Shown: positions 1 to 64,000 of the stretch, one piece after another
How positions within the stretch are numbered: the stretch's first letter is position 1
Layout: each line of letters opens with the position of its first letter
From: Selenomonadaceae bacterium
Lineage (GTDB): Bacteria > Bacillota > Negativicutes > Selenomonadales > Selenomonadaceae
NCBI GenBank assembly: GCA_017614505.1
Contig: JAGABT010000001.1
Coordinates: forward strand, 126,515 to 190,514
DNA length: 64,000 nt
Direction of reading: 5' to 3'
The notes under the pieces: generated by a model
Seen by the model: only the letters and a program-made list of their open reading frames with translations
Databases searched by the model: none
Told to the model about the DNA's origin: nothing
Made by a program: the position numbers and the translations under genes

Positions 1-1414
1 CCAGAATTTTCCGCGCGGTCGAAGGCGTGAACGGCTCAATCAGAATTGCGATAATCCTCAGCGATTCAGCCAGATTGTACAGCACATTGGCGAGCGCCTG
101 CGCCTGCGTCGAATCTTTAGCGAGTTTCCACGGCGCGGTTTCGTCGATGTACTTGTTGCAGCGGCTGATAAATTTCCACACGAGCTTAACGGCGTCGGAA
201 ATTTTCATATCGTCCATGAGCGCGCGGTATTCCTTCGCAGTTGCAACGGCTTCAGCGCGAATTGATTCATCGAGTTCAGTCAAACCGGCAGTTTCGCGCA
301 GTTCGCCGCCGTGGAATTTGTTAATCATGTTCAAAGTTCTGTGGAGCAGGTTGCCCAAATCGTTCGCCAAATCCGCGTTGATACGCTGAATGAGCGCATC
401 GCGGTTGAAATTGCCGTCCTGCCCCAGAACAATTTCGCGCAGGAGAAAATATCTGATAGCGTCGGCGCTGAACTCATCGATTAAAAGCATTGGGTCGACG
501 ACGTTGCCTTTGGACTTCGACATTTTGCCGCCGTTAATCACCAGCCAGCCGTGCCCGTAAACTTTTTTCGGCAGTTCAATTCCCAGCGCCATTAAAATGC
601 AGCCCCAGATAATCGTGTGGAACCGCACAATTTCCTTGCCGACGAGGTGCAAATCTGCTGGCCAGAATTTTTTAAACCGCTCGGCGTCGTCCAAAAATCC
701 AATCGGCGTGAGGTAGTTCGTCAGCGCGTCGAACCAGACGTAAATCACGTGCTTTTCGTCGCCAGGCACTGGTATTCCCCAGTCGAACGAAGTCCGCGAC
801 ACGCACAAATCTTCCAGCCCCTGCTTAATGAAATTAATCATCTCGTTCCTGCGCGATTTCGGCTCCAGAAATTCTGGATTTTCCTCGATATGTTTCAGCA
901 CGGCGTCTGCGTACTTCGACATTTTGAAAAAGTAAGCTTCCTCGGAAACTTTTTCAACAGGGCGGTGACAGTCGGGGCAGCAGCCATTTTCGTCAAGCTG
1001 AATTTCCGTCCAGTACGATTCGCAGGGCGTGCAGTAAAGCCCCGTGTACTCGCCCTTGTAAATGTCGCCGTTCTGCTGAATGCGGCGGAAAACTTCCTGC
1101 ACAACTTCATGGTGGCGCGGCTCCGAAGTGCGGATGAAATCGTCGTTGGAAATTTCCAGCCGCCGCCAAAGTTCCTTGAAACTGTCAACTATTTTATCAA
1201 CATATTCAATCGGCGTGACGCCCTGTGCTTCGGCTGTGCGCTGAATTTTCTGCCCGTGCTCGTCACTGCCGGTAAGGAAAAAAACTTCGTGACCAGTCAG
1301 CCTCTTGTAGCGCGCAACCGCGTCGGCAATCGTCGTGCAATACGCGTGCCCAATGTGCAGTTTCGCGCTCGGATAGTAAATTGGCGTCGTGATATAAAAT
1401 GGCGCTTTGCTCAT
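1..1414 (-). CDS. metG: Methionyl-tRNA synthetase (C-terminus off the left edge)
   Basis: Class Ia aminoacyl-tRNA synthetase that charges initiator and elongator tRNA-Met in the cytoplasm. It starts at ATG 1414 behind a GGAAGGG ribosome binding site. Visible motifs are LHIGHAY (the HIGH box, about residue 18), a four-cysteine zinc knuckle (CTPC ... CPDC, about 128-147) and the KMSKS loop (GGKMSKSKGN, about 295). About 471 codons are present; firmicute MetG is usually about 640-660 residues, so the rest of the anticodon-binding region and any C-terminal tRNA-binding domain lie outside. It is the last gene of the minus-strand run ricT-trmN6-rsmI-ProC-like-metG, an order close to yaaT...yabB...yabC...metS of Bacillus. 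No T-box-like leader is seen ahead of it; only 18 bp separate it from the gene before. Confidence 0.97.
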   Translation of the reverse strand, partial: MSKAPFYITTPIYYPSAKLHIGHAYCTTIADAVARYKRLTGHEVFFLTGSDEHGQKIQRTAEAQGVTPIEYVDKIVDSFKELWRRLEISNDDFIRTSEPRHHEVVQEVFRRIQQNGDIYKGEYTGLYCTPCESYWTEIQLDENGCCPDCHRPVEKVSEEAYFFKMSKYADAVLKHIEENPEFLEPKSRRNEMINFIKQGLEDLCVSRTSFDWGIPVPGDEKHVIYVWFDALTNYLTPIGFLDDAERFKKFWPADLHLVGKEIVRFHTIIWGCILMALGIELPKKVYGHGWLVINGGKMSKSKGNVVDPMLLIDEFSADAIRYFLLREIVLGQDGNFNRDALIQRINADLANDLGNLLHRTLNMINKFHGGELRETAGLTELDESIRAEAVATAKEYRALMDDMKISDAVKLVWKFISRCNKYIDETAPWKLAKDSTQAQALANVLYNLAESLRIIAILIEPFTPSTARKIL

Positions 1415-1432
1415 AAAAATCCCTTCCCAAAA

Positions 1433-2398
1433 TTATTTGTGCAGCCAGCGGAAACTCACCGGCAGCGCGTCCTTGTCCTTATCCTTCGCCTTCGGTTTTG
1501 ACGCAGGTATGCCGCTGAATGACGGTCTGATTCTCGGCGCCGCCGCTGACGCATTTGCACCTGTGCCGGACGCCGCCGCTGCCTTTTCAGCTTCCTCCGC
1601 CTCGATAAGTTCGGCGTAAACCGGCTTCTCGATAAATTTTTCCATTTCGGCTTTAATGCCCTGCGATTCGAGGAGGTTCGTGACGCGCGTGCGGAATTTC
1701 TGGTCAATCAGCCCGCGTTTTATGAAAGTCGCCACGTCTTTATCGTCCTCCGTCAGCGTGTAAACCGCGCCCTTGAAAAGTTTTTCGGCGACGTAATTTG
1801 AATCCTGGACGGACATTCCTATTTTGCGCGCGAAACGCACCATGTTTTGAATCGCCACGTAAGCAATGTACGAGTTCGCCGTGAGAAAATCCGCCAGCTG
1901 GTCGAGTTCCTTTTCGTTATCGACATTTATCACGTCGCCGCAGTTGTTCAGAATCAGCTGCGCAACGCTTTCCGCGCTCATCGACGCATTTTTACTCATA
2001 ACGTAAGCGCCTAAGCCGTGCCCAGAAATTATCGAAGGCGTTATGAAAAGCCGGACAATTTCGTTTTCAGGGAAAGTTTTCTCTAGCGTTTCAAGTTCCA
2101 AATCCGGCACGACGGAAACTATCAGCGTTGTCGGAGCGACCTTGGGTGCAAGGCGCTTGAGCATTTTATCAGTTTCGGTCGGATCGAAAATCAGAAAAAG
2201 CAGCGCGGCGCTCGGAATGAAGTTCTCGAACTTGCTGACGTAGTGTACGCCGTACTTGTTTTCAAGGTGCCTGCCGAAAACCTCGTTGAAATTGCCAACG
2301 TAGTAATCGTCGACCGGTCCGTTAAAAGTCAGCCCGCGAATCAAAATTTCCGTGAAAAATTCATCGCCTCCAACGATACCCTTGATGAATGCAGCCAT
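1433..2398 (-). CDS. ProC-like (pyrroline-5-carboxylate reductase fold) protein, function unknown
   Basis: 321-residue soluble protein starting at ATG 2398 behind AAAGGAG. Overall pattern follows P5C reductase / F420-dependent oxidoreductase proteins: an N-terminal Rossmann-like unit (about 1-120), a stretch resembling the substrate loop (VRLFITPSIISGHGLGAYV, about 139-157) and a helical ProC-type dimerisation domain (about 170-260). The dinucleotide motif is poor: where ProC has GxGxM there is GIVGGDEFF, so NADP binding is doubtful. The C-terminus (about 285-310) is an Ala/Ser/Lys-rich low-complexity tail. It sits 13 bp after rsmI and 18 bp before metG, so it is co-transcribed with them. A catalytic proline role is not supported; a regulatory or degenerate paralogue is more likely. 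Confidence 0.7.
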   Translation of the reverse strand: MAAFIKGIVGGDEFFTEILIRGLTFNGPVDDYYVGNFNEVFGRHLENKYGVHYVSKFENFIPSAALLFLIFDPTETDKMLKRLAPKVAPTTLIVSVVPDLELETLEKTFPENEIVRLFITPSIISGHGLGAYVMSKNASMSAESVAQLILNNCGDVINVDNEKELDQLADFLTANSYIAYVAIQNMVRFARKIGMSVQDSNYVAEKLFKGAVYTLTEDDKDVATFIKRGLIDQKFRTRVTNLLESQGIKAEMEKFIEKPVYAELIEAEEAEKAAAASGTGANASAAAPRIRPSFSGIPASKPKAKDKDKDALPVSFRWLHK

Positions 2399-2411
2399 TG
2401 TAAAAACTCCT

Positions 2412-3221
2412 TTATTCGATATTGACGACGGCGTTGTAAACTTCGCGTCGACTGAGATTAAATTTCTTAGCAATTTCGCGCATTGCGGATTTTTTATCGA
2501 GACCGGCAGCGACGAGATTTTTGTAGGCGTCGAGAAAATTTTCAGCCGGAATTTCAGACGGAGCGGTTGCGCCTTCCACGACGATAACAAATTCGCCGCG
2601 CGGCTCGGCGAGCTTTTCAGCCAGCTCGGTTAAATCTGCGCGAATAAATTCTTCGTGAATCTTGGTGAGTTCGCGGGCAAGCACTGCGCGACGGCTTCCG
2701 AAAGTTTCAGCAAGTTCAGCGAGAATATTTTTGATTCGGTGCGGCGCCTCGTAGAAAATCAGCGTCTCGGTATGATTAGCCAGCTCGGCAAGAATCTCCT
2801 TTCGATTTTTCGCGGATTTGGGTAAAAATCCTGCAAAAGTAAAGCGCGTCGTGTCGAGTCCTGAACAAATCAGCGCGGAAAGTGCGGCGTTGGCGCCAGG
2901 AATCGGACAGACGGCGATATTTTCAGCGACGGCGGCTTTGACTAAATTTGAGCCTGGGTCGGAAATGGCAGGGATACCGGCGTCGGAAACGCAGGCGATA
3001 TTTTTGCCTTCGCGCAGGAGCTGGAGAATTTTATCGGCGTCAATAAATTCATCGTAGCGGATAAGCGGCGTGTGAATTTCAAAGTGCGCAAGGAGTTTAC
3101 GCGTGTGGCGGGTATCCTCGGCGGCGATAACGTCGACTTCGCGCAGAATTTTCACCGCGCGGAAAGTCATGTCGTCGAGGTTGCCAATGGGCGTTGCGAC
3201 AAGGTACAAAGTTCCCGTCAT
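2412..3221 (-). CDS. rsmI: 16S rRNA (cytidine-1402-2'-O)-methyltransferase
   Basis: 269-residue tetrapyrrole-methylase-fold enzyme that uses S-adenosylmethionine to 2'-O-methylate C1402 in the decoding centre of the small subunit. The N-terminus GTLYLVATPIGNLDD is the family signature; AAEDTRHTRKLL and VSDAGIPAISDPGS follow at about 33 and 78, and a C-terminal HTH-like tail (DKKSAMREIAKKFNLSRREV) is present. Length matches the family. The start is ATG 3221; the upstream RBS region is AT-rich (GAGAGATTTTTATC), and copy A of the hairpin repeat begins about 30 bp upstream. Its place between trmN6 and metG is the usual firmicute one. Confidence 0.96.
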   Translation of the reverse strand: MTGTLYLVATPIGNLDDMTFRAVKILREVDVIAAEDTRHTRKLLAHFEIHTPLIRYDEFIDADKILQLLREGKNIACVSDAGIPAISDPGSNLVKAAVAENIAVCPIPGANAALSALICSGLDTTRFTFAGFLPKSAKNRKEILAELANHTETLIFYEAPHRIKNILAELAETFGSRRAVLARELTKIHEEFIRADLTELAEKLAEPRGEFVIVVEGATAPSEIPAENFLDAYKNLVAAGLDKKSAMREIAKKFNLSRREVYNAVVNIE

Positions 3222-3252
3222 GATAAAAATCTCTCAAGATAAAGTGAATGCA

Positions 3253-3365
3253 CGCGCTTGAAGAGCGCCCCATGGACGGGGCGCCATGTCCGCCAGGTCG
3301 CATGGATGCGACCGAAGCGGACGAGTTTTCTTTGCTACTTTCTTTTGCGGAAAAAGAAAGTAGAT
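3253..3365 (+). repeat. Three-hairpin mosaic repeat, copy A
   Basis: First of nine related elements. H0-like partial stem at 3254-3267. H1: arms GCGCCCC (3265-3271) and GGGGCGC (3278-3284), loop ATGGAC. H2 spans 3288-3322: outer arms GTCCGC / GCGGAC, inner arms GGTCGCAT / ATGCGACC. A spacer containing TTTTCTTTG leads to H3 at 3335-3363, arms CTACTTTCTTT / AAAGAAAGTAG. It lies between trmN6 (stop at 3419) and rsmI (start 3221), both minus strand, so transcription from trmN6 meets H3 first. There is no long U-run next to H3, so it is not a classical terminator. H2 and H3 are the same types as in copy G. Confidence 0.9.
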
Positions 3366-3418
3366 CCCCTTATCTTTAAACCGCATAGACATCAATCTCC
3401 CTTTCGATAATCAAATTT

Positions 3419-4159
3419 TCAAACCTCCAGACCGTAAATTTTTTTAATATCGGCGGTATAGGAGCCGTCGGGTTCGTGAACGACGAGCGGCGGCAAAATT
3501 TTCAGACTGCCGACAGCGGCGCCGACAACGGCTTCCAGCATAATTAAATTAGCATTGCGTCCGCATTTCGGCTGAATGATTTGGAGGCGTTTCATTTCAA
3601 ACTGGTGGCGGTGGAGCGCGTCAACAATTTCACAGAGGCGCGACGCGAGGTGAATCATGCAGAAACTGCCGCGAAATTTCAGCGCGAATCTGGCGGCGGT
3701 AACAACGTCTTCGAGCGTGGCGGTAAATTCGTGGCGGGCGCGCGCAACGCCGTGGAGCTTGTTCGAGTCGCCGTCCTTAACCGGCACGTAAGGCGGATTG
3801 GCGATAACCAAATCAAAACTTTCCGCGCGAAAAAGTTCCCTGTGCAGGCGGTAATCGCCTTCGACGACGGAAATTTTGTCAGCCAGATTGTTCAGTTCGA
3901 CGTTGCGGCGGGCGGTTTCAGCCATAAGCGGGTTAAGTTCGACGGCGCAAATTTCAGCAACTTCGTCGGCAATCAGCAGCGGGATAACGCCGGTGCCGGT
4001 TCCCAAATCCAGCACCTTGAACCTGCGCTTGAACTTCGGGAAATGCGCGATTAGCACCGAGTCCATTGAAAAACAAAATTCGCGCTTGTTCTGGATAATT
4101 TTCCTGCCGGACATCATCAGGTCATCGAGGCGCTCTCCGTCGCGTAGTTCAGCGCTCAT
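3419..4159 (-). CDS. trmN6: tRNA1(Val) A37 N6-methyltransferase family protein
   Basis: About 246 residues from ATG 4159. Class I SAM methyltransferase of the YfiC/TrmN6 family, which N6-methylates A37 of tRNA-Val. Visible: the N-terminal family pattern ERLDDLMMSGRKIIQ, motif I VLDLGTGTGVIPLL (about 50-63), an acidic residue ending strand 2 (ICAVELNPL) and the adenine-N6 catalytic motif NPPYVP (about 125). The frame is open upstream to 4255, but that part reads through the left end of the IS605-like element (GNPQLKPGVSTA) and is not native; homology also starts at MSAELRDGERLDD. The native upstream region and RBS seem to have been replaced by the element, so translation may be weak. Confidence 0.9.
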   Translation of the reverse strand: MSAELRDGERLDDLMMSGRKIIQNKREFCFSMDSVLIAHFPKFKRRFKVLDLGTGTGVIPLLIADEVAEICAVELNPLMAETARRNVELNNLADKISVVEGDYRLHRELFRAESFDLVIANPPYVPVKDGDSNKLHGVARARHEFTATLEDVVTAARFALKFRGSFCMIHLASRLCEIVDALHRHQFEMKRLQIIQPKCGRNANLIMLEAVVGAAVGSLKILPPLVVHEPDGSYTADIKKIYGLEV

Positions 4160-4167
4160 CAGAAATT

Positions 4168-4480
4168 GCGCGGTGGATACCCCAGGCTTTAGCTGTGGGT
4201 TACCGCGCTTTTCACTTCCTTTCTTTACAAAATTAGATTCAGCTACTAAAATCAAACCAGCTCTTTGAAAAGTTAAGATTGGCGGTTTACAGCTCGTGTC
4301 GTTGCTGTTGTAAAATCTTGAACGCAGTTAATCTCGCAGTTAGAGTTCTGCGTTACCAAAAACATAGCGCACATTGCGTATTTAAAAGTAGCCGGATGCT
4401 TAGCCTACCGGATAGAGGCTGCGTAAACCAGCCCCAGCGTTTCGACTCTGAAAGCCCCCGCCTTTAAGCGTGGGGAAGTT
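4168..4480 (+). mobile_element. Non-autonomous IS200/IS605-type element (MITE), about 300 bp
   Basis: Fills the only gene-free gap over 300 bp. At the left, a hairpin at 4179-4200 has arms ACCC+CAG and CTG+T+GGGT with the loop GCTTTAG, wrapped in a further 7-bp stem GCGCGGT (4168-4174) / ACCGCGC (4202-4208). At the right, a hairpin at 4455-4475 has arms CCCC+CGC and GCG+T+GGGG with the loop CTTTAA. Both hairpins carry one unpaired T at the same place in the 3' arm; that is the known hallmark of the subterminal palindromes bound by Y1 (TnpA) transposases of IS200/IS605. The flank CGACTCTGAAAGCCCC is typical of right ends next to tnpB. No TnpA or TnpB frame remains. The right tip abuts the ricT stop codon at 4480; a TTAC tetramer spans 4480-4483. 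Confidence 0.75.
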
Positions 4481-5562
4481 TACTTCTTAGAACTCCGCCT
4501 GGATTTTTTAGGACCTTTAGAATTTTTACGTGGCGGGTGCTTGGGGCTTTTATCCGGCTTGTCACTCTTAGGCGGGCGGTTGTCGAAAAGATTGGTCGTA
4601 CGGGGAGTTTCCTGACGTTCCTGCTTTGGCGGATTTTTCGGCTGATTTTTACGCGGGTGTTCACGTTCACGCGAAGGCGGTGGCGCAGGCTCTTCAAAAG
4701 TTCGCGCGGATTTTTTCCTGGTGGGTTCATCATTATCAACTGGAACTAAATCTTCCCAGCTGGCAACGACAGTTTTTTCCTCGTCGATGAAAACCGTAGC
4801 GTTGCGGCGCGACGCGTTGATAGCAACGACTTTGCCACTGACGCCGTCTTCCACGACGACGCGGTCACCAGGCTTGGGCTGATAATTATTATGCACCTGC
4901 TCAACGTAATTTTCGTGGTAGTATTCGCTCTCAAATTTCAGACAGCACAGAAGCCGCCCGCAAATGCCGGAAATTTTAGCGGGATTGAGCGAAAGATTTT
5001 GTTCCTTAGCCATGCGAATTGAAACTTGAGCGTAATCGCCGAGGAAATTCGCGCAGCACAGAGGTCGTCCGCAGCAGCCTAAGCCGCCAATTTTTTTAGC
5101 CTCGTCACGGACGCCGACCTGCCGCAAATCGATACGCGTGCGGAAAATGTACGCCAAATCCTTGACAAGTTCGCGGAAATCGACGCGCCCTTCCGACGTG
5201 AAGTAGAAAACGATCTTGCTCAAATCGAAGGCGTAATTCACTTCAATCAGATTCATCGCCAGGCCGCGCTCGAGGATTTTTTTCTTGCAAACTTCACTTG
5301 CGCGCTCCTCTCTGATGCGGTTTTCCTCAATTCGCGCAACGTCCGTCGGCGTAGCTTTGCGCTTGATTTTACGCGGCGCAGGAGTATTTCCCGACTTTTC
5401 ATCAGTAGGAATTTCCCTTACGCCAAATGCAACTTCGCCGTATTCGAGCCCGTGCGAGGTATCAATCAGGACGTAATCGCCGCGCTCAAAATTTTCGTCG
5501 CCAGGGTCGAACAGATATATTTTGCCAGCCTTTTTGAATCTGACACCGATAACTTTTTGCAA
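4480..5562 (-). CDS. ricT: RicT/YaaT, PSP1-domain regulatory protein
   Basis: About 360 residues. In Bacillus RicT forms an Fe-S-containing complex with RicA and RicF that acts on RNase Y-dependent mRNA processing. The N-terminus from TTG 5562 (QKVIGVRFKKAGKIYLFDP) aligns directly with the known YaaT start and has GGAGG 8 nt upstream; an ATG at 5577 would add five residues but lies on the U-run of a hairpin. The PSP1 core carries the cysteine-rich motifs GGLGCCGRPLCC and SGICGRLLCCLKFE (about 165-210) that bind Fe-S in this family. The last ~80 residues are a Pro/Lys/Arg-rich disordered tail. It lies downstream of rplM-rpsI; the IS605-like element touches its stop codon. Confidence 0.92.
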   Translation of the reverse strand: MQKVIGVRFKKAGKIYLFDPGDENFERGDYVLIDTSHGLEYGEVAFGVREIPTDEKSGNTPAPRKIKRKATPTDVARIEENRIREERASEVCKKKILERGLAMNLIEVNYAFDLSKIVFYFTSEGRVDFRELVKDLAYIFRTRIDLRQVGVRDEAKKIGGLGCCGRPLCCANFLGDYAQVSIRMAKEQNLSLNPAKISGICGRLLCCLKFESEYYHENYVEQVHNNYQPKPGDRVVVEDGVSGKVVAINASRRNATVFIDEEKTVVASWEDLVPVDNDEPTRKKSARTFEEPAPPPSREREHPRKNQPKNPPKQERQETPRTTNLFDNRPPKSDKPDKSPKHPPRKNSKGPKKSRRSSKK

Positions 5563-5577
5563 TGGGAAATCCTCCAT

Positions 5578-5606
5578 AAAAAAATTACCCCGACGCTTGC
5601 CGAGGC
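5578..5606 (-). terminator. Hairpin with U-run after rpsI
   Basis: Read on the minus strand, a 7-bp stem with G-U pairs (CCTCGGC / GTCGGGG, tetraloop AAGC) is followed by TAA and seven T residues. It lies between the rpsI stop (5638) and the ricT start, and would end or attenuate rplM-rpsI transcription, making ricT partly independent. The stem is modest. Confidence 0.55.
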
Positions 5607-5637
5607 TGTTAGTTTCGATTTTATTTTCAGTTTTGAA

Positions 5638-6030
5638 TTAACGTTTGGAGAACTGGGAAGCCTTGCGGGCTTTCTTGAGACCGTACTTGCGGCGTTCCTT
5701 TTCGCGCGGGTCGCGGGTAACGAAACCGGCTTTTTTGAGCGCGGGACGGAGCTCGCCGTTGAGTTCCATTAAAGCGCGGGTAATGCCGTGGCGAATTGCG
5801 CCTGCCTGCCCAGAGGTTCCGCCGCCCTTGACGCTGGCAACAACGTCGTATTTGTCGTCCATTTCGGTTAAAACGAGCGGCTGGCGGACGATAAGCTCAA
5901 GGGTTTTGAGTCCGAAATATTCTTCCATTTCGCGTTCATTGATTGTGACTTTGCCGGTGCCTGGAATGAGGCGGACGCGCGCGATTGAACTTTTGCGTCT
6001 GCCAGTGCCGTAGTAACTAACTTCTGCCAT
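5638..6030 (-). CDS. rpsI: 30S ribosomal protein S9
   Basis: 130 residues, full family length. S9 sits in the head of the small subunit and its C-terminal tail reaches the P-site tRNA. The sequence shows [16 protein letters not shown] at the N-terminus, the conserved core [15 protein letters not shown], and the basic C-terminus ending [11 protein letters not shown]. It lies 5 bp after rplM, the universal L13-S9 pair, and is read from the same promoter near 6589. Confidence 0.98.
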
Positions 6031-6035
6031 TTATA

Positions 6036-6473
6036 TCACCTTTCGATTTTCAATTCTTCGGGTTGCTGCGCGGCGTGCGGGTGCTTATCGCCAACGTAAA
6101 CGTGGAGCTTGCGGAAAAGGTCTGCGCCGAGTTTATTTTTCGGGAGCATGCCTTTGACCGCGTGCTCAATGACGCGTTCGGGATATTTCTGCATCCACTC
6201 GGCAGCCGTAGCAAATTTCGCGCCGCCTGGGTAGCCGGTGTGATGATAGTAAGTTTTCTTGCGAAGTTTCTTGCCGGTGAAGACGGCTTTTTCCGCGTTG
6301 ATGACAATCACATAATCGCCGGTATCGACGTGCGGAGTGTATTCAGGTTTATTTTTGCCGCGAAGGACTTTAGCAATTTCAGCAGCGAGGCGCCCTACAA
6401 TCTGACCTTCAGCGTCGACTACGTACCATTTCTGCTCGACGCTCCCCGCCTTTGCCATGTAAGTATCTTTCAT
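6036..6473 (-). CDS. rplM: 50S ribosomal protein L13
   Basis: 145 residues, family length 142-147. An early-assembling large-subunit protein. Recognised by [18 protein letters not shown], the central [18 protein letters not shown] and the basic C-terminal half ([19 protein letters not shown]). The start at ATG 6473 ([10 protein letters not shown]) resembles the Bacillus form, which also has a short lead-in before MA; the second Met is the alternative. GGAGG precedes it. First gene of the rplM-rpsI transcript. Confidence 0.98.
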
Positions 6474-6560
6474 TAAAATTTTCCTCCAGATTTGCGAAAT
6501 CTCGTTCTGGCAGTCTTAAACGCCCGGGGCTTTGGAAACATTCAAGCGCCATGTTCGCTT

Positions 6561-6589
6561 ATCTTAATAAATTCAAGCCGCCTTGTCAA
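6561..6589 (-). promoter_or_regulatory. Sigma-70 promoter of rplM-rpsI
   Basis: Minus strand TTGACA (6584-6589), 17-bp spacer, TAAGAT (6561-6566): a near-consensus housekeeping promoter about 90 bp before rplM. The leader between it and the GGAGG site contains short inverted repeats and could hold an L13-type autoregulatory structure, but I cannot show that. Confidence 0.8.
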
Positions 6590-6610
6590 GAATTTTTCTC
6601 TTGCCATTTT

Positions 6611-6639
6611 TTGACAGCTAATTTAAAATCTTGTATGTT
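6611..6639 (+). promoter_or_regulatory. Sigma-70 promoter running into repeat copy B
   Basis: Plus strand TTGACA (6611-6616), 17-bp spacer, TATGTT (6634-6639). Transcription should begin at about 6646, inside H3 of copy B, so the rest of that element becomes the 5' untranslated leader of the gene at 6761. It is divergent from the rplM promoter. Confidence 0.7.
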
Positions 6640-6734
6640 ACTTTCTTTCGAGAAAGAAAGTAACCAAAGAAAGCTTGCCCGCAGCAGTCGCTTCCGGCGA
6701 CTGGTGACGGGCGGCGCCCCGTCCATGGGGCGCC
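6638..6734 (-). repeat. Three-hairpin mosaic repeat, copy B
   Basis: Inverted orientation. H3 at 6638-6663: arms TTACTTTCTTTC / GAAAGAAAGTAA around GA. H2 at 6677-6712: outer arms GCCCG / CGGGC, inner AGTCGC / GCGACT. H1 at 6714-6733: arms GCGCCCC / GGGGCGC, loop GTCCAT. The only copy between divergent genes. The promoter at 6611-6639 points into it, so H2 and H1 fall in the leader of the 6761 gene, with GGAGG about 17 nt after H1. Confidence 0.9.
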
Positions 6735-6760
6735 TCTCTAATTAAACTGGAGGTTTCACC

Positions 6761-7240
6761 ATGACAAATCTGCAACGCAAAAATTACAATCCCTGTGGCG
6801 ACGCGACTGGAAGCGCTCATAAAATTTGCGACGCCGCTACTTCTGCCTATTTCAATCTGCCGTACCGCGAAATTATGCGCGTGCTCGTCGTTCAGGAAAT
6901 CAGCGCGACGCAGCAAATTAATCCGGCGGTTCTCAGCTGGGCGAATTACAATCTGAACGACATAGAAATTTCCGCCGCCCTCGACTTCACGAATTTCACG
7001 CCCGAGCAGATTGGACTATCAAAATTTTTGCTGCACCTGCTCTACGAAAATCGCTACAACATTGAGTACAACTGCCTCGCCGCCTACGCTGAAAATCTTG
7101 ACGCCAAAATTCTTGCGAACGTTCCGCCCGAAATTCTTGAGCGGAAAATTAATTCTATCGCGCAGGAAACCGGCTACGGCGCAACCTTCGACGATATGAC
7201 GGCTGAGCTGGAAAATTTCGTGCGGAGTTTCGGCGGCTGA
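6761..7240 (+). CDS. Hypothetical protein, 159 residues
   Basis: I do not recognise the family. It starts at ATG 6761 behind CTGGAGG. The product is soluble, without a signal peptide or membrane segment, mildly acidic and probably all-helical. The N-terminal third carries two cysteines (NPCGDATGSAHKICDAATSA) and a stretch LPYREIMRVLVVQEISATQQ; the remainder reads as helices with Asn/Asp-rich loops and ends in a Gly-Gly pair. Its stop overlaps the start of the SPOUT methyltransferase gene by one base (TGATG), so the two are translationally coupled. Codon use matches its neighbours. The leader contains repeat copy B. Confidence 0.8.
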   Translation: MTNLQRKNYNPCGDATGSAHKICDAATSAYFNLPYREIMRVLVVQEISATQQINPAVLSWANYNLNDIEISAALDFTNFTPEQIGLSKFLLHLLYENRYNIEYNCLAAYAENLDAKILANVPPEILERKINSIAQETGYGATFDDMTAELENFVRSFGG

Positions 7241-7995
7241 TGACGGCGCAGATAAAGCTCGCGCAGAAGCTCCGACAGAAAAAATTTCGCGCAGAATTTG
7301 GCTTATTTTTGGCGGAAGGCTTGCGGCTGTGCGAAATGGCGCCGGATTCGCAAATCGAGTTCGGATTTTACACGGCTGAATTTCTAGCCAATTCGCGGGC
7401 GGAAAAATTAGTCGGGCGGCTGAAAAAAGTTGCGCCAATGCAGGAAGTCTCGGCGGCAGCGTTTGAAAAAATCAGCGAAACGAAGACGCCGCAGGGAATT
7501 TTGCTGGTCATGCGGCAGAAACTTTCGGCGCCGGAGGAAGTTCTGGCGAAAAATTTAATCGTGGCGCTGGACGCGGTACACGACGCGGGGAATCTGGGAA
7601 CGATTCTGCGGACGGCGGAAGCTTTTTCGTGCGGCGTGGTTCTGCTGGACGATTCGGTCGACGTGTTCAACTCGAAGGTTGTGCGGGCGTCAATGGGCGC
7701 GGTATTCGATTTGGCGCTGGCGAAAATGTCGCGGGCAGAATTTTTATCGCTGATGAAAAAATCTGGCGCAGAAATTTTAGCGGCGGCGCTCGACTCGACG
7801 GCAGAAATTTATTTTGAACACAAATTCACTGGAAAGACGGCACTGGTTTTTGGCAGCGAGGCGGAGGGAGTTTCGGCGGAAATCCTTGACGCGGCGCGGA
7901 AAATTTACATTCCGATGAGCGGCAGGGCTGAAAGTTTGAACGTTTCGGCGGCGGCGGCGATAATTATTTCTGAGGCGCGAAAAAATTTTGCTTGA
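7240..7995 (+). CDS. TrmH/SpoU-family RNA 2'-O-methyltransferase
   Basis: 251 residues; SPOUT-fold RNA ribose methyltransferase. An N-terminal substrate-binding segment (about 1-95, starting KLAQKLRQKKFRAEFGLFLAEG) precedes the catalytic trefoil-knot domain with the three family motifs: DAVHDAGNLGTILRTAE (about 108-124), LVFGSEAEGVS (about 204) and IPMSGRAESLNVSAAAAI (about 225). It is a paralogue of rlmB at 15668, shorter in the linker and closer to the YsgA/TsnR type; the exact target is unknown. The stop codon overlaps the -35 box of the tRNA/rpmG promoter. Confidence 0.88.
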   Translation: MTAQIKLAQKLRQKKFRAEFGLFLAEGLRLCEMAPDSQIEFGFYTAEFLANSRAEKLVGRLKKVAPMQEVSAAAFEKISETKTPQGILLVMRQKLSAPEEVLAKNLIVALDAVHDAGNLGTILRTAEAFSCGVVLLDDSVDVFNSKVVRASMGAVFDLALAKMSRAEFLSLMKKSGAEILAAALDSTAEIYFEHKFTGKTALVFGSEAEGVSAEILDAARKIYIPMSGRAESLNVSAAAAIIISEARKNFA

Positions 7996-8020
7996 CAAAC
8001 TCTCCTTAACGTGTTAGACT
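7992..8020 (+). promoter_or_regulatory. Sigma-70 promoter of the tRNA-rpmG-secE-nusG unit
   Basis: TTGACA (7992-7997), 17-bp spacer, TAGACT (8015-8020): near-consensus. The -35 overlaps the TGA stop of the upstream methyltransferase. It drives the three tRNAs and probably the ribosomal genes beyond. Confidence 0.85.
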
Positions 8021-8064
8021 TTGCAAGCTGAATTTATTGGTTTAGTGAAAGCTGATAGCAGCGC

Positions 8065-8140
8065 CGCGGGGTGGTGTAATTGGCAACACATTGGGCTCAT
8101 AACCCAAAGAGTATCGGTTCGATTCCGGTCCCCGCAACCA
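8065..8140 (+). tRNA. Initiator tRNA-fMet (CAT)
   Basis: 76 nt with an encoded CCA end. Acceptor 5' arm CGCGGGG against CCCCGCA gives the C1-A72 mismatch of initiator tRNA, and the anticodon stem TTGGG / CCCAA supplies the three consecutive G-C pairs next to the CTCATAA loop. Both are known initiator identity elements. Confidence 0.95.
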
Positions 8141-8142
8141 AA

Positions 8143-8218
8143 GCTGATGTAGCTCAGTCGGCAGAGCGTATCCTTGGTAAGGATAAGGTCACCAGTTCAA
8201 TCCTGGTCATCAGCTCCA
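8143..8218 (+). tRNA. tRNA-Thr (GGT)
   Basis: 76 nt with encoded CCA. Acceptor arms GCTGATG / CATCAGC, anticodon stem TATCC / GGATA around TTGGTAA, so the anticodon is GGT, reading ACC and ACT. It begins 2 nt after the initiator tRNA. Confidence 0.96.
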
Positions 8219-8222
8219 GAAT

Positions 8223-8299
8223 GGCGGCATAGCTCAGTTGGCTAGAGCATTCGGTTCATACCCGGAGTGTCCCTGGTTCAAATCCAGGTGCCGCCACCA
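8223..8299 (+). tRNA. tRNA with CAT anticodon (elongator Met; Ile2 not excluded)
   Basis: 77 nt with encoded CCA. Acceptor arms GGCGGCA / TGCCGCC; anticodon stem TTCGG / CCGGA around TTCATAC. It lacks the initiator features. A CAT anticodon can also be tRNA-Ile2 after lysidine modification; the sequence alone does not settle this. Confidence 0.92.
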
Positions 8300-8312
8300 T
8301 TCGCGAACTTTT

Positions 8313-8338
8313 CCCCCCTCGGAAGGGGTTTTATTTTT
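8313..8338 (+). terminator. Short hairpin with T-run after the tRNA cluster
   Basis: Stem CCCCT / AGGGG with the loop CGGA, followed by TTTTATTTTT. It probably gives partial termination between the tRNAs and rpmG, since no clear new promoter is seen before rpmG. Confidence 0.6.
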
Positions 8339-8352
8339 AAGGAGGAACGAAA

Positions 8353-8502
8353 ATGCGCACTAATATCACGCTTTCCTGTACCGAGTGCAAAAACCGCAAC
8401 TACCGCACGAACAAAAACAAGAAGAACACGCCCGACAGAATTGAACTCAGGAAATACTGCAAGTTCTGCAAAAAGCATACGGCGCACAAGGAGACTAAAT
8501 AA
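8353..8502 (+). CDS. rpmG: 50S ribosomal protein L33
   Basis: 49 residues from ATG 8353 behind AAGGAGG. The sequence [17 protein letters not shown] followed by [14 protein letters not shown] is the L33 family, here the zinc-binding form with two CxxC pairs (CTEC and CKFC). It precedes secE-nusG as in most Firmicutes. Confidence 0.97.
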
Positions 8503-8533
8503 ATCGGTGGTCGGATTGGCGGGGGTGTAAGAT

Positions 8534-8743
8534 TTGGCAGAGAAAAATGACGCGGTCGAGAAGAAAGGCGCAATGCAGTTCCTGCGGGAAGTGCGCGCCG
8601 AACTGAACAAAGTTTCGTGGCCGACGAAGAAAGAGCTGGCGTCTTACACGGGCGTAGTCGGGATAACGGTCGTGATAGTCTGCGCGCTGATTTGGATTTG
8701 TGACACGGCGTTTGCGCGACTGTTTCGCATAATCCTCGGCTGA
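8534..8743 (+). CDS. secE: Preprotein translocase subunit SecE
   Basis: 69 residues, the short single-span form of Gram-positive-type SecE. The start is TTG 8534 with GCGGGGGTG upstream. An amphipathic segment FLREVRAELNKVSWPTKKEL, the family signature, precedes one membrane helix (VVGITVVIVCALIWICDTAF). SecE clamps SecY in the SecYEG channel. It lies between rpmG and nusG. Confidence 0.97.
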   Translation: MAEKNDAVEKKGAMQFLREVRAELNKVSWPTKKELASYTGVVGITVVIVCALIWICDTAFARLFRIILG

Positions 8744-8757
8744 AAGGAGCTTTTTCT

Positions 8758-9312
8758 ATGGAACATAAGCCCCAACCTACGGATCAGAAAGATTTGTCCA
8801 AACGCGCCTGGTACGTCATCCACACTTTTTCCGGCTACGAAAACAAGGTCAAGGCTAACCTCGACAAAAAAATTATCGCACAGGATTTGAGCGACGTGAT
8901 TTTCGACGTGGTTGTTCCAATGCGCGAAGAATCCGAGTTCAAGGACGGCAAGCGCCGCGTCGTCAAGAAAAAGCTCATTCCAGGCTACGTCATGGTCGAC
9001 ATGATTGTTAACAATTATTCGTGGTTCGTCGTGCGCAACACCAACGGCGTCACGGGCTTTGTCGGCACCGAAAAAGAGCCTATTCCGCTGACGATTGAGG
9101 AAGCTGAACGCATTCTGACCGAACTGGCTGAAGCGCGCCCCGAAGATATTCCTATCGGCTTTGAAATCAACGACCGCGTGAGGATTATTTCCGGCTTGTT
9201 TGAAAACCGCGTCGCTATCGTGAAAGCGATTGACGCGGAGAGGCGCCGCGTTAAGGTTCTGGTTGAAAATGCGCCCGTTGATTTAGATGTCAGCGAGCTT
9301 GAAAAAATTTAA
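8758..9312 (+). CDS. nusG: Transcription termination/antitermination factor NusG
   Basis: 184 residues. The N-terminal NGN domain is recognised by WYVIHTFSGYENKVKANL and LIPGYVMVDM with VRNTNGVTGFVG; the C-terminal KOW motif starts at about 130 (INDRVRIISGLFENRVAIV). NusG binds RNA polymerase and couples it to Rho or the ribosome. It follows secE by 14 bp and leads into rplK. Confidence 0.98.
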   Translation: MEHKPQPTDQKDLSKRAWYVIHTFSGYENKVKANLDKKIIAQDLSDVIFDVVVPMREESEFKDGKRRVVKKKLIPGYVMVDMIVNNYSWFVVRNTNGVTGFVGTEKEPIPLTIEEAERILTELAEARPEDIPIGFEINDRVRIISGLFENRVAIVKAIDAERRRVKVLVENAPVDLDVSELEKI

Positions 9313-9336
9313 ACTGCACCGAGAGGAGGTGTTAAT

Positions 9337-9762
9337 GTGGCAAAGAAAGTTACGAAAGTTGTCAAACTGCAGGTTCCGGCAGGCAAGGCTACACCGGCGC
9401 CGCCGGTAGGTCCTGCGCTCGGTCAGGCTGGCGTCAATATCATGGCGTTCGTCAAGGAATTCAACGACCGCACCGCGCAGCAGGCTGGCTTGATTATCCC
9501 TGTTGAAATTTCGGTTTACGAGGACAGGTCGTTCACGTTCATCACGAAGACTCCGCCCGCGCCGGTTCTTTTGAAAAAAGCCGCCGGTATCGAGAAAGGT
9601 TCCGGCGAGCCCAATAAAACCAAGGTTGCGAAAATTCCGCGCGCCAAGGCTGTCGAAATCGCTGAGATGAAGATGAAAGACCTCAACGCGGCGTCGATTG
9701 AAGCGGCTACACGCATGATTGAAGGCACCGCCCGCAGCATGGGAATTGAAATCGTCGCGTAA
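9337..9762 (+). CDS. rplK: 50S ribosomal protein L11
   Basis: 141 residues, family length. GTG start at 9337 behind GAGAGGAGGTG; an overlapping ATG two bases upstream is out of frame. Typical sequence [20 protein letters not shown] and, in the C-terminal RNA-binding domain, [19 protein letters not shown]. It forms the GTPase-associated stalk base with L10-L12. Confidence 0.98.
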
Positions 9763-9813
9763 ATTTTTGGACGTGGGAGAGAAATCGTTCGCACCACTGG
9801 AGGAATTTTTGTA

Positions 9814-10497
9814 ATGGCAAAAAAAGGCAAGAAATATCGCGCAGCCGCCGAACTTATCGAAGAAGGCAAGCTGTACGAAGTCGATGAAGCCGTGGAACTC
9901 GTTAAGAAAACGTCCACCGCGAAATTCGACGAAACCATTGAAATGCACGTGCGTTTGGGCGTCGACCCGAAGTACAACGACCAGCAGGTTCGCGGCGCCG
10001 TCGTACTCCCTAACGGTACTGGCAAATCCAAGCGCGTGCTCGTCTTCACGAAGGGCGAAAAGGTTAAGGAAGCCGAAGAGGCTGGCGCTGATTTCGTCGG
10101 CGCTGAAGAGCTTGTCGAGAAAATCAAGGGCGGCTGGTTCGATTTCGACGTTGCCGTCGCCACGCCGGATATGATGGGTATCGTCGGGCGTCTCGGTAAA
10201 CTGCTCGGTCCGCGCGGCTTGATGCCTAACCCGAAACTCGGCACCGTTACGCCGAACGTCGCGCAGGCTGTTTCTGAGCAGAAAGCCGGTAAGGTTGAGT
10301 ACCGCACTGACAAGGCGGGCAACATTCACTGCCCGATTGGCAAGGCGTCTTTTGAAGTTGACAAACTGCGCGAAAATTATCAGACGCTGCTCGATACGCT
10401 GATTCGCGTAAAACCGGCGGCGGCTAAAGGGCAGTACGTCCGCTCAATCACGCTCAGCGCAACCATGGGACCTGGCGTGGCAGTTGTACTCCCCTAA
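9814..10497 (+). CDS. rplA: 50S ribosomal protein L1
   Basis: 227 residues, family length about 230. It shows [20 protein letters not shown] at the N-terminus, [16 protein letters not shown] (about 63-78) and the hallmark [19 protein letters not shown] (about 128-146). It binds the L1 stalk of 23S rRNA and, in many bacteria, the L11-L1 mRNA for feedback control. Start ATG 9814 behind CTGGAGG, 51 bp after rplK. Confidence 0.98.
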
Positions 10498-10519
10498 CTG
10501 GCAACTAGCAACTAACAAA

Positions 10520-10632
10520 CTAAACAGACCAGAGACAGCAGGTGCATTCCGCGTAAATCCTGCCGAGGTCGGAGCTTTACCATTAGAAAAATTTCTCTAG
10601 TGTCTCCGATTGTCCTGGTCGGGGATTTTTTT
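10520..10632 (+). ncRNA. Ribosomal protein L10 leader
   Basis: The rplA-rplJ gap contains AGACAGCAGG ... CCTGCCGAGGT, the conserved core of the L10 leader, bound by L10 or the L10-L12 complex to repress translation and readthrough. Pairings seen: GCAGG (10538-10542) with CCTGC (10559-10563), and the basal stem GACCAG (10527-10532) with CTGGTC (10615-10620). Confidence 0.85.
10604..10632 (+). terminator. Attenuator terminator in the L10 leader
   Basis: CTCCGA (10604-10609) pairs with TCGGGG (10619-10624), followed by seven T residues. This stem shares bases with the basal leader stem (10615-10620), so the two are mutually exclusive, which is the layout expected for L10-controlled transcription attenuation. 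Confidence 0.7.
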
Positions 10633-10650
10633 ATGGGAGGTGAATTTTAA

Positions 10651-11196
10651 GTGGGTGTAACTCCTAAGAAACAGGCGGTTGTCGCCGAAATTAAGGGCTG
10701 GCTGACCGAAGCCAAATCCGTCGTCATTTCCAGCTACAAGGGCCTGAACGTTGCAACCGATACGCAAATGCGCCGCGAACTCCGCGAGGCTGGCGTCCAG
10801 TATAAAGTCGTCAAGAATACAATGCTGCGCATCGCCGCGAAAGATTTGGGAATTGAAGGGCTTGAGTCGCACCTTGAAGGCACGACCGCTATCGTTTTCT
10901 CCACAACCGACGCCGTCGCTCCTGCTAAGGTACTCGTCGACTTCATGCGCAAAAATAAACTCGAAGACCCGGGCATTCTTACGATTAAAGCCGGTATCCT
11001 CGACAAAAAAGTTCTCAGCGAAGCCGACGTCAAGGCGCTGGCATCTCTGCCCAGCCGCGAAGAACTTATTGCAAAACTCCTCGGCAGCATGAACGCGCCG
11101 CTCAGCAATACCGTCGGTCTGCTCTCTACGATTATTCGCAACGCTATTGGCGTTATCGACGCTCTGCGCGAAAAGCGCGAAAAGGAAGCAGCTTAA
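10651..11196 (+). CDS. rplJ: 50S ribosomal protein L10
   Basis: 181 residues. GTG start at 10651 behind GGGAGGTG. The N-terminal rRNA-binding domain begins GVTPKKQAVVAEIKGWL and contains YKGLNVATDTQMRRELREAG and VVKNTMLRIA; the C-terminal helix that holds L12 dimers ends the protein. L10 anchors the L12 stalk and autoregulates through the leader upstream. Repeat copy C begins 7 bp after its stop, separating it from rplL. Confidence 0.97.
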   Translation: MGVTPKKQAVVAEIKGWLTEAKSVVISSYKGLNVATDTQMRRELREAGVQYKVVKNTMLRIAAKDLGIEGLESHLEGTTAIVFSTTDAVAPAKVLVDFMRKNKLEDPGILTIKAGILDKKVLSEADVKALASLPSREELIAKLLGSMNAPLSNTVGLLSTIIRNAIGVIDALREKREKEAA

Positions 11197-11202
11197 TCTT
11201 TT

Positions 11203-11333
11203 TTCAGCATTTCTTTTTTCGGCATTTCTTTATTCAGCATTTCTTTCGAGAAAGAAACGCTGGCAAAGAAAGCTGGGCCGCAGAGGTCGCATCCAGCGAC
11301 CTGTGACGGCCCGCGCCCCGTCCATGGGGCGCT
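11203..11333 (-). repeat. Three-hairpin mosaic repeat, copy C, with a triplicated edge
   Basis: H3 at 11235-11262: arms CAGCATTTCTTTC / GAAAGAAACGCTG, with one G-T pair. H2 at 11275-11312: outer GGGCCG / CGGCCC, inner AGGTCGC / GCGACCT. H1 at 11313-11332: arms GCGCCCC / GGGGCGC. In front of H3, three tandem 15-bp units (11203-11217, 11218-11232, 11233-11247; consensus TTCAGCATTTCTTTN) copy the outer arm of H3. The element fills the rplJ-rplL gap, and both genes read in the direction H3-H2-H1. Confidence 0.92.
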
Positions 11334-11373
11334 TCTAAGTTCGATTTTTGAAATTTTTGGAGGTTGAATTTTA

Positions 11374-11745
11374 ATGACTAAAGAAGAAATTATCGAAGCC
11401 ATAGGCTCAATGACAGTCCTCGAACTTTCCGAACTCGTTAAGGCAATGGAAGAAAAATTCGGCGTTTCCGCCGCCGCTCCCGTAGCAGTTGCCGCCGCCG
11501 CTCCCGTCGCCGCCGCCGCTGAAGAAGAAGAAAAAACTGAATTCGACGTTGTTCTCGCTGAAGTCGGCGCTGAAAAAATTAAGGTCATCAAAGCCGTCCG
11601 CGAAGCTACTGGTCTCGGTCTTAAAGAAGCCAAAGCGCTCGTCGATGGCGCTCCCGCTCCCGTTAAGGAAAAAATTTCCAAGGCTGACGCTGAAGCTCTC
11701 AAGGCGAAACTCGAAGAAGTCGGCGCGAAAGTCGAAATTAAATAA
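11374..11745 (+). CDS. rplL: 50S ribosomal protein L7/L12
   Basis: 123 residues, family length. An N-terminal dimerisation helix ([20 protein letters not shown]), an Ala/Pro-rich hinge (about 32-55) and the C-terminal factor-binding domain ([35 protein letters not shown]) are clear. It is present in several copies per ribosome and recruits translation GTPases. ATG 11374 has GGAGG 11 nt upstream. Separated from rplJ by 177 bp that are mostly repeat copy C. Confidence 0.98.
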
Positions 11746-11766
11746 TTTATCTTTAATCCCGTTCAG

Positions 11767-11796
11767 GGCGGTGTCGAATGCGGCACTGCCTTTTTT
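11767..11796 (+). terminator. Rho-independent terminator after rplL
   Basis: GGCGGTG (11767-11773) pairs with CACTGCC (11784-11790) with one G-U pair, loop of 10, then six T residues. It ends the secE-nusG-rplKAJL unit 16 bp before the sirtuin gene. Confidence 0.85.
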
Positions 11797-11811
11797 AGTT
11801 GAGGTGATACC

Positions 11812-12639
11812 ATGACTGACAAAATTTCAACCGCCAGCAAAATCCTGCGCGACGCCAAAAACATTCTCATAGGCGCTGGCGCGGGGCTTTCAACTGCCGC
11901 TGGCTACACTTATTCCGGCGCGCGCTTTGAAAAATATTTTTCGGACTTCGAGCGTGAGTACGGCTTTCACGATATGTACAGCGGCGGCTTTTATCCCTAC
12001 GAAACGCCGGAGGAATTTTGGGCTTTCTGGAGCCGGAATATTTTTTACAACCGCTATGACCAGCCGCCGAGTGAAGTTCACGCTAAACTTTTGCAACTGG
12101 TGCGTGATAAAAATTATTTCGTGCTGACTACGAACGTCGACCATTTGTTTCAGAACAACGGCTTCGACAAGGCGCGGCTTTTCTACACGCAGGGCGATTA
12201 CGGCTTGTTTCAATGTCCGACGCCCTGTCACCAGAAAACCTACGATAACGAAAAAGTTATCCGCGAAATGCTTGCTGCTCAGAAGGATATGCGCGTACCG
12301 GCTGAACTTTTCCCGCACTGCCCTAAATGCGGCGAAATGATGACGACGAATCTGCGCTCGGACGATAATTTTGTTGAGGACGAAGGCTGGCACGCGGCGG
12401 CTAAGCGCTACGAAAATTTCCTGCGCGAAAATCTTATGGGCGATATTGTTTACCTTGAACTCGGCGTCGGCGGCAACACGCCTGGGATTATCAAGTACCC
12501 GTTCTGGGACTTCACCGCCGAAAATCCCCGCGCCAAATATATCTGCGTCAACTTCGGCGAGGCGTTCGTTCCCCAAAATATCGCCAGCCAGTCAATCGCC
12601 ATCAACGCCGACATCAAGGATTTTCTCGCGCAGATTTGA
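11812..12639 (+). CDS. Class M sirtuin (SirTM), probable protein ADP-ribosyltransferase
   Basis: 275 residues. A Sir2-fold NAD-dependent enzyme: GAGAGLSTAAGYTYSG (about 21-36) binds NAD, TTNVDHLFQNNG (about 106) carries the conserved Asn, and a zinc site is formed by CPTPC and CPKCG. The usual catalytic His is replaced by Gln in YTQGDYG (about 125), the known mark of SirTM enzymes, which ADP-ribosylate lipoylated GcvH-L rather than deacylate. The gene is followed after 10 bp by the partner macrodomain, as in Staphylococcus and Streptococcus. The GcvH-L and LplA2 genes usually linked to this pair are not nearby. ATG 11812 has GAGGTGAT upstream. Confidence 0.9.
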   Translation: MTDKISTASKILRDAKNILIGAGAGLSTAAGYTYSGARFEKYFSDFEREYGFHDMYSGGFYPYETPEEFWAFWSRNIFYNRYDQPPSEVHAKLLQLVRDKNYFVLTTNVDHLFQNNGFDKARLFYTQGDYGLFQCPTPCHQKTYDNEKVIREMLAAQKDMRVPAELFPHCPKCGEMMTTNLRSDDNFVEDEGWHAAAKRYENFLRENLMGDIVYLELGVGGNTPGIIKYPFWDFTAENPRAKYICVNFGEAFVPQNIASQSIAINADIKDFLAQI

Positions 12640-12649
12640 GGTGCCGCCA

Positions 12650-13405
12650 ATGAACAAGCTAACCGCCGTCAAAAAACTGAACGCGCAACTTTTAGCCGAA
12701 ATGCCGGAGCTGGAAGTCTCAGCCGTGCCAGACGATTTGCCGTCGCAGAGAAAACTTTTGCGCGCGCTTATGAACGTCCGCCCGCCAATGCCGCTTGACG
12801 CAGATTTTTTGAAACTGCAGGACGAAATTTTATCCGCCGAAGTGCATGAACGCGGTATCGTCAAACTTTCAGAAATTCCCAGCGTCGAACGCAATATTAA
12901 AATCTGGCAGGGCGACATCACCCGCCTCGAAGTCGACGCCATTGTCAACGCCGCCAATTCCGCACTGCTAGGCTGTTTCGTGCCGCTCCACGGCTGTATC
13001 GACAACGCCATTCATTCCGCCGCCGGTCTCCAGCTGCGCGACGCCTGCAACAAAATTTCCAGCGGCAACGAGCCGACTGGCTGCGCTAAAATCACGCCCG
13101 CTTTCAATCTGCCCAGCAAATTCGTGATTCATACCGTCGGTCCGATTATCTACAGTCCGCCGCCCAGCCGCGCTGAAGAAAATCTGCTGGCGAGCTGTTA
13201 CAAATCCTGCCTCGAACTCGCCGCCGAAAATAATCTGCGCTCAATCGCTTTCTGCTGCATTTCGACCGGCGAATTTCATTTCCCGAATAAGCGCGCCGCT
13301 GAAATTGCCGTTGAGACTGTCAGAAATTTTCCGGCTGAAATTGCCGTCGTGTTTAACGTCTTCAAGGATTTGGACGCGCAGATTTACCGCGAACTGCTAT
13401 GCTGA
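12650..13405 (+). CDS. SirTM-linked zinc-dependent macrodomain, ADP-ribosyl hydrolase
   Basis: 251 residues from ATG 12650. About 85 helical N-terminal residues precede a macrodomain: IKIWQGDITRLEVDAIVNAA is the ADP-ribose pocket, followed by GCFVPLHGCIDNAIHSAAG (about 108-126) with the His and Cys that bind zinc in this subgroup, KFVIHTVGP and CCISTGEFHFP. Known relatives remove the ADP-ribose that SirTM places on GcvH-L. It overlaps the next gene by 7 bp (ATGCTGA), so sirtuin, macrodomain and peptidase form one operon here. Confidence 0.92.
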   Translation: MNKLTAVKKLNAQLLAEMPELEVSAVPDDLPSQRKLLRALMNVRPPMPLDADFLKLQDEILSAEVHERGIVKLSEIPSVERNIKIWQGDITRLEVDAIVNAANSALLGCFVPLHGCIDNAIHSAAGLQLRDACNKISSGNEPTGCAKITPAFNLPSKFVIHTVGPIIYSPPPSRAEENLLASCYKSCLELAAENNLRSIAFCCISTGEFHFPNKRAAEIAVETVRNFPAEIAVVFNVFKDLDAQIYRELLC

Positions 13406-13992
13406 CAGCGATAGTTTTGAGCGCGGTTTTGACGCTGGCAGGTTCGCGCTGGATAGATTTTCTGTACCGAATGCCGACGGCGCCGCTGACTTTCCCAGAC
13501 GAAATTTCAACCAGAGCGAGATTCAGAAAGCCGCTGCTGGCGGTCTTAATGTTCGCAGGATTTGCCAGCGCGCCGGAAATTTACTGGGCGGCGGTATTTT
13601 TTCTGGCGCTGATAACCGCAACAGACTTCGAGCAGTACGTGATTTTCGACAGAATGCTGGTGCCGTTCGCGCTGATTGGAATTTTGGCGGCAGTGTATCT
13701 GGGTTTGCCGCTTGGCGAGAGATTTTTAGCGGCAGCAGTCGGCGGAGGAATTTTTTTAGCGATAGCGTTTGTTTCGCGCGGAGGAATTGGCGGCGGCGAT
13801 ATAAAACTGGTAGCGACGCTGGGACTCTGGCTCGGCGCGGAAAATCTGCTGAACGTCGTGATATACGCCTGCATTGGCGGGGGAATTGCGGCGGTCGCGT
13901 TGATTCTTGCCGGTAAAAAAAGCCGCGACAGTTACTTTGCCTATGGTCCCTATTTTGCATTAGCCGCTATGTATTTTTTATGTACGCAATGA
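13399..13992 (+). CDS. Prepilin-peptidase-like A24 membrane aspartyl protease
   Basis: 197 residues, several membrane helices (about six). Both aspartate motifs of the GxGD family are present: TATDFEQYVIFD (about 73) and GGIGGGDIKLVATLGLWLG (about 127). The cysteine-rich N-terminal cytoplasmic domain of full PilD is absent, so it may be a stand-alone A24A peptidase such as TadV/CpaA type, cleaving prepilin leaders; no pilin genes are in the window. It starts inside the macrodomain gene. Repeat copy D begins 9 bp after its stop. Confidence 0.88.
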   Translation: MLTAIVLSAVLTLAGSRWIDFLYRMPTAPLTFPDEISTRARFRKPLLAVLMFAGFASAPEIYWAAVFFLALITATDFEQYVIFDRMLVPFALIGILAAVYLGLPLGERFLAAAVGGGIFLAIAFVSRGGIGGGDIKLVATLGLWLGAENLLNVVIYACIGGGIAAVALILAGKKSRDSYFAYGPYFALAAMYFLCTQ

Positions 13993-14000
13993 AGAAAGAG

Positions 14001-14210
14001 GCGCCACATGGACGCACGCGCTTAAGAAGCGCCCCATGGATGGGGCGCCGGCCGTCACAGGTCGCCGGAAGCGACCTATGCGGCCGAGCTTTCTTTGGTT
14101 ACTTTCTTTCTCGAAAGAAAGTAACATCTATTGGCACCAAAAGAAAGTAACATCTATCAGCACCAAAAAAAAGTAACATCTATCAGCACCAAAAAAAAGT
14201 AACATCTAAA
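14001..14210 (+). repeat. Three-hairpin mosaic repeat, copy D, with 26-bp tandem tail
   Basis: H0 at 14018-14032: arms GCGCTT / AAGCGC, loop AAG. H1 at 14029-14048: arms GCGCCCC / GGGGCGC, loop ATGGAT. H2 at 14050-14085: outer GGCCG / CGGCC, inner AGGTCGC / GCGACCT. H3 at 14099-14124: arms TTACTTTCTTTC / GAAAGAAAGTAA. From 14117 the outer H3 arm continues into a 26-bp unit repeated about 3.6 times (14117-14142, 14143-14168, 14169-14194, then partial). This is the only copy whose H1 end, not H3, faces the nearest upstream gene end. Confidence 0.92.
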
Positions 14211-14278
14211 CGCCGCCTTTACGAATAAAAATTTTTGTGCTAAACTTTGAGCCTAAAATTTCAAAGCGAGGCGATTTG

Positions 14279-14935
14279 ATGGTTCACATAGTGATTGATC
14301 TTGAAATGAATCCTATCAACAAAGAATTTAAGGAAGTGCGGAAATTTCTGCTGGACGAAGTGATTGAGTTCGGCGCGGTGAAGCTTGACGAAAATTACCG
14401 GCAAATCGACGAGTTCCAGTGCTACGTGAAGCCGGTGTACAGCGAAACTATCAACAAGCACATCACGAAGCTGACGGGTATAACCACCGAGACCGTTGCG
14501 GATAAAGCCGGCTTTGTCGAAGAGTTCAATAATTTTTTCAAGTGGATTGGCGGCTGGGACATGAAAATTTATTCGTGGAGCCCATCGGATATAAAGCAGC
14601 TCAAGAACGAATGCGCGTACAAAATTCCGAAGTTCGACGTGCGGCGGCTGGAGCGGCAGTGGATTGACGTGCAGAAGGAATTTGACGACCGGCTAGGTCT
14701 GCACAGCAATCTGGGGCTGAAATACGCCGTCGGAGCAATGGATCGAAACTTTGAAGGCACGCACCACACGGCGCTGGCGGACGCGGCTAATGCGGCGGCG
14801 ATTCTGGCGCTCATGCAGGACGACGAGGCTTTTTTCAAAACCATGCAGCCGGTGATAGATTTGCTCAGACCGCAGGAATTTTCGCAGTCAATCGGCGACC
14901 TGTTCCCAGAGCTGGCGGATTTAAAGTTCGATTAA
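14279..14935 (+). CDS. DEDDh-type 3'-5' exonuclease (RNase T / KapD-like)
   Basis: 218 residues from ATG 14279, which has GCGAGGCG upstream. Exonuclease fold with the ordered acidic residues of the DnaQ/RNase T family: VIDLEMNP (Exo I, D-x-E), SWSPSDIKQL (Exo II) and HHTALADAANAAAI (Exo III with the H-x4-D pair). It also shows the family stretch KPVYSETINKHITKLTGIT. Similar to firmicute KapD, an inhibitor of the KinA pathway in Bacillus, and to stand-alone RNA exonucleases; the substrate is unknown. It is monocistronic, between repeat D and a strong terminator. Confidence 0.88.
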   Translation: MVHIVIDLEMNPINKEFKEVRKFLLDEVIEFGAVKLDENYRQIDEFQCYVKPVYSETINKHITKLTGITTETVADKAGFVEEFNNFFKWIGGWDMKIYSWSPSDIKQLKNECAYKIPKFDVRRLERQWIDVQKEFDDRLGLHSNLGLKYAVGAMDRNFEGTHHTALADAANAAAILALMQDDEAFFKTMQPVIDLLRPQEFSQSIGDLFPELADLKFD

Positions 14936-14953
14936 AAATTCCAGAAATAAAAA

Positions 14954-14991
14954 TACTCCACTCTTTCGCGTGAGAGAGTGGAGCTTTTTTT
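14954..14991 (+). terminator. Strong terminator, usable from both sides
   Basis: CTCCACTCT (14956-14964) pairs perfectly with AGAGTGGAG (14975-14983), then seven T residues; an A-run precedes it. It ends the exonuclease gene on the plus strand and overlaps the stop codon of the converging minus-strand gene at 14990. Confidence 0.92.
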
Positions 14992-15262
14992 ATGGGCGAA
15001 CTTCGCGCGGGTGAACTTCACGCGGCTTGACTTCGCGCGGAGAATGTGCTTCGCCAGGCTTTTTTTCCCTTGGCGTCACGGATTCGCGAAACTTATCCCA
15101 AAATTCTTTTCGTTTATCGGCGTCATTTTTACTATCGGTTAAATAAACAGATTCAAACACGTACTCGTTTAAATTATTGCTTGAAGCCGAAGAATGACCG
15201 GCAGCCAGTATCGCGCTCGCCATGAGTAAGGCGGGGATTAAAATTCGTGCCAGCCTTTTCAT
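14990..15262 (-). CDS. Small secreted protein of unknown function
   Basis: 90 residues from ATG 15262 behind AAAGGACTGA. The N-terminus KRLARILIPALLMASAILAAG is a signal peptide with probable cleavage at about AGHSSASS. The mature part has a charged stretch (DSKNDADKRKEFWDKFRESV) and a C-terminal Pro/Arg/Glu/His repeat of the type (P/S)REV(K/H)P, four units. No known domain. It is probably co-transcribed with the secreted His/Pro-rich gene just upstream. Confidence 0.75.
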   Translation of the reverse strand: MKRLARILIPALLMASAILAAGHSSASSNNLNEYVFESVYLTDSKNDADKRKEFWDKFRESVTPREKKPGEAHSPREVKPREVHPREVRP

Positions 15263-15312
15263 TTCATTCAGTCCTTTAAAATTTATTTTTAACAATTAAC
15301 TCCCAAAAAAAT

Positions 15313-15597
15313 TTACCAGCGGTGACGCGGCGGTGGCGGCATATGACGTGGCGGAGGCGGCGGATCAAAATCGTTCGGACGCCTGCTAAAATGCGGCGGC
15401 TCGTGACGGTGATGGTGGCGTGGCGGTTCATAGTGGCGGTGCGGAGGCGGGGGCGGAGCATGCCACGGCGGAGCTTTGAGTTCCTGCGTCTCAGCCGGAT
15501 TTTCAAGCGCGTCGGGAATTTCTGCCGCCTCGACTGTTCCGAAACTCATTGCCCCGAAAACCAGCACTGCCGCCAGTCCTTTCGCAAATCTTTTCAT
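15313..15597 (-). CDS. Secreted His/Pro-rich protein
   Basis: 94 residues. ATG 15597 is preferred: AAAGGG lies about 11 nt upstream, whereas an in-frame GTG at 15606 is too close. Signal peptide KRFAKGLAAVLVFGAMSFG, probable cut at VEAAE. The mature C-terminal 55 residues are nearly all Pro, His and Arg (APPPPPHRHYEPPRHHHRH, then PPPPPRHMPPPPRHRW), which suggests metal (Zn, Ni or Cu) binding or an extended periplasmic spacer. I know no family function. About 50 bp separate it from the small secreted gene that follows. Confidence 0.75.
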   Translation of the reverse strand: MKRFAKGLAAVLVFGAMSFGTVEAAEIPDALENPAETQELKAPPWHAPPPPPHRHYEPPRHHHRHEPPHFSRRPNDFDPPPPPRHMPPPPRHRW

Positions 15598-15667
15598 GTT
15601 TGACACGCCCTTTCGTAACTTTTAGCTAATTTTACATTTTTTTTGCGGGCTTGTCATTAAGATTAGA

Positions 15668-16411
15668 TTAATTTTTACTACGTTGTTTAAAAATTTCGTA
15701 TAGCAAAACCGCTCCTGCAACCGAGGCGTTCAGCGAATTTATTTTTCCGACCATTGGAATTTTTACGAGCAAATCGCAACTTTCGCGCGTCAGCCTGCGC
15801 ATTCCTTTGCCCTCGCTGCCGATAACTAGAACAATTCCGCCAGTCAAATCTGCCTCGTTGAAATTTTTTTCCGCGCTCATATCGCCGCCGACGATTTTTA
15901 AATCCAGTTCGTGAAATTTTTTCAAAGTCTGCGCGACGTTCGTAACCTGCGCGACCCTGACATATTCGACGGCACCGGCTGAAGTTTTTGCCACGGTTGA
16001 ATTTAAAGAGACGCTCCGCCGCTTCGGAATAACTACGCCGTGAACGCCTACAGCGTCCGCCGTCCTAAGAATCGCTCCAAAGTTATGCGGGTCTTCCAGC
16101 TCGTCCAGCAAAATTATAAACGGCGGCTCATTCTTCGACGCGGCAGTTTCCAGAATTTCTTCGACCGTCGCATAGTCCAGCGCCGCAACCTGCGCGATAA
16201 CACCCTGATGCCGCCCGCCGTCAGACATTTTGTCCAGCTTAGCGCGTTCCACAAATTCTACAACGACGCCAGATTCCTTCGCCAGCGCCAGAATTTGCTT
16301 AATCGAGCCGTCATGACTGCCGCTCGCCACGAAAAGTTTATTGACGCTCCGACCGGCTTTGAGCGTCTCGGTAACGGCGTTCCTGCCAATGATTAAATCT
16401 TCGCTCGCCAT
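15668..16411 (-). CDS. rlmB: 23S rRNA (guanosine-2251-2'-O)-methyltransferase
   Basis: 247 residues. SpoU/TrmH family with the N-terminal RlmB substrate domain (DLIIGRNAVTETLKAGRSVN) and the three SPOUT motifs: LDELEDPHNFGAILRTAD (about 103-120), IVLVIGSEGKGM (about 195) and IPMVGKINSLNASVAGAVLL (about 218). It methylates G2251 in the P-loop of 23S rRNA. It is the end of the Cof-ispD-ispF-cysE-cysS-mrnC-pagL-rlmB run, in the usual firmicute place after mrnC apart from the intruding PagL gene. Confidence 0.95.
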   Translation of the reverse strand: MASEDLIIGRNAVTETLKAGRSVNKLFVASGSHDGSIKQILALAKESGVVVEFVERAKLDKMSDGGRHQGVIAQVAALDYATVEEILETAASKNEPPFIILLDELEDPHNFGAILRTADAVGVHGVVIPKRRSVSLNSTVAKTSAGAVEYVRVAQVTNVAQTLKKFHELDLKIVGGDMSAEKNFNEADLTGGIVLVIGSEGKGMRRLTRESCDLLVKIPMVGKINSLNASVAGAVLLYEIFKQRSKN

Positions 16412-16420
16412 ATTCTCGCC

Positions 16421-16993
16421 TCAGAATTTGTGGCTGACGCCGACGGAAAAGCCCATCGTGTCGTAGCCAGGATTGTGCTTTTTCATGCCGTTGGAAACGT
16501 GGCTGACGTAGTAGCCGACGGTGAACGAATCGTCGTCGTTATATTTCCACGTCAGACTGGGACCAATGCGCCACATGAAGCCGTAAGCGCGTCCTTGCGC
16601 AGGGTGAGCCCTGTTGTAAGCGAGTAAACTGCCGCCGATGTCCCAGTTCGCGTAGAGCTTGCCGGAAATATTTGTGTTCCAGCGCAGAAATCCCGCTATG
16701 CCAAGTCCGACGGCGTTGCTGTCGCGGAAAATCCCTTCGTACTTGCGATTGGTGTAGCCGGTCGCGCGGGAAAAAGTTAAGCCGCGATAAAAACTCAGCG
16801 CGCGGTGCTCATGCATTTTCTGCAGAACATGAACGTTGTAATTATCAACCTGCCTGTCGCCGTGCAGTCTGCCCTGCAGATAATCCAGCTGTATTTCCCA
16901 ATTTTTTTTCGTGTCAGAATTTGCCTCGGCGGTGCTGAAAATTACCAGTCCTGCCAGCAAAACCGCCGCCGCCCGTTTAAAAATTCCTGTCAA
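16421..16993 (-). CDS. pagL: PagL-like lipid A 3-O-deacylase (outer membrane)
   Basis: About 190 residues. TTG 16993 is preferred, with AAGGTGG 6 nt upstream; the frame stays open to a TTG at 17008. The signal peptide ends at STAEA. The mature protein reads as amphipathic beta strands of a small barrel and ends with aromatic VGVSHKF, as outer-membrane proteins do. The active-site motif HVSNG in the next-to-last strand matches the H-x-S-N of PagL acyloxyacyl hydrolases; the third catalytic residue, Glu in PagL, may be the Asp of PGYDTMG. PagL removes the 3-position acyl chain from lipid A. It overlaps the end of mrnC by 17 bp, an unusual insertion into this conserved operon. Confidence 0.8.
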   Translation of the reverse strand: MTGIFKRAAAVLLAGLVIFSTAEANSDTKKNWEIQLDYLQGRLHGDRQVDNYNVHVLQKMHEHRALSFYRGLTFSRATGYTNRKYEGIFRDSNAVGLGIAGFLRWNTNISGKLYANWDIGGSLLAYNRAHPAQGRAYGFMWRIGPSLTWKYNDDDSFTVGYYVSHVSNGMKKHNPGYDTMGFSVGVSHKF

Positions 16994-17375
16994 AAATTCC
17001 ACCTTCAATCAGCGCCATTTCGCAAATTTCATCGAGGCGCGCAGTTTTATTCGTGAGAAAAAGTTCGCCGAGCAGTGCCTCAAAGCCGGTGCTGGCGTGG
17101 TATTCCGCAACGGTTGCAACGCGCGGCGCATGACTTTTAGCGTTCCTGCCGCGCCGGAAAATCGCCCGTTCTTCGTCAGTAAGGCGCGGCTCAATTTTTT
17201 TGTAGAGCTCTGCCTGTACCGCCGCCGAAACTATTTCCGCGCCCAGTTCGTGAAGTTTATCGATTCGGTGCGTTACCGCCAGCAGCCGCGTCCGAACGTA
17301 CAGATGAAAATACGCGTCGCCAATATACGCCAGCACCAGCGGCGAAAGTTCCCGCGTGTCTACGCCTGTTTCCAT
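16977..17375 (-). CDS. mrnC: Mini-ribonuclease III
   Basis: 132 residues. An RNase III catalytic domain without a dsRNA-binding domain: SPLVLAYIGDAYFHLYVR holds the catalytic acidic motif, FRRGRNAKSH and STGFEALLGELFL complete the signature. It matures 23S rRNA ends in Firmicutes. It starts inside cysS (16-bp overlap) and its end overlaps the PagL-like gene. Confidence 0.96.
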   Translation of the reverse strand: METGVDTRELSPLVLAYIGDAYFHLYVRTRLLAVTHRIDKLHELGAEIVSAAVQAELYKKIEPRLTDEERAIFRRGRNAKSHAPRVATVAEYHASTGFEALLGELFLTNKTARLDEICEMALIEGGIFDRNF

Positions 17376-18841
17376 TTCACGCCCTGCGGAGTATCTTCCA
17401 GAATAATCCCCGCCGCCTTCAAATCGTCGCGAATCTTGTCAGCAACCGTCCAGTTTTTATTTTTGCGCGCGTACTGCCGAATGTCCACGATAATTTTCAT
17501 CAGCTTATCGACAAGCTCGGAATCGGCGGCGGTTTCCTCGACGTTCTCGAAAATTCCAATCGTCGACGCCATGTCGGTGAAAACTTCCGAAACGCGCATA
17601 ATCATATAAGCGTCGGCGCCGCGCGGCAGAATTTTTCCGGCAATGTAATCGTTGTAGTAGGCGTTCACGTCGCGCGCCAGCTCGAACATGTAGCTAATCG
17701 CCAGCGCCGTGTTGAAATCGTCGTTCATGGCGTCATCGAAAGCAGACAGCAATCTTTCCGCGCCTTCGACTAAGCCGCCCGCCGGACTGAGCGTAATCAT
17801 CGGGTCTTTTTTGCCCTTGAGGAATTTATCTTCCTCGATTTGCTTAACGAGTTCCTGCAGATTGTTGTAGGCGATTTTAAGGCGCCCGTAGCTAATCTGC
17901 GCCTCCTTAATGCGTTCCTCGTTGAAGTCGAGCGGGCTGCGGTAATGCGTCTGCACGAGGAAAAAGCGAACGACTTCGCCAGGGTATTTCCTGAGAATAT
18001 CCTCGACCGTGAAAAAATTCCCCGCAGATTTGCTCATTTTGGTATTGTCAATCGTGATGAATCCGTTGTGTACCCAGTACTGCGCGAAGGAATTTTCGTC
18101 GCCGAGCGCGCATTGAGACTGCGCAATTTCGTTTTCGTGGTGCGGGAAAATCAAATCAGCGCCGCCGCCGTGGAAGTCAAACTTTTCGCCGAGATATTTC
18201 AGCGACATTGCCGAGCATTCAATGTGCCAGCCAGGTCTGCCTTTACCCCACGGGCTGTCCCACGCGGGTTCGCCAGGCTTAGCGGCTTTCCACAGCGCAA
18301 AATCCATTGGGTGGCGTTTCCTGTCGTCAATTTCGACGCGCGCCCCAGCCTGCATATCTTCAAACTTGCGCCGACTCAGCTTGCCGTAACTTTTATCCGC
18401 CTCGACGCTGTAAAAAACGTCGCCGTTGTCCAGCCGGTACGCGAAATTTTTTTCAACGAGCGTCTCAATCATGGCGATAATGTCGGGAATCGTCTCGGAA
18501 ACTTTCGGGTAAACGTCGGCGGGCTGCACGTTCAGCGCGTCCATAACCTGAAAATAATTGCGAATGTAGCGGTCGGCAATTTCAGACCAGCTGACGCCCT
18601 CGCGGTTGGCGGCGGCTATAATTTTGTCGTCAACGTCGGTGAAATTCTGCACGTAGCGAACCTTGTAGCCAATCCGCGCGAAGTACCGGCGGATAACGTC
18701 CCACGTCACGAATGGACGCGCGTTTCCAATGTGCGGCTTGTTGTAGGGCGTCACGCCGCAGCAGTAAATGCTGACTTCGCCCGCCTTGAGCGGCTTGAAA
18801 ATTTCCTTGCTCCTGCTCATCGTGTTGTAAAACTGAATCAT
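17360..18841 (-). CDS. cysS: Cysteinyl-tRNA synthetase
   Basis: 493 residues. Class Ia synthetase with [16 protein letters not shown] (zinc Cys and HIGH box, about 30), [11 protein letters not shown] (zinc ligand), HHENEIAQ and the KMSKS loop [10 protein letters not shown] (about 268). The C-terminal helical anticodon-binding region is complete (ending GVKWKQA). It starts 4 bp inside cysE (ATGA-type overlap), consistent with coupled cysteine synthesis and charging. No T-box leader is visible in front of the operon. Confidence 0.97.
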
Positions 18842-19701
18842 AATTTAGCCTCCTGATTTTTTTCGAGATTAACTTTCGGCTTATCCTCGGCGGCGGCAAC
18901 TTCTAGCGCGGAAGTTCGCATTGCCTCGGCGGAAATTTCAGCGCGGGCGGCGGCAAGTTCAGCCTCCAAATCGTTTACGCGCTGTTCCAGCCGCTGAATC
19001 TGCCTGAGCGCAACTTCAATCATTTCGCGTTCGGGGTCGGGCAGAGTTGCATGGTCGAGGTCAACGTCAATCTCGTCGCAAATTTCGTCGTGAACCTTCG
19101 GGTCGTCAATTTTCATTCCGCGCTTTTTGCAAAGTTCCAGCCACGCCTGCTGAAATTCTTCCTGATTATGAATGCGCCTGCCGTGCAGAACTACGACGCG
19201 CCCAGGAATGCCGACAACGGTTGCGTAGGGCGGAACTTCCTTCAGAACGACGGAACCCGCGCCAATTTTCGCGTGGTCGCCGACTTTGAACGAGCCGAGA
19301 ACTTTCGCGCCGGTCGCCACAACGACGTTGTTGCCAATCGTGGGGTGGCGCTTGCCCTTTTCCTTGCCGGTGCCGCCAAGCGTGACGCCCTGATACAGCG
19401 TGACATTTTTGCCAATCTCCGCCGTCTCGCCAATCACAATCCCAGTGCCGTGGTCGATAAACAAGCCGTCGCCAATCGTCGCGCCAGGGTGTATCTCAAT
19501 GCCCGTCAGAAACCGGCAGAAATTTGAAACCAGTCGCGCAGAAACAATCCAGCCGCGTGTAAAGAGCGCGTGCGAAATCCTGTGCATCCAAATCGCGTGC
19601 AAGCCAGAATAACACAAAATAACTTCCAGCGTGCTCTTAGCCGCCGGATCCCGCTCGAAAATTACGCGAATGTCTTTCCTTATGCGCGAAAAAAAACTCA
19701 T
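18838..19701 (-). CDS. cysE: Serine O-acetyltransferase
   Basis: 287 residues. Left-handed beta-helix hexapeptide-repeat acetyltransferase making O-acetylserine for cysteine synthesis. Visible: [20 protein letters not shown] (about 68-87), [14 protein letters not shown], and [20 protein letters not shown]. The catalytic core ends near 175; the last ~100 residues are a charged coiled-coil-like extension ([20 protein letters not shown]) and an acidic/Ala tail, longer than the short EpsC form of Bacillus (217 residues). It overlaps cysS by 4 bp and follows ispF. Confidence 0.95.
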
Positions 19702-19707
19702 TCAAAC

Positions 19708-20181
19708 TTACCTCTCAATGGCGCAGACAGCGTACGCCGCAATTCCCTGTTCAGCGCCGGTAAAGCCGAGCCGCTCTTCCGTCGTTGCCTTCACGCTCAC
19801 CGCGCCAATATCAATCTGCAGAATTTCAGCCAACCGCCTGCGCATTTCTGGAATGTACGGCGCAAGTTTCGGCTTCTGCGCGACGATTATCGAATCAATG
19901 TTCACAATGCGGAAATTTTCAGCGCGAATAATTTCAAGAGTTTCAGCCAGCAGTTTCGTGCTGTCGATATTTTTGTAGCGGGCGTCGCTGTCAGGGAAGT
20001 GCTGCCCAATGTCGCCGAGAGCCGCCGCGCCTAACATTGCGTCAATTATCGCGTGAATCAAAACGTCCGCGTCAGAATGCCCGTCCAATCCCAGCGAATG
20101 TTCAATCTCCACGCCGCCCAGAATTAATTTCCGCCCGCTAACAAGCCGGTGCACGTCGTAGCCAATCCCAAACCGCGTCAT
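19708..20181 (-). CDS. ispF: 2-C-methyl-D-erythritol 2,4-cyclodiphosphate synthase
   Basis: 157 residues, family length. MEP isoprenoid pathway. The zinc ligands are in IGYDVHRL (Asp and His) and the conserved run [28 protein letters not shown] and [19 protein letters not shown] complete the signature. It abuts ispD with no gap (stop and start adjacent at 20181/20182), the next MEP step but one. Confidence 0.97.
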
Positions 20182-20865
20182 TTAAATTCCGCCCCTCAAA
20201 AAGTTTTCCGCAATGGCAATATCCTCCGGCGTCGTCACCTTGATATTTTTGTAAGAGCTGGTGACAACCTTAATCCGCCCGCCAATGCGCTCGACAAGGC
20301 TGGCGTCGTCCGTACCGAGAAAATTATCAGCCTCAGCCTGCGCGTATGCCCGCAATAAAATTTCGCGCTGAAATCCCTGCGGCGTCTGCACTTCAACCAG
20401 TTCCGCGCGCGGCGGCGTCGACTTCACAAATCCTGCCGCGTCGACGAATTTGATTGTATTTTTTTCCGGCACTGCCGCTATCGCTCCGCCGAATTTTTCC
20501 GCCGCGTCGATAACTTTTTCTACCGTCAGCAAATCCACCAGCGGGCGCGCCGCGTCGTGTACCAAAACTGTTTCCGCGTCCGCCGGTAAAAGTTTCAAGC
20601 CGTTTGCTATCGAGTACTGCCGCTCCGAGCCGCCGACTGTTACCGCCCACGGCTTTAAAGATTTTTCAGCTGATAAAATTTCTGTGACAGTTTCGACTTC
20701 GCCCGCGCCGACCACTACGATTAAAAATCCTATTCGCGCAGATTTTGAAAAAGTTTTGAGCGTGCGGAGCAAAATCGATTCGCCCGCCAGTTCGAGGAAA
20801 ATTTTGTTCGAGCCGGTTCCCATTCGCCGACTTGCGCCCGCCGCCGGAAATATCGCTGTTACCAT
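20182..20865 (-). CDS. ispD: 2-C-methyl-D-erythritol 4-phosphate cytidylyltransferase
   Basis: 227 residues. N-terminal nucleotide-binding motif AIFPAAGASRRMGTGSNKIF (about 4-23), then VTVGGSERQYSIANGL, VLVHDAARPLV and the C-terminal VTTPEDIAIAE. It makes CDP-ME in the MEP pathway. It follows the Cof-type phosphatase by one base and precedes ispF. Confidence 0.97.
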   Translation of the reverse strand: MVTAIFPAAGASRRMGTGSNKIFLELAGESILLRTLKTFSKSARIGFLIVVVGAGEVETVTEILSAEKSLKPWAVTVGGSERQYSIANGLKLLPADAETVLVHDAARPLVDLLTVEKVIDAAEKFGGAIAAVPEKNTIKFVDAAGFVKSTPPRAELVEVQTPQGFQREILLRAYAQAEADNFLGTDDASLVERIGGRIKVVTSSYKNIKVTTPEDIAIAENFLRGGI

Positions 20866-20866
20866 T

Positions 20867-21670
20867 TCAAATCAGACCCTCAGCCATCAGCCGCTTAATC
20901 CCGACAATCACGCCAAACTGGTCGTTGCTGGCAGTCTCGTAGCGCGCGATTTTTTTCAGATCTGGGTGAGCGTTAGCCATTGCGAAGCCGTGACCGACGG
21001 ATTGAATCATTTCGTAATCGTTGAGATAATCGCCGAACGCCGCGCATTCCTCCGGCTTAACGTCCAAAATCCGCTGAACGTTGCGCACAGCCTCGCCCTT
21101 GTTGATACCCTTCGACATCACGTCAACCCAGTAATCCGAGCTCAGCACAACCTGCAAATCGTCGTAGAACTGCGCGAGGTGACGGTAAATTTTTTCGTCG
21201 GCGCGCCCAGTAACGTCGAACATGGCAACCTTAATCGGCGTATCGTCAATCGCGTCGAAGCTGTCAACAACGGCGTTGTGCGTGTAGTATTTGTTAAGCT
21301 CCGCCTGATTTTCGGCGGTATCCTGCTCGCGGCGAATATACGCGTCCTTCTTGCCGCACCACACTCGCAGAATATTTTTGAGCGGCTCGGTGACTTCCAG
21401 AACTTTATCGACGGCAGCACGGTCAATGGGACTGCTGAAAATTTCAATCTCGCGGTGCATGACGAGCGTGCCATTTTCCGCCAGAAATAAAAATTCGTCG
21501 ACGTATTTCTCAAAAGTTTTGAGCAGGGAAAAATACTGCCTGCCGCTTGCCGGAGCAAAAATCACGCCGCGCCGCTTGAGTTCAGCCATAGTTTCATCGA
21601 AGCCGTCGGGAAGTTTGTTGGCGCTGGTGAGGAGCGTGCCGTCCATATCCGAAAAAATAATTTTAATCAC
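20867..21670 (-). CDS. Cof-type HAD phosphatase
   Basis: 267 residues. HAD superfamily with a type IIB cap: motif I FSDMDGTLLTS (nucleophile Asp, about 8), motif II FAPASGRQ, Lys in the SKGINKGEAV region (about 188) and motif IV AFGDYLNDYEM (about 213). Such enzymes hydrolyse sugar phosphates, pyridoxal phosphate or flavin phosphates; the substrate cannot be read from sequence. First gene of the run leading to ispD-ispF-cysE-cysS, with its own promoter at 21699-21726. Confidence 0.9.
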   Translation of the reverse strand: MIKIIFSDMDGTLLTSANKLPDGFDETMAELKRRGVIFAPASGRQYFSLLKTFEKYVDEFLFLAENGTLVMHREIEIFSSPIDRAAVDKVLEVTEPLKNILRVWCGKKDAYIRREQDTAENQAELNKYYTHNAVVDSFDAIDDTPIKVAMFDVTGRADEKIYRHLAQFYDDLQVVLSSDYWVDVMSKGINKGEAVRNVQRILDVKPEECAAFGDYLNDYEMIQSVGHGFAMANAHPDLKKIARYETASNDQFGVIVGIKRLMAEGLI

Positions 21671-21698
21671 GTCGAAAACCTCCGCAGAATTTTTCCCT

Positions 21699-21726
21699 AT
21701 TTTACACTGATTTTCGATTCTTGCAA
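21699..21726 (-). promoter_or_regulatory. Sigma-70 promoter of the Cof-ispD-ispF-cysE-cysS operon
   Basis: Minus strand TTGCAA (21721-21726), 16-bp spacer, TAAAAT (21699-21704), about 30 bp before the Cof gene and directly after the terminator of the preceding gene. Confidence 0.7.
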
Positions 21727-21729
21727 AGC

Positions 21730-21764
21730 AAAAAAAATCCGCGAGGGACCGAATCTCCTCACGG
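21730..21764 (-). terminator. Rho-independent terminator of the extradiol-dioxygenase-like gene
   Basis: Minus strand CCGTGAGG pairs with CCTCGCGG (8 bp, one G-U), 10-nt loop, then A and seven T residues. It lies 21 bp after the stop at 21785. Confidence 0.88.
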
Positions 21765-21784
21765 CGAAAAATTTTTATGGCGCG

Positions 21785-22558
21785 TCAGCTGAACGTGAAG
21801 CCGGTCATCGCCATCGAACCCAGATTGCAGACGTTATTGAAAACCATGGCGTTATCGCCCTGCGCCGCGCCGAGACAGTAAATCAGCGGCAGGAAATGTT
21901 CAGGCGTCGGAACTGCGTAGGCGGCGTCGGGAATTTTTTCGTAGCTGATAATTTTTTCGGCGTCGCCAGCTGTTACCGCGTCGATAATTTTCTGGTTGAA
22001 GTTCAAGGTTTTGTCGGTGCCGTTGGGATTGTTCCAGTCGACTTCACGCAGATTGTGGACGACGTTGCCGCTGCCGAAAATCAGATATCCTTCGTCGCGC
22101 AGGGCGGAAAGTTTTTTGCCAGTCTCGAATGCGCCCGCCGGTGTAATATTCCTGTCAATCGACAGCTCTACAATCGGAATATCCGCCGCCGGAAACATGT
22201 GCACGAAAATCGTCCAAATGCCGTGGTCAATGCCCCAATCGTTGTCAACCGAAACTTGAGCGCCGAGGATTTGCTGAACGCGCGCCGCTAGTTCCGGCGA
22301 GCCTTTTGCAGGGTAACGCACTTCGTACAGTTCGCGCGGGAATCCGAACATGTCGTTTATCTGCGGCGGGCTGGCTGAAGTTTGAATCAGCGTGCCTTGT
22401 ACCGTGTACCAGTGCGCCGAAATTGCCAGAATCGCCTGTGGCTTGCCAAAAGTTGTCAGAAACTGCCTGCCGACCGCCGCCAGCGTACGCGTAATTTCGT
22501 CGTCGCGCAGGGCTATCATTGGGTCGCCGTGTCCAGAAAATATCACCGGCATTTTCAT
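21785..22558 (-). CDS. Extradiol ring-cleavage dioxygenase family (YgiD/DODA-like)
   Basis: 257 residues. LigB-fold protein of the 4,5-DOPA dioxygenase group: VIFSGHGDPMIAL (first metal His), ISAHWYTVQGTLIQ, GIDHGIWTIFVHMFPAADIP (His-rich metal site, about 110-129), IFGSGNVVHNLREVDW and TPEHFLPLIYCLGA. Bacterial relatives such as YgiD bind zinc and oxidise catechols in vitro; the physiological substrate is unknown. It is monocistronic, with repeat copy E upstream and its own terminator downstream. ATG 22558 has GGAGG upstream (CTGGAGGAACTTTC). Confidence 0.88.
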   Translation of the reverse strand: MKMPVIFSGHGDPMIALRDDEITRTLAAVGRQFLTTFGKPQAILAISAHWYTVQGTLIQTSASPPQINDMFGFPRELYEVRYPAKGSPELAARVQQILGAQVSVDNDWGIDHGIWTIFVHMFPAADIPIVELSIDRNITPAGAFETGKKLSALRDEGYLIFGSGNVVHNLREVDWNNPNGTDKTLNFNQKIIDAVTAGDAEKIISYEKIPDAAYAVPTPEHFLPLIYCLGAAQGDNAMVFNNVCNLGSMAMTGFTFS

Positions 22559-22600
22559 AATTGAAAGTTCCTCCAGAATTAAAATTCGCGCTTATAAAAA

Positions 22601-22745
22601 GCCGCCCATGGACGCACGCGCTTAAGAAGCGCCACATGGTGCAGAGGCGCCCCATGGACGGGGCGCCGCCCGCGCCATTCGCCGGATGCGAATGCAGCGG
22701 GCTGGCTTTCTTTGTAACTTTCTTTCTCCACAGAAAGAAAGTTAG
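22601..22745 (+). repeat. Three-hairpin mosaic repeat, copy E
   Basis: Starts with a partial H1 and H0 at 22618-22632 (GCGCTT / AAGCGC). H1 at 22647-22666: arms GCGCCCC / GGGGCGC. H2 at 22668-22702: outer GCCCGC / GCGGGC, inner ATTCGC / GCGAAT, so the inner stem differs from copies A-D and G but still pairs. H3 at 22715-22744: arms TAACTTTCTTTCT / AGAAAGAAAGTTA. H3 lies 12 bp after the proS stop. Confidence 0.92.
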
Positions 22746-22755
22746 AGAGACAAAC

Positions 22756-24474
22756 TTAAAGATTTTCCAGCAGCGATAAAATCCCGCCAATGCAATCTGC
22801 GCGATTGAAATTGAAAACCTCGCCGCTCCTGCGAACTTTTACTTCGACGCTGCCGCTGTCCAAAGTTTTGGGGCTGACCGTCGCGCGCACGGGATAACCA
22901 ATCAAATCGCAGTCCTTGAACTTGACGCCCGCGCGTTCCTTCCTGTCGTCCAGCAGAACGTCGACGCCGGACTTTTTCAGCTCAGCGTAAATTTTTTCAG
23001 CGTACTCAAGCTGGGCAGAATCTTTCGCGTTGACGGGAACAACCACAACTTCAAAAGGCGCAATCGCCCGCGTCCAGATAATCCCGTCGGCATCGTTATT
23101 CTGCTCAATCGCCGCCGCCATCGTCCGCCCGACGCCAATCCCGTAGCAGCCCATTTCAAAATAAGTTTCCCTGCCGCCTTCGTCGAGGAAGGTTGCGTTC
23201 AAAGATTTGCTGTACTTGCTGCCGAGCGTGAAAACCTGCCCGACTTCGATACCGCGCGTCATCTTCAGAGCGGCGCCGCAATGCGGACACGGGTCGCCTT
23301 CCTGCACCATGCGAATATCCGCCACGATAATTTTTTCGGCGTCGAAGTCACGCTTAGGATTGACGTTGATAAAATGCGCGTCGACTTCATTGGCGCCGGC
23401 AACCGCGTTGTACATTTCCATAACCGTCGCGTCGACGACAATTTTCGCGCTGTCGGAAATTCCAATCGGACTCATGAAACCGGCACTGCCGCCCGCCGCA
23501 GTTATCGCAGATTCTTCCGCCATGTGCAAATGAAGAGCGCCTGTCGCGTTCAGAACTTTAATTTCGTTGACTTCGTGGTCGCCGCGCACAAAAGCCAGAA
23601 TCAAGCCGCCGTCGTCGTCCTGGAACGCAACCGCCTTGATAGTTTTTTCAATCGGCACGCCCAGATAATTTTTAACCAGCTCAATCGTGTGAGCGTCCGG
23701 CGTCGAAACTTTTTCCAGCGGCTTCATTTCCTCAGCCTCAGCGTGAATAATTTTCAGCTCAGCCTTCTCGTCGCTCGCGGCGTAGTCGCAGCTCTCGCAG
23801 TATGCAATGTTCGATTCGCCGCTCGGAGCAAGGACAGTGAACTCGTGAGAATGTCCGCCGCCAATCGCGCCATTGTCAGCCTCGACCGCGCGGAACTTCA
23901 AGCCACAGCGCGTGAAAATATTCGTGTAGGCGTCGTACATTTTCTGGTAAGAAACGTTCATGCCATCGGTGTCTTTGTCGAAGGAGTACAAATCCTTCAT
24001 GACAAATTCGCGGCTCCGCATTAAGCCGAAGCGCGGGCGAATTTCGTCGCGGTATTTATTCTGAATCTGGTACAGCATCAGCGGCAGTTGCTTGTAGGAT
24101 TTGACTTCGCCGCGCACCAGCGTAGTTATCATTTCCTCGTGCGTCGGTCCCAGGCAAAAATCCCGCCCGTGCCGGTCTTTCAGCCGCATCATTTCCGGTC
24201 CGTACACCGCCCAGCGCCCAGATTCGTGCCAGATTTCCGCCGGCTGCGTAATTGGCATCATCAGTTCCTGCCCGCCAGCCGCGTCCATTTCCTCGCGGAT
24301 TATCTGCATGATTTTTTTCATCGTCCGCCACGCCAGCGGCAGGTAAGTGTACATTCCGCCCGCCGCCTTGCGGATTAAGCCCGCGCGAAACATTAACTTA
24401 TGGCTCAAAAGTTCCGCCTCGGCAGGAGATTCTCTCAGCGTCGGCGCGTACAGTTGACTTGCTCGCAATTTCAT
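22756..24474 (-). CDS. proS: Prolyl-tRNA synthetase (bacterial type)
   Basis: About 572 residues from ATG 24474 (GAGGTGATG upstream); an open stretch to 24549 is not native. Class II synthetase with the bacterial-type arrangement: motif 1 region [20 protein letters not shown], motif 2 [20 protein letters not shown] (about 137-156), an insertion editing domain (about 225-400), motif 3 [19 protein letters not shown] (about 440) and the C-terminal anticodon-binding domain. Divergent from the SGNH hydrolase gene, with the two promoters back to back. Repeat copy E follows its stop. Confidence 0.97.
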
Positions 24475-24499
24475 CACCTCAAATTTTTTCAACGCGCAG

Positions 24500-24528
24500 A
24501 TTATACAAATTCCCGCCGCCAATTGCAA
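24500..24528 (-). promoter_or_regulatory. Sigma-70 promoter of proS
   Basis: Minus strand TTGCAA (24523-24528), 17-bp spacer, TATAAT (24500-24505), 26 bp before the proS start. Back to back with the plus-strand promoter at 24544. Confidence 0.85.
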
Positions 24529-24543
24529 CCACGCTAAAATTTC

Positions 24544-24572
24544 TTGCAAATATCACCGGTTCAAGGTAAAAT
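24544..24572 (+). promoter_or_regulatory. Sigma-70 promoter of the SGNH hydrolase gene
   Basis: TTGCAA (24544-24549), 17-bp spacer, TAAAAT (24567-24572). Transcription would start near 24580, before the GGGAGGAA ribosome binding site. Confidence 0.75.
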
Positions 24573-24608
24573 AAAATGACATTTTGAACGCTGGGAGGAA
24601 TGTTTTTG

Positions 24609-25967
24609 ATGATAAAAATTCTGCCGGTCGTAATTGCAGTCTGCTTATCGCTGGCAAATTTTCAGTTCTTCGACACCGACGAAAAAAATCCGCCGCCGCC
24701 CGAATCGATAGAAAATCCGCGCAACCATTTGACGCAGGACGCAGATCACCGCTCCGAAGTCACCGCCAAAGTTCTCTCCGTAAGCGAGGCGTCTTCAAAA
24801 AATCTCACGATAAATCATACCGACGAAAAAATTCCCGCCGAGTCCGCTGAAACTCCTCCCGCCGAACCCGAAGGCGAAAAAATCCTGCGCCTGACGTGGA
24901 ATATCGTGCCCGACGCCGTTAAATACAAAATTTCCTACGAAAATAAAACCGCCGTCTCTTACACCCACGGCGTCGAAATTCCCGTGCAGAGCGTCAACAG
25001 CGAAATTCACGTGACAGCGCTCGGCTTCAGCAACAATGTCGTAAACTCCGACGTCGAAATTCGTTCCGCCGAAACCAATCCCGCCGCGCCCCGCACTACC
25101 ACCGAGTTCGACAAAATGAGCTCGCCGCCAATTTATATCGTTTACTCGTGGATTCCGACAAATTCCGCCGACCACTACGAAATTCAGCTGCTGCGCGACG
25201 GCGAAATTCTGCGCGACTACCTGACCGACTACCACCCGAAAGATGACAACTTCGACTTCTACGATAAGACGCCCGTGCTGGACGAAGGCGAATATTTCTG
25301 GCGCGTGCGCGGGCTTTCCGCTGACGACGAAATTATAACCGAATGGTCCGAGCAGGCGCCCAATAATACTTTTATCGTCAAATCGCCCGAAACTTTCTGC
25401 GCGCTCGGCGACAGCATTACCCACGGCGGCGGCTCAATTTCCGTCCCGCCCTCAACCGTCGTCTACAACTGGGAAAATTACTGCGCCGTTCCAATTAAAA
25501 ATCTCGGCAGGAGCGGCGACACTACCGAAAAACTTCTTGACCGTTTCGAGGAAGACGTTCTGCCTTTCAACCCCGAAATTCTTTTCATCATGGCGGGCGT
25601 CAACGATTATCGCAGCGATATTCTCGGCTGGGATTCAGTCATGAACCTCGCCGCGCTCAAGGAAAAGTGCGAGGATTACGGTATCAAGCCGGTTTTCATT
25701 ACGCCCACGCCGCTCAATCCCGAACTCATTCGCAAAGTCAAGTTTATCAACGCGCCGCCCTACGACTGGCAGGAACACCGAAAATATATCTGCGACTGGA
25801 TGCGCAAGCAGGAATATTGCATCGACCTGACCGACACTTTTTCCGACGCCAATGGCTGGCTGAAACCGAATCTTTCGATTGACGGTCTGCACCCTGACGC
25901 CGAAGGCAAAAAAATTATCGGGCAGGCAGTCGAAACCTGGCTTACAAATTATCTGAACAACAATTAA
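24609..25967 (+). CDS. Secreted SGNH/GDSL hydrolase with N-terminal beta-sandwich domains
   Basis: 452 residues; ATG 24609 is better spaced from GGAGG than the ATG at 24600. An N-terminal hydrophobic segment (IKILPVVIAVCLSLANFQFF) exports or anchors it. A Pro/Glu linker follows, then two fibronectin-III-like regions (about 90-180 and 180-260; LRLTWNIVPDAVKYKISY and EYFWRVRGLSADDEI are typical). The C-terminal esterase carries block I CALGDSITHGGG (Ser, about 264), block III MAGVNDYRSD (Asn) and block V DGLHPDAEG (Asp and His, about 424). It probably deacylates a surface glycan or lipid. The gene lies first in a three-gene plus-strand run. Confidence 0.88.
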   Translation: MIKILPVVIAVCLSLANFQFFDTDEKNPPPPESIENPRNHLTQDADHRSEVTAKVLSVSEASSKNLTINHTDEKIPAESAETPPAEPEGEKILRLTWNIVPDAVKYKISYENKTAVSYTHGVEIPVQSVNSEIHVTALGFSNNVVNSDVEIRSAETNPAAPRTTTEFDKMSSPPIYIVYSWIPTNSADHYEIQLLRDGEILRDYLTDYHPKDDNFDFYDKTPVLDEGEYFWRVRGLSADDEIITEWSEQAPNNTFIVKSPETFCALGDSITHGGGSISVPPSTVVYNWENYCAVPIKNLGRSGDTTEKLLDRFEEDVLPFNPEILFIMAGVNDYRSDILGWDSVMNLAALKEKCEDYGIKPVFITPTPLNPELIRKVKFINAPPYDWQEHRKYICDWMRKQEYCIDLTDTFSDANGWLKPNLSIDGLHPDAEGKKIIGQAVETWLTNYLNNN

Positions 25968-25983
25968 ATTTGGAGGAATTAAA

Positions 25984-26505
25984 ATGGCGAAAGCTCTGAT
26001 TGTCGTCGACATGCAAAATGATTTCGTGACCGGCTCGCTCGGTACGAAGGAAGCGCAGGAAATGCTGCCGCGCCTCGTGAAAAAACTTGAAGCCGCCGTC
26101 AATGAAAACTGGACGGACATTATTTTCACGCAGGACACCCACAAGGAAAATTACCTTGAGACGCAGGAAGGCAAAAATCTGCCCGTCGTCCACTGCATTA
26201 AAAATACCGAGGGCTGGGAAATTGTGCCGGAACTCCAGAAATTTATCCCGCGCGCCAAAGCCGTCATTGAGAAAAAGGCGTTCGGCTCCACGCGCATTCC
26301 CAGTCTGATTAAGCCTTACGAGGTCGTTGAATTTGTCGGCGTCTGTACTGATATTTGCGTCATTTCCAACGCGCTGCTTGTCAAGGCGTTCTACCCTGAG
26401 CAGGTCGTTGCCGTCGACGCCAGCTGCTGCGCAGGTACTACGCCGGAAAATCATCGCGCGGCGCTTACCGTTATGAAACTTTGCCAGTGCAAAATCGAGG
26501 AGTGA
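25984..26505 (+). CDS. Isochorismatase-like cysteine hydrolase
   Basis: 173 residues. Catalytic triad of the family: Asp in LIVVDMQNDFV (about 9), Lys in VIEKKAFGST (about 98) and Cys in GVCTDICVISNAL (about 122). The metal-site style DTHKENY (about 51) resembles nicotinamidase and its relatives, so nicotinamide deamidation for NAD salvage is possible; a simple amide hydrolase is the alternative. ATG 25984 behind TTGGAGG, 16 bp after the SGNH gene. Confidence 0.85.
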   Translation: MAKALIVVDMQNDFVTGSLGTKEAQEMLPRLVKKLEAAVNENWTDIIFTQDTHKENYLETQEGKNLPVVHCIKNTEGWEIVPELQKFIPRAKAVIEKKAFGSTRIPSLIKPYEVVEFVGVCTDICVISNALLVKAFYPEQVVAVDASCCAGTTPENHRAALTVMKLCQCKIEE

Positions 26506-26509
26506 AGTC

Positions 26510-26839
26510 ATGGCGCGGCAGTTAAAAAAAATCCTGAAAAAAGTTCAGCCGAAACCTAAGACGCCCGAAAAGCCGCCGGAAAAAGTCGGCAAAGACTACC
26601 TGCTAATCGTGATACTCTCGCTGACGGTAATTTTCATGATAATCGGCTGGGAAAATTTTACCGGCTACAACCGCGCGCTGTACATTGCGCTGATAATTTC
26701 GCTGGGAACAACCTACGCGCGTCGCCACTTCAATTTAACGCCGACGCAGGATTTGTGGACGGAGCGCGCCAGCTTTTTAGCGATGGTCTCAGCAATCGCG
26801 CTGTTCTTCGCCGTACTGTACCAGCAATTCTGGGCTTGA
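26510..26839 (+). CDS. Small membrane protein of unknown function
   Basis: 109 residues. A Lys/Pro-rich cytoplasmic head (about 1-27) precedes three hydrophobic helices (about 30-47, 54-68 and 86-107), separated by short loops; the loop after helix 2 is basic (YARRHFN), so the head and that loop probably stay inside. No known domain. It starts 4 bp after the isochorismatase gene behind GAGGAG, so it shares that transcript. Convergent with the glucosidase gene, with repeat copy F between. Confidence 0.75.
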   Translation: MARQLKKILKKVQPKPKTPEKPPEKVGKDYLLIVILSLTVIFMIIGWENFTGYNRALYIALIISLGTTYARRHFNLTPTQDLWTERASFLAMVSAIALFFAVLYQQFWA

Positions 26840-26860
26840 GTTTTTATGCAAGTAAAAAAA

Positions 26861-26961
26861 GTGGCCGCCCAAGGACGGGCGGCCGGCCGTCACAGGTCGC
26901 CGGAAGCGACCTATGCGGCCCAGCTTTCTTTGGTTACTTTCTTTCTCGAAAGAAAGTGACA
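26861..26961 (+). repeat. Three-hairpin mosaic repeat, copy F (covariant H1)
   Basis: H1 at 26863-26884: arms GGCCGCCC / GGGCGGCC, loop AAGGAC. Both arms differ from the usual GCGCCCC / GGGGCGC yet pair fully. H2 at 26885-26920 is the copy D type. H3 at 26934-26959: arms TTACTTTCTTTC / GAAAGAAAGTGA, one G-T pair. It lies between converging genes, with H3 19 bp from the stop of the minus-strand glucosidase. Confidence 0.92.
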
Positions 26962-26977
26962 TATAAAAAACAAAACC

Positions 26978-28477
<1,500 letters not shown>

Positions 28478-28615
28478 TCAGATAACTTTTTCTTCGACGC
28501 TGAATTTGGAAATCCTTTTGCTTTCGGCTGTCAAAATAAATCGCCAGAGATATTCAGCGGCGTTATGATTTTTCGTGATAGCAAGAGCCCGTGCCATTCG
28601 TCGGTAATGAAAGAA

Positions 28616-28715
28616 GCGCGCCATGGACGGCGCGCCATGTCCGCCAGGTCGCATGGATGCGACCGAAGCGGACGAGTTTTCTTTGCTACTTTCTTTTGCG
28701 GAAAAAGAAAGTAGA
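28616..28715 (+). repeat. Three-hairpin mosaic repeat, copy G (covariant H1)
   Basis: H1 at 28616-28635: arms GCGCGCC / GGCGCGC, loop ATGGAC, a third compensated arm type. H2 at 28639-28673 (GTCCGC / GCGGAC outside, GGTCGCAT / ATGCGACC inside) and H3 at 28686-28714 (CTACTTTCTTT / AAAGAAAGTAG) are the copy A type. H3 ends 2 bp from the stop codon of the alcohol dehydrogenase at 28717. Confidence 0.92.
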
Positions 28716-28716
28716 T

Positions 28717-29901
28717 TCACCTTGCCATTTCGTAAATTTTAACCATATCGTCGAAGTAAATGCGTTTCGCCGAGCCAATACTGCCGCCGGTAGCCTTTTC
28801 GCAGGACTCCGCCATTTCCTTAATCTGCTCGTCAGTAAGATTAATCCCCAGCGCGCTGATACGCGTCGGCATACCGATTTTGCGGTAGAAATCTTCCAAA
28901 TCCTCAATCCCGCGCAGAGCGACTTCCTCATCGCTGATACCCGTCGCGTCGACGCCCATAACATTTACCGCAAACTGCACAAACCTCGGCAGGCAGACGT
29001 TGTAGACGTAGCGCGCCCAGCTCCCCCATAAAGCCGCTAAGCCCGCGCCATGCGTCACGTTGAACATACCGCTGAGCTCGTATTCCAGATTGTGCGTAGA
29101 GAAATCGCCGCCGTCATTTCCGCAGCCAGTCAGACCGTTATGCGCCAGACTCGACGCCCACATAATTTCCGCCCGCGCATTGTAATTTTTTGGACTCAGC
29201 CGCAGAATATTGGCGTTGCGCATAACGGTGCGGAGCAAACCTTCAGCAATGGCATCGGTAATTTCCATGTTGCCGCCGCTGGTGAAGTACCGCTCCATCG
29301 TGTGCATCATAATATCGACGCAGCCCGCCGCCGTCTGATAATCCGGCAGTGTCATCGTCAGTTCGGGATTCATTATCGCGAACTTCGGGCGTGCCAGCGC
29401 GTCGCCGAAACTGCGCTTTTTCTTCGTTTCCTCGTTCGTTATGACGACGTTCCGGCTCATTTCCGAGCCCGCCGCCGCTATCGTCAAAATTGAACCCACC
29501 GGCAGTGACGCTTTCGGCGGACGCTTGCGCTCGAACAAATCCCAGACATTTTCATTCGGCTCCGCCAGCGCAAACGCTATCGCCTTCGCCGAGTCGATTA
29601 CCGAGCCGCCGCCTACTGCCAGTACAAAATCCACCTGATTCAAATTGCCCAGCGCAAAACCCGTCCGAACTTTGTCAAGGTGCGGATTCGGTACCACGCC
29701 GCCCAGCTCCACGTGGAAAATCCCCGCCTCGTCCAGATTTTTCTTAACCCGCGCTATCAATCCAGACCTTACCGCGCTGCCCTGCCCATAGTGCAGCAAA
29801 ACCCGCTTGCCGCCGTACCGCTTTATCAAATCCGCCACAGCGTTTTCCGTGTTCCGTCCAAAAATTATCCGCGTCGGCGTGTAGTATTCAAAGTTGTGCA
29901 A
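28717..29901 (-). CDS. Iron-containing alcohol dehydrogenase (butanol dehydrogenase type)
   Basis: 394 residues, family length about 387. Type III NAD(P)-dependent alcohol dehydrogenase: TRIIFGRNTENAVADLI at the N-terminus, the nucleotide loop LAVGGGSVIDSAKAIA (about 95-110), TIAAAGSEMSRN, and iron ligands in GCVDIMMHTMERYF and NVTHGAGLAALW. It resembles YugJ/BdhA, which reduce aldehydes to alcohols during fermentation. No cofactor preference can be read. Monocistronic, divergent from the chemotaxis receptor; repeat copy G touches its 3' end. Confidence 0.93.
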   Translation of the reverse strand: MHNFEYYTPTRIIFGRNTENAVADLIKRYGGKRVLLHYGQGSAVRSGLIARVKKNLDEAGIFHVELGGVVPNPHLDKVRTGFALGNLNQVDFVLAVGGGSVIDSAKAIAFALAEPNENVWDLFERKRPPKASLPVGSILTIAAAGSEMSRNVVITNEETKKKRSFGDALARPKFAIMNPELTMTLPDYQTAAGCVDIMMHTMERYFTSGGNMEITDAIAEGLLRTVMRNANILRLSPKNYNARAEIMWASSLAHNGLTGCGNDGGDFSTHNLEYELSGMFNVTHGAGLAALWGSWARYVYNVCLPRFVQFAVNVMGVDATGISDEEVALRGIEDLEDFYRKIGMPTRISALGINLTDEQIKEMAESCEKATGGSIGSAKRIYFDDMVKIYEMAR

Positions 29902-29950
29902 TTCAATCCGCCCTTCCCAATTTTTTATCTGTCAAGTTATTCGTCAACAG

Positions 29951-29979
29951 TTGTGAAATTCCCGCCGAATGAATATAAT
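29951..29979 (+). promoter_or_regulatory. Promoter of the chemotaxis receptor gene
   Basis: TTGTGA (29951-29956), 17-bp spacer, TATAAT (29974-29979), 30 bp before the ATG at 30010. Housekeeping type rather than a flagellar sigma-28 box. Confidence 0.75.
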
Positions 29980-30009
29980 TTGCCAAAAAATTTTTTGGAG
30001 GGATTTGTA

Positions 30010-31572
30010 ATGAACGAGCAAAGCACAATTTCTTTTCTGATTAAGGGGCTGCTGATGAACGTATTCAAACTCGTAGCCGTCATGGTCGCCGTCGTCATGG
30101 TCAGCCTGTACCTTTTCACCAGCTACACCGCCGTTGTAAACGAAGCCGGAATTGTACGCGGCGGCTCCCAGCGTATCGTCAAGCAGGTTTTAGCCGGCGC
30201 TGATTCTTCTAAAGCAATGAGCAATGTCGAAAATCTGCTGAACAAACTTGACGGCGCGATTTTACTCGGCAGTTTTTCAAGCAGACGCAATGAGGTTGCT
30301 GCTTACTGGAACGGCACTGTTAAGCCCGCAATGACCGAATACCAGTCCACTAAAGACCCCGCCAAACTTCTCGAAGTCAGCGAAAATTATTTCGGGCTGA
30401 CTAACGCCATGGTCGACGCCGCGCAGTCAATGGTTGATTTAATGGCGTGGGTGCTGTACATTCTGCTGGCTGGATTCGCAGCCGCCGTCTGGATTTTCCT
30501 TAAAAAAGTCCGCTCAATCTTTCAGGAACGCGTCGTGGTTCCGCTCGAACAGCTGGAAACCGGCATTGAAAAATTCGCGCAGGGCAATTTGACGCAGAAA
30601 CTTTCCTACGAACGCGAAGACGAAATTGGCAAGCTCTACGACCTGCTGAACAAAATGCGCGTCGGACTTTCCGGCTACGTGCAGGACATCGAACAGAATC
30701 TGCGCTGTATGGCTGGCGGCGATTTGGTTACCGCGACTGACATGAAATACATTGGCGATTACGCGCCGATTCAGACGAACATCGAAAATATTCGCGCGGC
30801 GCTCTGCCGTGAAATGCAGACAATGAGCGGTATCGCTGACAAAGTTTCCGAAAGTGCCAGCGAAGTTTCGCAGGTTTCGCACAGCCTCGCCGAAGGCGCA
30901 ATGAGCCAGACCGAAAGCATTCAGCAGCTCCAGACCCAGATTAACGATACCATGAAGCAGAACGATCAGGTTGAAATTTTCGTGCAGGAAGCCCTTCAGT
31001 GCGACGAGGAGACGCATAAGAGCATTGCCATGGGCATTCACCGCATGGATAAGGTTGTCGCCGCAATGCAGCGCATTAACGACGCCTCCGAAGAAATTAA
31101 ATCAATCCTCGGCGCGCTCAACGAAATTACCGACCAGACTGCGCTTTTGAGTTTGAACGCCTCCATTGAAGCCGCCCGCGCCGGTGAAGCCGGTAAAGGT
31201 TTTGCCGTCGTCGCCAGCGAAGTCCGCAAGCTCGCCGAACAGTCCGCCAATTCTTCCAAAAACATTCAGGAACTCATTAACAAGGCTATCGCAGAAATTG
31301 AGAGCGGCACCGGCGTTGTCAACCGCGCCTCAGGCTCCCTCGAAGAAATTTCCAAAACTACCGAGGTCGTCACACAGATTATCAAAAAGCTCAGCGCGCA
31401 GAGTAAATCCCAGCAGTCTCAAATGCGCAAGGTCGACAGCCTGTCCCAGACGATTCTCGGCGTCGTCACCGATAATTCCGCCGTCTCCGAAGAATGCGCC
31501 GCCGCCAGTTCCGAACTCTCCAACTATTCCACTTCATTCAAGGAAAGCGTCAACAAGTTCAAAACCGCGTGA
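30010..31572 (+). CDS. Methyl-accepting chemotaxis protein
   Basis: 520 residues from ATG 30010 behind TTGGAGGG. TM1 at about 20-37, a small extracytoplasmic domain (about 38-140) with NEAGIVRGGSQRIVKQ, which recalls PilJ/NarX-type four-helix sensors, TM2 at about 143-161, HAMP (about 165-220), then the cytoplasmic coiled coil with the hairpin tip EITDQTALLSLNASIEAARA followed by GEAGKGFAVVASEVRKLAE. It binds CheA/CheW and biases the flagellar motor; the ligand is unknown and no che or flagellar genes are near. The next gene starts 9 bp downstream. Confidence 0.95.
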   Translation: MNEQSTISFLIKGLLMNVFKLVAVMVAVVMVSLYLFTSYTAVVNEAGIVRGGSQRIVKQVLAGADSSKAMSNVENLLNKLDGAILLGSFSSRRNEVAAYWNGTVKPAMTEYQSTKDPAKLLEVSENYFGLTNAMVDAAQSMVDLMAWVLYILLAGFAAAVWIFLKKVRSIFQERVVVPLEQLETGIEKFAQGNLTQKLSYEREDEIGKLYDLLNKMRVGLSGYVQDIEQNLRCMAGGDLVTATDMKYIGDYAPIQTNIENIRAALCREMQTMSGIADKVSESASEVSQVSHSLAEGAMSQTESIQQLQTQINDTMKQNDQVEIFVQEALQCDEETHKSIAMGIHRMDKVVAAMQRINDASEEIKSILGALNEITDQTALLSLNASIEAARAGEAGKGFAVVASEVRKLAEQSANSSKNIQELINKAIAEIESGTGVVNRASGSLEEISKTTEVVTQIIKKLSAQSKSQQSQMRKVDSLSQTILGVVTDNSAVSEECAAASSELSNYSTSFKESVNKFKTA

Positions 31573-31581
31573 GGTAGCACT

Positions 31582-32700
31582 ATGACTGAAAATGAACAAA
31601 TCAGCGCCGCGCGAAAATTCGTAAATGAGTGGCTCAATCGCGAAGGCAATGAAAAAAGCGAAATGCAGCGTTTCTGGATTTCTTTAATCCGCGACGTTTT
31701 CGGCAAATCCGACAGCATTATCGATTTTGAAAAAAATGTCGCCGGTCATTCAATCGACGGATTTATTTCCTGCACCGGCGTCCTAATCGAGCAAAAAAGC
31801 CTGTACCAGGAACTTAAATCGCACAATGTAAAAATGCCGCTGGCATTCCGGCAGGCTAAACTTTACTACGACGAGCTGACCTATTCCGAGCGCCCGCGCT
31901 GGATTGTCATTTGCAATTTCCGCGAATTTCATATCTACGACATGTACCCCGACAACATTTTCGAAAACGATTTGCGCCCCGAAATTATCAAGCTCGAAAA
32001 TCTCTCGCGCGATTACAAACGCCTAAATTTCCTCTTCGACCCGAATGACGATTCCGTCAGACCCGAAGTCAAAGTTTCTAAAGCAGCTGCCGACCTCATC
32101 GCCAAAATCCGCGATTCCTTAAAAAGCAACTACGAAAAAAATAAGCAGCGCGACTATCAAAATTCCCTCGCTCAAATTTGCGTCCGCCTCGTTTTCTGCT
32201 TCTACGCTGCCGACATCGGGCTAATCGAACTTACCAACGACGATAAAAATATCTTCCGCTACATTAAAAATTTCTCCGACCTCCAGAATATTTTCGCCGT
32301 CATGAATCAGCCGGATCACACCAGCCTTCCCGACCCAAATCTCAACCGCTTCCCTTATGTCAACGGCGGGCTCTTTGAAGAAAAAATCTCCATGCCCACC
32401 TACAATCCCAACGTTAAGCCTATCGACCTCGCCGCCTTCCTCGAACAGACCAGAGTTTTCAAGTGGCACAATATCCACCCAGCTGTTTTCGGCGCCATTT
32501 TTGAATCTGTTCTCAACGATAAATTCCGCCGCGCCGCCGGTATGCACTACACTTCTATTGACAATATCCACCGCGTTATCGACCCGCTCTTCCTCGACGA
32601 ACTTTACGACGAATTTAAATCCGCCAGAAAAGCCCGCAAAGATAAGCCTCTCAAACTCCGCAACTTCCAAAAAAAAACTGGCGTCCATTATCGTCCTTGA
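31582..32700 (+). CDS. MmeI-like type IIL restriction-modification enzyme, N-terminal part (frameshifted)
   Basis: 372 codons read to TGA at 32698. The N-terminus is a PD-(D/E)xK nuclease: HSIDGFISCTGVLIEQKS gives Asp59 and Glu70-x-Lys72, the MmeI arrangement. A helical connector follows, with the methyltransferase N-terminal pattern HPAVFGAIFESVLN and AGMHYTSIDNIHRVIDPLF (about 300-340). The frame ends right after a run of nine A residues (32669-32677); with eight A the reading would continue into the methyltransferase domain in the next frame. So this is either a phase-off gene, a pseudogene or a sequence error. More A/T-rich than its neighbours. ATG 31582 follows the chemotaxis gene after 9 bp. 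Confidence 0.88.
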   Translation: MTENEQISAARKFVNEWLNREGNEKSEMQRFWISLIRDVFGKSDSIIDFEKNVAGHSIDGFISCTGVLIEQKSLYQELKSHNVKMPLAFRQAKLYYDELTYSERPRWIVICNFREFHIYDMYPDNIFENDLRPEIIKLENLSRDYKRLNFLFDPNDDSVRPEVKVSKAAADLIAKIRDSLKSNYEKNKQRDYQNSLAQICVRLVFCFYAADIGLIELTNDDKNIFRYIKNFSDLQNIFAVMNQPDHTSLPDPNLNRFPYVNGGLFEEKISMPTYNPNVKPIDLAAFLEQTRVFKWHNIHPAVFGAIFESVLNDKFRRAAGMHYTSIDNIHRVIDPLFLDELYDEFKSARKARKDKPLKLRNFQKKTGVHYRP

Positions 32701-34291
32701 CCCCGCCTGCGGCTCCGGCAACTTCCTTACCGAAACCTATATCTCCTTCCGCCGCCTTGAAAACCTTGTTATCCGCGAACTCTACCAAGGCGGTCAGGAT
32801 ATTTTTGAAAATCCCATCAAAGTTTCTATCGACCAGTTCTTCGGCATCGAAATTGACCCTTTTTCCGCCGCCGTCGCACAGCTTGCCATGTATATCGCTG
32901 AAAATCAAATGCTCCGCCAAATCGGAGAAATTCTCAACATTGATTTGCCTCAGCTCCCGCTCAAAAAATTCACCAATATCCACTGCGCCAACGCCCTCCA
33001 AATCGACTGGAATAATATTGTCCCGCGCGACCAGCTCACTTACATTATCGGCAACCCGCCATTTCGTGGCAGGCGTAAGCGCGACCGTGAAAAAGTTGAT
33101 GACATTTCCCTTTTCTTCGCCTACAAAGACATTGATTATGTTGCCTGCTGGTACAAAAAAGCGTCCGATTTTATTTCCGGCACGGATATTCGCTGTGCGT
33201 TCGTTTCCACAAATTCTATCTGTCAGGGCGAGCAGGTTGCGCCAATCTGGAAAAATATTTTCGCGCAGGGTATCCACTTCGATTTTGCCTGGCGTACTTT
33301 CAAATGGACCAGCGAATCTGAAAAAATGGCGGCGGTTCACTGCGTCATTATAAGTTTCAGCCAGAATTACCATGGTAAGAAATTTATCTTCGACGGCGAT
33401 AAAAAAATTCCCGCGAAAAATATCAACGCTTATCTTACTGACGGCGAAAATGTTTTTATTGAACATCGCACAAAACCAATTTGCAAAGTTCCTGAAATGA
33501 AAAATGGCAACGTACTTGCTGACGATAAAAAGTTGATTATTGAAGCTGAGCATTATGACTATTTTGTTTTACGTGAACCCGCCGCGAAAAAATATATTAA
33601 ACGACTGATTGGCTCTGAAGAATTTATTAATGGAAAAATTCGCTGGTGTCTATGGCTCGTCGATTGTTCACCTGAAGAAATTTCTAAAATGCCGCTGGTT
33701 GCTGAACGCGTCGAAGCCGTCCGCGAATATCGCGCAAGGAGCAGTTATCGAAATTTAACCAGAGCGCCGCATTTATTCAGAGATTTGAATAATCCTAAAT
33801 CGTTTCTGGTAGTGCCAGTTATTTCTTCAGAAAATCGCCGCTACATTCCGATTGGATATTTCGATTCAAAAGATATTATCGTCTCAAACGCGGTTCAGAT
33901 AATTCCCGACGCGACGGTTTATCATTTTGGCGTGCTGATAAGCTCTGTGCATATGGCGTGGACGCGGGCAGTGTGCGGGCGGCTGAAGTCAGATTATCGG
34001 TACTCGAAAGACATAGTGTACAATAATTTCCCGTGGTGCCGTCCGAGCGGAAGTCAGCGGCAGGGGATTGAGCGTACGGCGGAGCGGATACTGGCGGTTC
34101 GCGCAGAATTTGAAGGTAAAACGCTGGCATGGCTGTACGACGAAAAAACGATGCCGGAGGAGTTGCGGCTGGCGCATGCGGAAAATGACGCGGCGGTTTG
34201 TGCGGCGTATGGGTTCGAGGAAAATTTATCTGAGCCGGAAATTGTTGCGCGGCTGTTTGAGCTGTACCGGCAGTTGACAAATTCGCGCTGA
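32678..34291 (+). CDS. MmeI-like type IIL restriction-modification enzyme, methyltransferase and specificity part
   Basis: Continuation of the gene from 31582 in the +2 frame; together about 902 residues, as in MmeI (919). It opens with SAM motif I VLDPACGSGNFLTE, then FGIEIDPFSAAVAQLAMY, the adenine-N6 catalytic motif IIGNPPFRGRRK, a target-recognition region (about 33600-34000) and a helical C-terminus. Such enzymes methylate one strand and cut about 20 nt away, with no separate methylase. It has no good start codon at its head, so it is translated only if the A-run is read as eight. Base composition turns sharply G/C-rich after about 33950, like the host genes. Confidence 0.85.
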   Translation: MASIIVLDPACGSGNFLTETYISFRRLENLVIRELYQGGQDIFENPIKVSIDQFFGIEIDPFSAAVAQLAMYIAENQMLRQIGEILNIDLPQLPLKKFTNIHCANALQIDWNNIVPRDQLTYIIGNPPFRGRRKRDREKVDDISLFFAYKDIDYVACWYKKASDFISGTDIRCAFVSTNSICQGEQVAPIWKNIFAQGIHFDFAWRTFKWTSESEKMAAVHCVIISFSQNYHGKKFIFDGDKKIPAKNINAYLTDGENVFIEHRTKPICKVPEMKNGNVLADDKKLIIEAEHYDYFVLREPAAKKYIKRLIGSEEFINGKIRWCLWLVDCSPEEISKMPLVAERVEAVREYRARSSYRNLTRAPHLFRDLNNPKSFLVVPVISSENRRYIPIGYFDSKDIIVSNAVQIIPDATVYHFGVLISSVHMAWTRAVCGRLKSDYRYSKDIVYNNFPWCRPSGSQRQGIERTAERILAVRAEFEGKTLAWLYDEKTMPEELRLAHAENDAAVCAAYGFEENLSEPEIVARLFELYRQLTNSR

Positions 34292-34332
34292 GGATGCTTA
34301 CGACGAGCGGAGCTGCGCCGATTTGCAAGAAT

Positions 34333-34363
34333 AAAAAAAGCCGTCCCGAAAATTGAGACGGCT
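34333..34363 (-). terminator. Rho-independent terminator of aspS
   Basis: Minus strand AGCCGTC pairs with GACGGCT (7 bp), followed by seven T residues, 12 bp after the aspS stop. The A-run on the other side may also help end the converging restriction gene. Confidence 0.88.
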
Positions 34364-34374
34364 CGAAAAATATT

Positions 34375-36165
34375 TCAGTTAGCGGATTTTTTAGCGGTGG
34401 AGCGAATGTAGAGTTCGCGGAGCTGCTTATCGTCGACCTCGGAGGGCGCGTGGCTCATTGGGTCGATAGCGCTTTGAGTTTTGGGGAAGGCGATAACGTC
34501 GCGAATGGATTTGCGCTTAGCCATGAGCATAACGAGGCGGTCGAGCCCGAAAGCGATACCGCCATGGGGGGGCGGACCGTACTCGAAGGCGTCCATTAAG
34601 AATCCGAATTTGGCGTGAGCCTCGTCGTGGGTAAGACCAATCGCCTCGAAAACTTTTTCCTGCAAATCGCGCTGGTAAATTCTGAGGGAGCCGCCGCCGA
34701 CCTCGACGCCGTTCAGAACAATATCGTAGGCGTCTGCTTTGACTTTTTCGGGCGCGGTGAGCAGGAATTCAACATCATCTTCGCGCGGCGCCGTGAAGGG
34801 GTGATGCATAGCCTTCCAGCGCTTATCTTCCTCGACGTACTCGAACATCGGGAAATCGACAACCCAGAGGAAGCAGAGTTTATCCGCGTCGATTAAGTTG
34901 CGGCGGCGCGCCATTTCAAGGCGGAGTTCACCGAGAGCCTGCGCGACAACGCTGGGTTTATCGCCGACAACTAAAAGCAGGTCGCCGGTCTTAGCGCCGG
35001 TGGCTTTTTTAATCTGCTCAAAAGTTTCGTCGCTGTAGAATTTTTTGAACGGCGATTTGATACCGTCGGCGGCGTACTGAATCCACGCTAAGCCCTTGGC
35101 GCCGTAGGTTTTGACGTACTCAACCAGACCGTCAAGTTCGCGGCGCGGAATGTCGGCGTAGCCTTCGACGTTGATAACTTTGACCTGCCCGCCTTTTTCC
35201 AGCACGCTGTTGAAAACTTTGAAGTCGCTGCCCTTGACGTACTCGGAAATATCCTGCAGTTCCATACCGAAACGCAAATCCGGCTTGTCGCTGCCGAAAC
35301 GATTCATAGCGTCGTCCCAGCTCATGCGCAGGAACGGCGTCTCGATTTTGACGTTCAGCGTCGACTCAAAAATTTTCTTGATGAGCCCTTCCATGAGCGT
35401 CAGAATGTTATCCTGATTCAGAAATGAAGTTTCAATATCGAGCTGGGTAAATTCGGGCTGGCGGTCTGCGCGAAGGTCTTCGTCGCGGAAGCAGCGGACG
35501 ATCTGGAAATATTTTTCAAAGCCGGAAACCATGAGCAGCTGTTTGAAAATTTGCGGAGACTGCGGCAGGGCGTAGAATTCGCCTGGATTGAGGCGGCTCG
35601 GTACGAGAAAATCGCGCGCGCCTTCTGGCGTTGAGCGGCAGAGCATAGGCGTTTCAATTTCAAGGAAGCCGTGCTCGTCAAGGTAGTCGCGCATAATTTT
35701 GGTGACGCGGTGCCGGAGCATGATATTCTGCTGCATTTCTGGGCGGCGCAGGTCAAGGTAGCGGTAGCGCAGGCGGACATTTTCGTCAACGTCAACGCCG
35801 TCCTGAATGTAAAACGGCGGCGTCTTAGCCTTGTTCAGAATGCGCAGTTCGCTTACGACAATTTCAATTTCGCCGGTCGCCATTTTGGGGTTGACGGTAT
35901 CAGCGGAGCGCGCGCGGACTTTGCCGCGAATGCCAATAACAAATTCGTTGCGCAGAGTTTCAGCCTTGGAAAATTCCTCGCCGATTTCCGCCGCGTCGAA
36001 AACAATCTGGACGATACCGCTGCGGTCGCGCATATCGACAAAAATTAAGCCGCCGTGGTCGCGTCTGCGCGAAACCCAACCGGCAAGCTGGACAGTTTTT
36101 CCTTCGTCAGATTTACGGAGTTCGCCGCAAGAATGCGTGCGCTCCATTCCCTTAAGTGTTTCCAA
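34375..36165 (-). CDS. aspS: Aspartyl-tRNA synthetase
   Basis: 596 residues. TTG 36165 has AGGAGG 7 nt upstream; an ATG at 36147 is the alternative. Class IIb synthetase: the N-terminal OB fold (GKTVQLAGWVSRRRDHGGLI), motif 1 region, motif 2 FRDEDLRADRQPEFTQLD (about 217-234), the bacterial GAD insertion (about 300-420) and motif 3 GIAFGLDRLVMLM (about 535). It may be discriminating or non-discriminating; this is not decided here. Downstream of hisS and a transglycosylase gene, the usual firmicute neighbourhood for hisS-aspS. Confidence 0.97.
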   Translation of the reverse strand: METLKGMERTHSCGELRKSDEGKTVQLAGWVSRRRDHGGLIFVDMRDRSGIVQIVFDAAEIGEEFSKAETLRNEFVIGIRGKVRARSADTVNPKMATGEIEIVVSELRILNKAKTPPFYIQDGVDVDENVRLRYRYLDLRRPEMQQNIMLRHRVTKIMRDYLDEHGFLEIETPMLCRSTPEGARDFLVPSRLNPGEFYALPQSPQIFKQLLMVSGFEKYFQIVRCFRDEDLRADRQPEFTQLDIETSFLNQDNILTLMEGLIKKIFESTLNVKIETPFLRMSWDDAMNRFGSDKPDLRFGMELQDISEYVKGSDFKVFNSVLEKGGQVKVINVEGYADIPRRELDGLVEYVKTYGAKGLAWIQYAADGIKSPFKKFYSDETFEQIKKATGAKTGDLLLVVGDKPSVVAQALGELRLEMARRRNLIDADKLCFLWVVDFPMFEYVEEDKRWKAMHHPFTAPREDDVEFLLTAPEKVKADAYDIVLNGVEVGGGSLRIYQRDLQEKVFEAIGLTHDEAHAKFGFLMDAFEYGPPPHGGIAFGLDRLVMLMAKRKSIRDVIAFPKTQSAIDPMSHAPSEVDDKQLRELYIRSTAKKSAN

Positions 36166-36213
36166 GTAAATTCCTCCTTAACCCGTCAATGATAAACAAA
36201 AATCCGCCGCGCG

Positions 36214-36741
36214 TCAACCCGCCAGAATCTGGCGGAGGCGATTGTAACTATTTATGACGCGGACGACGTAGTTTCGGGTCTCGGCATAGGCGGGAATACC
36301 GCCGGCGTTGATGACAGCCTGCGGACCGGCGTTGTAGGCGGCAATGGCGTAAACCAGCGCCTGCGACTGACCGGCGAAACGGTTCAGCTGCATTTTGAGA
36401 TAATACGAGCCGCCAACGATATTTGCCAGCGGATTGTGCGGGTCGATACCGATATTCTGCGCGGTCGAAGGCATTAACTGCATTAATCCTACCGCGCCAA
36501 CGGGACTTAGCGCCTTGAAGTTGAACGCGCTCTCGGTTTCCATGACGGCGGTTATCAGCAGCGGGTCGAGCTTGCATTCTTCCGCCGCGTACAGTATTGC
36601 CATCGAAAGCCACGCAATTTCCTTTTCGCTCTGCTTGTAGTAGCTTATTTCCTGACGAATCACGTCGTAAGGCTCCTTCGCCTCGCTTATCGACGGCGCC
36701 AGCGCCAACGCTATCAGCAGTGCGATTAAAAATTTCTTCAT
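36214..36741 (-). CDS. Lytic transglycosylase (SLT domain)
   Basis: 175 residues with a signal peptide (KKFLIALLIALALAPSISEA). The rest is a goose-lysozyme-like SLT domain: catalytic Glu in AVMETESAFNFKALSPVGA (about 67), then GLMQLMPSTAQNIGI, NPLANIVGGSYYLK and AIAAYNAGPQAV. It cuts peptidoglycan to 1,6-anhydro ends in the periplasm. It is inserted between hisS and aspS, with a terminator on its upstream side. GGGAG precedes ATG 36741. Confidence 0.92.
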   Translation of the reverse strand: MKKFLIALLIALALAPSISEAKEPYDVIRQEISYYKQSEKEIAWLSMAILYAAEECKLDPLLITAVMETESAFNFKALSPVGAVGLMQLMPSTAQNIGIDPHNPLANIVGGSYYLKMQLNRFAGQSQALVYAIAAYNAGPQAVINAGGIPAYAETRNYVVRVINSYNRLRQILAG

Positions 36742-36812
36742 GCTTATTCTCTCCCAGATGATTGCAAAAAAATTTTCGTATATTGATTTATCGAAAATAT
36801 GGCGCGTAAACT

Positions 36813-36850
36813 AAAAACCGCACTGCCTGCGCGTCAGCAAACGGTGCGGC
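36813..36850 (-). terminator. Terminator of the hemZ-PARG-hisS run
   Basis: Minus strand GCCGCAC pairs with GTGCGGT across a 20-nt loop, then TTTTAG. It lies just after the hisS stop at 36857. The large loop and short T-run make it moderate. Confidence 0.65.
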
Positions 36851-36856
36851 TTATTT

Positions 36857-38107
36857 TCATGCAAAAATCTGCGCGACTTTTTCCAGCGGGATTTTTTCCT
36901 GCGCGGAAGTTTCAAGATTTTTGACTGTCACGCTCGCGCTGGCAAGTTCCTCCTCGCCGAGAATCAGCGCGAACCTTGCGCCGGATTTAGCCGCCTGTTT
37001 CATCTGCGCCTTAACTGAGCGTTTAGCGAAATCCATCGTGGCGGAAATATTTTCGCGGCGGAGTTTTGTCAGCAGGTCGAAGCCGGTAATTTCAGCGTCG
37101 CTGCCCGCCGTCACTATGAACGCGTCGAATTTATTTTCAGCGGCAGGCAAAAGATTCTGCTTTTCCAGCGCGATTAAAATGCGTTCGATACCGACGGCAA
37201 AACCAATCCCAGGCGTAGGAGCGCCGCCAATTTCCTCGACAAGTCCGTCGTAGCGCCCGCCGCCAGCCAGCGCCGACTGCGCGCCCAGTTCCGCGTACTG
37301 AATTTCAAACGCCGTCTTAGTGTAGTAGTCCAGACCGCGTACCAGCCGAGCGTCAAGCTCAAATTCTACGCCAGCCGCCTTCAAAAGTTTCTGCACCCGC
37401 GCGAAATGCTCACGGCACTCGTCGCACAGACACGTTTCAATTTTCGGCGCGTCCTCTATAAATTCCTTATCGCCGTCAACCTTGCAGTCCAGAATGCGCA
37501 TCGGATTTTTATTCAGCCGGTGCTTGCAATCCTCGCAAAGGTCGTCGAAGTTATCGCTGAAGTAGTGCTGAAGTTTCTGCCGGTACACGGGGCGGCACTT
37601 CGCGCAGCCGACAGTATTAATTTTCAGCCGCAGATTTTCGAGACCGAGACTTTTGAGCAAATCCCACGCCAGCAAAATAATTTCCGCGTCAAGCGCAGGA
37701 TTTTGCTCGCCCAGCGCCTCTACGCCAAACTGATGAAATTCGCGCAGGCGTCCGGCTTGCGGTCTGTCGTAGCGGAACATCGAGCCGGTGTAAAAAAGTT
37801 TCACGAGTCCGCCGTCCGCGTAAAGTTTGTTTTGAAGATACGCGCGCACGACCGACGCAGTATTTTCCGGCCGCAAAGTTATCGAGCGCCCGCCTCTGTC
37901 CGTGAACGTGTACATTTCCTTATCAACAACGTCCGTGCCCTCGCCAATCCCGCGCTGAAAAAGTTCGGTATGCTCAAAAACCGGCGTGCGAATTTCCTCG
38001 TAGCCGTAGTTCCTGCAGAGCGTGCGGATTTTATTTTCAACGTAGCGCCAGCCCGCAATCTGAGCCGGCAGAATATCTTTGGTGCCTCTCGGCGCATTTG
38101 TCAGCAA
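36857..38107 (-). CDS. hisS: Histidyl-tRNA synthetase
   Basis: 416 residues. Class IIa synthetase: APRGTKDILPAQIAGWRYVE at the N-terminus, motif 1 YEEIRTPVFEHTELF, motif 2 MFRYDRPQAGRLREFHQFG (about 110-128), the histidine loops LVRGLDYYTKTAFE and LAGGGRYDGLVEEIGG, and the C-terminal anticodon domain (from about 325). It follows the PARG-like gene by 17 bp, so it appears to ride on the hemZ transcript. Confidence 0.97.
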   Translation of the reverse strand: MLTNAPRGTKDILPAQIAGWRYVENKIRTLCRNYGYEEIRTPVFEHTELFQRGIGEGTDVVDKEMYTFTDRGGRSITLRPENTASVVRAYLQNKLYADGGLVKLFYTGSMFRYDRPQAGRLREFHQFGVEALGEQNPALDAEIILLAWDLLKSLGLENLRLKINTVGCAKCRPVYRQKLQHYFSDNFDDLCEDCKHRLNKNPMRILDCKVDGDKEFIEDAPKIETCLCDECREHFARVQKLLKAAGVEFELDARLVRGLDYYTKTAFEIQYAELGAQSALAGGGRYDGLVEEIGGAPTPGIGFAVGIERILIALEKQNLLPAAENKFDAFIVTAGSDAEITGFDLLTKLRRENISATMDFAKRSVKAQMKQAAKSGARFALILGEEELASASVTVKNLETSAQEKIPLEKVAQIFA

Positions 38108-38124
38108 ATTTATTCCTCCAGTTG

Positions 38125-38967
38125 TCAGAGAATTTTTTTGAAGGCGTCGAAGTTCTGCGTTTCGCGCGGCGTGCAGTAAATCGCGAAGACAATTTCCCTG
38201 AACGCGCCGTCGAATTCCGGCAGAATATTTTTGTAAGCTGTGGCAACGACGCTGGGATTATTTTTGAAGGCGCCGCAGCCGAAAGCTCCCGTCACGAAAA
38301 TTTCCACGCCGTGGCTCGCAAGGACCGTGAGCATATGCCGCGCGCGCTTTTCGTGTACCGCTAAAAGTTCCGTGTCGCTGAGTTTAGCCGAAGCCATTTT
38401 GCCTGGGTTGTAAATATTATTGGGGTGTTCGCGCAGATTGGGCGCGGCGCAGGTCATAACGTCGACGGCAATCCAGTTCTCGCTCGGCAGGGTTTTGGGA
38501 ATATCGGTATCGCTCTTGAACACGACAATTTCCGGTGTGAAAATGCAGGCGTCGGTATAAACGCTGTCGCGGCGGTCGCGGTGGAACTTGTAGTAGCGAA
38601 TCCAGTTATCGTCGGTGTTGAGCGCGGCGTAGAGCGTTGAACAGCGGCACAGCGCCTCTTCCTGCGCGCGGCTGCCATGAACGACGCCTCCGCCTGGATT
38701 TGTCGCCGAAGCGAAATTGAGTACGGCTATTCTGGCGTCGGGAAAATCTGCGCGAAGTTTGAACGCCGCCTCGAACGTGCGGGATTTTATCACGGAAATT
38801 TTTGTGGCGTCAAACTTTTTAGCGGGCAGCGGCGGATAAGTTTCAGCGTCGTAGTAAGCCGTACCCGCGATGGATTTTTGGATAGCTGACTGCAGAGTTT
38901 TATCGGCGCGGTAAAATTTTTCGGTATCGGCGAAAACGTCAGCCAGCTGTTCCTTCGTCACGTACAT
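38125..38967 (-). CDS. Bacterial-type poly(ADP-ribose) glycohydrolase-like macrodomain (TIGR02452 family)
   Basis: 280 residues. The PARG signature is clear: NFASATNPGGGVVHGS (about 88-103) followed by AQEEALCRCSTLY, whose Glu pair is catalytic in bacterial PARGs. VTGAFGCGAFKNNP (about 228) is the second ADP-ribose loop. Known members remove ADP-ribose from proteins or nucleic acids. Start ATG 38967, with AAGGAG 10 nt upstream; it overlaps the end of hemZ by 29 bp, in the region coding the hemZ tail. With the SirTM-macrodomain pair at 11.8-13.4 kb, this is the third ADP-ribose protein in the window. Confidence 0.92.
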   Translation of the reverse strand: MYVTKEQLADVFADTEKFYRADKTLQSAIQKSIAGTAYYDAETYPPLPAKKFDATKISVIKSRTFEAAFKLRADFPDARIAVLNFASATNPGGGVVHGSRAQEEALCRCSTLYAALNTDDNWIRYYKFHRDRRDSVYTDACIFTPEIVVFKSDTDIPKTLPSENWIAVDVMTCAAPNLREHPNNIYNPGKMASAKLSDTELLAVHEKRARHMLTVLASHGVEIFVTGAFGCGAFKNNPSVVATAYKNILPEFDGAFREIVFAIYCTPRETQNFDAFKKIL

Positions 38968-40744
38968 TTTTATTGGGCTCCTTTACGGCGTTTTTTTTTG
39001 ACTTCTTAGGTTTGGGCTTTTCAGCGGCAGGAATTTCTTCGACAGGTTCAGCCGGAATTTCAGCGGCAGGAATTTCTTCGACAGGTTCAGCCGGAACTTC
39101 AGCGGCAGGAGTTTCTTCGACAGGTTCAGCCGGAACTTCAGCGGCAGGAATTTCTTCGACAGGTTCAGCCGGAACTTCAGCGGCAGGAATTTCTTCGACG
39201 GGTTCAGCCGGAATTTCCACAACGGGCGTATAAATTTCGGCTAAAACTTTGGCGCGGTTGTCAATGTACTTGTCAATTTCGCGCAGGTACGTCGCCAAAT
39301 CCTTCGCGTGGAAGGCGGACTGCATTTGCATATTTTCGTTATCGGGAACTTTCGTCGAAGCCGCCGCGCCCACGCCGAGAATCGTCTGGCGCTCCTCCAT
39401 AATCTGAATGTTGTAAATGCCCTCGGCGCCGCGCCTGCAGTAGCCAATGTTCTCAATCTGCCCGCTGATATAGCCCTGCCGGTACAGGTAGTACGGCACA
39501 TAATTTTTCGCGCGCAGGAGAGTTTCGGCAGCGTCGGACATTCTGCGAACTTCCTCGTCGGAAGGCAGCTCGAAATCTTCCAGCGAACTAACTTCGTCCG
39601 CCAGCTGAGTTTGCAAAGCGGAGCCGCGTTTAATCGCCAGCGCGTGGAGCGTCACGTCGTCGGGTTCCAGCGCGAGAACTTTTTTCACGGTATCCTTAAC
39701 GTCGTCAAGATTTTCGCCAGGCAGACCGAGAATCAAATCCATATTAATTTTCCAGTCGCCCTCAATGCGCAGTTCGTTGAAAGTTTCCAGCACCTGCTCA
39801 ATCGAGTGGCGGCGCCCGATTCTGTCAAGCGTCTGCTGATTCATGGTCTGCGGGTTGACGCTGACGCGCGTGACGTGGCAGTTTTTCATGACGGCGATTT
39901 TCTCATTGGTAATCGTGTCGGGGCGCCCGCATTCGACGGTAAATTCTTCAACGCTGTCGGTGTAGAAAGCCGCCGTGACTTTGTCCATCATCTCAGCGAA
40001 AAATCTTTCGGGCAGCGCGGTAGGAGTGCCGCCGCCGACGTAAATGCTCTGCACCTTGAACCCGTAGCGCCGAATTTCAAGCGCCGCCGCGTTCAAATCT
40101 TTCGTGAGTACCGCCATGAACTCAGCAACTTTTTCATCGTCGGGCAGGACGTTGGAAGGGAAGGAGCAGTACAGGCAGCGCGTCACGCAGAAAGGAATGC
40201 CGACGTAAACGCCGATTAATTTTTCGTCGCTGGTATTCAGAATTGGGAGCTGGCGGACGGCAACTTCAGTTAAAAGCCAGGATTTTTCGCGGCTGGTAAG
40301 ATAATCTTCGCGCAGGCGGCTGGAAATTTTTTCGCGGTCAATAACGCCGTGTTTCGTGACGCCGTAGCCCGCGCGAATCCAGCGGTGAACGATTTTCGTC
40401 GGACGGACGCCGTGCATAATCCCATAGGGCACGCCCGCCAGTTTCAAATCGCCCGTCAGAATTTCGTAGAGATTTTTCTTAACTAACCTGTGAATTTCAG
40501 CGCCGCGCTTTTCTTCGGCTCTAATCTTATCTTCAACCCTGAAACGCCGCCGCACGCCAGCTTTTTCGATAATCAGCCGCGTGGTAACCTTGCCGCCCTT
40601 GACGGTGTTTTCAATTTCAAAGCGGTCAAAATCCGCGTCAGAATCGGCGTCGACGGTCTCGACATGAAAGGCGCGCAGAACTTCGCCAGTAATTTTCGTG
40701 ATAACCTGGTCGTCGCTGTTGAGCTTAAAATTTTTAATTCGCAC
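38939..40744 (-). CDS. hemZ: HemZ-type radical SAM coproporphyrinogen dehydrogenase family protein with repeat tail
   Basis: 601 residues against about 500 in Bacillus. An N-terminal HemZ-specific domain (about 1-165, including GVPYGIMHGVRPTKIVHRWI) precedes the radical SAM barrel with the 4Fe-4S motif CVTRCLYC (about 188), GGGTPTALPERF, MDLILGLPGE and YRQGYISGQIENIGY. The conventional role is oxygen-independent coproporphyrinogen III oxidation, though HemZ activity is disputed. After residue 500 comes a tail of five 13-residue units, consensus EVPAEPVEEIPAA, then a Lys-rich end. The tail is unusual for the family. Downstream of fur by 16 bp and overlapping the PARG-like gene. Confidence 0.9.
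   Translation of the reverse strand: MRIKNFKLNSDDQVITKITGEVLRAFHVETVDADSDADFDRFEIENTVKGGKVTTRLIIEKAGVRRRFRVEDKIRAEEKRGAEIHRLVKKNLYEILTGDLKLAGVPYGIMHGVRPTKIVHRWIRAGYGVTKHGVIDREKISSRLREDYLTSREKSWLLTEVAVRQLPILNTSDEKLIGVYVGIPFCVTRCLYCSFPSNVLPDDEKVAEFMAVLTKDLNAAALEIRRYGFKVQSIYVGGGTPTALPERFFAEMMDKVTAAFYTDSVEEFTVECGRPDTITNEKIAVMKNCHVTRVSVNPQTMNQQTLDRIGRRHSIEQVLETFNELRIEGDWKINMDLILGLPGENLDDVKDTVKKVLALEPDDVTLHALAIKRGSALQTQLADEVSSLEDFELPSDEEVRRMSDAAETLLRAKNYVPYYLYRQGYISGQIENIGYCRRGAEGIYNIQIMEERQTILGVGAAASTKVPDNENMQMQSAFHAKDLATYLREIDKYIDNRAKVLAEIYTPVVEIPAEPVEEIPAAEVPAEPVEEIPAAEVPAEPVEETPAAEVPAEPVEEIPAAEIPAEPVEEIPAAEKPKPKKSKKNAVKEPNKNVRDEGTAG
39022..39216 (-). repeat. Five 39-bp in-frame tandem repeats in hemZ
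   Basis: Units at 39022-39060, 39061-39099, 39100-39138, 39139-39177 and 39178-39216, differing at only a few positions. Each codes 13 residues rich in Pro and Glu. The near identity points to recent expansion or ongoing homogenisation. Confidence 0.95.
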
Positions 40745-40760
40745 GCTGACACCTCCAAAA

Positions 40761-41219
40761 TTATTCGCGGCAGTCTTTGCAGTAGCCGAAAAATTTCACT
40801 TCGTGGTTGAGAATCTGGAACTCGGATTTCTCGGAAATAATTTTCTCCACGTCGTCCAGAAAATCTTCCTCGAACTCGATAACCTTTTTGCACTTGAGGC
40901 AGATTAAATGATGGTGCTGATGAATCTGCGGGTTGCCGGAACTGAGTTCGTAGCGCATCCGCCCGTCGCCGAAATCGATTTTGTCCAAAATCCCCAGCGA
41001 AGTCAAAAGTTCAACGTTGCGATAAACCGTCGCCAGCCCAAAGTCAAAATCTTTTTCGCGCAGAAGGTCATGAACTTCCTCGGCGCTAAGGTGCCGCCCG
41101 TCGCAGTTCTCGATGAATATCTGCAGAATTTCCTTGCGCTGCGGCGTCATTTTGTAATTGTGCTCCGCCAGTCGCCCGCGCAGGTCCTGCAGCTTGAATA
41201 GCTGTCGGGTTTCGCTCAT
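40761..41219 (-). CDS. fur: Fur-family metalloregulator
   Basis: 152 residues. A winged-helix N-terminal half (MTPQRKEILQIFIENCDGRH, then LATVYRNVELLTSLGILDKI as recognition helix and wing) and a C-terminal metal-binding dimerisation domain with HQHHHLICLKCKKVIEFEE (His cluster and CxxC, about 98-116) and a second CxxC (GYCKDC) at the end: a structural zinc site. This fits Fur or Zur better than PerR, but the metal cannot be fixed. Co-directional and 16 bp upstream of hemZ; own promoter at 41255-41282. Confidence 0.93.
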   Translation of the reverse strand: MSETRQLFKLQDLRGRLAEHNYKMTPQRKEILQIFIENCDGRHLSAEEVHDLLREKDFDFGLATVYRNVELLTSLGILDKIDFGDGRMRYELSSGNPQIHQHHHLICLKCKKVIEFEEDFLDDVEKIISEKSEFQILNHEVKFFGYCKDCRE

Positions 41220-41254
41220 TTGAAGTTGCCCCCTTCAAAATTTTTCTCACAGAT

Positions 41255-41282
41255 ATTATAACAGGTTCGCAAAATTTGTACA
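41255..41282 (-). promoter_or_regulatory. Promoter of fur-hemZ
   Basis: Minus strand TATAAT (41255-41260) with TGTACA 16 bp upstream (41277-41282). It lies between the gmhA terminator and fur. The -35 matches four of six consensus bases. No obvious Fur box is seen. Confidence 0.55.
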
Positions 41283-41284
41283 CA

Positions 41285-41314
41285 TAAAAATTGCCCGCCG
41301 GAAATTCAGCGGGC
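41285..41314 (-). terminator. Rho-independent terminator of the ldt-polA-gmhA run
   Basis: Minus strand GCCCGC pairs with GCGGGC across a 10-nt loop, followed by AATTTTTATG, 10 bp after the gmhA stop at 41324. Confidence 0.8.
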
Positions 41315-41323
41315 GCGGAATGT

Positions 41324-41971
41324 TCATTCGCCGAAAAATTCATTCTCGGCGGCGATACACAGCGCGTGATAAATCGGCAGGTGCAATTCCTGAATCTTGA
41401 AAGTTTCGTCGGACGGCGCGCAGATTGTCACGTCGGAAATGTGCTTGAGCTTGCCGCCGCGCCTGCCAGTCAGCGAAATCGTTGTAACGCCGAGGATTTT
41501 GGCAACTTCGACGGCGTAAACAACGTTATCGGAATTGCCGGAAGTGGAAATTGCCAGCAGAACGTCGCCGCGTTTACCGAGTCCGAAAACCTGCTGCGCG
41601 AAAGCTAAATCCGGCGCCTTATCGTTCGCGAAGGCGGTATTGAGCGCGGTTTCGCCGACGAGGGAAATTGCCGGAAGCGCGCCCTGCAGATTTTCCCTGA
41701 AGTAATTCACGTCGTCTGGGAAAAATTTTTCAGCGCGGCGAATGAAGTCGCTGTCAATTTCGCGCGGCAGAACAAAACCTTTCATAAGTTCGCCGACAAT
41801 GTGCTGAGCGTCAGCCGCCGAGCCGCCGTTCCCGCAAGTCATGAGCTTGCCGCCGCTTTTAAAGCTCGCGCAGATTTTTTCAGTGGCAGCGTTCAAACTT
41901 TCGCGGCAGACTTCCAGCGCGGGGTAACGCTCAAGGAGTTCGTCAATTTTTTTAGCTGTAGAATTTTTCAT
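41324..41971 (-). CDS. gmhA: Phosphoheptose isomerase (GmhA-type SIS protein)
   Basis: About 215 residues from ATG 41971, which overlaps the polA stop (ATGA) and has GGAGG upstream. SIS domain with GKLMTCGNGGSAADAQHIVG (about 40-59), DVLLAISTSGNSDNVVYAVE (about 135) and the C-terminal HLPIYHALCIAAENEFF, all typical of sedoheptulose-7-phosphate isomerase. It starts ADP-heptose synthesis for the LPS inner core, in line with the Kdo and Lpt genes further on. The HldE/GmhB partners are not in the window. Confidence 0.9.
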   Translation of the reverse strand: MKNSTAKKIDELLERYPALEVCRESLNAATEKICASFKSGGKLMTCGNGGSAADAQHIVGELMKGFVLPREIDSDFIRRAEKFFPDDVNYFRENLQGALPAISLVGETALNTAFANDKAPDLAFAQQVFGLGKRGDVLLAISTSGNSDNVVYAVEVAKILGVTTISLTGRRGGKLKHISDVTICAPSDETFKIQELHLPIYHALCIAAENEFFGE

Positions 41972-44496
41972 TTTGCCTCCGTCCAATTCTTCCCGCAGTG
42001 AACGTCTACGACCAGCGGGACTTTCAGCGCGACAACGTTTTCCATAGCGTCGCGCAGGATTTTTTCAACCTGTTCAAGCTCGGCGGCTTTGGCTTCAACG
42101 ACAAGTTCGTCGTGAACCTGCAGGATAATCCGGCTGTCGAGCCCCTGCAGATTTTTTTCCGCGCGAATCATCGCCAGCTTGATAATATCGGCGGCGGAAC
42201 CCTGAATCGGCGTATTCATCGCCATGCGTTCAGCCAGACCGCGCTGGTGGAAATTGGCGCTCTTAATCATTGGCAGGAATCTGCGACGCCCGAACATTGT
42301 AGTAACGCAGCCGGTTTCGTGAGCCTCCTGAATCGTGGCGTCGAGGAAATTTTTGACGCTGGGATAGCGCGCGAAATAAAGCTGAATGTACTCGCCAGCC
42401 TCGCGGCGCGGAATGCGTAAATCCTTCGACAAGCCGTAATCGCTGATGCCGTAGACGATGCCGAAATTGACAGCCTTAGCCTTGCGGCGCAGGTCGGGCG
42501 TGATATTGTCGATTGAAACGCCGAAAACTTCAGCGGCGGTGCGGGCGTGAATATCCTGCCCGTTCAAAAAGGCGTCGATTAGATTTTCGTCGCCGGACAT
42601 GTGCGCCAGCAGTCGAAGTTCAATCTGCGAATAGTCGGCGGAAACTAAAAAGTCGTAGCCGTCGCCTGGCTCGAACAGCGCGCGAATTTCCCTGCCTTCG
42701 TCTGTGCGGACGGGAATGTTTTGGAGATTCGGGTCGGAGCTGGAAAGCCTGCCGGTCGCCGTCACGGTCTGGTTGAAATTCGTGTGGACGCGGTGGGTTT
42801 TGGGATTGATAAGCGTCTTAATTCCGTCGAGGTAAGTCGACTTGAGTTTAGTCAGCGTGCGGAAATTCAAAATCTGCTCAACGATTGGGTGAACGCCGCG
42901 CAGAGTTTCAAGGACTTCCGCGTTAGTTGAGACGCCGGATTTGGTTTTCTTTTTAGTCTGCGTGACGACGGGCAGTTTGAGCTTAGTGAAAAGAATTTCG
43001 GCGAGCTGTTTTGGCGAATTGATATTGAAACTTTCGCCAGCGAGTTCGTAAATGCTCTGCTCAATCGTGGCGATACGCGCTTCGAGTTCAGCGGATTTTT
43101 CATCGAGGCGGCTGGTATCGACGTAGACGCCGCGCATTTCCATTTTCGCTAAAACTTCGGTGAGCGGCAGTTCCATTTCAGCGTAGAGTTTGGAAAGGTT
43201 AGCCGCGTCGAGTTTTTCAGCGTAGAGCGCGCCGAGTTTTTCCAGCGCGACGGTCTGAGCAGCGGAAGAATCGTCCGGCAGGCGCAATCCAAATTCCAGC
43301 ATTAAAAGTTCAGCGCAGGTATATTTTTCGCGCTCAGGGTACAAAAGATAAGCCGCCAGCTCCACGTCGAAGAAATGTGAAACGTCGGCAATTTCGACGC
43401 GGTGTAAAATCTTCTTGAGATTGTGCACGATAATCTTGCGGCTGAATTTCTGGAAAATTTCTGCCAGCTGGAAATCGTCCGCGTCAAAAATTTCGCCGCC
43501 CGCCCTGACGCAGTTACCGGCGACGGTCAAAGTCTGAGCGCTGAAAATTTTCTCGGAATCAAAATCAGCCGTGGCGGGGACTTCGAGTAAATCAGCGGTT
43601 GAATCGTCTCGGAAGCTGGCGAAAAGATTTTGGGTGGCGTCGTAAATTTCGTGAATGCGCTTGCGTGCGACGGCTAGGGCGTAGCGGCTGCAAAATTCGT
43701 CGACGCGCGCCAGATTCGGCGTGATTCTGAAACTTTGCGGCGTGAAACTGATATTTGGAACGTCGCGGACAATCTGCGCGAGGGTTTTGCTGAGCCGAGC
43801 CATATCAGCGCCGGTCTGAACGGCGTCACGGAACTTTTTGGAAGAAATTTTATCGCTGTTCGCCAGAACATTTTCGAGCGCGCCAAATTCCTGAATCAGT
43901 TTAGTTGCAGTCTTGCCGCCAATGCCAGCCGCGCCAGGAATGTTATCGGAAGTGTCGCCAGCCAGCGCCTTGTAGTCGACGAGGAGCGCGGGTTCAAAGC
44001 CAAATTCGGCGCGGAATTTTTCCTCGTCGTAAATTTCGACGCTGCTGGTTTTGGTGAAGAGCACGCGCGTATTTTTGTTAATCAGCTGGAAAGTGTCGCG
44101 GTCGCCGCTAACTATGTCGACGAGAAATTCACCCGACGCTTGAGCCGCCAGCGTGCCGATAATGTCATCCGCCTCAAAATTTTCCGCCGTCAGAACTTTA
44201 ATTCCCAGCACGTCGGCAAATTCTTCGAGGATACCGAGCTGGGCAATGAGTTCATCTGGAGTTTTTTCGCGCCCGCCCTTGTATTCGGGAAAAATTTCCG
44301 TGCGGAAAGTTACGCGGGAAGTGTCGAGGGCGATTGCGGCGAAGTCGGGATTGTATTCGCGCAGGATTTTCAGCGAGATATTTGCAAAGCCGGTTATCGC
44401 GCCGGTAGGAACGCCGCTGGGCGCCGTGAGATTCGGCAGGGCGTAGAACGCGCGGTAAAAAATATTCGTGCCGTCAAACAGTATCAGCCTCTGCAT
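41968..44496 (-). CDS. polA: DNA polymerase I
   Basis: 842 residues. The N-terminal 5'-3' exonuclease is intact (LILFDGTNIFYRAFYALPNL, FPEYKGGREKTPDELIAQL, VSGDRDTFQLI). The middle 3'-5' exonuclease-like domain (about 310-480) lacks the DxE motif, so proofreading is probably lost, as in other firmicute PolA. The polymerase domain has motif A SADYSQIELRLLAHMSGD (about 618), motif B RRKAKAVNFGIVYGISDYGL and motif C LQVHDELVVEA (about 795). It fills Okazaki and repair gaps. It overlaps the L,D-transpeptidase gene by 23 bp and gmhA by 4 bp. Confidence 0.97.
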   Translation of the reverse strand: MQRLILFDGTNIFYRAFYALPNLTAPSGVPTGAITGFANISLKILREYNPDFAAIALDTSRVTFRTEIFPEYKGGREKTPDELIAQLGILEEFADVLGIKVLTAENFEADDIIGTLAAQASGEFLVDIVSGDRDTFQLINKNTRVLFTKTSSVEIYDEEKFRAEFGFEPALLVDYKALAGDTSDNIPGAAGIGGKTATKLIQEFGALENVLANSDKISSKKFRDAVQTGADMARLSKTLAQIVRDVPNISFTPQSFRITPNLARVDEFCSRYALAVARKRIHEIYDATQNLFASFRDDSTADLLEVPATADFDSEKIFSAQTLTVAGNCVRAGGEIFDADDFQLAEIFQKFSRKIIVHNLKKILHRVEIADVSHFFDVELAAYLLYPEREKYTCAELLMLEFGLRLPDDSSAAQTVALEKLGALYAEKLDAANLSKLYAEMELPLTEVLAKMEMRGVYVDTSRLDEKSAELEARIATIEQSIYELAGESFNINSPKQLAEILFTKLKLPVVTQTKKKTKSGVSTNAEVLETLRGVHPIVEQILNFRTLTKLKSTYLDGIKTLINPKTHRVHTNFNQTVTATGRLSSSDPNLQNIPVRTDEGREIRALFEPGDGYDFLVSADYSQIELRLLAHMSGDENLIDAFLNGQDIHARTAAEVFGVSIDNITPDLRRKAKAVNFGIVYGISDYGLSKDLRIPRREAGEYIQLYFARYPSVKNFLDATIQEAHETGCVTTMFGRRRFLPMIKSANFHQRGLAERMAMNTPIQGSAADIIKLAMIRAEKNLQGLDSRIILQVHDELVVEAKAAELEQVEKILRDAMENVVALKVPLVVDVHCGKNWTEAK

Positions 44497-45670
44497 CTTC
44501 CTGCACCTTCACTTCATCGGATTTTTTCTTAGACTTAGACTTTTTGTCTTTAGATTTTTTCTTATCGGGTTTTTTATCATCGATTTTTTTATCATCGGCG
44601 GGTTTGGTTTCTTCAGCGAGCTTAGTCTTAGCCGCCTGTTCCTTTTTGATTTTCTTTTCAAGTTTCTTGTCGGCGATATAGAATTTAAAAACCTTGCCGT
44701 CGGCAGGCTGGTCGGAAATATTCTGGAGCCCGCCGTCAATATTGAACAGGACGATTACGTCATCGGCGTTGCAGTAGATTTGATTTTTGCTCTCGAAGCC
44801 GGTAACGGTGCCGTAGGCGGTCTTGAGAGTGCCTTCGCCGGAATGCCATTCGAGGCGGGTTTTAAGCGCCATTGCCAGGGGAACGACCGGCAGATAATTT
44901 ATGTTATCGCGCTGGACAGCTTTAGCCAAAAAGTTTTTGCCGTTTGCCTCGACGGGATTGACGCGCTTGCCGTTAATTTCGATGTTATAGGGTTTGCCGA
45001 TAGTGGTAGGATTGCCGTCGCTGAGCTGAATTTTTTCGTCGATTTGAGCGTCGCTCTCGAAGGGCGCCACGCCGTAAGGTTCAAGCCAGCGGTTGACGTA
45101 GGCGGCGTCGATTTGCTGCCAGCCGTAGCCGTCGGGGAAAATTGCGTAAATGACAGAGCCGTCCTCGATTTTCTCAACGACGACGCGGTTATAGGTGATG
45201 TCGACGGGCGTGCCGATTTCCACGGCGTCGAAAATTTTTTCAACGTCCGCCTCGCGCATGCGCACGCAGCCGTTGGAAACGTAGCCGCCAATGCTGTCGG
45301 GGCGGTTGGTGCCGTGAATGCCGTAAGTGCCCATAATCTGCATCCAGCGGTAGCCGAGCGGATTGTCTGGACCGGAAGAAACGATGTACTCAGGGTCCTG
45401 CGGGTTAATCCACGGCGGATTAATTTCCTTCGTGAGAATTTTGAAATAGCCGACGGGCGTGGGCGTGCTGACTTTGCCAAGCCCCAGCGGATATTCCGCA
45501 ACCTTGACGCCGTTTTCATAAAAAGCCATGACGCGGCTTGCGGCGTTAATTGCGACGCGCTTTTCAACTTTTTTATCGGCAGGATTTTCCGCCGCGGACG
45601 CCGTAGAAAAAATTAGCGTCAAGCTCAGAACTCCCGCCGCCAGTTTGCTGAAAAATTTCAACCTTAGCAC
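44474..45670 (-). CDS. L,D-transpeptidase (YkuD domain) with C-terminal extension
   Basis: 398 residues. GTG 45670 opens a signal peptide (KFFSKLAAGVLSLTLIFSTA); a TTG at 45661 is an alternative. The catalytic domain has YGIHGTNRPDSIGGYVSNG and the Cys of SNGCVRM (about 123-142), which forms 3-3 crosslinks or attaches proteins to peptidoglycan. After about 230 comes a copper-amine-oxidase-like or stalk module (INGKRVNPVEANGKNFLAK, LPVVPLAMALKTRLEWHSG), then a 70-residue Lys/Asp-rich tail. Its end overlaps polA by 23 bp, so the tail codons also carry the polA start region. Confidence 0.9.
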   Translation of the reverse strand: MLRLKFFSKLAAGVLSLTLIFSTASAAENPADKKVEKRVAINAASRVMAFYENGVKVAEYPLGLGKVSTPTPVGYFKILTKEINPPWINPQDPEYIVSSGPDNPLGYRWMQIMGTYGIHGTNRPDSIGGYVSNGCVRMREADVEKIFDAVEIGTPVDITYNRVVVEKIEDGSVIYAIFPDGYGWQQIDAAYVNRWLEPYGVAPFESDAQIDEKIQLSDGNPTTIGKPYNIEINGKRVNPVEANGKNFLAKAVQRDNINYLPVVPLAMALKTRLEWHSGEGTLKTAYGTVTGFESKNQIYCNADDVIVLFNIDGGLQNISDQPADGKVFKFYIADKKLEKKIKKEQAAKTKLAEETKPADDKKIDDKKPDKKKSKDKKSKSKKKSDEVKVQEDAEADTV

Positions 45671-45693
45671 TGCCTTTCTGGAAAATTTTTGGT

Positions 45694-45722
45694 ATTATAT
45701 CATACGCAACAGCAAATTTGAA
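45694..45722 (-). promoter_or_regulatory. Promoter of the ldt-polA-gmhA run
   Basis: Minus strand TATAAT (45694-45699), 17-bp spacer, TTCAAA (45717-45722). Divergent from the TTG-started gene at 45743. Confidence 0.65.
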
Positions 45723-45742
45723 ATTACGGGCGGTGATTTTTC

Positions 45743-47209
45743 TTGAACAAAATTTTTGAATCGGGCTTAGCGGGTTCGCTGGAACTCTACGACGAAATTG
45801 CCAGCGACGAAGAATTTTCAGCGGCAGGCAATTCATTTTTCGAGCGTTCGTATTTTGGCACGCGCGTGCTGATTCTGGCGGCGAATTTTGGCGACGAAAT
45901 AACGCTGGCGGGCAATATGATGCTGAATTTATCGGCGGCGCGCGCAGAAATTTTCGTGGCGTATTCGGCGGAAAAAGTTCATTCGCCGGAAAATATCAAT
46001 GCGCTGAAAATCCTGGGCGTACCGCGCGAAAAAATAATTTTCATCGAAAATCTGAAGCGGCTGATTGTCGAGCTGCGCGCGAATATAATTTTCTGCGTCG
46101 AGGCGGAGACTGCCGCGCAGAAAAAATTATCTGCCGCCTTTGAAAAAATTCTCGGCGAAATTCTGCGCGAAACTCCAGACTATCGACCCGAAGTCTACAA
46201 GAAATTCGCCTGCGCGACGGCGTTGAACGCTCCGCCGGATTTTTACGCGTCCAATCTTATGTCCGTGCGCCGCCCGAAAATTGGCGTCACCGACGGCTAT
46301 GACTTCGACGTAATCGACCGCGCCGGTTACGGCTGGGCTGAACGCGTCCGCTTTCCCGTACCCGAAGCCTGCCGCAAAACTCTGCTCAAAAATAATCCGC
46401 TTGCCGTCGCCATTTTCGCCTACAGGAAAAATCACTGGTCGGCTCTGCGAATTTGTAACTCCGACGAAGTTTTCTTTGAGCGCCGCACTGACAACCAGGC
46501 TTTTTTCGCGCAGGTTACAAATCCCGCCGCGTGCGATTTTCAAATTACCGGCGGCGAAATTTCCCGCGATAAAATTCTGGCGTTCGACTGGAGCGAGGAA
46601 GTTCAAGTCCGGCGCGTTGTAATTTACGGCAACTTCCTCGACAATTCGCCCGCTAAAATCAAAATCCGCCTCACTGTTGACAGCGGCGCGGTTTATCTGG
46701 ATAATGTTTATGAACTGCCGAGCCGTGGGCGTCCGCTGATTATCGACACGGAAAAAATTTTCGTGCGGCGCGCTGAAATTAAATTCGTCGAGGGCGGCAG
46801 GGATTTCGGAATTGCTGAAGTGGAATTTTTCGCCAACGTCAATCCGCTCAGGAAAATCGCGCCATTCGTCAAGCTGGTTATCGGCGAAGATTTTTTCTAC
46901 CGCTGCGACGTACCTTACGAGGTTGAGAAAATTCCGCTGGGGCTTTACAAATTCCACGTCGACGAGCCGGTCAGAATTACCGCCAAAGCCAGCGGCGAAA
47001 CTATTTTGAGCGAAATTCTCAACGGCGGCGGCGAAATTATTTTGAACCTGGGCGACGCTAAAGAAATTGCGCTGGCGGCGGAAGTTATCGGCGCGCCAGA
47101 TATTTACGACGAAGCGGTTATCCGGCGCGTGAGCGATTTGACGCAGATTCAGCTGAAAATCGGGCAGTGGCTCGATAAAATGCGCGTTCACAAAATCCGA
47201 AAGATTTAG
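45743..47209 (+). CDS. Degenerate PIG-L/LmbE-like protein with C-terminal beta domains
   Basis: 488 residues from TTG 45743 (GGCGGTGA upstream). The segment RVLILAANFGDEITLAGNMM (about 34-53) lines up with the start of PIG-L N-acetylglucosaminyl deacetylases, but the zinc motif HPDDE reads NFGDE: the His and first Asp are missing, so deacetylation by the usual mechanism is unlikely. After about 190 come beta-rich regions; EVQVRRVVIYGNFLDNSPAK and AEIKFVEGGRDFGIAEVEFF resemble a discoidin/F5-8C carbohydrate-binding fold. No signal peptide. It ends 2 bp before the kdtA-lpxK promoter, so an LPS or capsule role is possible but unproved. Confidence 0.6.
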   Translation: MNKIFESGLAGSLELYDEIASDEEFSAAGNSFFERSYFGTRVLILAANFGDEITLAGNMMLNLSAARAEIFVAYSAEKVHSPENINALKILGVPREKIIFIENLKRLIVELRANIIFCVEAETAAQKKLSAAFEKILGEILRETPDYRPEVYKKFACATALNAPPDFYASNLMSVRRPKIGVTDGYDFDVIDRAGYGWAERVRFPVPEACRKTLLKNNPLAVAIFAYRKNHWSALRICNSDEVFFERRTDNQAFFAQVTNPAACDFQITGGEISRDKILAFDWSEEVQVRRVVIYGNFLDNSPAKIKIRLTVDSGAVYLDNVYELPSRGRPLIIDTEKIFVRRAEIKFVEGGRDFGIAEVEFFANVNPLRKIAPFVKLVIGEDFFYRCDVPYEVEKIPLGLYKFHVDEPVRITAKASGETILSEILNGGGEIILNLGDAKEIALAAEVIGAPDIYDEAVIRRVSDLTQIQLKIGQWLDKMRVHKIRKI

Positions 47210-47210
47210 G

Positions 47211-47239
47211 TTGCAAAAAATCGCCGCGTAAAATAAAAT
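47211..47239 (+). promoter_or_regulatory. Promoter of kdtA-lpxK
   Basis: TTGCAA (47211-47216), 17-bp spacer, TAAAAT (47234-47239), 31 bp before the ATG at 47271. Confidence 0.75.
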
Positions 47240-47270
47240 ATAGCGATTGAAATTGCGAAGGGGCGCTTTT

Positions 47271-49757
47271 ATGCAGCTACTGTACAACCTCGCGGCGATA
47301 CTGGTCGTGATAATTATAATTCCGGTCTTCATGATTCGTTCAATACGCGAAAAAGGCTTCGTCGAGCGGATAAGGCAGAGCCTCGGATTTTTCCCCGAAG
47401 GCGCGCTGGAGCCGGTTGCGAAAAAAAATTGCATCTGGGTACACGCGGCGTCGGTGGGCGAAATCGTAGCGACGAGCCCGCTGATTAAAGAATTTCGGCG
47501 CGAATTTCCAAAATCGCCAATTTTAGTTTCGGTCGTCACAACTTCCGGCTACGAAATGGCGAACCGAATAATCAAGGACGCGGACGCGATAATTTATTTC
47601 CCGCTGGATTTGCCGTTCGTAGCGGCGTCGGTTATCCGCAGAATCCACCCGCGAATTTTTTTGAACGTCGAAACCGAACTCTGGCCGAATTTCCTCAAAA
47701 ACGCGCGCCAGCTCCACATTCCAGTTATGATGGTCAACGGGCGAATTTCAGATAAAAGCGTGCGGCGCTACAAGTACATGTTTTCAATTCTGACAGACAT
47801 GATTGGCACGGTGAAATTTTTCGCAATGCAGTCGCCGATTGACGCGGATTATATCATGCAGCTGGGCGCGCCGCCGGAACTGGTGACGGTTACCGGCAAT
47901 ACGAAATTCGACCAGACTTATACCGACGTTACGCCGGAGGAACGCGAAAAAATTCTGTCGGATATGGGCTTGGAAGATGCTGACGGGATTTTACTGGCTG
48001 GCAGCACGCATCGCGGCGAGGAAGATTACGTTCTGCGCGCATTCAAAGCCGTCCGCGAAACTCATCCCAAAGCTCGGCTTGTCATAGCCCCGCGCGAACT
48101 TTTGCGCACGCGTGAAGTTATTGGGATTTGCAAGAGCGCCGGCTTTACCGTCGGCACCCGCACTGAACTCCAGAAGCGTCCGCCCAATAACGAAGATATT
48201 ATAATCCTCGACACGATTGGCGAGCTCGGGCAGGTTTATTCGATTGGCGACGTGATTTACGTCGGCGGCAGCCTGGTAACGCATGGCGGTCACAATATTT
48301 TGGAACCGGCGGCGCACGGCAAGGCGATTATCGTAGGACATCACATGGAAAATTTCAAGGACACCCACGCGCTTTTCAAAAACCGCAACGCCTGCATTAC
48401 CGTCAACAGCCCTGAAGAACTCGTTGAGCAGACGCGCAAACTTTTCGACGACGCTCAGCACCGTAAGCAGCTCGAAGACGAAACTTTAAAAATCGTGCTG
48501 GAAAATCGCGGCGCCTCCAGAAAATCTGCCGTCCTTCTGCGCAAAGTTCTAACCGAATACGAAGCGCGCGAAAATGCCCGCCACCCGCATACCACGCAGA
48601 AAATTGAAAATCTCCGCACGTACCTCGGTCACCTGATTCATATCAAAAAAGTCGAAGGCGTCCCAATGCATTTGGTTATGGGCTTGCTATACCTCTTTTC
48701 GCTGGTCTACAAGCAGCTCGTCAATATCAAACTGTTCAGCTACCGGCTTGGAATTTTGGGCAAAGACCGGCTCAGCTGCTACGTTATCAGCCTCGGCAAC
48801 ATTACGGTGGGCGGCACCGGCAAAACTCCTACCGCGCAGCGGCTGGCGAAGGATATTCGCGATATGGGTTACCGCGTCGTTATTCTGAATCGCGGCTACC
48901 GCGCGAAGTGGCACGGCAAAGTTGGAATTGTTTCCGACGGCAAAACTTTGCAGATGGACGCGGCGGAAGCTGGCGACGAAGCTTACATGCTGGCGAAACA
49001 TCTGCCTAACGTTCCCGTGCTGATTGGAGCCGAGCGCGCGGTTACCGGCAGATATGCGATTGAGCATTTCGGCGCCGAGGTTGCAATTCTGGACGACGGC
49101 TACCAGCACTGGCAGCTGATTCGGGATATGGATATTCTGCTTGTCGACGCGGTGAATGTTTTCGGCAACGGGCACCTGCTGCCGCGCGGTACCCTGCGCG
49201 AATCAATGTCTCATATCAGCCGCGCGGACGTCTGCCTTATCACGAAGGTTGACCAGGCGGCGGAAGGCGATGTTAATGGTATTCGCGAGACCGTTCACAA
49301 GTACAACGCTGCCGCCAAAATCGTCGAGAGTATTCACCAGCCGCGCTGCTTCATTCCGCTGGCTGAATGGTTTATCGACCTTTCGAGCGAGGGCGTCAGC
49401 GTCGAAAATATTTCCGGCAAAAAAATCATGGCGGTTTCTGCGATTGGAAATCCGGCGTCATTCGAGCGCACGCTGAGGGATTTGGGCGCAGAAATTATCG
49501 AGGGCATTCGCTACCCCGACCACCACGAATACACTGTTAAGGAAATGCAGGACGTTTTGCAGCAGGCGGACGCACTTGGCGCCGAGTCGATTGTCATTAC
49601 CGAGAAGGACGCCGTTAAAATTCCAGGCGAATTTGCCAAAGCCAACTGGAACATTCCGATTTTCGTAATTTGCGTCGAAGTTAAATTTCAGGCGGGCGCG
49701 CAGGAATTTCAGCAGGAACTGCGCCGACGCTTGAGCGAAAAACTCGGCAAACGGTGA
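47271..49757 (+). CDS. Fusion of Kdo transferase (KdtA/WaaA) and lipid A 4'-kinase (LpxK)
   Basis: 828 residues from ATG 47271 behind GAAGGGGCG. One membrane helix at the N-terminus (LLYNLAAILVVIIIIPVFM), then the KdtA glycosyltransferase: WVHAASVGEIVATSPLI (about 60-76), ETELWPNFLKNA (about 135), GSTHRGEEDYVLRAF, and YVGGSLVTHGGHNILEPAAH (about 330). A second part from about 430 is LpxK: membrane-near stretch LVMGLLYLFSLVYKQL, P-loop LGNITVGGTGKTPTAQRLA (about 507-525), LDDGYQHWQLIRDMDILLVD and VITEKDAVKIPGEFA. The two enzymes act in consecutive steps of Kdo2-lipid A synthesis at the inner membrane; LpxK normally acts first. No stop or frameshift lies between the halves. Confidence 0.95.
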   Translation: MQLLYNLAAILVVIIIIPVFMIRSIREKGFVERIRQSLGFFPEGALEPVAKKNCIWVHAASVGEIVATSPLIKEFRREFPKSPILVSVVTTSGYEMANRIIKDADAIIYFPLDLPFVAASVIRRIHPRIFLNVETELWPNFLKNARQLHIPVMMVNGRISDKSVRRYKYMFSILTDMIGTVKFFAMQSPIDADYIMQLGAPPELVTVTGNTKFDQTYTDVTPEEREKILSDMGLEDADGILLAGSTHRGEEDYVLRAFKAVRETHPKARLVIAPRELLRTREVIGICKSAGFTVGTRTELQKRPPNNEDIIILDTIGELGQVYSIGDVIYVGGSLVTHGGHNILEPAAHGKAIIVGHHMENFKDTHALFKNRNACITVNSPEELVEQTRKLFDDAQHRKQLEDETLKIVLENRGASRKSAVLLRKVLTEYEARENARHPHTTQKIENLRTYLGHLIHIKKVEGVPMHLVMGLLYLFSLVYKQLVNIKLFSYRLGILGKDRLSCYVISLGNITVGGTGKTPTAQRLAKDIRDMGYRVVILNRGYRAKWHGKVGIVSDGKTLQMDAAEAGDEAYMLAKHLPNVPVLIGAERAVTGRYAIEHFGAEVAILDDGYQHWQLIRDMDILLVDAVNVFGNGHLLPRGTLRESMSHISRADVCLITKVDQAAEGDVNGIRETVHKYNAAAKIVESIHQPRCFIPLAEWFIDLSSEGVSVENISGKKIMAVSAIGNPASFERTLRDLGAEIIEGIRYPDHHEYTVKEMQDVLQQADALGAESIVITEKDAVKIPGEFAKANWNIPIFVICVEVKFQAGAQEFQQELRRRLSEKLGKR

Positions 49758-49828
49758 TTAAAATAATTTTCACAGCGAGAAAAATTTGTCGAATATCAAA
49801 AAAAATAAATTTCAAGGAGATGGTGGTA

Positions 49829-50848
49829 ATGTTCAGGAAAATTTTCACGGTACTTATGCTGGCGGTGATGGCGCTGGGAATTGCAGGTTGCGGCGGAGAC
49901 AGTTCCGGCGGCGGGCAGAAGGCGGCTACTAACAACCGGCTCGTAATTTACACTTCGATGAAGGAGTCGCTGATTGGCGGGATTATCGAGGGATTCAAGA
50001 AAAAAAATCCTGGCGTGGAAATTGACTACCAGTCCGCCGGTGCCGGTAAAATCATGGCGAAACTTGCGGCTGAGCGTCAGAGCGGTCACCTTTTAGCCGA
50101 CATTATCTGGACGAGCGAAGTTCCAGACTTTTACGAAATGAAATCCGAAGGCTTGCTGGAGCAGTACCAGCCTACGAATTTCAGCGAACTGCTTAACCCG
50201 TTCGACGACTACGACGGCTCTTTCACCGCCGCGCGCCTCGGCACGCTGGGGATTGTCATCAACACCGAAAAAGTTGCGACGCCGCCCGCTGGCTGGGAAA
50301 CTATCGCGACCGACCCGCTGTACAAAGACGCCTTCGGTATAGCCGACCCCGCACTTTCCGGCACGGCGCTTATGAGCGTGGCGCTGCTTGAAAAACAGTT
50401 CGGCTGGGATTATCTTGTACGCCTGCGCGAAAATGGCGCGATTAAAAGCAAAGGTTCCGGCAGAGTTGTTGACGATACCGCAACCGGCGAACTGACTGCC
50501 TGCCTGGGCGTCGACTACATTACCGCCGCGAAGATTGACAAGGGCTCGCCGCTGAAAATGATTTACCCTGCGGAAATGCTCACAGTTCCCAGCCCTGTTG
50601 CGATTTTCAAAGACGCGCCCAATAAGGAACTTGCCAAAAAATTCGTCGATTATCTTTTGAGCCAGGAAGCGCAGCAGATGATTGCGAACGCCGGTACCGT
50701 TCCCGTTCGCGTAGATGTGGCTATGCCCGAAAAATACAATCTGCCCACGCCGGAAGTTGCCCTGCTCAGCGGAATTAAAATCAACTACACCGACGTTATG
50801 GCGCATAAAGAAGAGCTTGTGCAGAGATTTTCCGACCTGTTTAAATAA
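49829..50848 (+). CDS. Iron(III)-type ABC transporter substrate-binding lipoprotein
   Basis: 339 residues from ATG 49829 (AAGGAG upstream). Lipoprotein signal: FRKIFTVLMLAVMALGIAGC, with Cys about 21. The mature part is a type II periplasmic binding fold of the AfuA/FutA group: LVIYTSMKESLIGGIIEGFK, IDYQSAGAGKIMAKLAAE, ADIIWTSEVPDFYEMKSEG, GSGRVVDDTATGELTACLGV and VPSPVAIFKDAPNKELAKKF. Likely ligand is ferric iron, or an organophosphonate in the related PhnS group. No permease or ATPase gene is next to it, so it is an orphan here. Repeat copy H follows its stop. Confidence 0.88.
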   Translation: MFRKIFTVLMLAVMALGIAGCGGDSSGGGQKAATNNRLVIYTSMKESLIGGIIEGFKKKNPGVEIDYQSAGAGKIMAKLAAERQSGHLLADIIWTSEVPDFYEMKSEGLLEQYQPTNFSELLNPFDDYDGSFTAARLGTLGIVINTEKVATPPAGWETIATDPLYKDAFGIADPALSGTALMSVALLEKQFGWDYLVRLRENGAIKSKGSGRVVDDTATGELTACLGVDYITAAKIDKGSPLKMIYPAEMLTVPSPVAIFKDAPNKELAKKFVDYLLSQEAQQMIANAGTVPVRVDVAMPEKYNLPTPEVALLSGIKINYTDVMAHKEELVQRFSDLFK

Positions 50849-50856
50849 AAATTAAG

Positions 50857-51045
50857 AGGCGCCCCATGGACGCACGCGCTTAAGAAGCGCGCCATGGACG
50901 GATTAGAGGCCGCCCAAGGACGGGCGGCCGCCCGCGCCATTCGCCGGATGCGAATGCAGCGGGCTGTCTTTCTTTGCTACTTTCTTTCTGCACCAGAAAG
51001 AAAGTAGATCCCTATAAAGTATATCCCTAGAAAGTAGATCCCTAA
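50857..51045 (+). repeat. Three-hairpin mosaic repeat, copy H (covariant H1)
   Basis: Starts with a partial H1 and H0 at 50876-50890 (GCGCTT / AAGCGC). H1 at 50908-50929: arms GGCCGCCC / GGGCGGCC, loop AAGGAC, as in copy F. H2 at 50930-50964 as in copy E (outer GCCCGC / GCGGGC, inner ATTCGC / GCGAAT). H3 at 50977-51007 is the longest: 14-bp arms CTACTTTCTTTCTG / CAGAAAGAAAGTAG. The H3 side runs on into 15-bp tandem units. It lies between converging genes. Confidence 0.92.
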
Positions 51046-51075
51046 CGCAGAACTTCCTAACGCAGAACTTCCGCC
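51001..51075 (-). repeat. 15-bp tandem repeats reaching the kinase stop codon
   Basis: Five 15-bp units in one register. 51001-51015, 51016-51030 and 51031-51045 are near-identical copies of the outer H3 arm. 51046-51060 and 51061-51075 start with the same 12 bases (CGCAGAACTTCC), and each unit spans the last codons of the kinase plus a TAG stop when read on the minus strand. So the gene end itself has been duplicated in register with the repeat. Confidence 0.85.
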
Positions 51076-53306
51076 AGCGTCTCCATCATCTTTGGAACGT
51101 CGAGCGGCTTAGCGATATGTGCGTTCATACCGGCTTCGAGAGCCGCCTGAACGTCGTCGCTGAACGCGTTGGCAGTCATGGCGATAATCGGGATTCTGGC
51201 GAGCGCAGGATTTTCCAGCTGGCGAATGGCGCGCGCCGCCTCGTAGCCGTTCATAATCGGCATTTGAATATCCATCAAAATCGCGTCGTAGTCGCCTGGC
51301 TGCGACGCTTTAACTTTATCCAGCGCCTCCCTGCCGTTTTCCGCCGTATCGACTTCAAAGCCGACTTCCTCCAGAATCATCACGGCAATTTCGCGGTTGA
51401 CTTCAATATCCTCGACGAGCAAAAGTTTTTTCGCGCTGAAATCAATTTCGCCAGCGGTTTCCTCATCGTCGGACTCATCCTCAACAATTTCGTCGGTAAG
51501 CCTGAATTTCACGTTGACGATAAATTCAGTGCCCTTATTCGGCGCGGTGACAACCTGAATCGTGCCGCCCATAAGGTCGATAATGCTTTTGGTAATCGCC
51601 ATACCGAGACCGGTGCCTTGAATTTTGCTGACGGTGGAAGTCCTTTCGCGCTCGAACGCCTCAAAAACTTTCTTGGCAAATTCCTCAGTCATACTGATAC
51701 CGCTGTCCTTGACGCGAAATTCGTAGCTGCCTTCGCCGCCGGAATTGTCGCCATTCTGCGCGAGCGTCACGGAAATTCTGCCGTCTTTCGGCGTAAATTT
51801 ATAGGCGTTGCTGAGAAGATTCAGCAGGACGCGGTTAAGGCGGTGTTCGTCGCAGATAACGAATTTATCCTTCACGCGCGAGCTGTCGACGCCGAAGCTG
51901 ATATTTTTGGTGCGCATCTGCGTGGTAAACATATCGTAGGCGTCGGAAAAAACTTTGCAGATATTGACCGGCGAATTTTCAAGTTCCATTTTGCCGGATT
52001 CAATGCGGCTCATTTCGAGAATGTCATTAATCAGCGCGAGTAAGTGCTGGCTGGACGCGTCGATTTTTTTCAGAAAGTCGTACATTCGCACGGGAACAGC
52101 GTCAGGACATTTCGGGCGCGTGCAGTTTTCGCAGAGGTGGTGCAGTTTTTTAGAGAGTTCGACGTAACCGATAATGGCGTTCATGGGCGTGCGAATATCG
52201 TGGCTCATGTTGAAAAGGAAAGTGGATTTGGCCTTACTGCTTTCCTCGGCGCGGTTTTTCGCTTCCAGAAGTTCTTCCTGCTTGCTTTTGAGTTCCTCTT
52301 TCTGCAGGTTGATTATGTCGATATTTTCCTGCAGCTGGAGCGTATGCGCGCGCTCGATTTTGGCGTTGCGGTACTGAACCAGAATATAAATTACCAGCAG
52401 TAATACAAGGAGAATCGAAACGATAATTCCAGCGGCGAGCCACGGTCGGCTCTCAATCATCTGGACAAAAGTCATATTTTCGTAGTGCTGGCGAATCCAT
52501 TTGCGGTGGAGTTCGTCGAGCCGCCCTTCCTGCTGCATTTGAATCAGCACGGCGTTAATTCGGACGCGGAGCATTGTATCCTGTGGGTGCAGAACCATGG
52601 AGCCGAAAACGTGCGTGACGGCGTAACTCGGCTCAACGTCGACCAGACCAAATTTTTCAATAAACTCATTGCCGACCTGAATCGGGCAGATAGCAAATTC
52701 GTACTCGCCGGACTTGAGCGCGGCAAAAATTTTCTCGTAGGAATCAATGTAGGAAATTTCGTCGTCGAGCCCTAAGCCTGGTACGTGGTGCAAGGACGCC
52801 ACGCGCCGCCCGTACAAACCCGCCACATTTGAAATGCTTGTGCGCCCGTAAACAACGTACTGCTTTTCCGTCGTAGGAATTGTGGCGATAATTTTCGGGT
52901 TGCCGACAATTAAATCCGACTCCATGTTCATGATAACGTCGGCGTCGCCGCGCTCAAAATATCTGTTCGCTTCGGACCACGGCATGAGCTTCAAATCCAG
53001 ATTCATCTGCAGGCGGTTGGCAACTTCGTTAATCAGTTCCACGTCGAGCCCGCAGTAATTTCCGTACTTGTCGACGTAAGAATACGGCGCATAGTCTATG
53101 TCCGTCACCACGTGCAAAGTTTTATCGAATTTATTTTCCGGCACAATTTCTACGCCTGGCTCTTTCTGGAACGGGTTCGATAAATAAATGTACAGAATCA
53201 CAAAAAGTCCGGCAAGTATCGCCGGCAGTGAGAACAGCAAGAGCAGCGCGTTGCTTTTTTTCTCGAAAAATCTTTCTGAGTCTGGATTTGGCGTCCGATT
53301 TTCCAT
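51057..53306 (-). CDS. Hybrid sensor histidine kinase with periplasmic binding-protein sensor
   Basis: 749 residues. TM1 at about 20-43, a periplasmic amino-acid-binding-type domain (about 60-285; VVTDIDYAPYSYVDKYGNYC, GLDVELINEVANRL, GDADVIMNMESD), TM2 at about 296-315, a coiled coil, then HisKA with STFLFNMSHDIRTPMNAIIG (phosphorylated His, about 370). HATPase has NLLSNAYKFTPKDG and GTGLGMAITKSIIDLMGG. The C-terminal receiver has KKLLLVEDIEVNREIA and the acceptor Asp in DAILMDIQMPIMNGYEAAR. A cysteine-rich insert CENCTRPKC lies just after the H-box helix. Similar in layout to BvgS/EvgS; no partner regulator is adjacent. Confidence 0.93.
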   Translation of the reverse strand: MENRTPNPDSERFFEKKSNALLLLFSLPAILAGLFVILYIYLSNPFQKEPGVEIVPENKFDKTLHVVTDIDYAPYSYVDKYGNYCGLDVELINEVANRLQMNLDLKLMPWSEANRYFERGDADVIMNMESDLIVGNPKIIATIPTTEKQYVVYGRTSISNVAGLYGRRVASLHHVPGLGLDDEISYIDSYEKIFAALKSGEYEFAICPIQVGNEFIEKFGLVDVEPSYAVTHVFGSMVLHPQDTMLRVRINAVLIQMQQEGRLDELHRKWIRQHYENMTFVQMIESRPWLAAGIIVSILLVLLLVIYILVQYRNAKIERAHTLQLQENIDIINLQKEELKSKQEELLEAKNRAEESSKAKSTFLFNMSHDIRTPMNAIIGYVELSKKLHHLCENCTRPKCPDAVPVRMYDFLKKIDASSQHLLALINDILEMSRIESGKMELENSPVNICKVFSDAYDMFTTQMRTKNISFGVDSSRVKDKFVICDEHRLNRVLLNLLSNAYKFTPKDGRISVTLAQNGDNSGGEGSYEFRVKDSGISMTEEFAKKVFEAFERERTSTVSKIQGTGLGMAITKSIIDLMGGTIQVVTAPNKGTEFIVNVKFRLTDEIVEDESDDEETAGEIDFSAKKLLLVEDIEVNREIAVMILEEVGFEVDTAENGREALDKVKASQPGDYDAILMDIQMPIMNGYEAARAIRQLENPALARIPIIAMTANAFSDDVQAALEAGMNAHIAKPLDVPKMMETLAEVLR

Positions 53307-53406
53307 GAATTTTCATCCCTCTAAAAATCTTAAAAACAATTTGCGCGCCAATTATACCAGTTATTGCAGAATTTTGCACAGGAAAATTAAAAGCCGCCGA
53401 AATATC

Positions 53407-53435
53407 TTGAAACAAATTCGCGAATGAAATATAAT
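53407..53435 (+). promoter_or_regulatory. Promoter of the Kdo/lipid A/Lpt operon
   Basis: TTGAAA (53407-53412), 17-bp spacer, TATAAT (53430-53435). It overlaps an upstream in-frame ATG of kdsB, which is why the downstream GTG is chosen as the start. Probably drives kdsB-kdsA-kdsD-kdsC-lpxL-lptCAB. Confidence 0.85.
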
Positions 53436-53462
53436 CAGCAAAAAAGAATCGAGCTGAAAAAT

Positions 53463-54197
53463 GTGAATGCGATTTGTGTAATTCCCGCGCGTTATGCGTC
53501 GACGCGCCTGCCAGGCAAGCCTCTGCGCGAAATTTGCGGCGTCCCGATGATTTGCCGCGTGTACGAGCGCGCGAAACTCGCCAAATCCGTCGCTGAAGTT
53601 ATCGTTGCCACTGACGACGAAAGAATTTTGGCGGCGGTTGAAAAAAATTCCGGCAGGGCAGTTATGACGCGCGCCGACCATAAGACCGGCACCGACCGCC
53701 TCGCTGAAGTCGCTGAAAAATTTCCGAGCGTCGACGTGATTGTAAACGTGCAGGGCGATGAGCCGCTGATTGACGCCGCGCTGATTGACGAGCTTGTCAG
53801 CGAATTTGTCGGCGATGAAAGTCTGCAGATGGCGACGGTTGCCGTCGAACTTACTGACGCTGCTGAAATTCAGAATCCAAATAACGTCAAGGTGGTTTTC
53901 GACAGGTATCATGACGCGCTGTATTTTTCGCGCTCGCAAATTCCCTACCCGCGTAATTCCGGCGTGGCTAAAACTTTCAAGCACATTGGAATTTACGCGT
54001 ACCGGCGGGATTTTTTACTGGCGTATGCGAAAATGGAGCCGACGCCGCTTGAACAGGCTGAATCGCTTGAACAGCTCCGCGCGCTGGAAAATGGCTACAA
54101 AATCCGCGTTATCGAAAGCAACTGCGAATTTGTCGGCGTCGATACCGAGGAAGACCTCGCGCGCGTGAACGAGATTTATCGCAAGGCGGGATTTTAA
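53463..54197 (+). CDS. kdsB: 3-deoxy-manno-octulosonate cytidylyltransferase
   Basis: 244 residues from GTG 53463. The start is fixed by the promoter at 53407-53435, which makes the ATG at 53424 untranscribed, and by homology: NAICVIPARYASTRLPGKPL matches the KdsB N-terminus. Also seen: VIVATDDERIL, MTRADHKTGTDRLAE (about 72), VIVNVQGDEPLID (about 95) and KHIGIYAYRRDFLL. It makes CMP-Kdo, the donor used by the KdtA-LpxK fusion. First gene of the operon; repeat copy I separates it from kdsA. Confidence 0.96.
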   Translation: MNAICVIPARYASTRLPGKPLREICGVPMICRVYERAKLAKSVAEVIVATDDERILAAVEKNSGRAVMTRADHKTGTDRLAEVAEKFPSVDVIVNVQGDEPLIDAALIDELVSEFVGDESLQMATVAVELTDAAEIQNPNNVKVVFDRYHDALYFSRSQIPYPRNSGVAKTFKHIGIYAYRRDFLLAYAKMEPTPLEQAESLEQLRALENGYKIRVIESNCEFVGVDTEEDLARVNEIYRKAGF

Positions 54198-54204
54198 CAT
54201 TTGT

Positions 54205-54304
54205 TTCAGCATTTCTTTCGAGAAAGAAACGCTGGCAAAGAAAGCTGCCCGCAGCAGTCGCTTCCGGCGACTGGTGACGGGCGGCGCCCCGTCCATGGGG
54301 CGCC
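54205..54304 (-). repeat. Three-hairpin mosaic repeat, copy I
   Basis: H3 at 54207-54234: arms CAGCATTTCTTTC / GAAAGAAACGCTG, as in copy C. H2 at 54247-54282 as in copy B (outer GCCCG / CGGGC, inner AGTCGC / GCGACT). H1 at 54284-54303: arms GCGCCCC / GGGGCGC. Copies B and I thus share H2 but not H3. H3 begins 10 bp after the kdsB stop, inside an operon. Confidence 0.92.
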
Positions 54305-54362
54305 TCTTAATGTGGCGCCTCATATTCGCATTTTTAAATCTATTGCAAAGCTGGTGAATTTT

Positions 54363-55190
54363 GTGCATACTTTTAAAATTGGCAACATCGAAGCTGGCGG
54401 AGGGAAACTGTTTTTAATGGCAGGACCGTGCGTGCTTGAAGGTTTCGAGCGCAGTCTCAAAATCGGGCGGCGCGCTAAGGAAATTGCCGAGAATCTTAAT
54501 CTGCCGTACATTTTCAAGGCGTCCTTCGACAAGGCGAATCGCTCCTCGATAAAAAGTTTTCGCGGTCCTGGGCTGGACGAAGGCTTGAAAATTCTCGCCG
54601 CCATTAAAGCCGAGCTGGGCGTCCCCGTCGTCACTGACATTCACGAAACGTATCAGGCGGAACCCGTCGCGCAGGTTGCGGACATAATTCAAATTCCGGC
54701 GTTCCTGTGCAGGCAGACCGATTTGCTGGCGGCGGCGGCTAAAACCGGCAAAGTTGTCAACGTCAAGAAGGGGCAGTTCCTTTCTCCCAATGACATGAAA
54801 AACGTCGTCGTCAAGCTCGAAGAAACTGGCGCGGAAAAAATTATGCTCACGGAGCGCGGCGCCAGTTTCGGTTACAACAATCTGGTGGTTGACATGCGCG
54901 GCTTGCCTATTATGCGCGGCTTCGGCTATCCCGTGATTTTCGACGGCACTCACAGCGTGCAGCTGCCTGGCGGCGCCGGTACCAGTTCTGCCGGTCAGCG
55001 CGAATTTGTTGGCTACCTGACGCGGGCGGCGGCGGCTGTAGGGATTGACGGCTTATTTTTGGAAGTCCACGACAATCCGGCGGAGGCGCTCTCGGACGGC
55101 GCGAACATGATTTATCTTGACAAGTTGGAAAATTTATTGAAAAATGTATTGGCGGTTCACGAGGCCGCGAAAAATCTTTGCGAGGTTTGA
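54363..55190 (+). CDS. kdsA: 3-deoxy-8-phosphooctulonate synthase
   Basis: About 275 residues. GTG 54363 is chosen, with GGTGA 5 nt upstream; GTG 54354 is possible. The open frame further upstream reads through repeat copy I and is not native. (beta/alpha)8 DAHP-synthase family: [39 protein letters not shown] (about 50-69), [49 protein letters not shown] and [14 protein letters not shown]. It condenses arabinose-5-phosphate with phosphoenolpyruvate. Cys and His in the metal positions suggest the metal-dependent class. Confidence 0.96.
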
Positions 55191-55191
55191 G

Positions 55192-56160
55192 ATGATTAAG
55201 GAACGGGCGATAGAGACGCTGAAAATCGAGGCGGCGGCGGTTGAAAATTTAATCGCGCGGGTCGACGAAGAATTTGTAGCGGCGGTACGGGAAATTTTGA
55301 AGTGCAAAGGGCGCGTGATTGTGACTGGAATGGGAAAATCCGGTCACATCGGGCGGAAAATTGCGGCGACACTTGCGTCAACGGGCACGCCGGCATTTTT
55401 CCTGCACCCAGCCGAAGCCTACCACGGCGATTTGGGAATGATTACCGAAAACGATATTGTCGTAGCGATTTCCAACAGCGGCGAGAGTTCGGAGATTGTG
55501 AACATTCTGCCGGTGATTCGGCGGATTGGCGCGAAAATTATTGCCATGTGCGGGCGCAAAACTTCTTCGCTCGGCAGGAACGCGGATTATTTCGTGAACA
55601 TTGGCGTCGAGCGCGAGGCGTGCACTTTAGGCTTAGCGCCAACTGCGTCAACTACTGCCACGCTGGCGATGGGCGACGCGATTGCTATGGCGCTCATGGA
55701 CGAGAAAAAATTTACCGCGCAGAATTACGCGCTTTTCCACCCAGGCGGCGCGCTCGGACGGAAACTTCTGCTGACAGTCGGTGACGTTATGCACAGCGGC
55801 GAGGATAATCCTATCGTGAAAATCGGCGCCACGGCTAAGGACGCGCTGTTTGAAATGACGGCGAAAGGTCTCGGCGCAGTTTCGGTCGTCGACGCGGACA
55901 ATAAATTTATCGGTCTGGTTACCGACGGAATTATTCGCCGCGCGCTCGAAAAGGATAAAAATTTTATCGACGAGCCGGTTGAGCACATAATGAAAGCCGA
56001 GCCGCTGATAATCAGCGCGGACAAGCTGGCGGCAGCGGCACTCTCAGTCATGGAAAAACACAAGCCGCGTCCTATAACGGTACTGCCGGTCGTCGACGCG
56101 GAAAATAATCCCGTGGGAATAGTTCACCTGACAGATTTGCTGAGGCAGGGCGTAGTTTGA
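55192..56160 (+). CDS. kdsD: Arabinose-5-phosphate isomerase
   Basis: 322 residues from ATG 55192, one base after the kdsA stop. An SIS sugar isomerase domain (VIVTGMGKSGHIGRKIAATL at about 42, HPAEAYHGDLGMI, AISNSGESSEIVNILPVI) followed by two CBS domains (about 205-320; VTDGIIRRALEKDKNF, ITVLPVVDAENNPVGIVHL). It converts ribulose-5-phosphate to arabinose-5-phosphate for KdsA. The CBS pair may sense nucleotides or pathway products. Confidence 0.96.
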   Translation: MIKERAIETLKIEAAAVENLIARVDEEFVAAVREILKCKGRVIVTGMGKSGHIGRKIAATLASTGTPAFFLHPAEAYHGDLGMITENDIVVAISNSGESSEIVNILPVIRRIGAKIIAMCGRKTSSLGRNADYFVNIGVEREACTLGLAPTASTTATLAMGDAIAMALMDEKKFTAQNYALFHPGGALGRKLLLTVGDVMHSGEDNPIVKIGATAKDALFEMTAKGLGAVSVVDADNKFIGLVTDGIIRRALEKDKNFIDEPVEHIMKAEPLIISADKLAAAALSVMEKHKPRPITVLPVVDAENNPVGIVHLTDLLRQGVV

Positions 56161-56195
56161 TTCATGGAAAAATTCGCACCGATAGGAAAAGTTGC

Positions 56196-56389
56196 GTGCA
56201 TCCAGAAACTGGCGAAATTCTGCGGCGTGACATTCGCGCGATTGAGTTCAGTTACGGCGGCGAAAAATTATCGTGGACATGCCAGGCTGGTGTCCTGCGG
56301 ACAGCGACGAAGGGATTTTTACCGGCGAAGATTTAAAGGTTTCTGACGCGGCTTTAAAATCGCGTGTTGATGAGGAGAAATTGGCGTGA
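56196..56389 (+). pseudogene. Frameshifted remnant of an MqsA/HigA-type antitoxin N-terminal domain
   Basis: From GTG 56196 (AGGAAAA upstream) the first frame reads HPETGEILRRDIRAIEFSYG; from about 56265 the next frame reads IIVDMPGWCPADSDEGIFTG then EDLKVSDAALKSRVDEEKLA and ends at TGA 56389. Joined, these match the YgiT/MqsA-like pattern (RRDVRPxxxxYKG ... DMPGW ... EGIHTGEDMKVSD). One A too few in the A5 run near 56267 breaks the frame. The HTH half is absent. Its stop overlaps the kdsC GTG. No toxin gene is near. It may be dead, or its end may only serve kdsC translation. Confidence 0.6.
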
Positions 56390-56934
56390 AAATTTCTGAA
56401 GACGCTTTTGAGCGGGCGAAAAAAATCCGGCTGGTGATTTTCGACGTGGACGGCACGCTGACGGACGGCGGGATTTACATTGGCGCGGGCGGCGAGCTGT
56501 TCAAGGCTTTCAACTGCCACGACGGCTTTGGAATTACCGTGGCTCACGGCGCTGGCTTGCAGACGGCTATTCTGACTGGGCGCGAATCCATTTGCACAGC
56601 TAACCGCGCGAAGGAGCTGGGAATTACCGCCGTCAAGCAGGGGCATATGAATAAGCGCGGCGCCTACAGGGAACTCAAGGCGGAATTTAATCTGCGCGAC
56701 GAGGAAATTGCCTACGTGGGCGATGACATTCTGGATTTGCCGGTTTTCGTGCAGGTCGGATTTCGCGCGGCGGTAGGTGACGCTAAAACTGAAGTTAAAG
56801 AGCGCGCGCATTTCGTGGCGGAAAATGCTGGCGGGCGGGGCGCAGTTCGTGAAGTGCTGGAATTTATTTTGAAGGCGCAGGGCAAATGGGCGGAAATTAT
56901 TCGGCAGTACACCACGGTTGAGGAAAATTTTTAA
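56386..56934 (+). CDS. kdsC: 3-deoxy-manno-octulosonate-8-phosphatase
   Basis: 182 residues from GTG 56386 behind GAGGAGAAA. Small C0-type HAD phosphatase: LVIFDVDGTLTDGGIYIGAG (nucleophile Asp, about 20), ILTGRESICTANRAKELGI, KQGHMNKRGAYREL and AYVGDDILDLPVFVQVGF (about 110). It removes phosphate from Kdo8P before KdsB. The start overlaps the end of the antitoxin-like remnant by 4 bp. Confidence 0.95.
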   Translation: MKISEDAFERAKKIRLVIFDVDGTLTDGGIYIGAGGELFKAFNCHDGFGITVAHGAGLQTAILTGRESICTANRAKELGITAVKQGHMNKRGAYRELKAEFNLRDEEIAYVGDDILDLPVFVQVGFRAAVGDAKTEVKERAHFVAENAGGRGAVREVLEFILKAQGKWAEIIRQYTTVEENF

Positions 56935-56950
56935 TTTGGCAGGGGTTTGA

Positions 56951-57856
56951 ATGTTGTACAAAGCGCTGATGATTTTGAGTCGGCTGGTGAGATTTTTGCC
57001 GTACGACGTGCTGCTATTTTGCGGGCGGATTTTAGGAAATTTGTACTATCTGCTGGTGAAAAAGCAGCGCGAGCGGGCGGTAGCGCAGATGATACCGGCG
57101 CTGGGAATTTCGGAGGCGGAGGCGCGGAAAATCGTGCGGGCGTCGTTCGTGAACCTCGCGCGGAACATGCTGGACATTTTGTACATGCCGAACCTCAACG
57201 AAAAAAATTTGTCGCAGTACATCGAAATAGACCACCTTGAACGAATGCGGGCGGCGCTTGCGGAAGGTCATGGCGTTGTAGTTTTAACAGGACATATCGG
57301 CACGTGGGAATGGCTCAGCGCGGCTTTTTCGCTCAACGGAATGCCCGTCACGGCTATTGCCAAACTCCAGCCGAATCAGGAATATTCGCGGGCGCTGGAC
57401 GATTTGCGCGCAACGATTCACGTAGAAATTTTCAATCGCGGCACCAGTGAACTTTTATCCGCCGGACGCGCGCTGAAGAAAGGAAAAATTCTGGGCTTCC
57501 TCGCTGACCAGGACGCAGGTCCAGGCGGCGCGTTCATCAACTTTCTGGGGAAAACCGCCTCCACGCCAATGGGTCCCGCAGTTTTTTCCAAGAAGTTCAA
57601 TTCGCCGGTACTGCCCGCATTTATCATTCGCCAGCCCAACGGTCGGCATCTCGTGAAAATTTTTGAAGTCCTGCACTTTGAGGACACCGGCGATACCGAC
57701 GGCGATTTGTTCCGCTTCACCGAAAAAATGACGCGTATTCTTGAGCAGGTCATTCGCGAAAATCCTTCGCAGTGGCTGTGGTTCCAGAAACGCTGGAACA
57801 CGCCGCCGGAAATGCAGAAGGTTGGCAAACATCATACCGTAAAAAGTGAGCGCTGA
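56951..57856 (+). CDS. lpxL: LpxL/HtrB-family lipid A acyltransferase
   Basis: 301 residues. Lysophospholipid acyltransferase fold: an N-terminal hydrophobic segment (LSRLVRFLPYDVLLFCGRIL), the catalytic H-x4-E in LTGHIGTWEWLSAAF (about 116), IAKLQPNQEYSRALDDLR, FLADQDAGPGGAFINFLGK (about 182) and WLWFQKRWNTPP near the end. It adds a secondary acyl chain to Kdo-lipid A at the inner membrane. Which chain (LpxL or LpxM role) cannot be told. Located between kdsC and lptC. Confidence 0.92.
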   Translation: MLYKALMILSRLVRFLPYDVLLFCGRILGNLYYLLVKKQRERAVAQMIPALGISEAEARKIVRASFVNLARNMLDILYMPNLNEKNLSQYIEIDHLERMRAALAEGHGVVVLTGHIGTWEWLSAAFSLNGMPVTAIAKLQPNQEYSRALDDLRATIHVEIFNRGTSELLSAGRALKKGKILGFLADQDAGPGGAFINFLGKTASTPMGPAVFSKKFNSPVLPAFIIRQPNGRHLVKIFEVLHFEDTGDTDGDLFRFTEKMTRILEQVIRENPSQWLWFQKRWNTPPEMQKVGKHHTVKSER

Positions 57857-57858
57857 TA

Positions 57859-58482
57859 ATGGAACGCATTGGAAAATTTTTAGTGGTGGTAATTCTGGCG
57901 CTGTTTATCGCGCTGGTCGTCTGGGTAATCAGCACGACGCCCGACGCGCCGCCGCCTATCGACAAACTGGAACCGCCGTCAACCATGGAGTACGAGGGCA
58001 ACACCTTCACCGAGGAACGCAACGGCGCCAAACTTTTTGAAATTAATTCGGGACACATGGTCGTTGACGTGAATACGCAGAACGCCAGCTTTACGGATTT
58101 CTCAGGCAAATTTTATCAGCGTGACGGCAGGTTCGTGGAAATTTTCGCCAAACGCGGCAGTTACAATCAGCAGACCGGCGACATTCACATTGAGGGCGAA
58201 GTTGCCGTAAACGACAGCGAAGGCGCTAAACTTACCTGCGGCAAACTCGACTGGATTGGCGCGGAGGAAGTTCTGGTTGCCACGGAAGACGTGAAAGTTT
58301 CCAAGGACGATATGCGTGCGACAGGCGACCGAGCGGAGGCTCGCAACGGTTTGCGCCGCTTCAAGCTGATTGGTAACGCGCACGTCGTCAAAGGCGTAAA
58401 AGATGACAGTGATTTGGAGGACAGAGACAATGATGCGTTGGAAGAATTTGTGCGCGATAGCCTGCACGGCGGCGCTAATTAG
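57859..58482 (+). CDS. lptC: LPS export system protein LptC
   Basis: 207 residues. A single N-terminal membrane helix (FLVVVILALFIALVVWVIST) followed by one periplasmic beta-jellyroll, with the repeated pattern FSGKFYQRDGRFVEIFAKRG, GDIHIEGEVAVNDSEGAKLT and VKVSKDDMRATGDRAEARNG typical of LptC/OstA folds. It takes LPS from LptBFG and hands it to LptA. It starts 2 bp after lpxL; its end overlaps lptA by 53 bp. Confidence 0.9.
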   Translation: MERIGKFLVVVILALFIALVVWVISTTPDAPPPIDKLEPPSTMEYEGNTFTEERNGAKLFEINSGHMVVDVNTQNASFTDFSGKFYQRDGRFVEIFAKRGSYNQQTGDIHIEGEVAVNDSEGAKLTCGKLDWIGAEEVLVATEDVKVSKDDMRATGDRAEARNGLRRFKLIGNAHVVKGVKDDSDLEDRDNDALEEFVRDSLHGGAN

Positions 58483-59338
58483 CTCGACGGCTTTTTCAGC
58501 TGGCAAGAGCGATTCGCTTTCCGAAGTCACGGCGCACGAAATTGATTACGACATGGATACCGGCAAAGTGCAGGCGACCGGCAAGGTTTTCATGCGCAAC
58601 AACGATAAGAAAAAATCCGGCGTCGCTGAAAACAAGGTGCCGTCCGAAGTCAACGCCGATAACGTCGATTACGACATGAATACCGGCGTGATAACCGCCA
58701 GCGGAAATGTTCTGCTGAAGTACGGCGCAGACCGCGCGACCGGCGCCAGCGCGATGTACAATACCAACACGCAGGAAGCCTACCTCAGCGGCGGCGTTGT
58801 GGTTACGCGCGAGGATTTGAAAATTACCTGCGAAAATCTTTCCAACGACGCCTACGGGCACATGCAGGCGACGGGCAACGTCAAGGGCGTGCAGAGAATT
58901 GCGCCCAGCGCGAAATATCCCAACGGCGACACGCGCACTTTCACCGGCGAACACGTAGACTACTACCCGAACGACCGCAAGCACGTTTACATTCCGAGCG
59001 GCGGGCGGATAACCGGCTCCGAGGGCAATTTTTCCGCTGACCAGATGGAAGGCTGGCTCGATGAAGAATACTACACCGGCAGCGGCAACGTCCACATCGT
59101 CAATCCTCCGCGCGAACTGGAAGCCGGCGGCGACCGCGTTGACTACTACGCCAGCGACAACGGGCGCGCCGTGCTTACCGGCAACGCCTGGGCGATTCAG
59201 AACAACAATACCCTGCGCGGCAACCGGCTGACGGTTTACCTTGCCGACGACCCCGATAAGGCTAAGACCGGCGCCCGTGCGAATAACAAACCTGTTACGC
59301 CGCACGAAATTCTGACAACCTCGCCGTTCAGGAATTAA
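58430..59338 (+). CDS. lptA: LPS transport periplasmic protein LptA (OstA-like)
   Basis: About 302 residues from ATG 58430, with GGAGG 9 nt upstream inside lptC. Signal peptide with probable cut at TAFSAG. The mature part is a run of OstA-like strands: EIDYDMDTGKVQATGKVFMR, NVDYDMNTGVITASGNVLLK, AMYNTNTQEAYLSGGVVVTR, TFTGEHVDYYPNDRKHVYIP, DRVDYYASDNGRAVLTGNAW. At about 300 residues it is nearly twice the E. coli protein (185), so it may span more of the periplasm. It forms the bridge between LptC and LptD. Confidence 0.9.
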   Translation: MMRWKNLCAIACTAALISSTAFSAGKSDSLSEVTAHEIDYDMDTGKVQATGKVFMRNNDKKKSGVAENKVPSEVNADNVDYDMNTGVITASGNVLLKYGADRATGASAMYNTNTQEAYLSGGVVVTREDLKITCENLSNDAYGHMQATGNVKGVQRIAPSAKYPNGDTRTFTGEHVDYYPNDRKHVYIPSGGRITGSEGNFSADQMEGWLDEEYYTGSGNVHIVNPPRELEAGGDRVDYYASDNGRAVLTGNAWAIQNNNTLRGNRLTVYLADDPDKAKTGARANNKPVTPHEILTTSPFRN

Positions 59339-59341
59339 GCG

Positions 59342-60061
59342 ATGAATATTGAAGCGAAAAGACTCGTCAAGGCGTTCAAAGGGCGCGTCGTCGTCAACAA
59401 CGTTTCGCTCAGGGTTGAGAAGGGCGAAATTGTTGGCTTGCTCGGTCCGAATGGCGCGGGCAAAACTACTTCGTTCTATATGATTGTCGGGTTGGAAAAG
59501 CCGGATTCCGGCGACGTTTTCATTTCGGACGTGAACATTTCGCATATGCCGATGTACCGCCGCGCCGAGCTGGGAATAAGCTACCTCACGCAGGAAGCGT
59601 CGATTTTCCGCAAGCTGACCGTGGAAGAAAATATCATGGCGATACTGGAGACGCTGAACATTTCGCGCAAGGCGGCTGAGGCGCGTCTGGCAGATTTGCT
59701 GAAGGAATTTAATATTTCGCACGTGCGGGAGCGCAAGGGTACGGAACTTTCCGGCGGCGAGCGGCGGCGCGTAGAAATTGCACGGTGCCTCGCGCTGGAG
59801 CCGCAGTTCATTTTGCTGGACGAACCATTTGCCGGCGTCGACCCTTTAGCCGTGGCTGACATTCAGAATATCATTCGCTACCTGCGCGAACGCGGCATGG
59901 GGATTCTGATAACCGACCACAACGTTCGCGAAACGCTGAATATCGTCGACCGCGCGTACATTCTCAACGAAGGCAGGATTCTGCTTGAAGGCGGCGCTAT
60001 GGAAATTGCCGACAGTCCTATCGCCAAAAAATTCTACCTCGGCGAAGATTTCAAACTATGA
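59342..60061 (+). CDS. lptB: LPS export ABC transporter ATP-binding protein LptB
   Basis: 239 residues. Walker [19 protein letters not shown] (about 34-51), Q-loop in [18 protein letters not shown], signature [19 protein letters not shown] (about 133), Walker [17 protein letters not shown] and the H-loop [12 protein letters not shown]: a full LptB. It powers extraction of LPS with the LptF-type permease at 60627. It follows lptA by 3 bp. Confidence 0.97.
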
Positions 60062-60074
60062 ACAGGGATTATTT

Positions 60075-60125
60075 TTTCGCTCGGCGATTCTGATTTTTGA
60101 CAACGGTAAAGAGGTGAAAAAATGA
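60075..60125 (+). pseudogene. Truncated 3' end of a Cse60-like paralogue
   Basis: A short open tail reads RSAILIFDNGKEVKK and stops at TGA 60125. Twenty-one bases starting at 60081 (TCGGCGATTCTG...) are identical to the 3' end of the 77-residue gene just downstream. Its last bases supply the AAAGAGGTG ribosome binding site of that gene, and its stop overlaps the ATG. It is a leftover of a tandem duplication. Confidence 0.6.
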
Positions 60126-60355
60126 TAGTCCGCGTTTGTAACGTCTCAGGTTACGATTATACCAAAGACAATTGCTATGCTGACTCAAAAGTCTCTAAGC
60201 TTCTCGAATCTCATATTCAGGTAACATTGGACGACATGCAGGAGAAAGGATATGTTCTCAAGCACATTGAATATTCCAGCAGCTGTTGTCTTGACTCGAA
60301 TAATGATATGTTTCATGCAAAATCGGCGATTCTGATTTTTGACGATGGAAATTAA
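60122..60355 (+). CDS. Small Cse60-like protein, copy 1
   Basis: 77 residues behind AAAGAGGTG. Starts IVRVCNVSGYDYTKDNCYAD and ends HAKSAILIFDDGN; the N-terminal beta strand, a central helix with hydrophobic face, and a final strand ending SAILIFD resemble the DUF2758 / sporulation protein Cse60 family of small cytosolic proteins, whose function is unknown. More A/T-rich and Cys/Ser-rich than the neighbours. The gene sits between lptB and the LptF-type permease, with a related gene 21 bp downstream. Confidence 0.65.
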   Translation: MIVRVCNVSGYDYTKDNCYADSKVSKLLESHIQVTLDDMQEKGYVLKHIEYSSSCCLDSNNDMFHAKSAILIFDDGN

Positions 60356-60376
60356 ATTCACAAAGGGGCGAAATTT

Positions 60377-60598
60377 ATGAAGGTAAAAGTTTGCAGCGCG
60401 TTCAGCGACAGGGAGCTTGAAGAAAAAATTCAGAGCGCGATTGAAGACAAGGCGCTGGCTGGCTTTACGCTTTGTCAGGTCTGCTATTCAATGTCTTCGG
60501 CGGTAACCTACGACAACTGGTTTGAACTTGAGCGTGCGGAAACGCGCGGCTCGAAGGGATTTTACAAATCGGCGATACTCATTTTCGACAAGGTGTAA
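60377..60598 (+). CDS. Small Cse60-like protein, copy 2
   Basis: 73 residues behind AAAGGGGCG. KVKVCSAFSDRELEEKIQSA at the N-terminus and YKSAILIFDKV at the end match the pattern of the gene upstream, though the middle differs (ALAGFTLCQVCYSMSSA). A tandem paralogue of the same Cse60-like family. No catalytic motif, membrane segment or signal peptide is seen. Its place inside the Lpt gene run may reflect transcription convenience only. Confidence 0.65.
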   Translation: MKVKVCSAFSDRELEEKIQSAIEDKALAGFTLCQVCYSMSSAVTYDNWFELERAETRGSKGFYKSAILIFDKV

Positions 60599-60626
60599 AT
60601 AAATTTCTGGCGGGGAGCGGCTTTTA

Positions 60627-61721
60627 TTGCACATCAGAATTTTAGACAGGTACATATTTTTTGAAGTCGTGAAGGCGGCGGTCTTTGGAATCTGCGCATT
60701 TTCAGCGGTCTTTATCGGCTCAGGTACGCTTTTCAAAATCGCGCGGTATATCACGGACTACGGCGCGTCAGTTTCGTCCGTTGTAAAAATTTTCGTGTAC
60801 GGCTTGCCAGGAATAATCATGTGGACTTTTCCAATGTCCATGCTGCTGGCGACGCTTCTGACTTTCGGGCGGCTTTCGAGTTCAAGCGAAATTACCGCCA
60901 TGAAATCCTGCGGGATAAGTTTCAGCCGAATCGCCGCGCCCGCAATTTTCCTCGGCGTTATCGTCAGCGGCTGCGCGATTATGTTCAATGAGCACGTTGT
61001 CCCGTGGGCGAACCGCGCCGGCAATGACGTTTTTTATTTTGAAATTCAGGGCAACACCGAAATGAAGTCGCAGGATCACATTATCGTTAAGGAAATTAAC
61101 AACAACCAGATTCAGCGGCTGGTTTACGCCCGCGAGTTTCGTGCCAGCGATCAGACTTTGCAGGGCGTCACGATGCAGGAATTTGGCGAGAGCGGCAAGG
61201 TGACGCACGTTGAAAACGCCGTCTACGCAGAGTGGCGCAACGACGTCTGGATTATGCACGAGGGAACGATTTACGATATTTCCGAGAGCGACCGCACGCG
61301 CTCAATGCGATTCAATCAGCAGATTCTGCCGGTAAAAGCCAGCCCAATGCAAATCGTCCGCGAGCAGAAACGCCCAGACGAGCTGACGATGAACGAGCTC
61401 AAGGCGCAGATTGAAATTATGAAGACGCAGTATGCGAACACGGCGAAACTGGAAACGGAACTTTACCAGCGCGTTACCGTGCCAATGGCGAGCTTAATCT
61501 TCGCGCTGATTGGCGTGCCGCTGGGACTGCAGCCGACGCGAAATTCTTCGTCAATGGGCTTCGCGCTCAGCGTCATAATAATTTTTATCTACTACTCAAT
61601 CATGACGCTGGCAAATGCGCTGGCGCGCGGCGGGATTGTCGAGCCGTTCTACGCCGTCTGGATTCCGAATGTAATAGGCTTAATTTTCGGCGCGATTCTG
61701 ATTAAGCGGGCGTCGCAATAA
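60627..61721 (+). CDS. LptF/LptG-family LPS export permease
   Basis: 364 residues from TTG 60627 (GGGGAGCGG upstream). YjgP/YjgQ family: HIRILDRYIFFEVVKAAVFG with TM1, TM2-3 (IIMWTFPMSMLLATLLTFGR), a periplasmic jellyroll of about 150 residues (QDHIIVKEINNNQIQRLVYA, GVTMQEFGESGKVTHVENAV), then three C-terminal helices (MASLIFALIGVPLGLQPTRN onward). It forms the transmembrane half of LptB2FG. Only one permease gene is present here, so it may act as a homodimer or pair with one encoded elsewhere. Confidence 0.92.
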   Translation: MHIRILDRYIFFEVVKAAVFGICAFSAVFIGSGTLFKIARYITDYGASVSSVVKIFVYGLPGIIMWTFPMSMLLATLLTFGRLSSSSEITAMKSCGISFSRIAAPAIFLGVIVSGCAIMFNEHVVPWANRAGNDVFYFEIQGNTEMKSQDHIIVKEINNNQIQRLVYAREFRASDQTLQGVTMQEFGESGKVTHVENAVYAEWRNDVWIMHEGTIYDISESDRTRSMRFNQQILPVKASPMQIVREQKRPDELTMNELKAQIEIMKTQYANTAKLETELYQRVTVPMASLIFALIGVPLGLQPTRNSSSMGFALSVIIIFIYYSIMTLANALARGGIVEPFYAVWIPNVIGLIFGAILIKRASQ

Positions 61722-61741
61722 ATTTTGAGGGGGAACTGATT

Positions 61742-64000
61742 TTGAGATTTAGCGATATGATGAACGTGAAAAAATTCCACTTCGTCGGGATTGGCGGCGC
61801 CGGTATGAGTGCGCTGGCTAAAATTTTAATCGAGTCTGGTCACGAAATTTCCGGCTCCGACCGCGCTGATTCGGCTGCCGTTCAGATGCTGAAAAATCTC
61901 GGCGCGAAAGTTTTTATCGGACACAACGCGGATAATATCGCCGACGACATCGAGGCGCTGGTAGTTTCTTCCGCCATTCCGCACGATAACCCTGAAGTTC
62001 TCAAAGCGGCTGAACTCAAAATTCCGAAGCTCCACCGCTCCGACATCAACGCCATGCTCGTCAATTCCAAAAAGGGTATCGCCGTTGCGGGCGCCCACGG
62101 CAAAACCACAACCACTTCAATGATTGGTTTCGTGCTGCACAGGGCGGGCGTCGACCCCACGATAATTATTGGCGGCGAATCTGCTGACCTCGGCACCGGC
62201 GCCGTCCTCGGCAAGGGCGAATACGTTGTTTCGGAGGCGGACGAAAGCGACGGCTCTTTTATCAAGCTCAAGCCTGCTATCGCCGTCGTCACGAACATTG
62301 AGGACGACCACCTTGACCACTACGGTACAGTTGAAAAAATTCGCGCGGCGTTCAAAATTTTTCTGGAAAATCTCGACAGGCACGAAGGCGTTGCGGTTCT
62401 CTGCTACGACAGCGAAAATCTGCGCGAAGTCGCCGCTGAACTCGACCGCAAAATTATTTCCTACGCTATCGACAACGACGCCGACTTCATGGCGAAAAAT
62501 ATTCGTTCTGGCGTCGACGGCGTTGCGTTTGAAGTTTTCAACGGCGATAAACTTCTCGGCAGGGTCAAGCTGGCGATTCACGGGCGCCACAACGTTCTGA
62601 ATGCGCTGGCGACAATCGCAACCGCCATGCAAATTGGCGTTGACTTCGGGAAAATTTCCGACGCGCTGAGCAAATTCCACGGCGCCAAACGCCGCTTTGA
62701 AACCAAATCCCGCGTCAGAAATATCTGGATTGTCGACGATTACGGTCACCACCCGACTGAAATTGCCGCCACGCTCCGCGCCGCCCGCGAAACTAATCCC
62801 AACCGGCTTATCTGCGTTTTCCAGCCGCACCGCTACACCCGCACGAAACTTTTGCTCAAGGAATTTGGCGGCGCATTCGAGGGCGCGGATTTGCTCGTTC
62901 TCACTGACATTTATTCCGCCGGCGAGCACATAATCCCAGGCGTCAGCGGCGAATCAATTCTTGAAGCCGTGCTGGCGACGACCAATCAGGCGGTTTCCTA
63001 CATTCCCGAACGCGCGAAAATCGCTGAATACCTCGCGGACATTGTTACCGCCGGCGATTTGATTATCACGATGGGCGCGGGCGATATTTACAAGACCGGC
63101 GACGAACTCGCTGAACTCCTGCGCTACCGCCGCAAGCAGAGCAAAATTGTCGTCGTCATGGGCGGCACTTCGACCGAGGCGGAAGTTTCCCGCCGCACCG
63201 GCACCGCCATTTTCAACGCGCTCAAGTCCAAAAACTACAACGTCGAAACTATGGAGCTCAATCCGCAGACTTTCGCCGCCGACATCAAGGCTTCAAACTG
63301 CGCGATAGTTTTCAACGCGATTCACGGGCTCTACGGCGAAGACGGCATGATTCAGGGCACGCTGGAAATGCTCAAAATTCCCTATACCGGCTCCAGCCTT
63401 ATCGCCGCCGCCAACACGATGGATAAGGTCATGACGAAAAAAATTCTGCTGGCTGAAAATATTTCCACGCCGAAATTCAAGGTTTACCGCGCCGTTAATC
63501 GCAGTGAAAATCTTCTCGACGATATTGAAAAAACTTTCGGCTTTCCCGTCGTTATCAAGGCGTCGAATCAGGGTTCGAGCATTGGCGTTGAAATTGTCGA
63601 GCGCGCCGATGAAATTGCTGCCGCCGTCGAAAATTCCTTCCGCTACGGCGATGAAATTCTGGTTGAAGAATTTATCCACGGGCGCGAACTTACCGTGGCG
63701 GTCTACGGCAACGAGGACGACGCGCAGGCGCTGCCGGTGATTGAAATTACCACGGTTACTGGGCGCTACGACTACGAAACGAAGTACAAAAAGGGCGCGT
63801 CTACGCACATTTGCCCCGCTGAACTTTCCGACGAGCTCACCGAAAAAGTTAAGGCGCTTGCCGTCGCCGCGTTCAAGGGCTGCAAGTGCGCCGGTGTCGC
63901 CCGCGTCGATTTGATGCTTTCCGAAGAAAATATTCCCTACGTCATTGAAGTAAATTCCGTGCCTGGCATGACTGAGACTTCGCTGGTGCCCGACGCCGCG
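61742..64000 (+). CDS. MurC-Ddl fusion (C-terminus off the right edge)
   Basis: At least 753 codons from TTG 61742 behind GAGGGGGAACTG. The first part is UDP-N-acetylmuramate-L-alanine ligase: FHFVGIGGAGMSALAKILIE, ATP loop AVAGAHGKTTTTSMIGFVL (about 115-133), EADESDGSFIKLKPAIAVVT, HGRHNVLNALATIA and DDYGHHPTEIAATLRAARE. With no stop, the frame continues at about residue 473 into D-alanine-D-alanine ligase: VVMGGTSTEAEVSRRTG, AIHGLYGEDGMIQGTLEML, GSSIGVEIVERADEI, and VIEVNSVPGMTETSLVPDA at the edge. The pair joins two cytoplasmic peptidoglycan steps, as in Chlamydia. Only the last ~20-50 residues should be missing. Confidence 0.95.
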   Translation, partial: MRFSDMMNVKKFHFVGIGGAGMSALAKILIESGHEISGSDRADSAAVQMLKNLGAKVFIGHNADNIADDIEALVVSSAIPHDNPEVLKAAELKIPKLHRSDINAMLVNSKKGIAVAGAHGKTTTTSMIGFVLHRAGVDPTIIIGGESADLGTGAVLGKGEYVVSEADESDGSFIKLKPAIAVVTNIEDDHLDHYGTVEKIRAAFKIFLENLDRHEGVAVLCYDSENLREVAAELDRKIISYAIDNDADFMAKNIRSGVDGVAFEVFNGDKLLGRVKLAIHGRHNVLNALATIATAMQIGVDFGKISDALSKFHGAKRRFETKSRVRNIWIVDDYGHHPTEIAATLRAARETNPNRLICVFQPHRYTRTKLLLKEFGGAFEGADLLVLTDIYSAGEHIIPGVSGESILEAVLATTNQAVSYIPERAKIAEYLADIVTAGDLIITMGAGDIYKTGDELAELLRYRRKQSKIVVVMGGTSTEAEVSRRTGTAIFNALKSKNYNVETMELNPQTFAADIKASNCAIVFNAIHGLYGEDGMIQGTLEMLKIPYTGSSLIAAANTMDKVMTKKILLAENISTPKFKVYRAVNRSENLLDDIEKTFGFPVVIKASNQGSSIGVEIVERADEIAAAVENSFRYGDEILVEEFIHGRELTVAVYGNEDDAQALPVIEITTVTGRYDYETKYKKGASTHICPAELSDELTEKVKALAVAAFKGCKCAGVARVDLMLSEENIPYVIEVNSVPGMTETSLVPDAA

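Follow-up and report, generated by a model that had tools for sequence, protein, structure and literature searches.

The 64-kb stretch of DNA analyzed here (the window) carries nine copies, located by direct scan, of an element of about 100 nt whose 5' hairpin, H1, keeps its arms matched while their sequence changes, as do the three strands (Y1, Y2, and R) of a module at its 3' end. Loops containing GGA are kept, copies are insertions relative to related genomes, and whole modules are swapped between copies. The explanation that we favor, and to which we give about an even chance, is that this is a non-autonomous interspersed repeat whose written strand is selected to fold on itself, most likely a selfish REP- or MITE-like element with a folded recognition form, possibly with side use as an RNA (through its GGA sites) or as a terminator.

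On its own strand the element is ordered H1, H2, Y1, and Y2:R, as illustrated by copy F on the forward strand. H1 has a stem of 7 to 8 bp and an ANGGAY loop; in copy F it forms the 5' end of the element and occupies exactly positions 26863 to 26884, with arms GGCCGCCC (26863 to 26870) and GGGCGGCC (26877 to 26884) around the loop AAGGAC (26871 to 26876). H2 (26885 to 26920) is a second GGA-type hairpin with an outer stem of 5 to 6 bp (GGCCG/CGGCC in copy F), a small internal loop, an inner stem of 6 to 7 bp (AGGTCGC/GCGACCT), and a loop that is usually NGGAN (CGGAA). The pyrimidine tract Y1, which is either CTTTCTTT or TTTTCTTT, is followed by a G; that of copy F (CTTTCTTT, 26924 to 26932) mirrors Y2 and is a candidate third strand. 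The last hairpin, H3 (26933 to 26960), has a 5' arm ending with the second pyrimidine tract, Y2 (GTTACTTTCTTT), a CTCG loop, and a 3' arm formed by the purine tract R (AAAGAAAGTGAC). Folded as RNA, copies F and G each give three separate hairpins (z scores of −6.9 and −7.2 against dinucleotide shuffles), the energy of copy F being −57.3 kcal/mol versus −33.3 ± 3.5 kcal/mol in the shuffles. The H1 hairpin of copy F is not a chance occurrence.

An earlier note on this DNA described three forms of the H1 arms, and the direct scan confirms each of them. The stem GCGCCCC/GGGGCGC is present in six copies: A (3264 to 3366, forward strand, H1 at 3265), B (6635 to 6734, reverse, H1 at 6734), C (11231 to 11333, reverse, H1 at 11332), D (14028 to 14127, forward, H1 at 14029), E (22646 to 22747, forward, H1 at 22646), and I (54203 to 54304, reverse, H1 at 54304), with longer arms (GGCGCCCC/GGGGCGCC) in B, E, and I. 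Copies F (H1 at 26863) and H (50908 to 51010, H1 at 50908), both forward, have GGCCGCCC/GGGCGGCC, and copy G (28615 to 28717, forward, H1 at 28616) has GCGCGCC/GGCGCGC. Copies F and H carry the loop AAGGAC and copy D carries ATGGAT; the other six share ATGGAC. All nine stems are perfectly paired, so that both arms have indeed changed with full pairing kept; the changes are real, with the refinement that F and H are of the same type, giving three H1 types rather than nine independent changes.

A covariance model (R1) built from 26 copies, some of them from the window, recovers all nine window copies at E < 1e-16 and identifies at least 67 copies in the genome to which the window belongs (2.08 Mb, 81% complete; 67 copies were scored). 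Contigs C1, C2, C7, C11, C14, and C19 of this genome end in or near copies, so the repeat probably broke the assembly and the copy number is an underestimate. R1 matches are present in 29 of 37 genomes of the genus, with 0 to at least 67 copies in each, and in 5 of 30 genera of the family; the R1 search of sampled other genera of the class gave no copies. Matches to a pattern scan of the whole collection came mostly from rumen Selenomonadaceae assemblies, which most likely include the host. The element matches no Rfam family at threshold, copy F giving only sub-threshold, chance-like matches, and a literature search with the letters of the motifs returned nothing relevant.

The covariation test over genomic copies that the earlier note had proposed, run in an equivalent form, gives a positive result. 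Modules were collected genus-wide by their 3' part and the loop motif, not by pairing, yielding 43 distinct H1 sequences. Among their 301 cells, 293 are Watson-Crick, 3 are G-T, and 5 are unpaired, such that 98.3% of cells are paired compared with a mean of 66.4% in shuffles; 82 cells carry changes in both partners (25.9 on average in shuffles). Covariation is scored at 0.726 versus 0.161 for shuffles, none of 500 of which reaches the observed value, and sliding the partner by 1 to 3 columns lowers it to 0.165 or less. With a single exception, the sequences have C-G as the loop-proximal pair; the pairs next to it vary freely. The shuffles leave sequence relatedness in place, but the slide control and the variety of stems (23 distinct 7-bp stems) argue that relatedness alone is not the cause. 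The near-constancy of the loop, also noted earlier, holds when hairpins are collected without regard to the loop: of 167 perfect hairpins at the position of H1, about 164 contain GGA there. Together with its closing pair, the loop almost always reads (C)A-N-GGA-Y(G). These data support, and strengthen, the earlier suggestion that folding, as RNA or single-stranded DNA, is what is maintained, subject to the caveats of module swapping and rare G-T pairs discussed below, and the H1 arms prove to be only the least extensive component of a more complex covarying structure.

In the window's own genome, 67 copies show 37 different combinations of H1, H2, and H3 types, which assort as exchangeable modules. 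The closest relative compared (G019) is about 88% identical over window positions 1 to 31560, and at the sites of copies E, F, and G, which are common to both genomes, the place is kept while whole modules differ: copy F has an identical H1 and different H2 and H3, and the H1 of copy G differs by one flipped pair and one loop base. The arm changes seen in the window are therefore in part swaps of ready-made hairpins, a caution for any single genome, and independent compensatory events can be counted only in other species. G-T pairs are scarce in H1 (3 of 301, 1.0%) compared with tRNA stems from the same loci (36 of 492, 7.3%; Fisher p = 2.5e-5). This is unusual for slow stepwise evolution of an RNA and fits swapping, arm homogenization, or a DNA-level fold; low G-T content is as compatible with the latter two as with an RNA fold. 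A strand comparison of G-T with A-C pairs was set aside: it gives 7 versus 1 in H3, with too few events and an effect of duplicate parses, and is reversed by misparses in the inner stem of H2. The few intermediates (the 3 G-T pairs and 5 mismatches among 301 H1 pairs), together with many C:G to G:C flips between stems and the free assortment of modules, also suit the idea that matched arms are a mutational product rather than a result of selection, arising from template switching at near-palindromes and gene conversion between copies. However, such processes cannot yield a parallel mirror relation between Y1 and Y2, pseudoknot helices with an arm of another helix lying between their two strands, or invariant loops, and we consider a purely mutational origin very unlikely; it is disfavored by the triplex and pseudoknot covariation described next, and could at most contribute to the matching of H1 arms inside a single genome.

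The 3' module contains three strands that change together. Y1 mirrors Y2 and is hence parallel-complementary to R. The T runs are unequal in 59 modules, of which 43 show an exact mirror relation and 0 a direct repeat; these asymmetric modules gave grounds to reject both direct repetition and alternative pairing as the role of Y1. A Y1 tract of form T(a)CT(b) has as its counterpart an R tract of form A(a)GA(b), a match seen for at least eight pairs of (a,b) values: (3,3), (4,4), (4,3), (3,4), (3,5), (5,3), (4,5), and (6,3). This is the relation that a parallel T.A-T/C+.G-C third strand would need. The arrangement, in which a Hoogsteen strand lies 5' of a Y-R hairpin and is parallel-complementary to that hairpin's purine strand, is that of class IV (Hoogsteen-Y-R) intrastrand triplexes, a class open to both RNA and DNA (PMC4666352). 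The bases directly before Y1 also pair, in many sister genomes, with the H3 loop to give a predicted pseudoknot helix, S1, that would hold Y1 in the groove. Helices of at least 4 bp are present in 37 of 163 modules (shuffle mean, 8.0), and over the full set S1 is found in 56 of 183 modules as 24 different helices, including GCTGC/GCAGC, TCGCC/GGCGA, GCGGC/GCCGC, and CACC/GGTG; it is mostly absent from the window's own genome. Both the triplex and the pseudoknot are deduced from sequence.

H-type pseudoknots with a major-groove U.A-U triplex are known from RNAs of the telomerase type. The order here is alike (S1, pyrimidine loop, stem 2, S1', purine strand), and would set the pyrimidines into the stem 2 major groove, although the present structure lies within an interspersed bacterial repeat and is predicted from sequence. 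Also comparable are the bacterial intrastrand triplex motifs BoxC, PIT, and TM_ECO (ITxF database, PMC4666352), which are likewise repeated intergenic single-strand triplex motifs, have no consistent relation to gene orientation, and differ strongly in copy number between close relatives. TM_ECO forms a G/C-rich purine-motif triplex, whereas the present element is predicted to form an A/T-rich pyrimidine-motif triplex of class IV, and unlike these motifs it has GGA hairpins and, in many lineages, a pseudoknot helix. An alternative is that the element acts purely at the DNA level, as proposed for BoxC and TM_ECO, extruding or stalling replication and causing local instability, with neither RNA function nor a dedicated mobilizer. 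Consistent with this are the class IV triplex architecture, the few G-T pairs, the lack of orientation preference by gene or along contigs, and the local instability of sites common to G019, which differ by whole modules and tandem end units. We nevertheless regard it as unlikely, since it leaves unexplained both the strand-specific invariant GGA loops and the arrival of copies at new sites between highly conserved genes.

Many copies are preceded by additional H1-like half units and followed by repeats of the R strand, in some cases from a different subtype, as though an older copy had been overwritten at its site. Copy D is preceded by a forward-strand partial unit, GAGGCGCCACATGGACGCACGCGCTTAAGAA, forming an extra GGA hairpin half unit (approximately 13995 to 14028), and followed by tandem 3' units, CACCAAAA(G/A)AAAGTAACATCTAT, corresponding to repeated R strands (approximately 14128 to 14205, forward), the loop remnant of which is of another subtype. 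Extra units at both ends, GGCGCC(A/C)CATGGACGCACGCGCTTAAGA in front and CACCAAAAGAAAGTAACATCTAT-like behind, are seen at copy D and at loci L069, L070, L083, and L098. About 0.9 kb beside copy E (21734 to 22646) is missing at the syntenic G019 site and carries a minus-strand gene (21785 to 22558) that is extradiol dioxygenase-like by eye. Further along, window positions 31582 to 34291 contain a methyltransferase/restriction-type gene that seems to be divided between two overlapping frames near 32690, the second with a DPACGSGNFL motif; the split suggests a frameshift.

Copies B, C, and D are absent at the orthologous, syntenic sites of G019, and the gap between the ribosomal protein genes L10 and L7/L12, in which copy C lies, has no copy in G019, in G006, or in most other members of the genus, with a different copy there in G029; these copies are insertions. 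Copy C is antisense to the flanking genes, in a gap (11197 to 11373) downstream of an Rfam L10 leader (10511 to 10640). In many relatives this gap measures only about 30 to 45 nt, and an effect on the L10:L7/L12 ratio is possible. Among 105 copies with called neighbors, the flanking genes relative to the element are oriented ++ in 27 cases, +- in 32, -+ in 11, and -- in 35, and the nearest gene end is a median of 15 to 24 nt from the copy. Orientation is thus indifferent to genes, convergent gaps (32) are favored, and divergent, promoter-containing gaps (11) are avoided. Neither GC skew nor position along contigs predicts copy orientation, and copies do not cluster by orientation along contigs; an orientation bias by replication strand was rejected on these grounds.

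The copies could also be ordinary intrinsic terminators, with H1 read on the opposite strand as a GC-rich hairpin followed by a T run. Copy F fits, its minus strand reading GGCCGCCCGTCCTTGGGCGGCC-ACTTTTTTTA directly behind a minus-strand gene that ends at 26978. However, the A run is present in only 31 of 106 copies, 22 of 68 with a facing gene able to use it versus 9 of 38 otherwise (p = 0.38), and terminators would not explain H2, Y1, or the triplex. We regard this account of the element as extremely unlikely; with no association between the A/T run and gene direction, a terminator role was rejected as anything more than occasional.

A different possibility is that the element is a CsrA/RsmE-binding RNA family, in which the paired GGA hairpins H1 and H2 bind a CsrA dimer in transcripts, as dispersed sponge or stability sites and the triplex and pseudoknot serve as a 3' cap. 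The H1 loop and closing pair, CANGGAYG in essentially all H1 hairpins, closely resembles the CsrA/RsmE site consensus, GGA is placed in the loops of paired hairpins (in about 164 of 167 H1 and in part of the H2), and csrA is carried by the window's own genome and, genus-wide, by 36 of 41 genomes. In sister genomes, moreover, order and layout are those of the core of Rfam TwoAYGGAY RNA (RF01731; Weinberg et al. 2010, PMC2864571), which has been proposed to bind CsrA (PMC4333381): two adjacent hairpins with AYGGAY or ANGGAY loops align in order to model positions 49 to 108 with scores of 31 to 40 bits. The best of these, 40.3 bits, is below the gathering threshold of 43, however, and the model has no match at E ≤ 0.01 in the window's own genome. 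The present element also differs from TwoAYGGAY in adding the Y1/Y2:R triplex module, in being highly repeated, and in an H2 loop that is often not AYGGAY; H1 has an ANGGAY loop, and the H2 loop reads NGGAN or ATGGAT within the own genome and, in several species, GTGAY. Against CsrA binding, H2 loops of several species have GTGA, G-U pairs are rare for an RNA fold, and csrA does not follow the distribution of the repeat, being encoded also by a copy-free species (G003). Of the cotranscribed insertions (++ 27, -- 35), half are antisense, with TCC rather than GGA in the transcript, which makes a simple 3' untranslated region (3'UTR) role unlikely. Overall we consider a CsrA-binding family a rather unlikely account of the element.

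A selfish repeat selected to fold on its written strand remains the reading that we prefer, and the copies resemble REP and BIME sequences, which are spread by RAYT (Y1) transposases, as short palindromic extragenic repeats with covarying arms, interspersed near gene 3' ends, variable in copy number, and insertion-polymorphic between relatives. They differ in being larger, multi-hairpin units, and no Y1 transposase (Y1_Tnp, PF01797) was found in the window's own genome (81% complete) or in G006, which is 99% complete and has 65 copies; membership of the RAYT/REP system was rejected for this reason. Spread driven by a reverse transcriptase was likewise rejected, RVT_1 (PF00078) being absent from several copy-rich genomes (none in G000, the window's own genome, or in G006, G019, G029, and G030). 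Neither a target-site duplication nor a fixed target was demonstrated. Counting for folding of the written strand is that only this strand can have both the conserved GGA loops and a parallel pyrimidine triplex. A single-stranded form would arise in read-through transcripts or as DNA during replication, H1 and H2 would offer GGA loops to a binding protein, and Y1 would sit in the Y2:R major groove as a T.A-T/C+.G-C triplex, locked in many lineages by the pseudoknot helix. The folded strand would then be recognized and spread by machinery acting in trans or by recombination between copies, with the cell presumably tolerating insertions mostly directly behind gene ends. Standing against this explanation are that no mobilizing enzyme was found in G006 or the own genome, that loop conservation implies a recognition more specific than that of a generic transposition end, and that the own genome mostly lacks the pseudoknot helix. 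The element is best called a variant of a REP-like repeat, of TwoAYGGAY-like hairpins, and of a class IV triplex, and a member of no single one of these.

The 3' module is also present in replicons of Caballeronia, Paraburkholderia, and Variovorax, at at least 40 places in some, and in Pseudoalteromonas, Ilyobacter, and a Chitinophagaceae assembly, the S1 helix being seen in Betaproteobacteria, Fusobacteriota, and Bacteroidota among others. On the Pseudoalteromonas sp. NC201 plasmid (locus L226), a GGCGCCCATGGACGGGC hairpin with an ATGGAC loop abuts the triplex module directly 3' of position 247, and the link between triplex and GGA hairpins may exist in Gammaproteobacteria too. We raise as a possibility, clearly less likely than not, that S1-Y1-G-Y2-S1'-R is a pseudoknot and pyrimidine triple helix with three covarying strands, constituting a structured family across phyla (Bacillota, Pseudomonadota, Fusobacteriota, and Bacteroidota) on different 5' parts, GGA hairpins being one example, and that it is a recognition end by which some machinery spreads or protects repeats. 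Three covarying strands are a rare kind of evidence, singling out which strand folds, and in what manner, in an otherwise unannotated repeat. If a triplex-pseudoknot end is common to repeats of several phyla, it would connect two so far separate threads of published work, TwoAYGGAY hairpins and A/T-rich intrastrand triplexes, the latter catalogued but not studied, and would offer a way to test how repeats lacking an obvious transposase spread.
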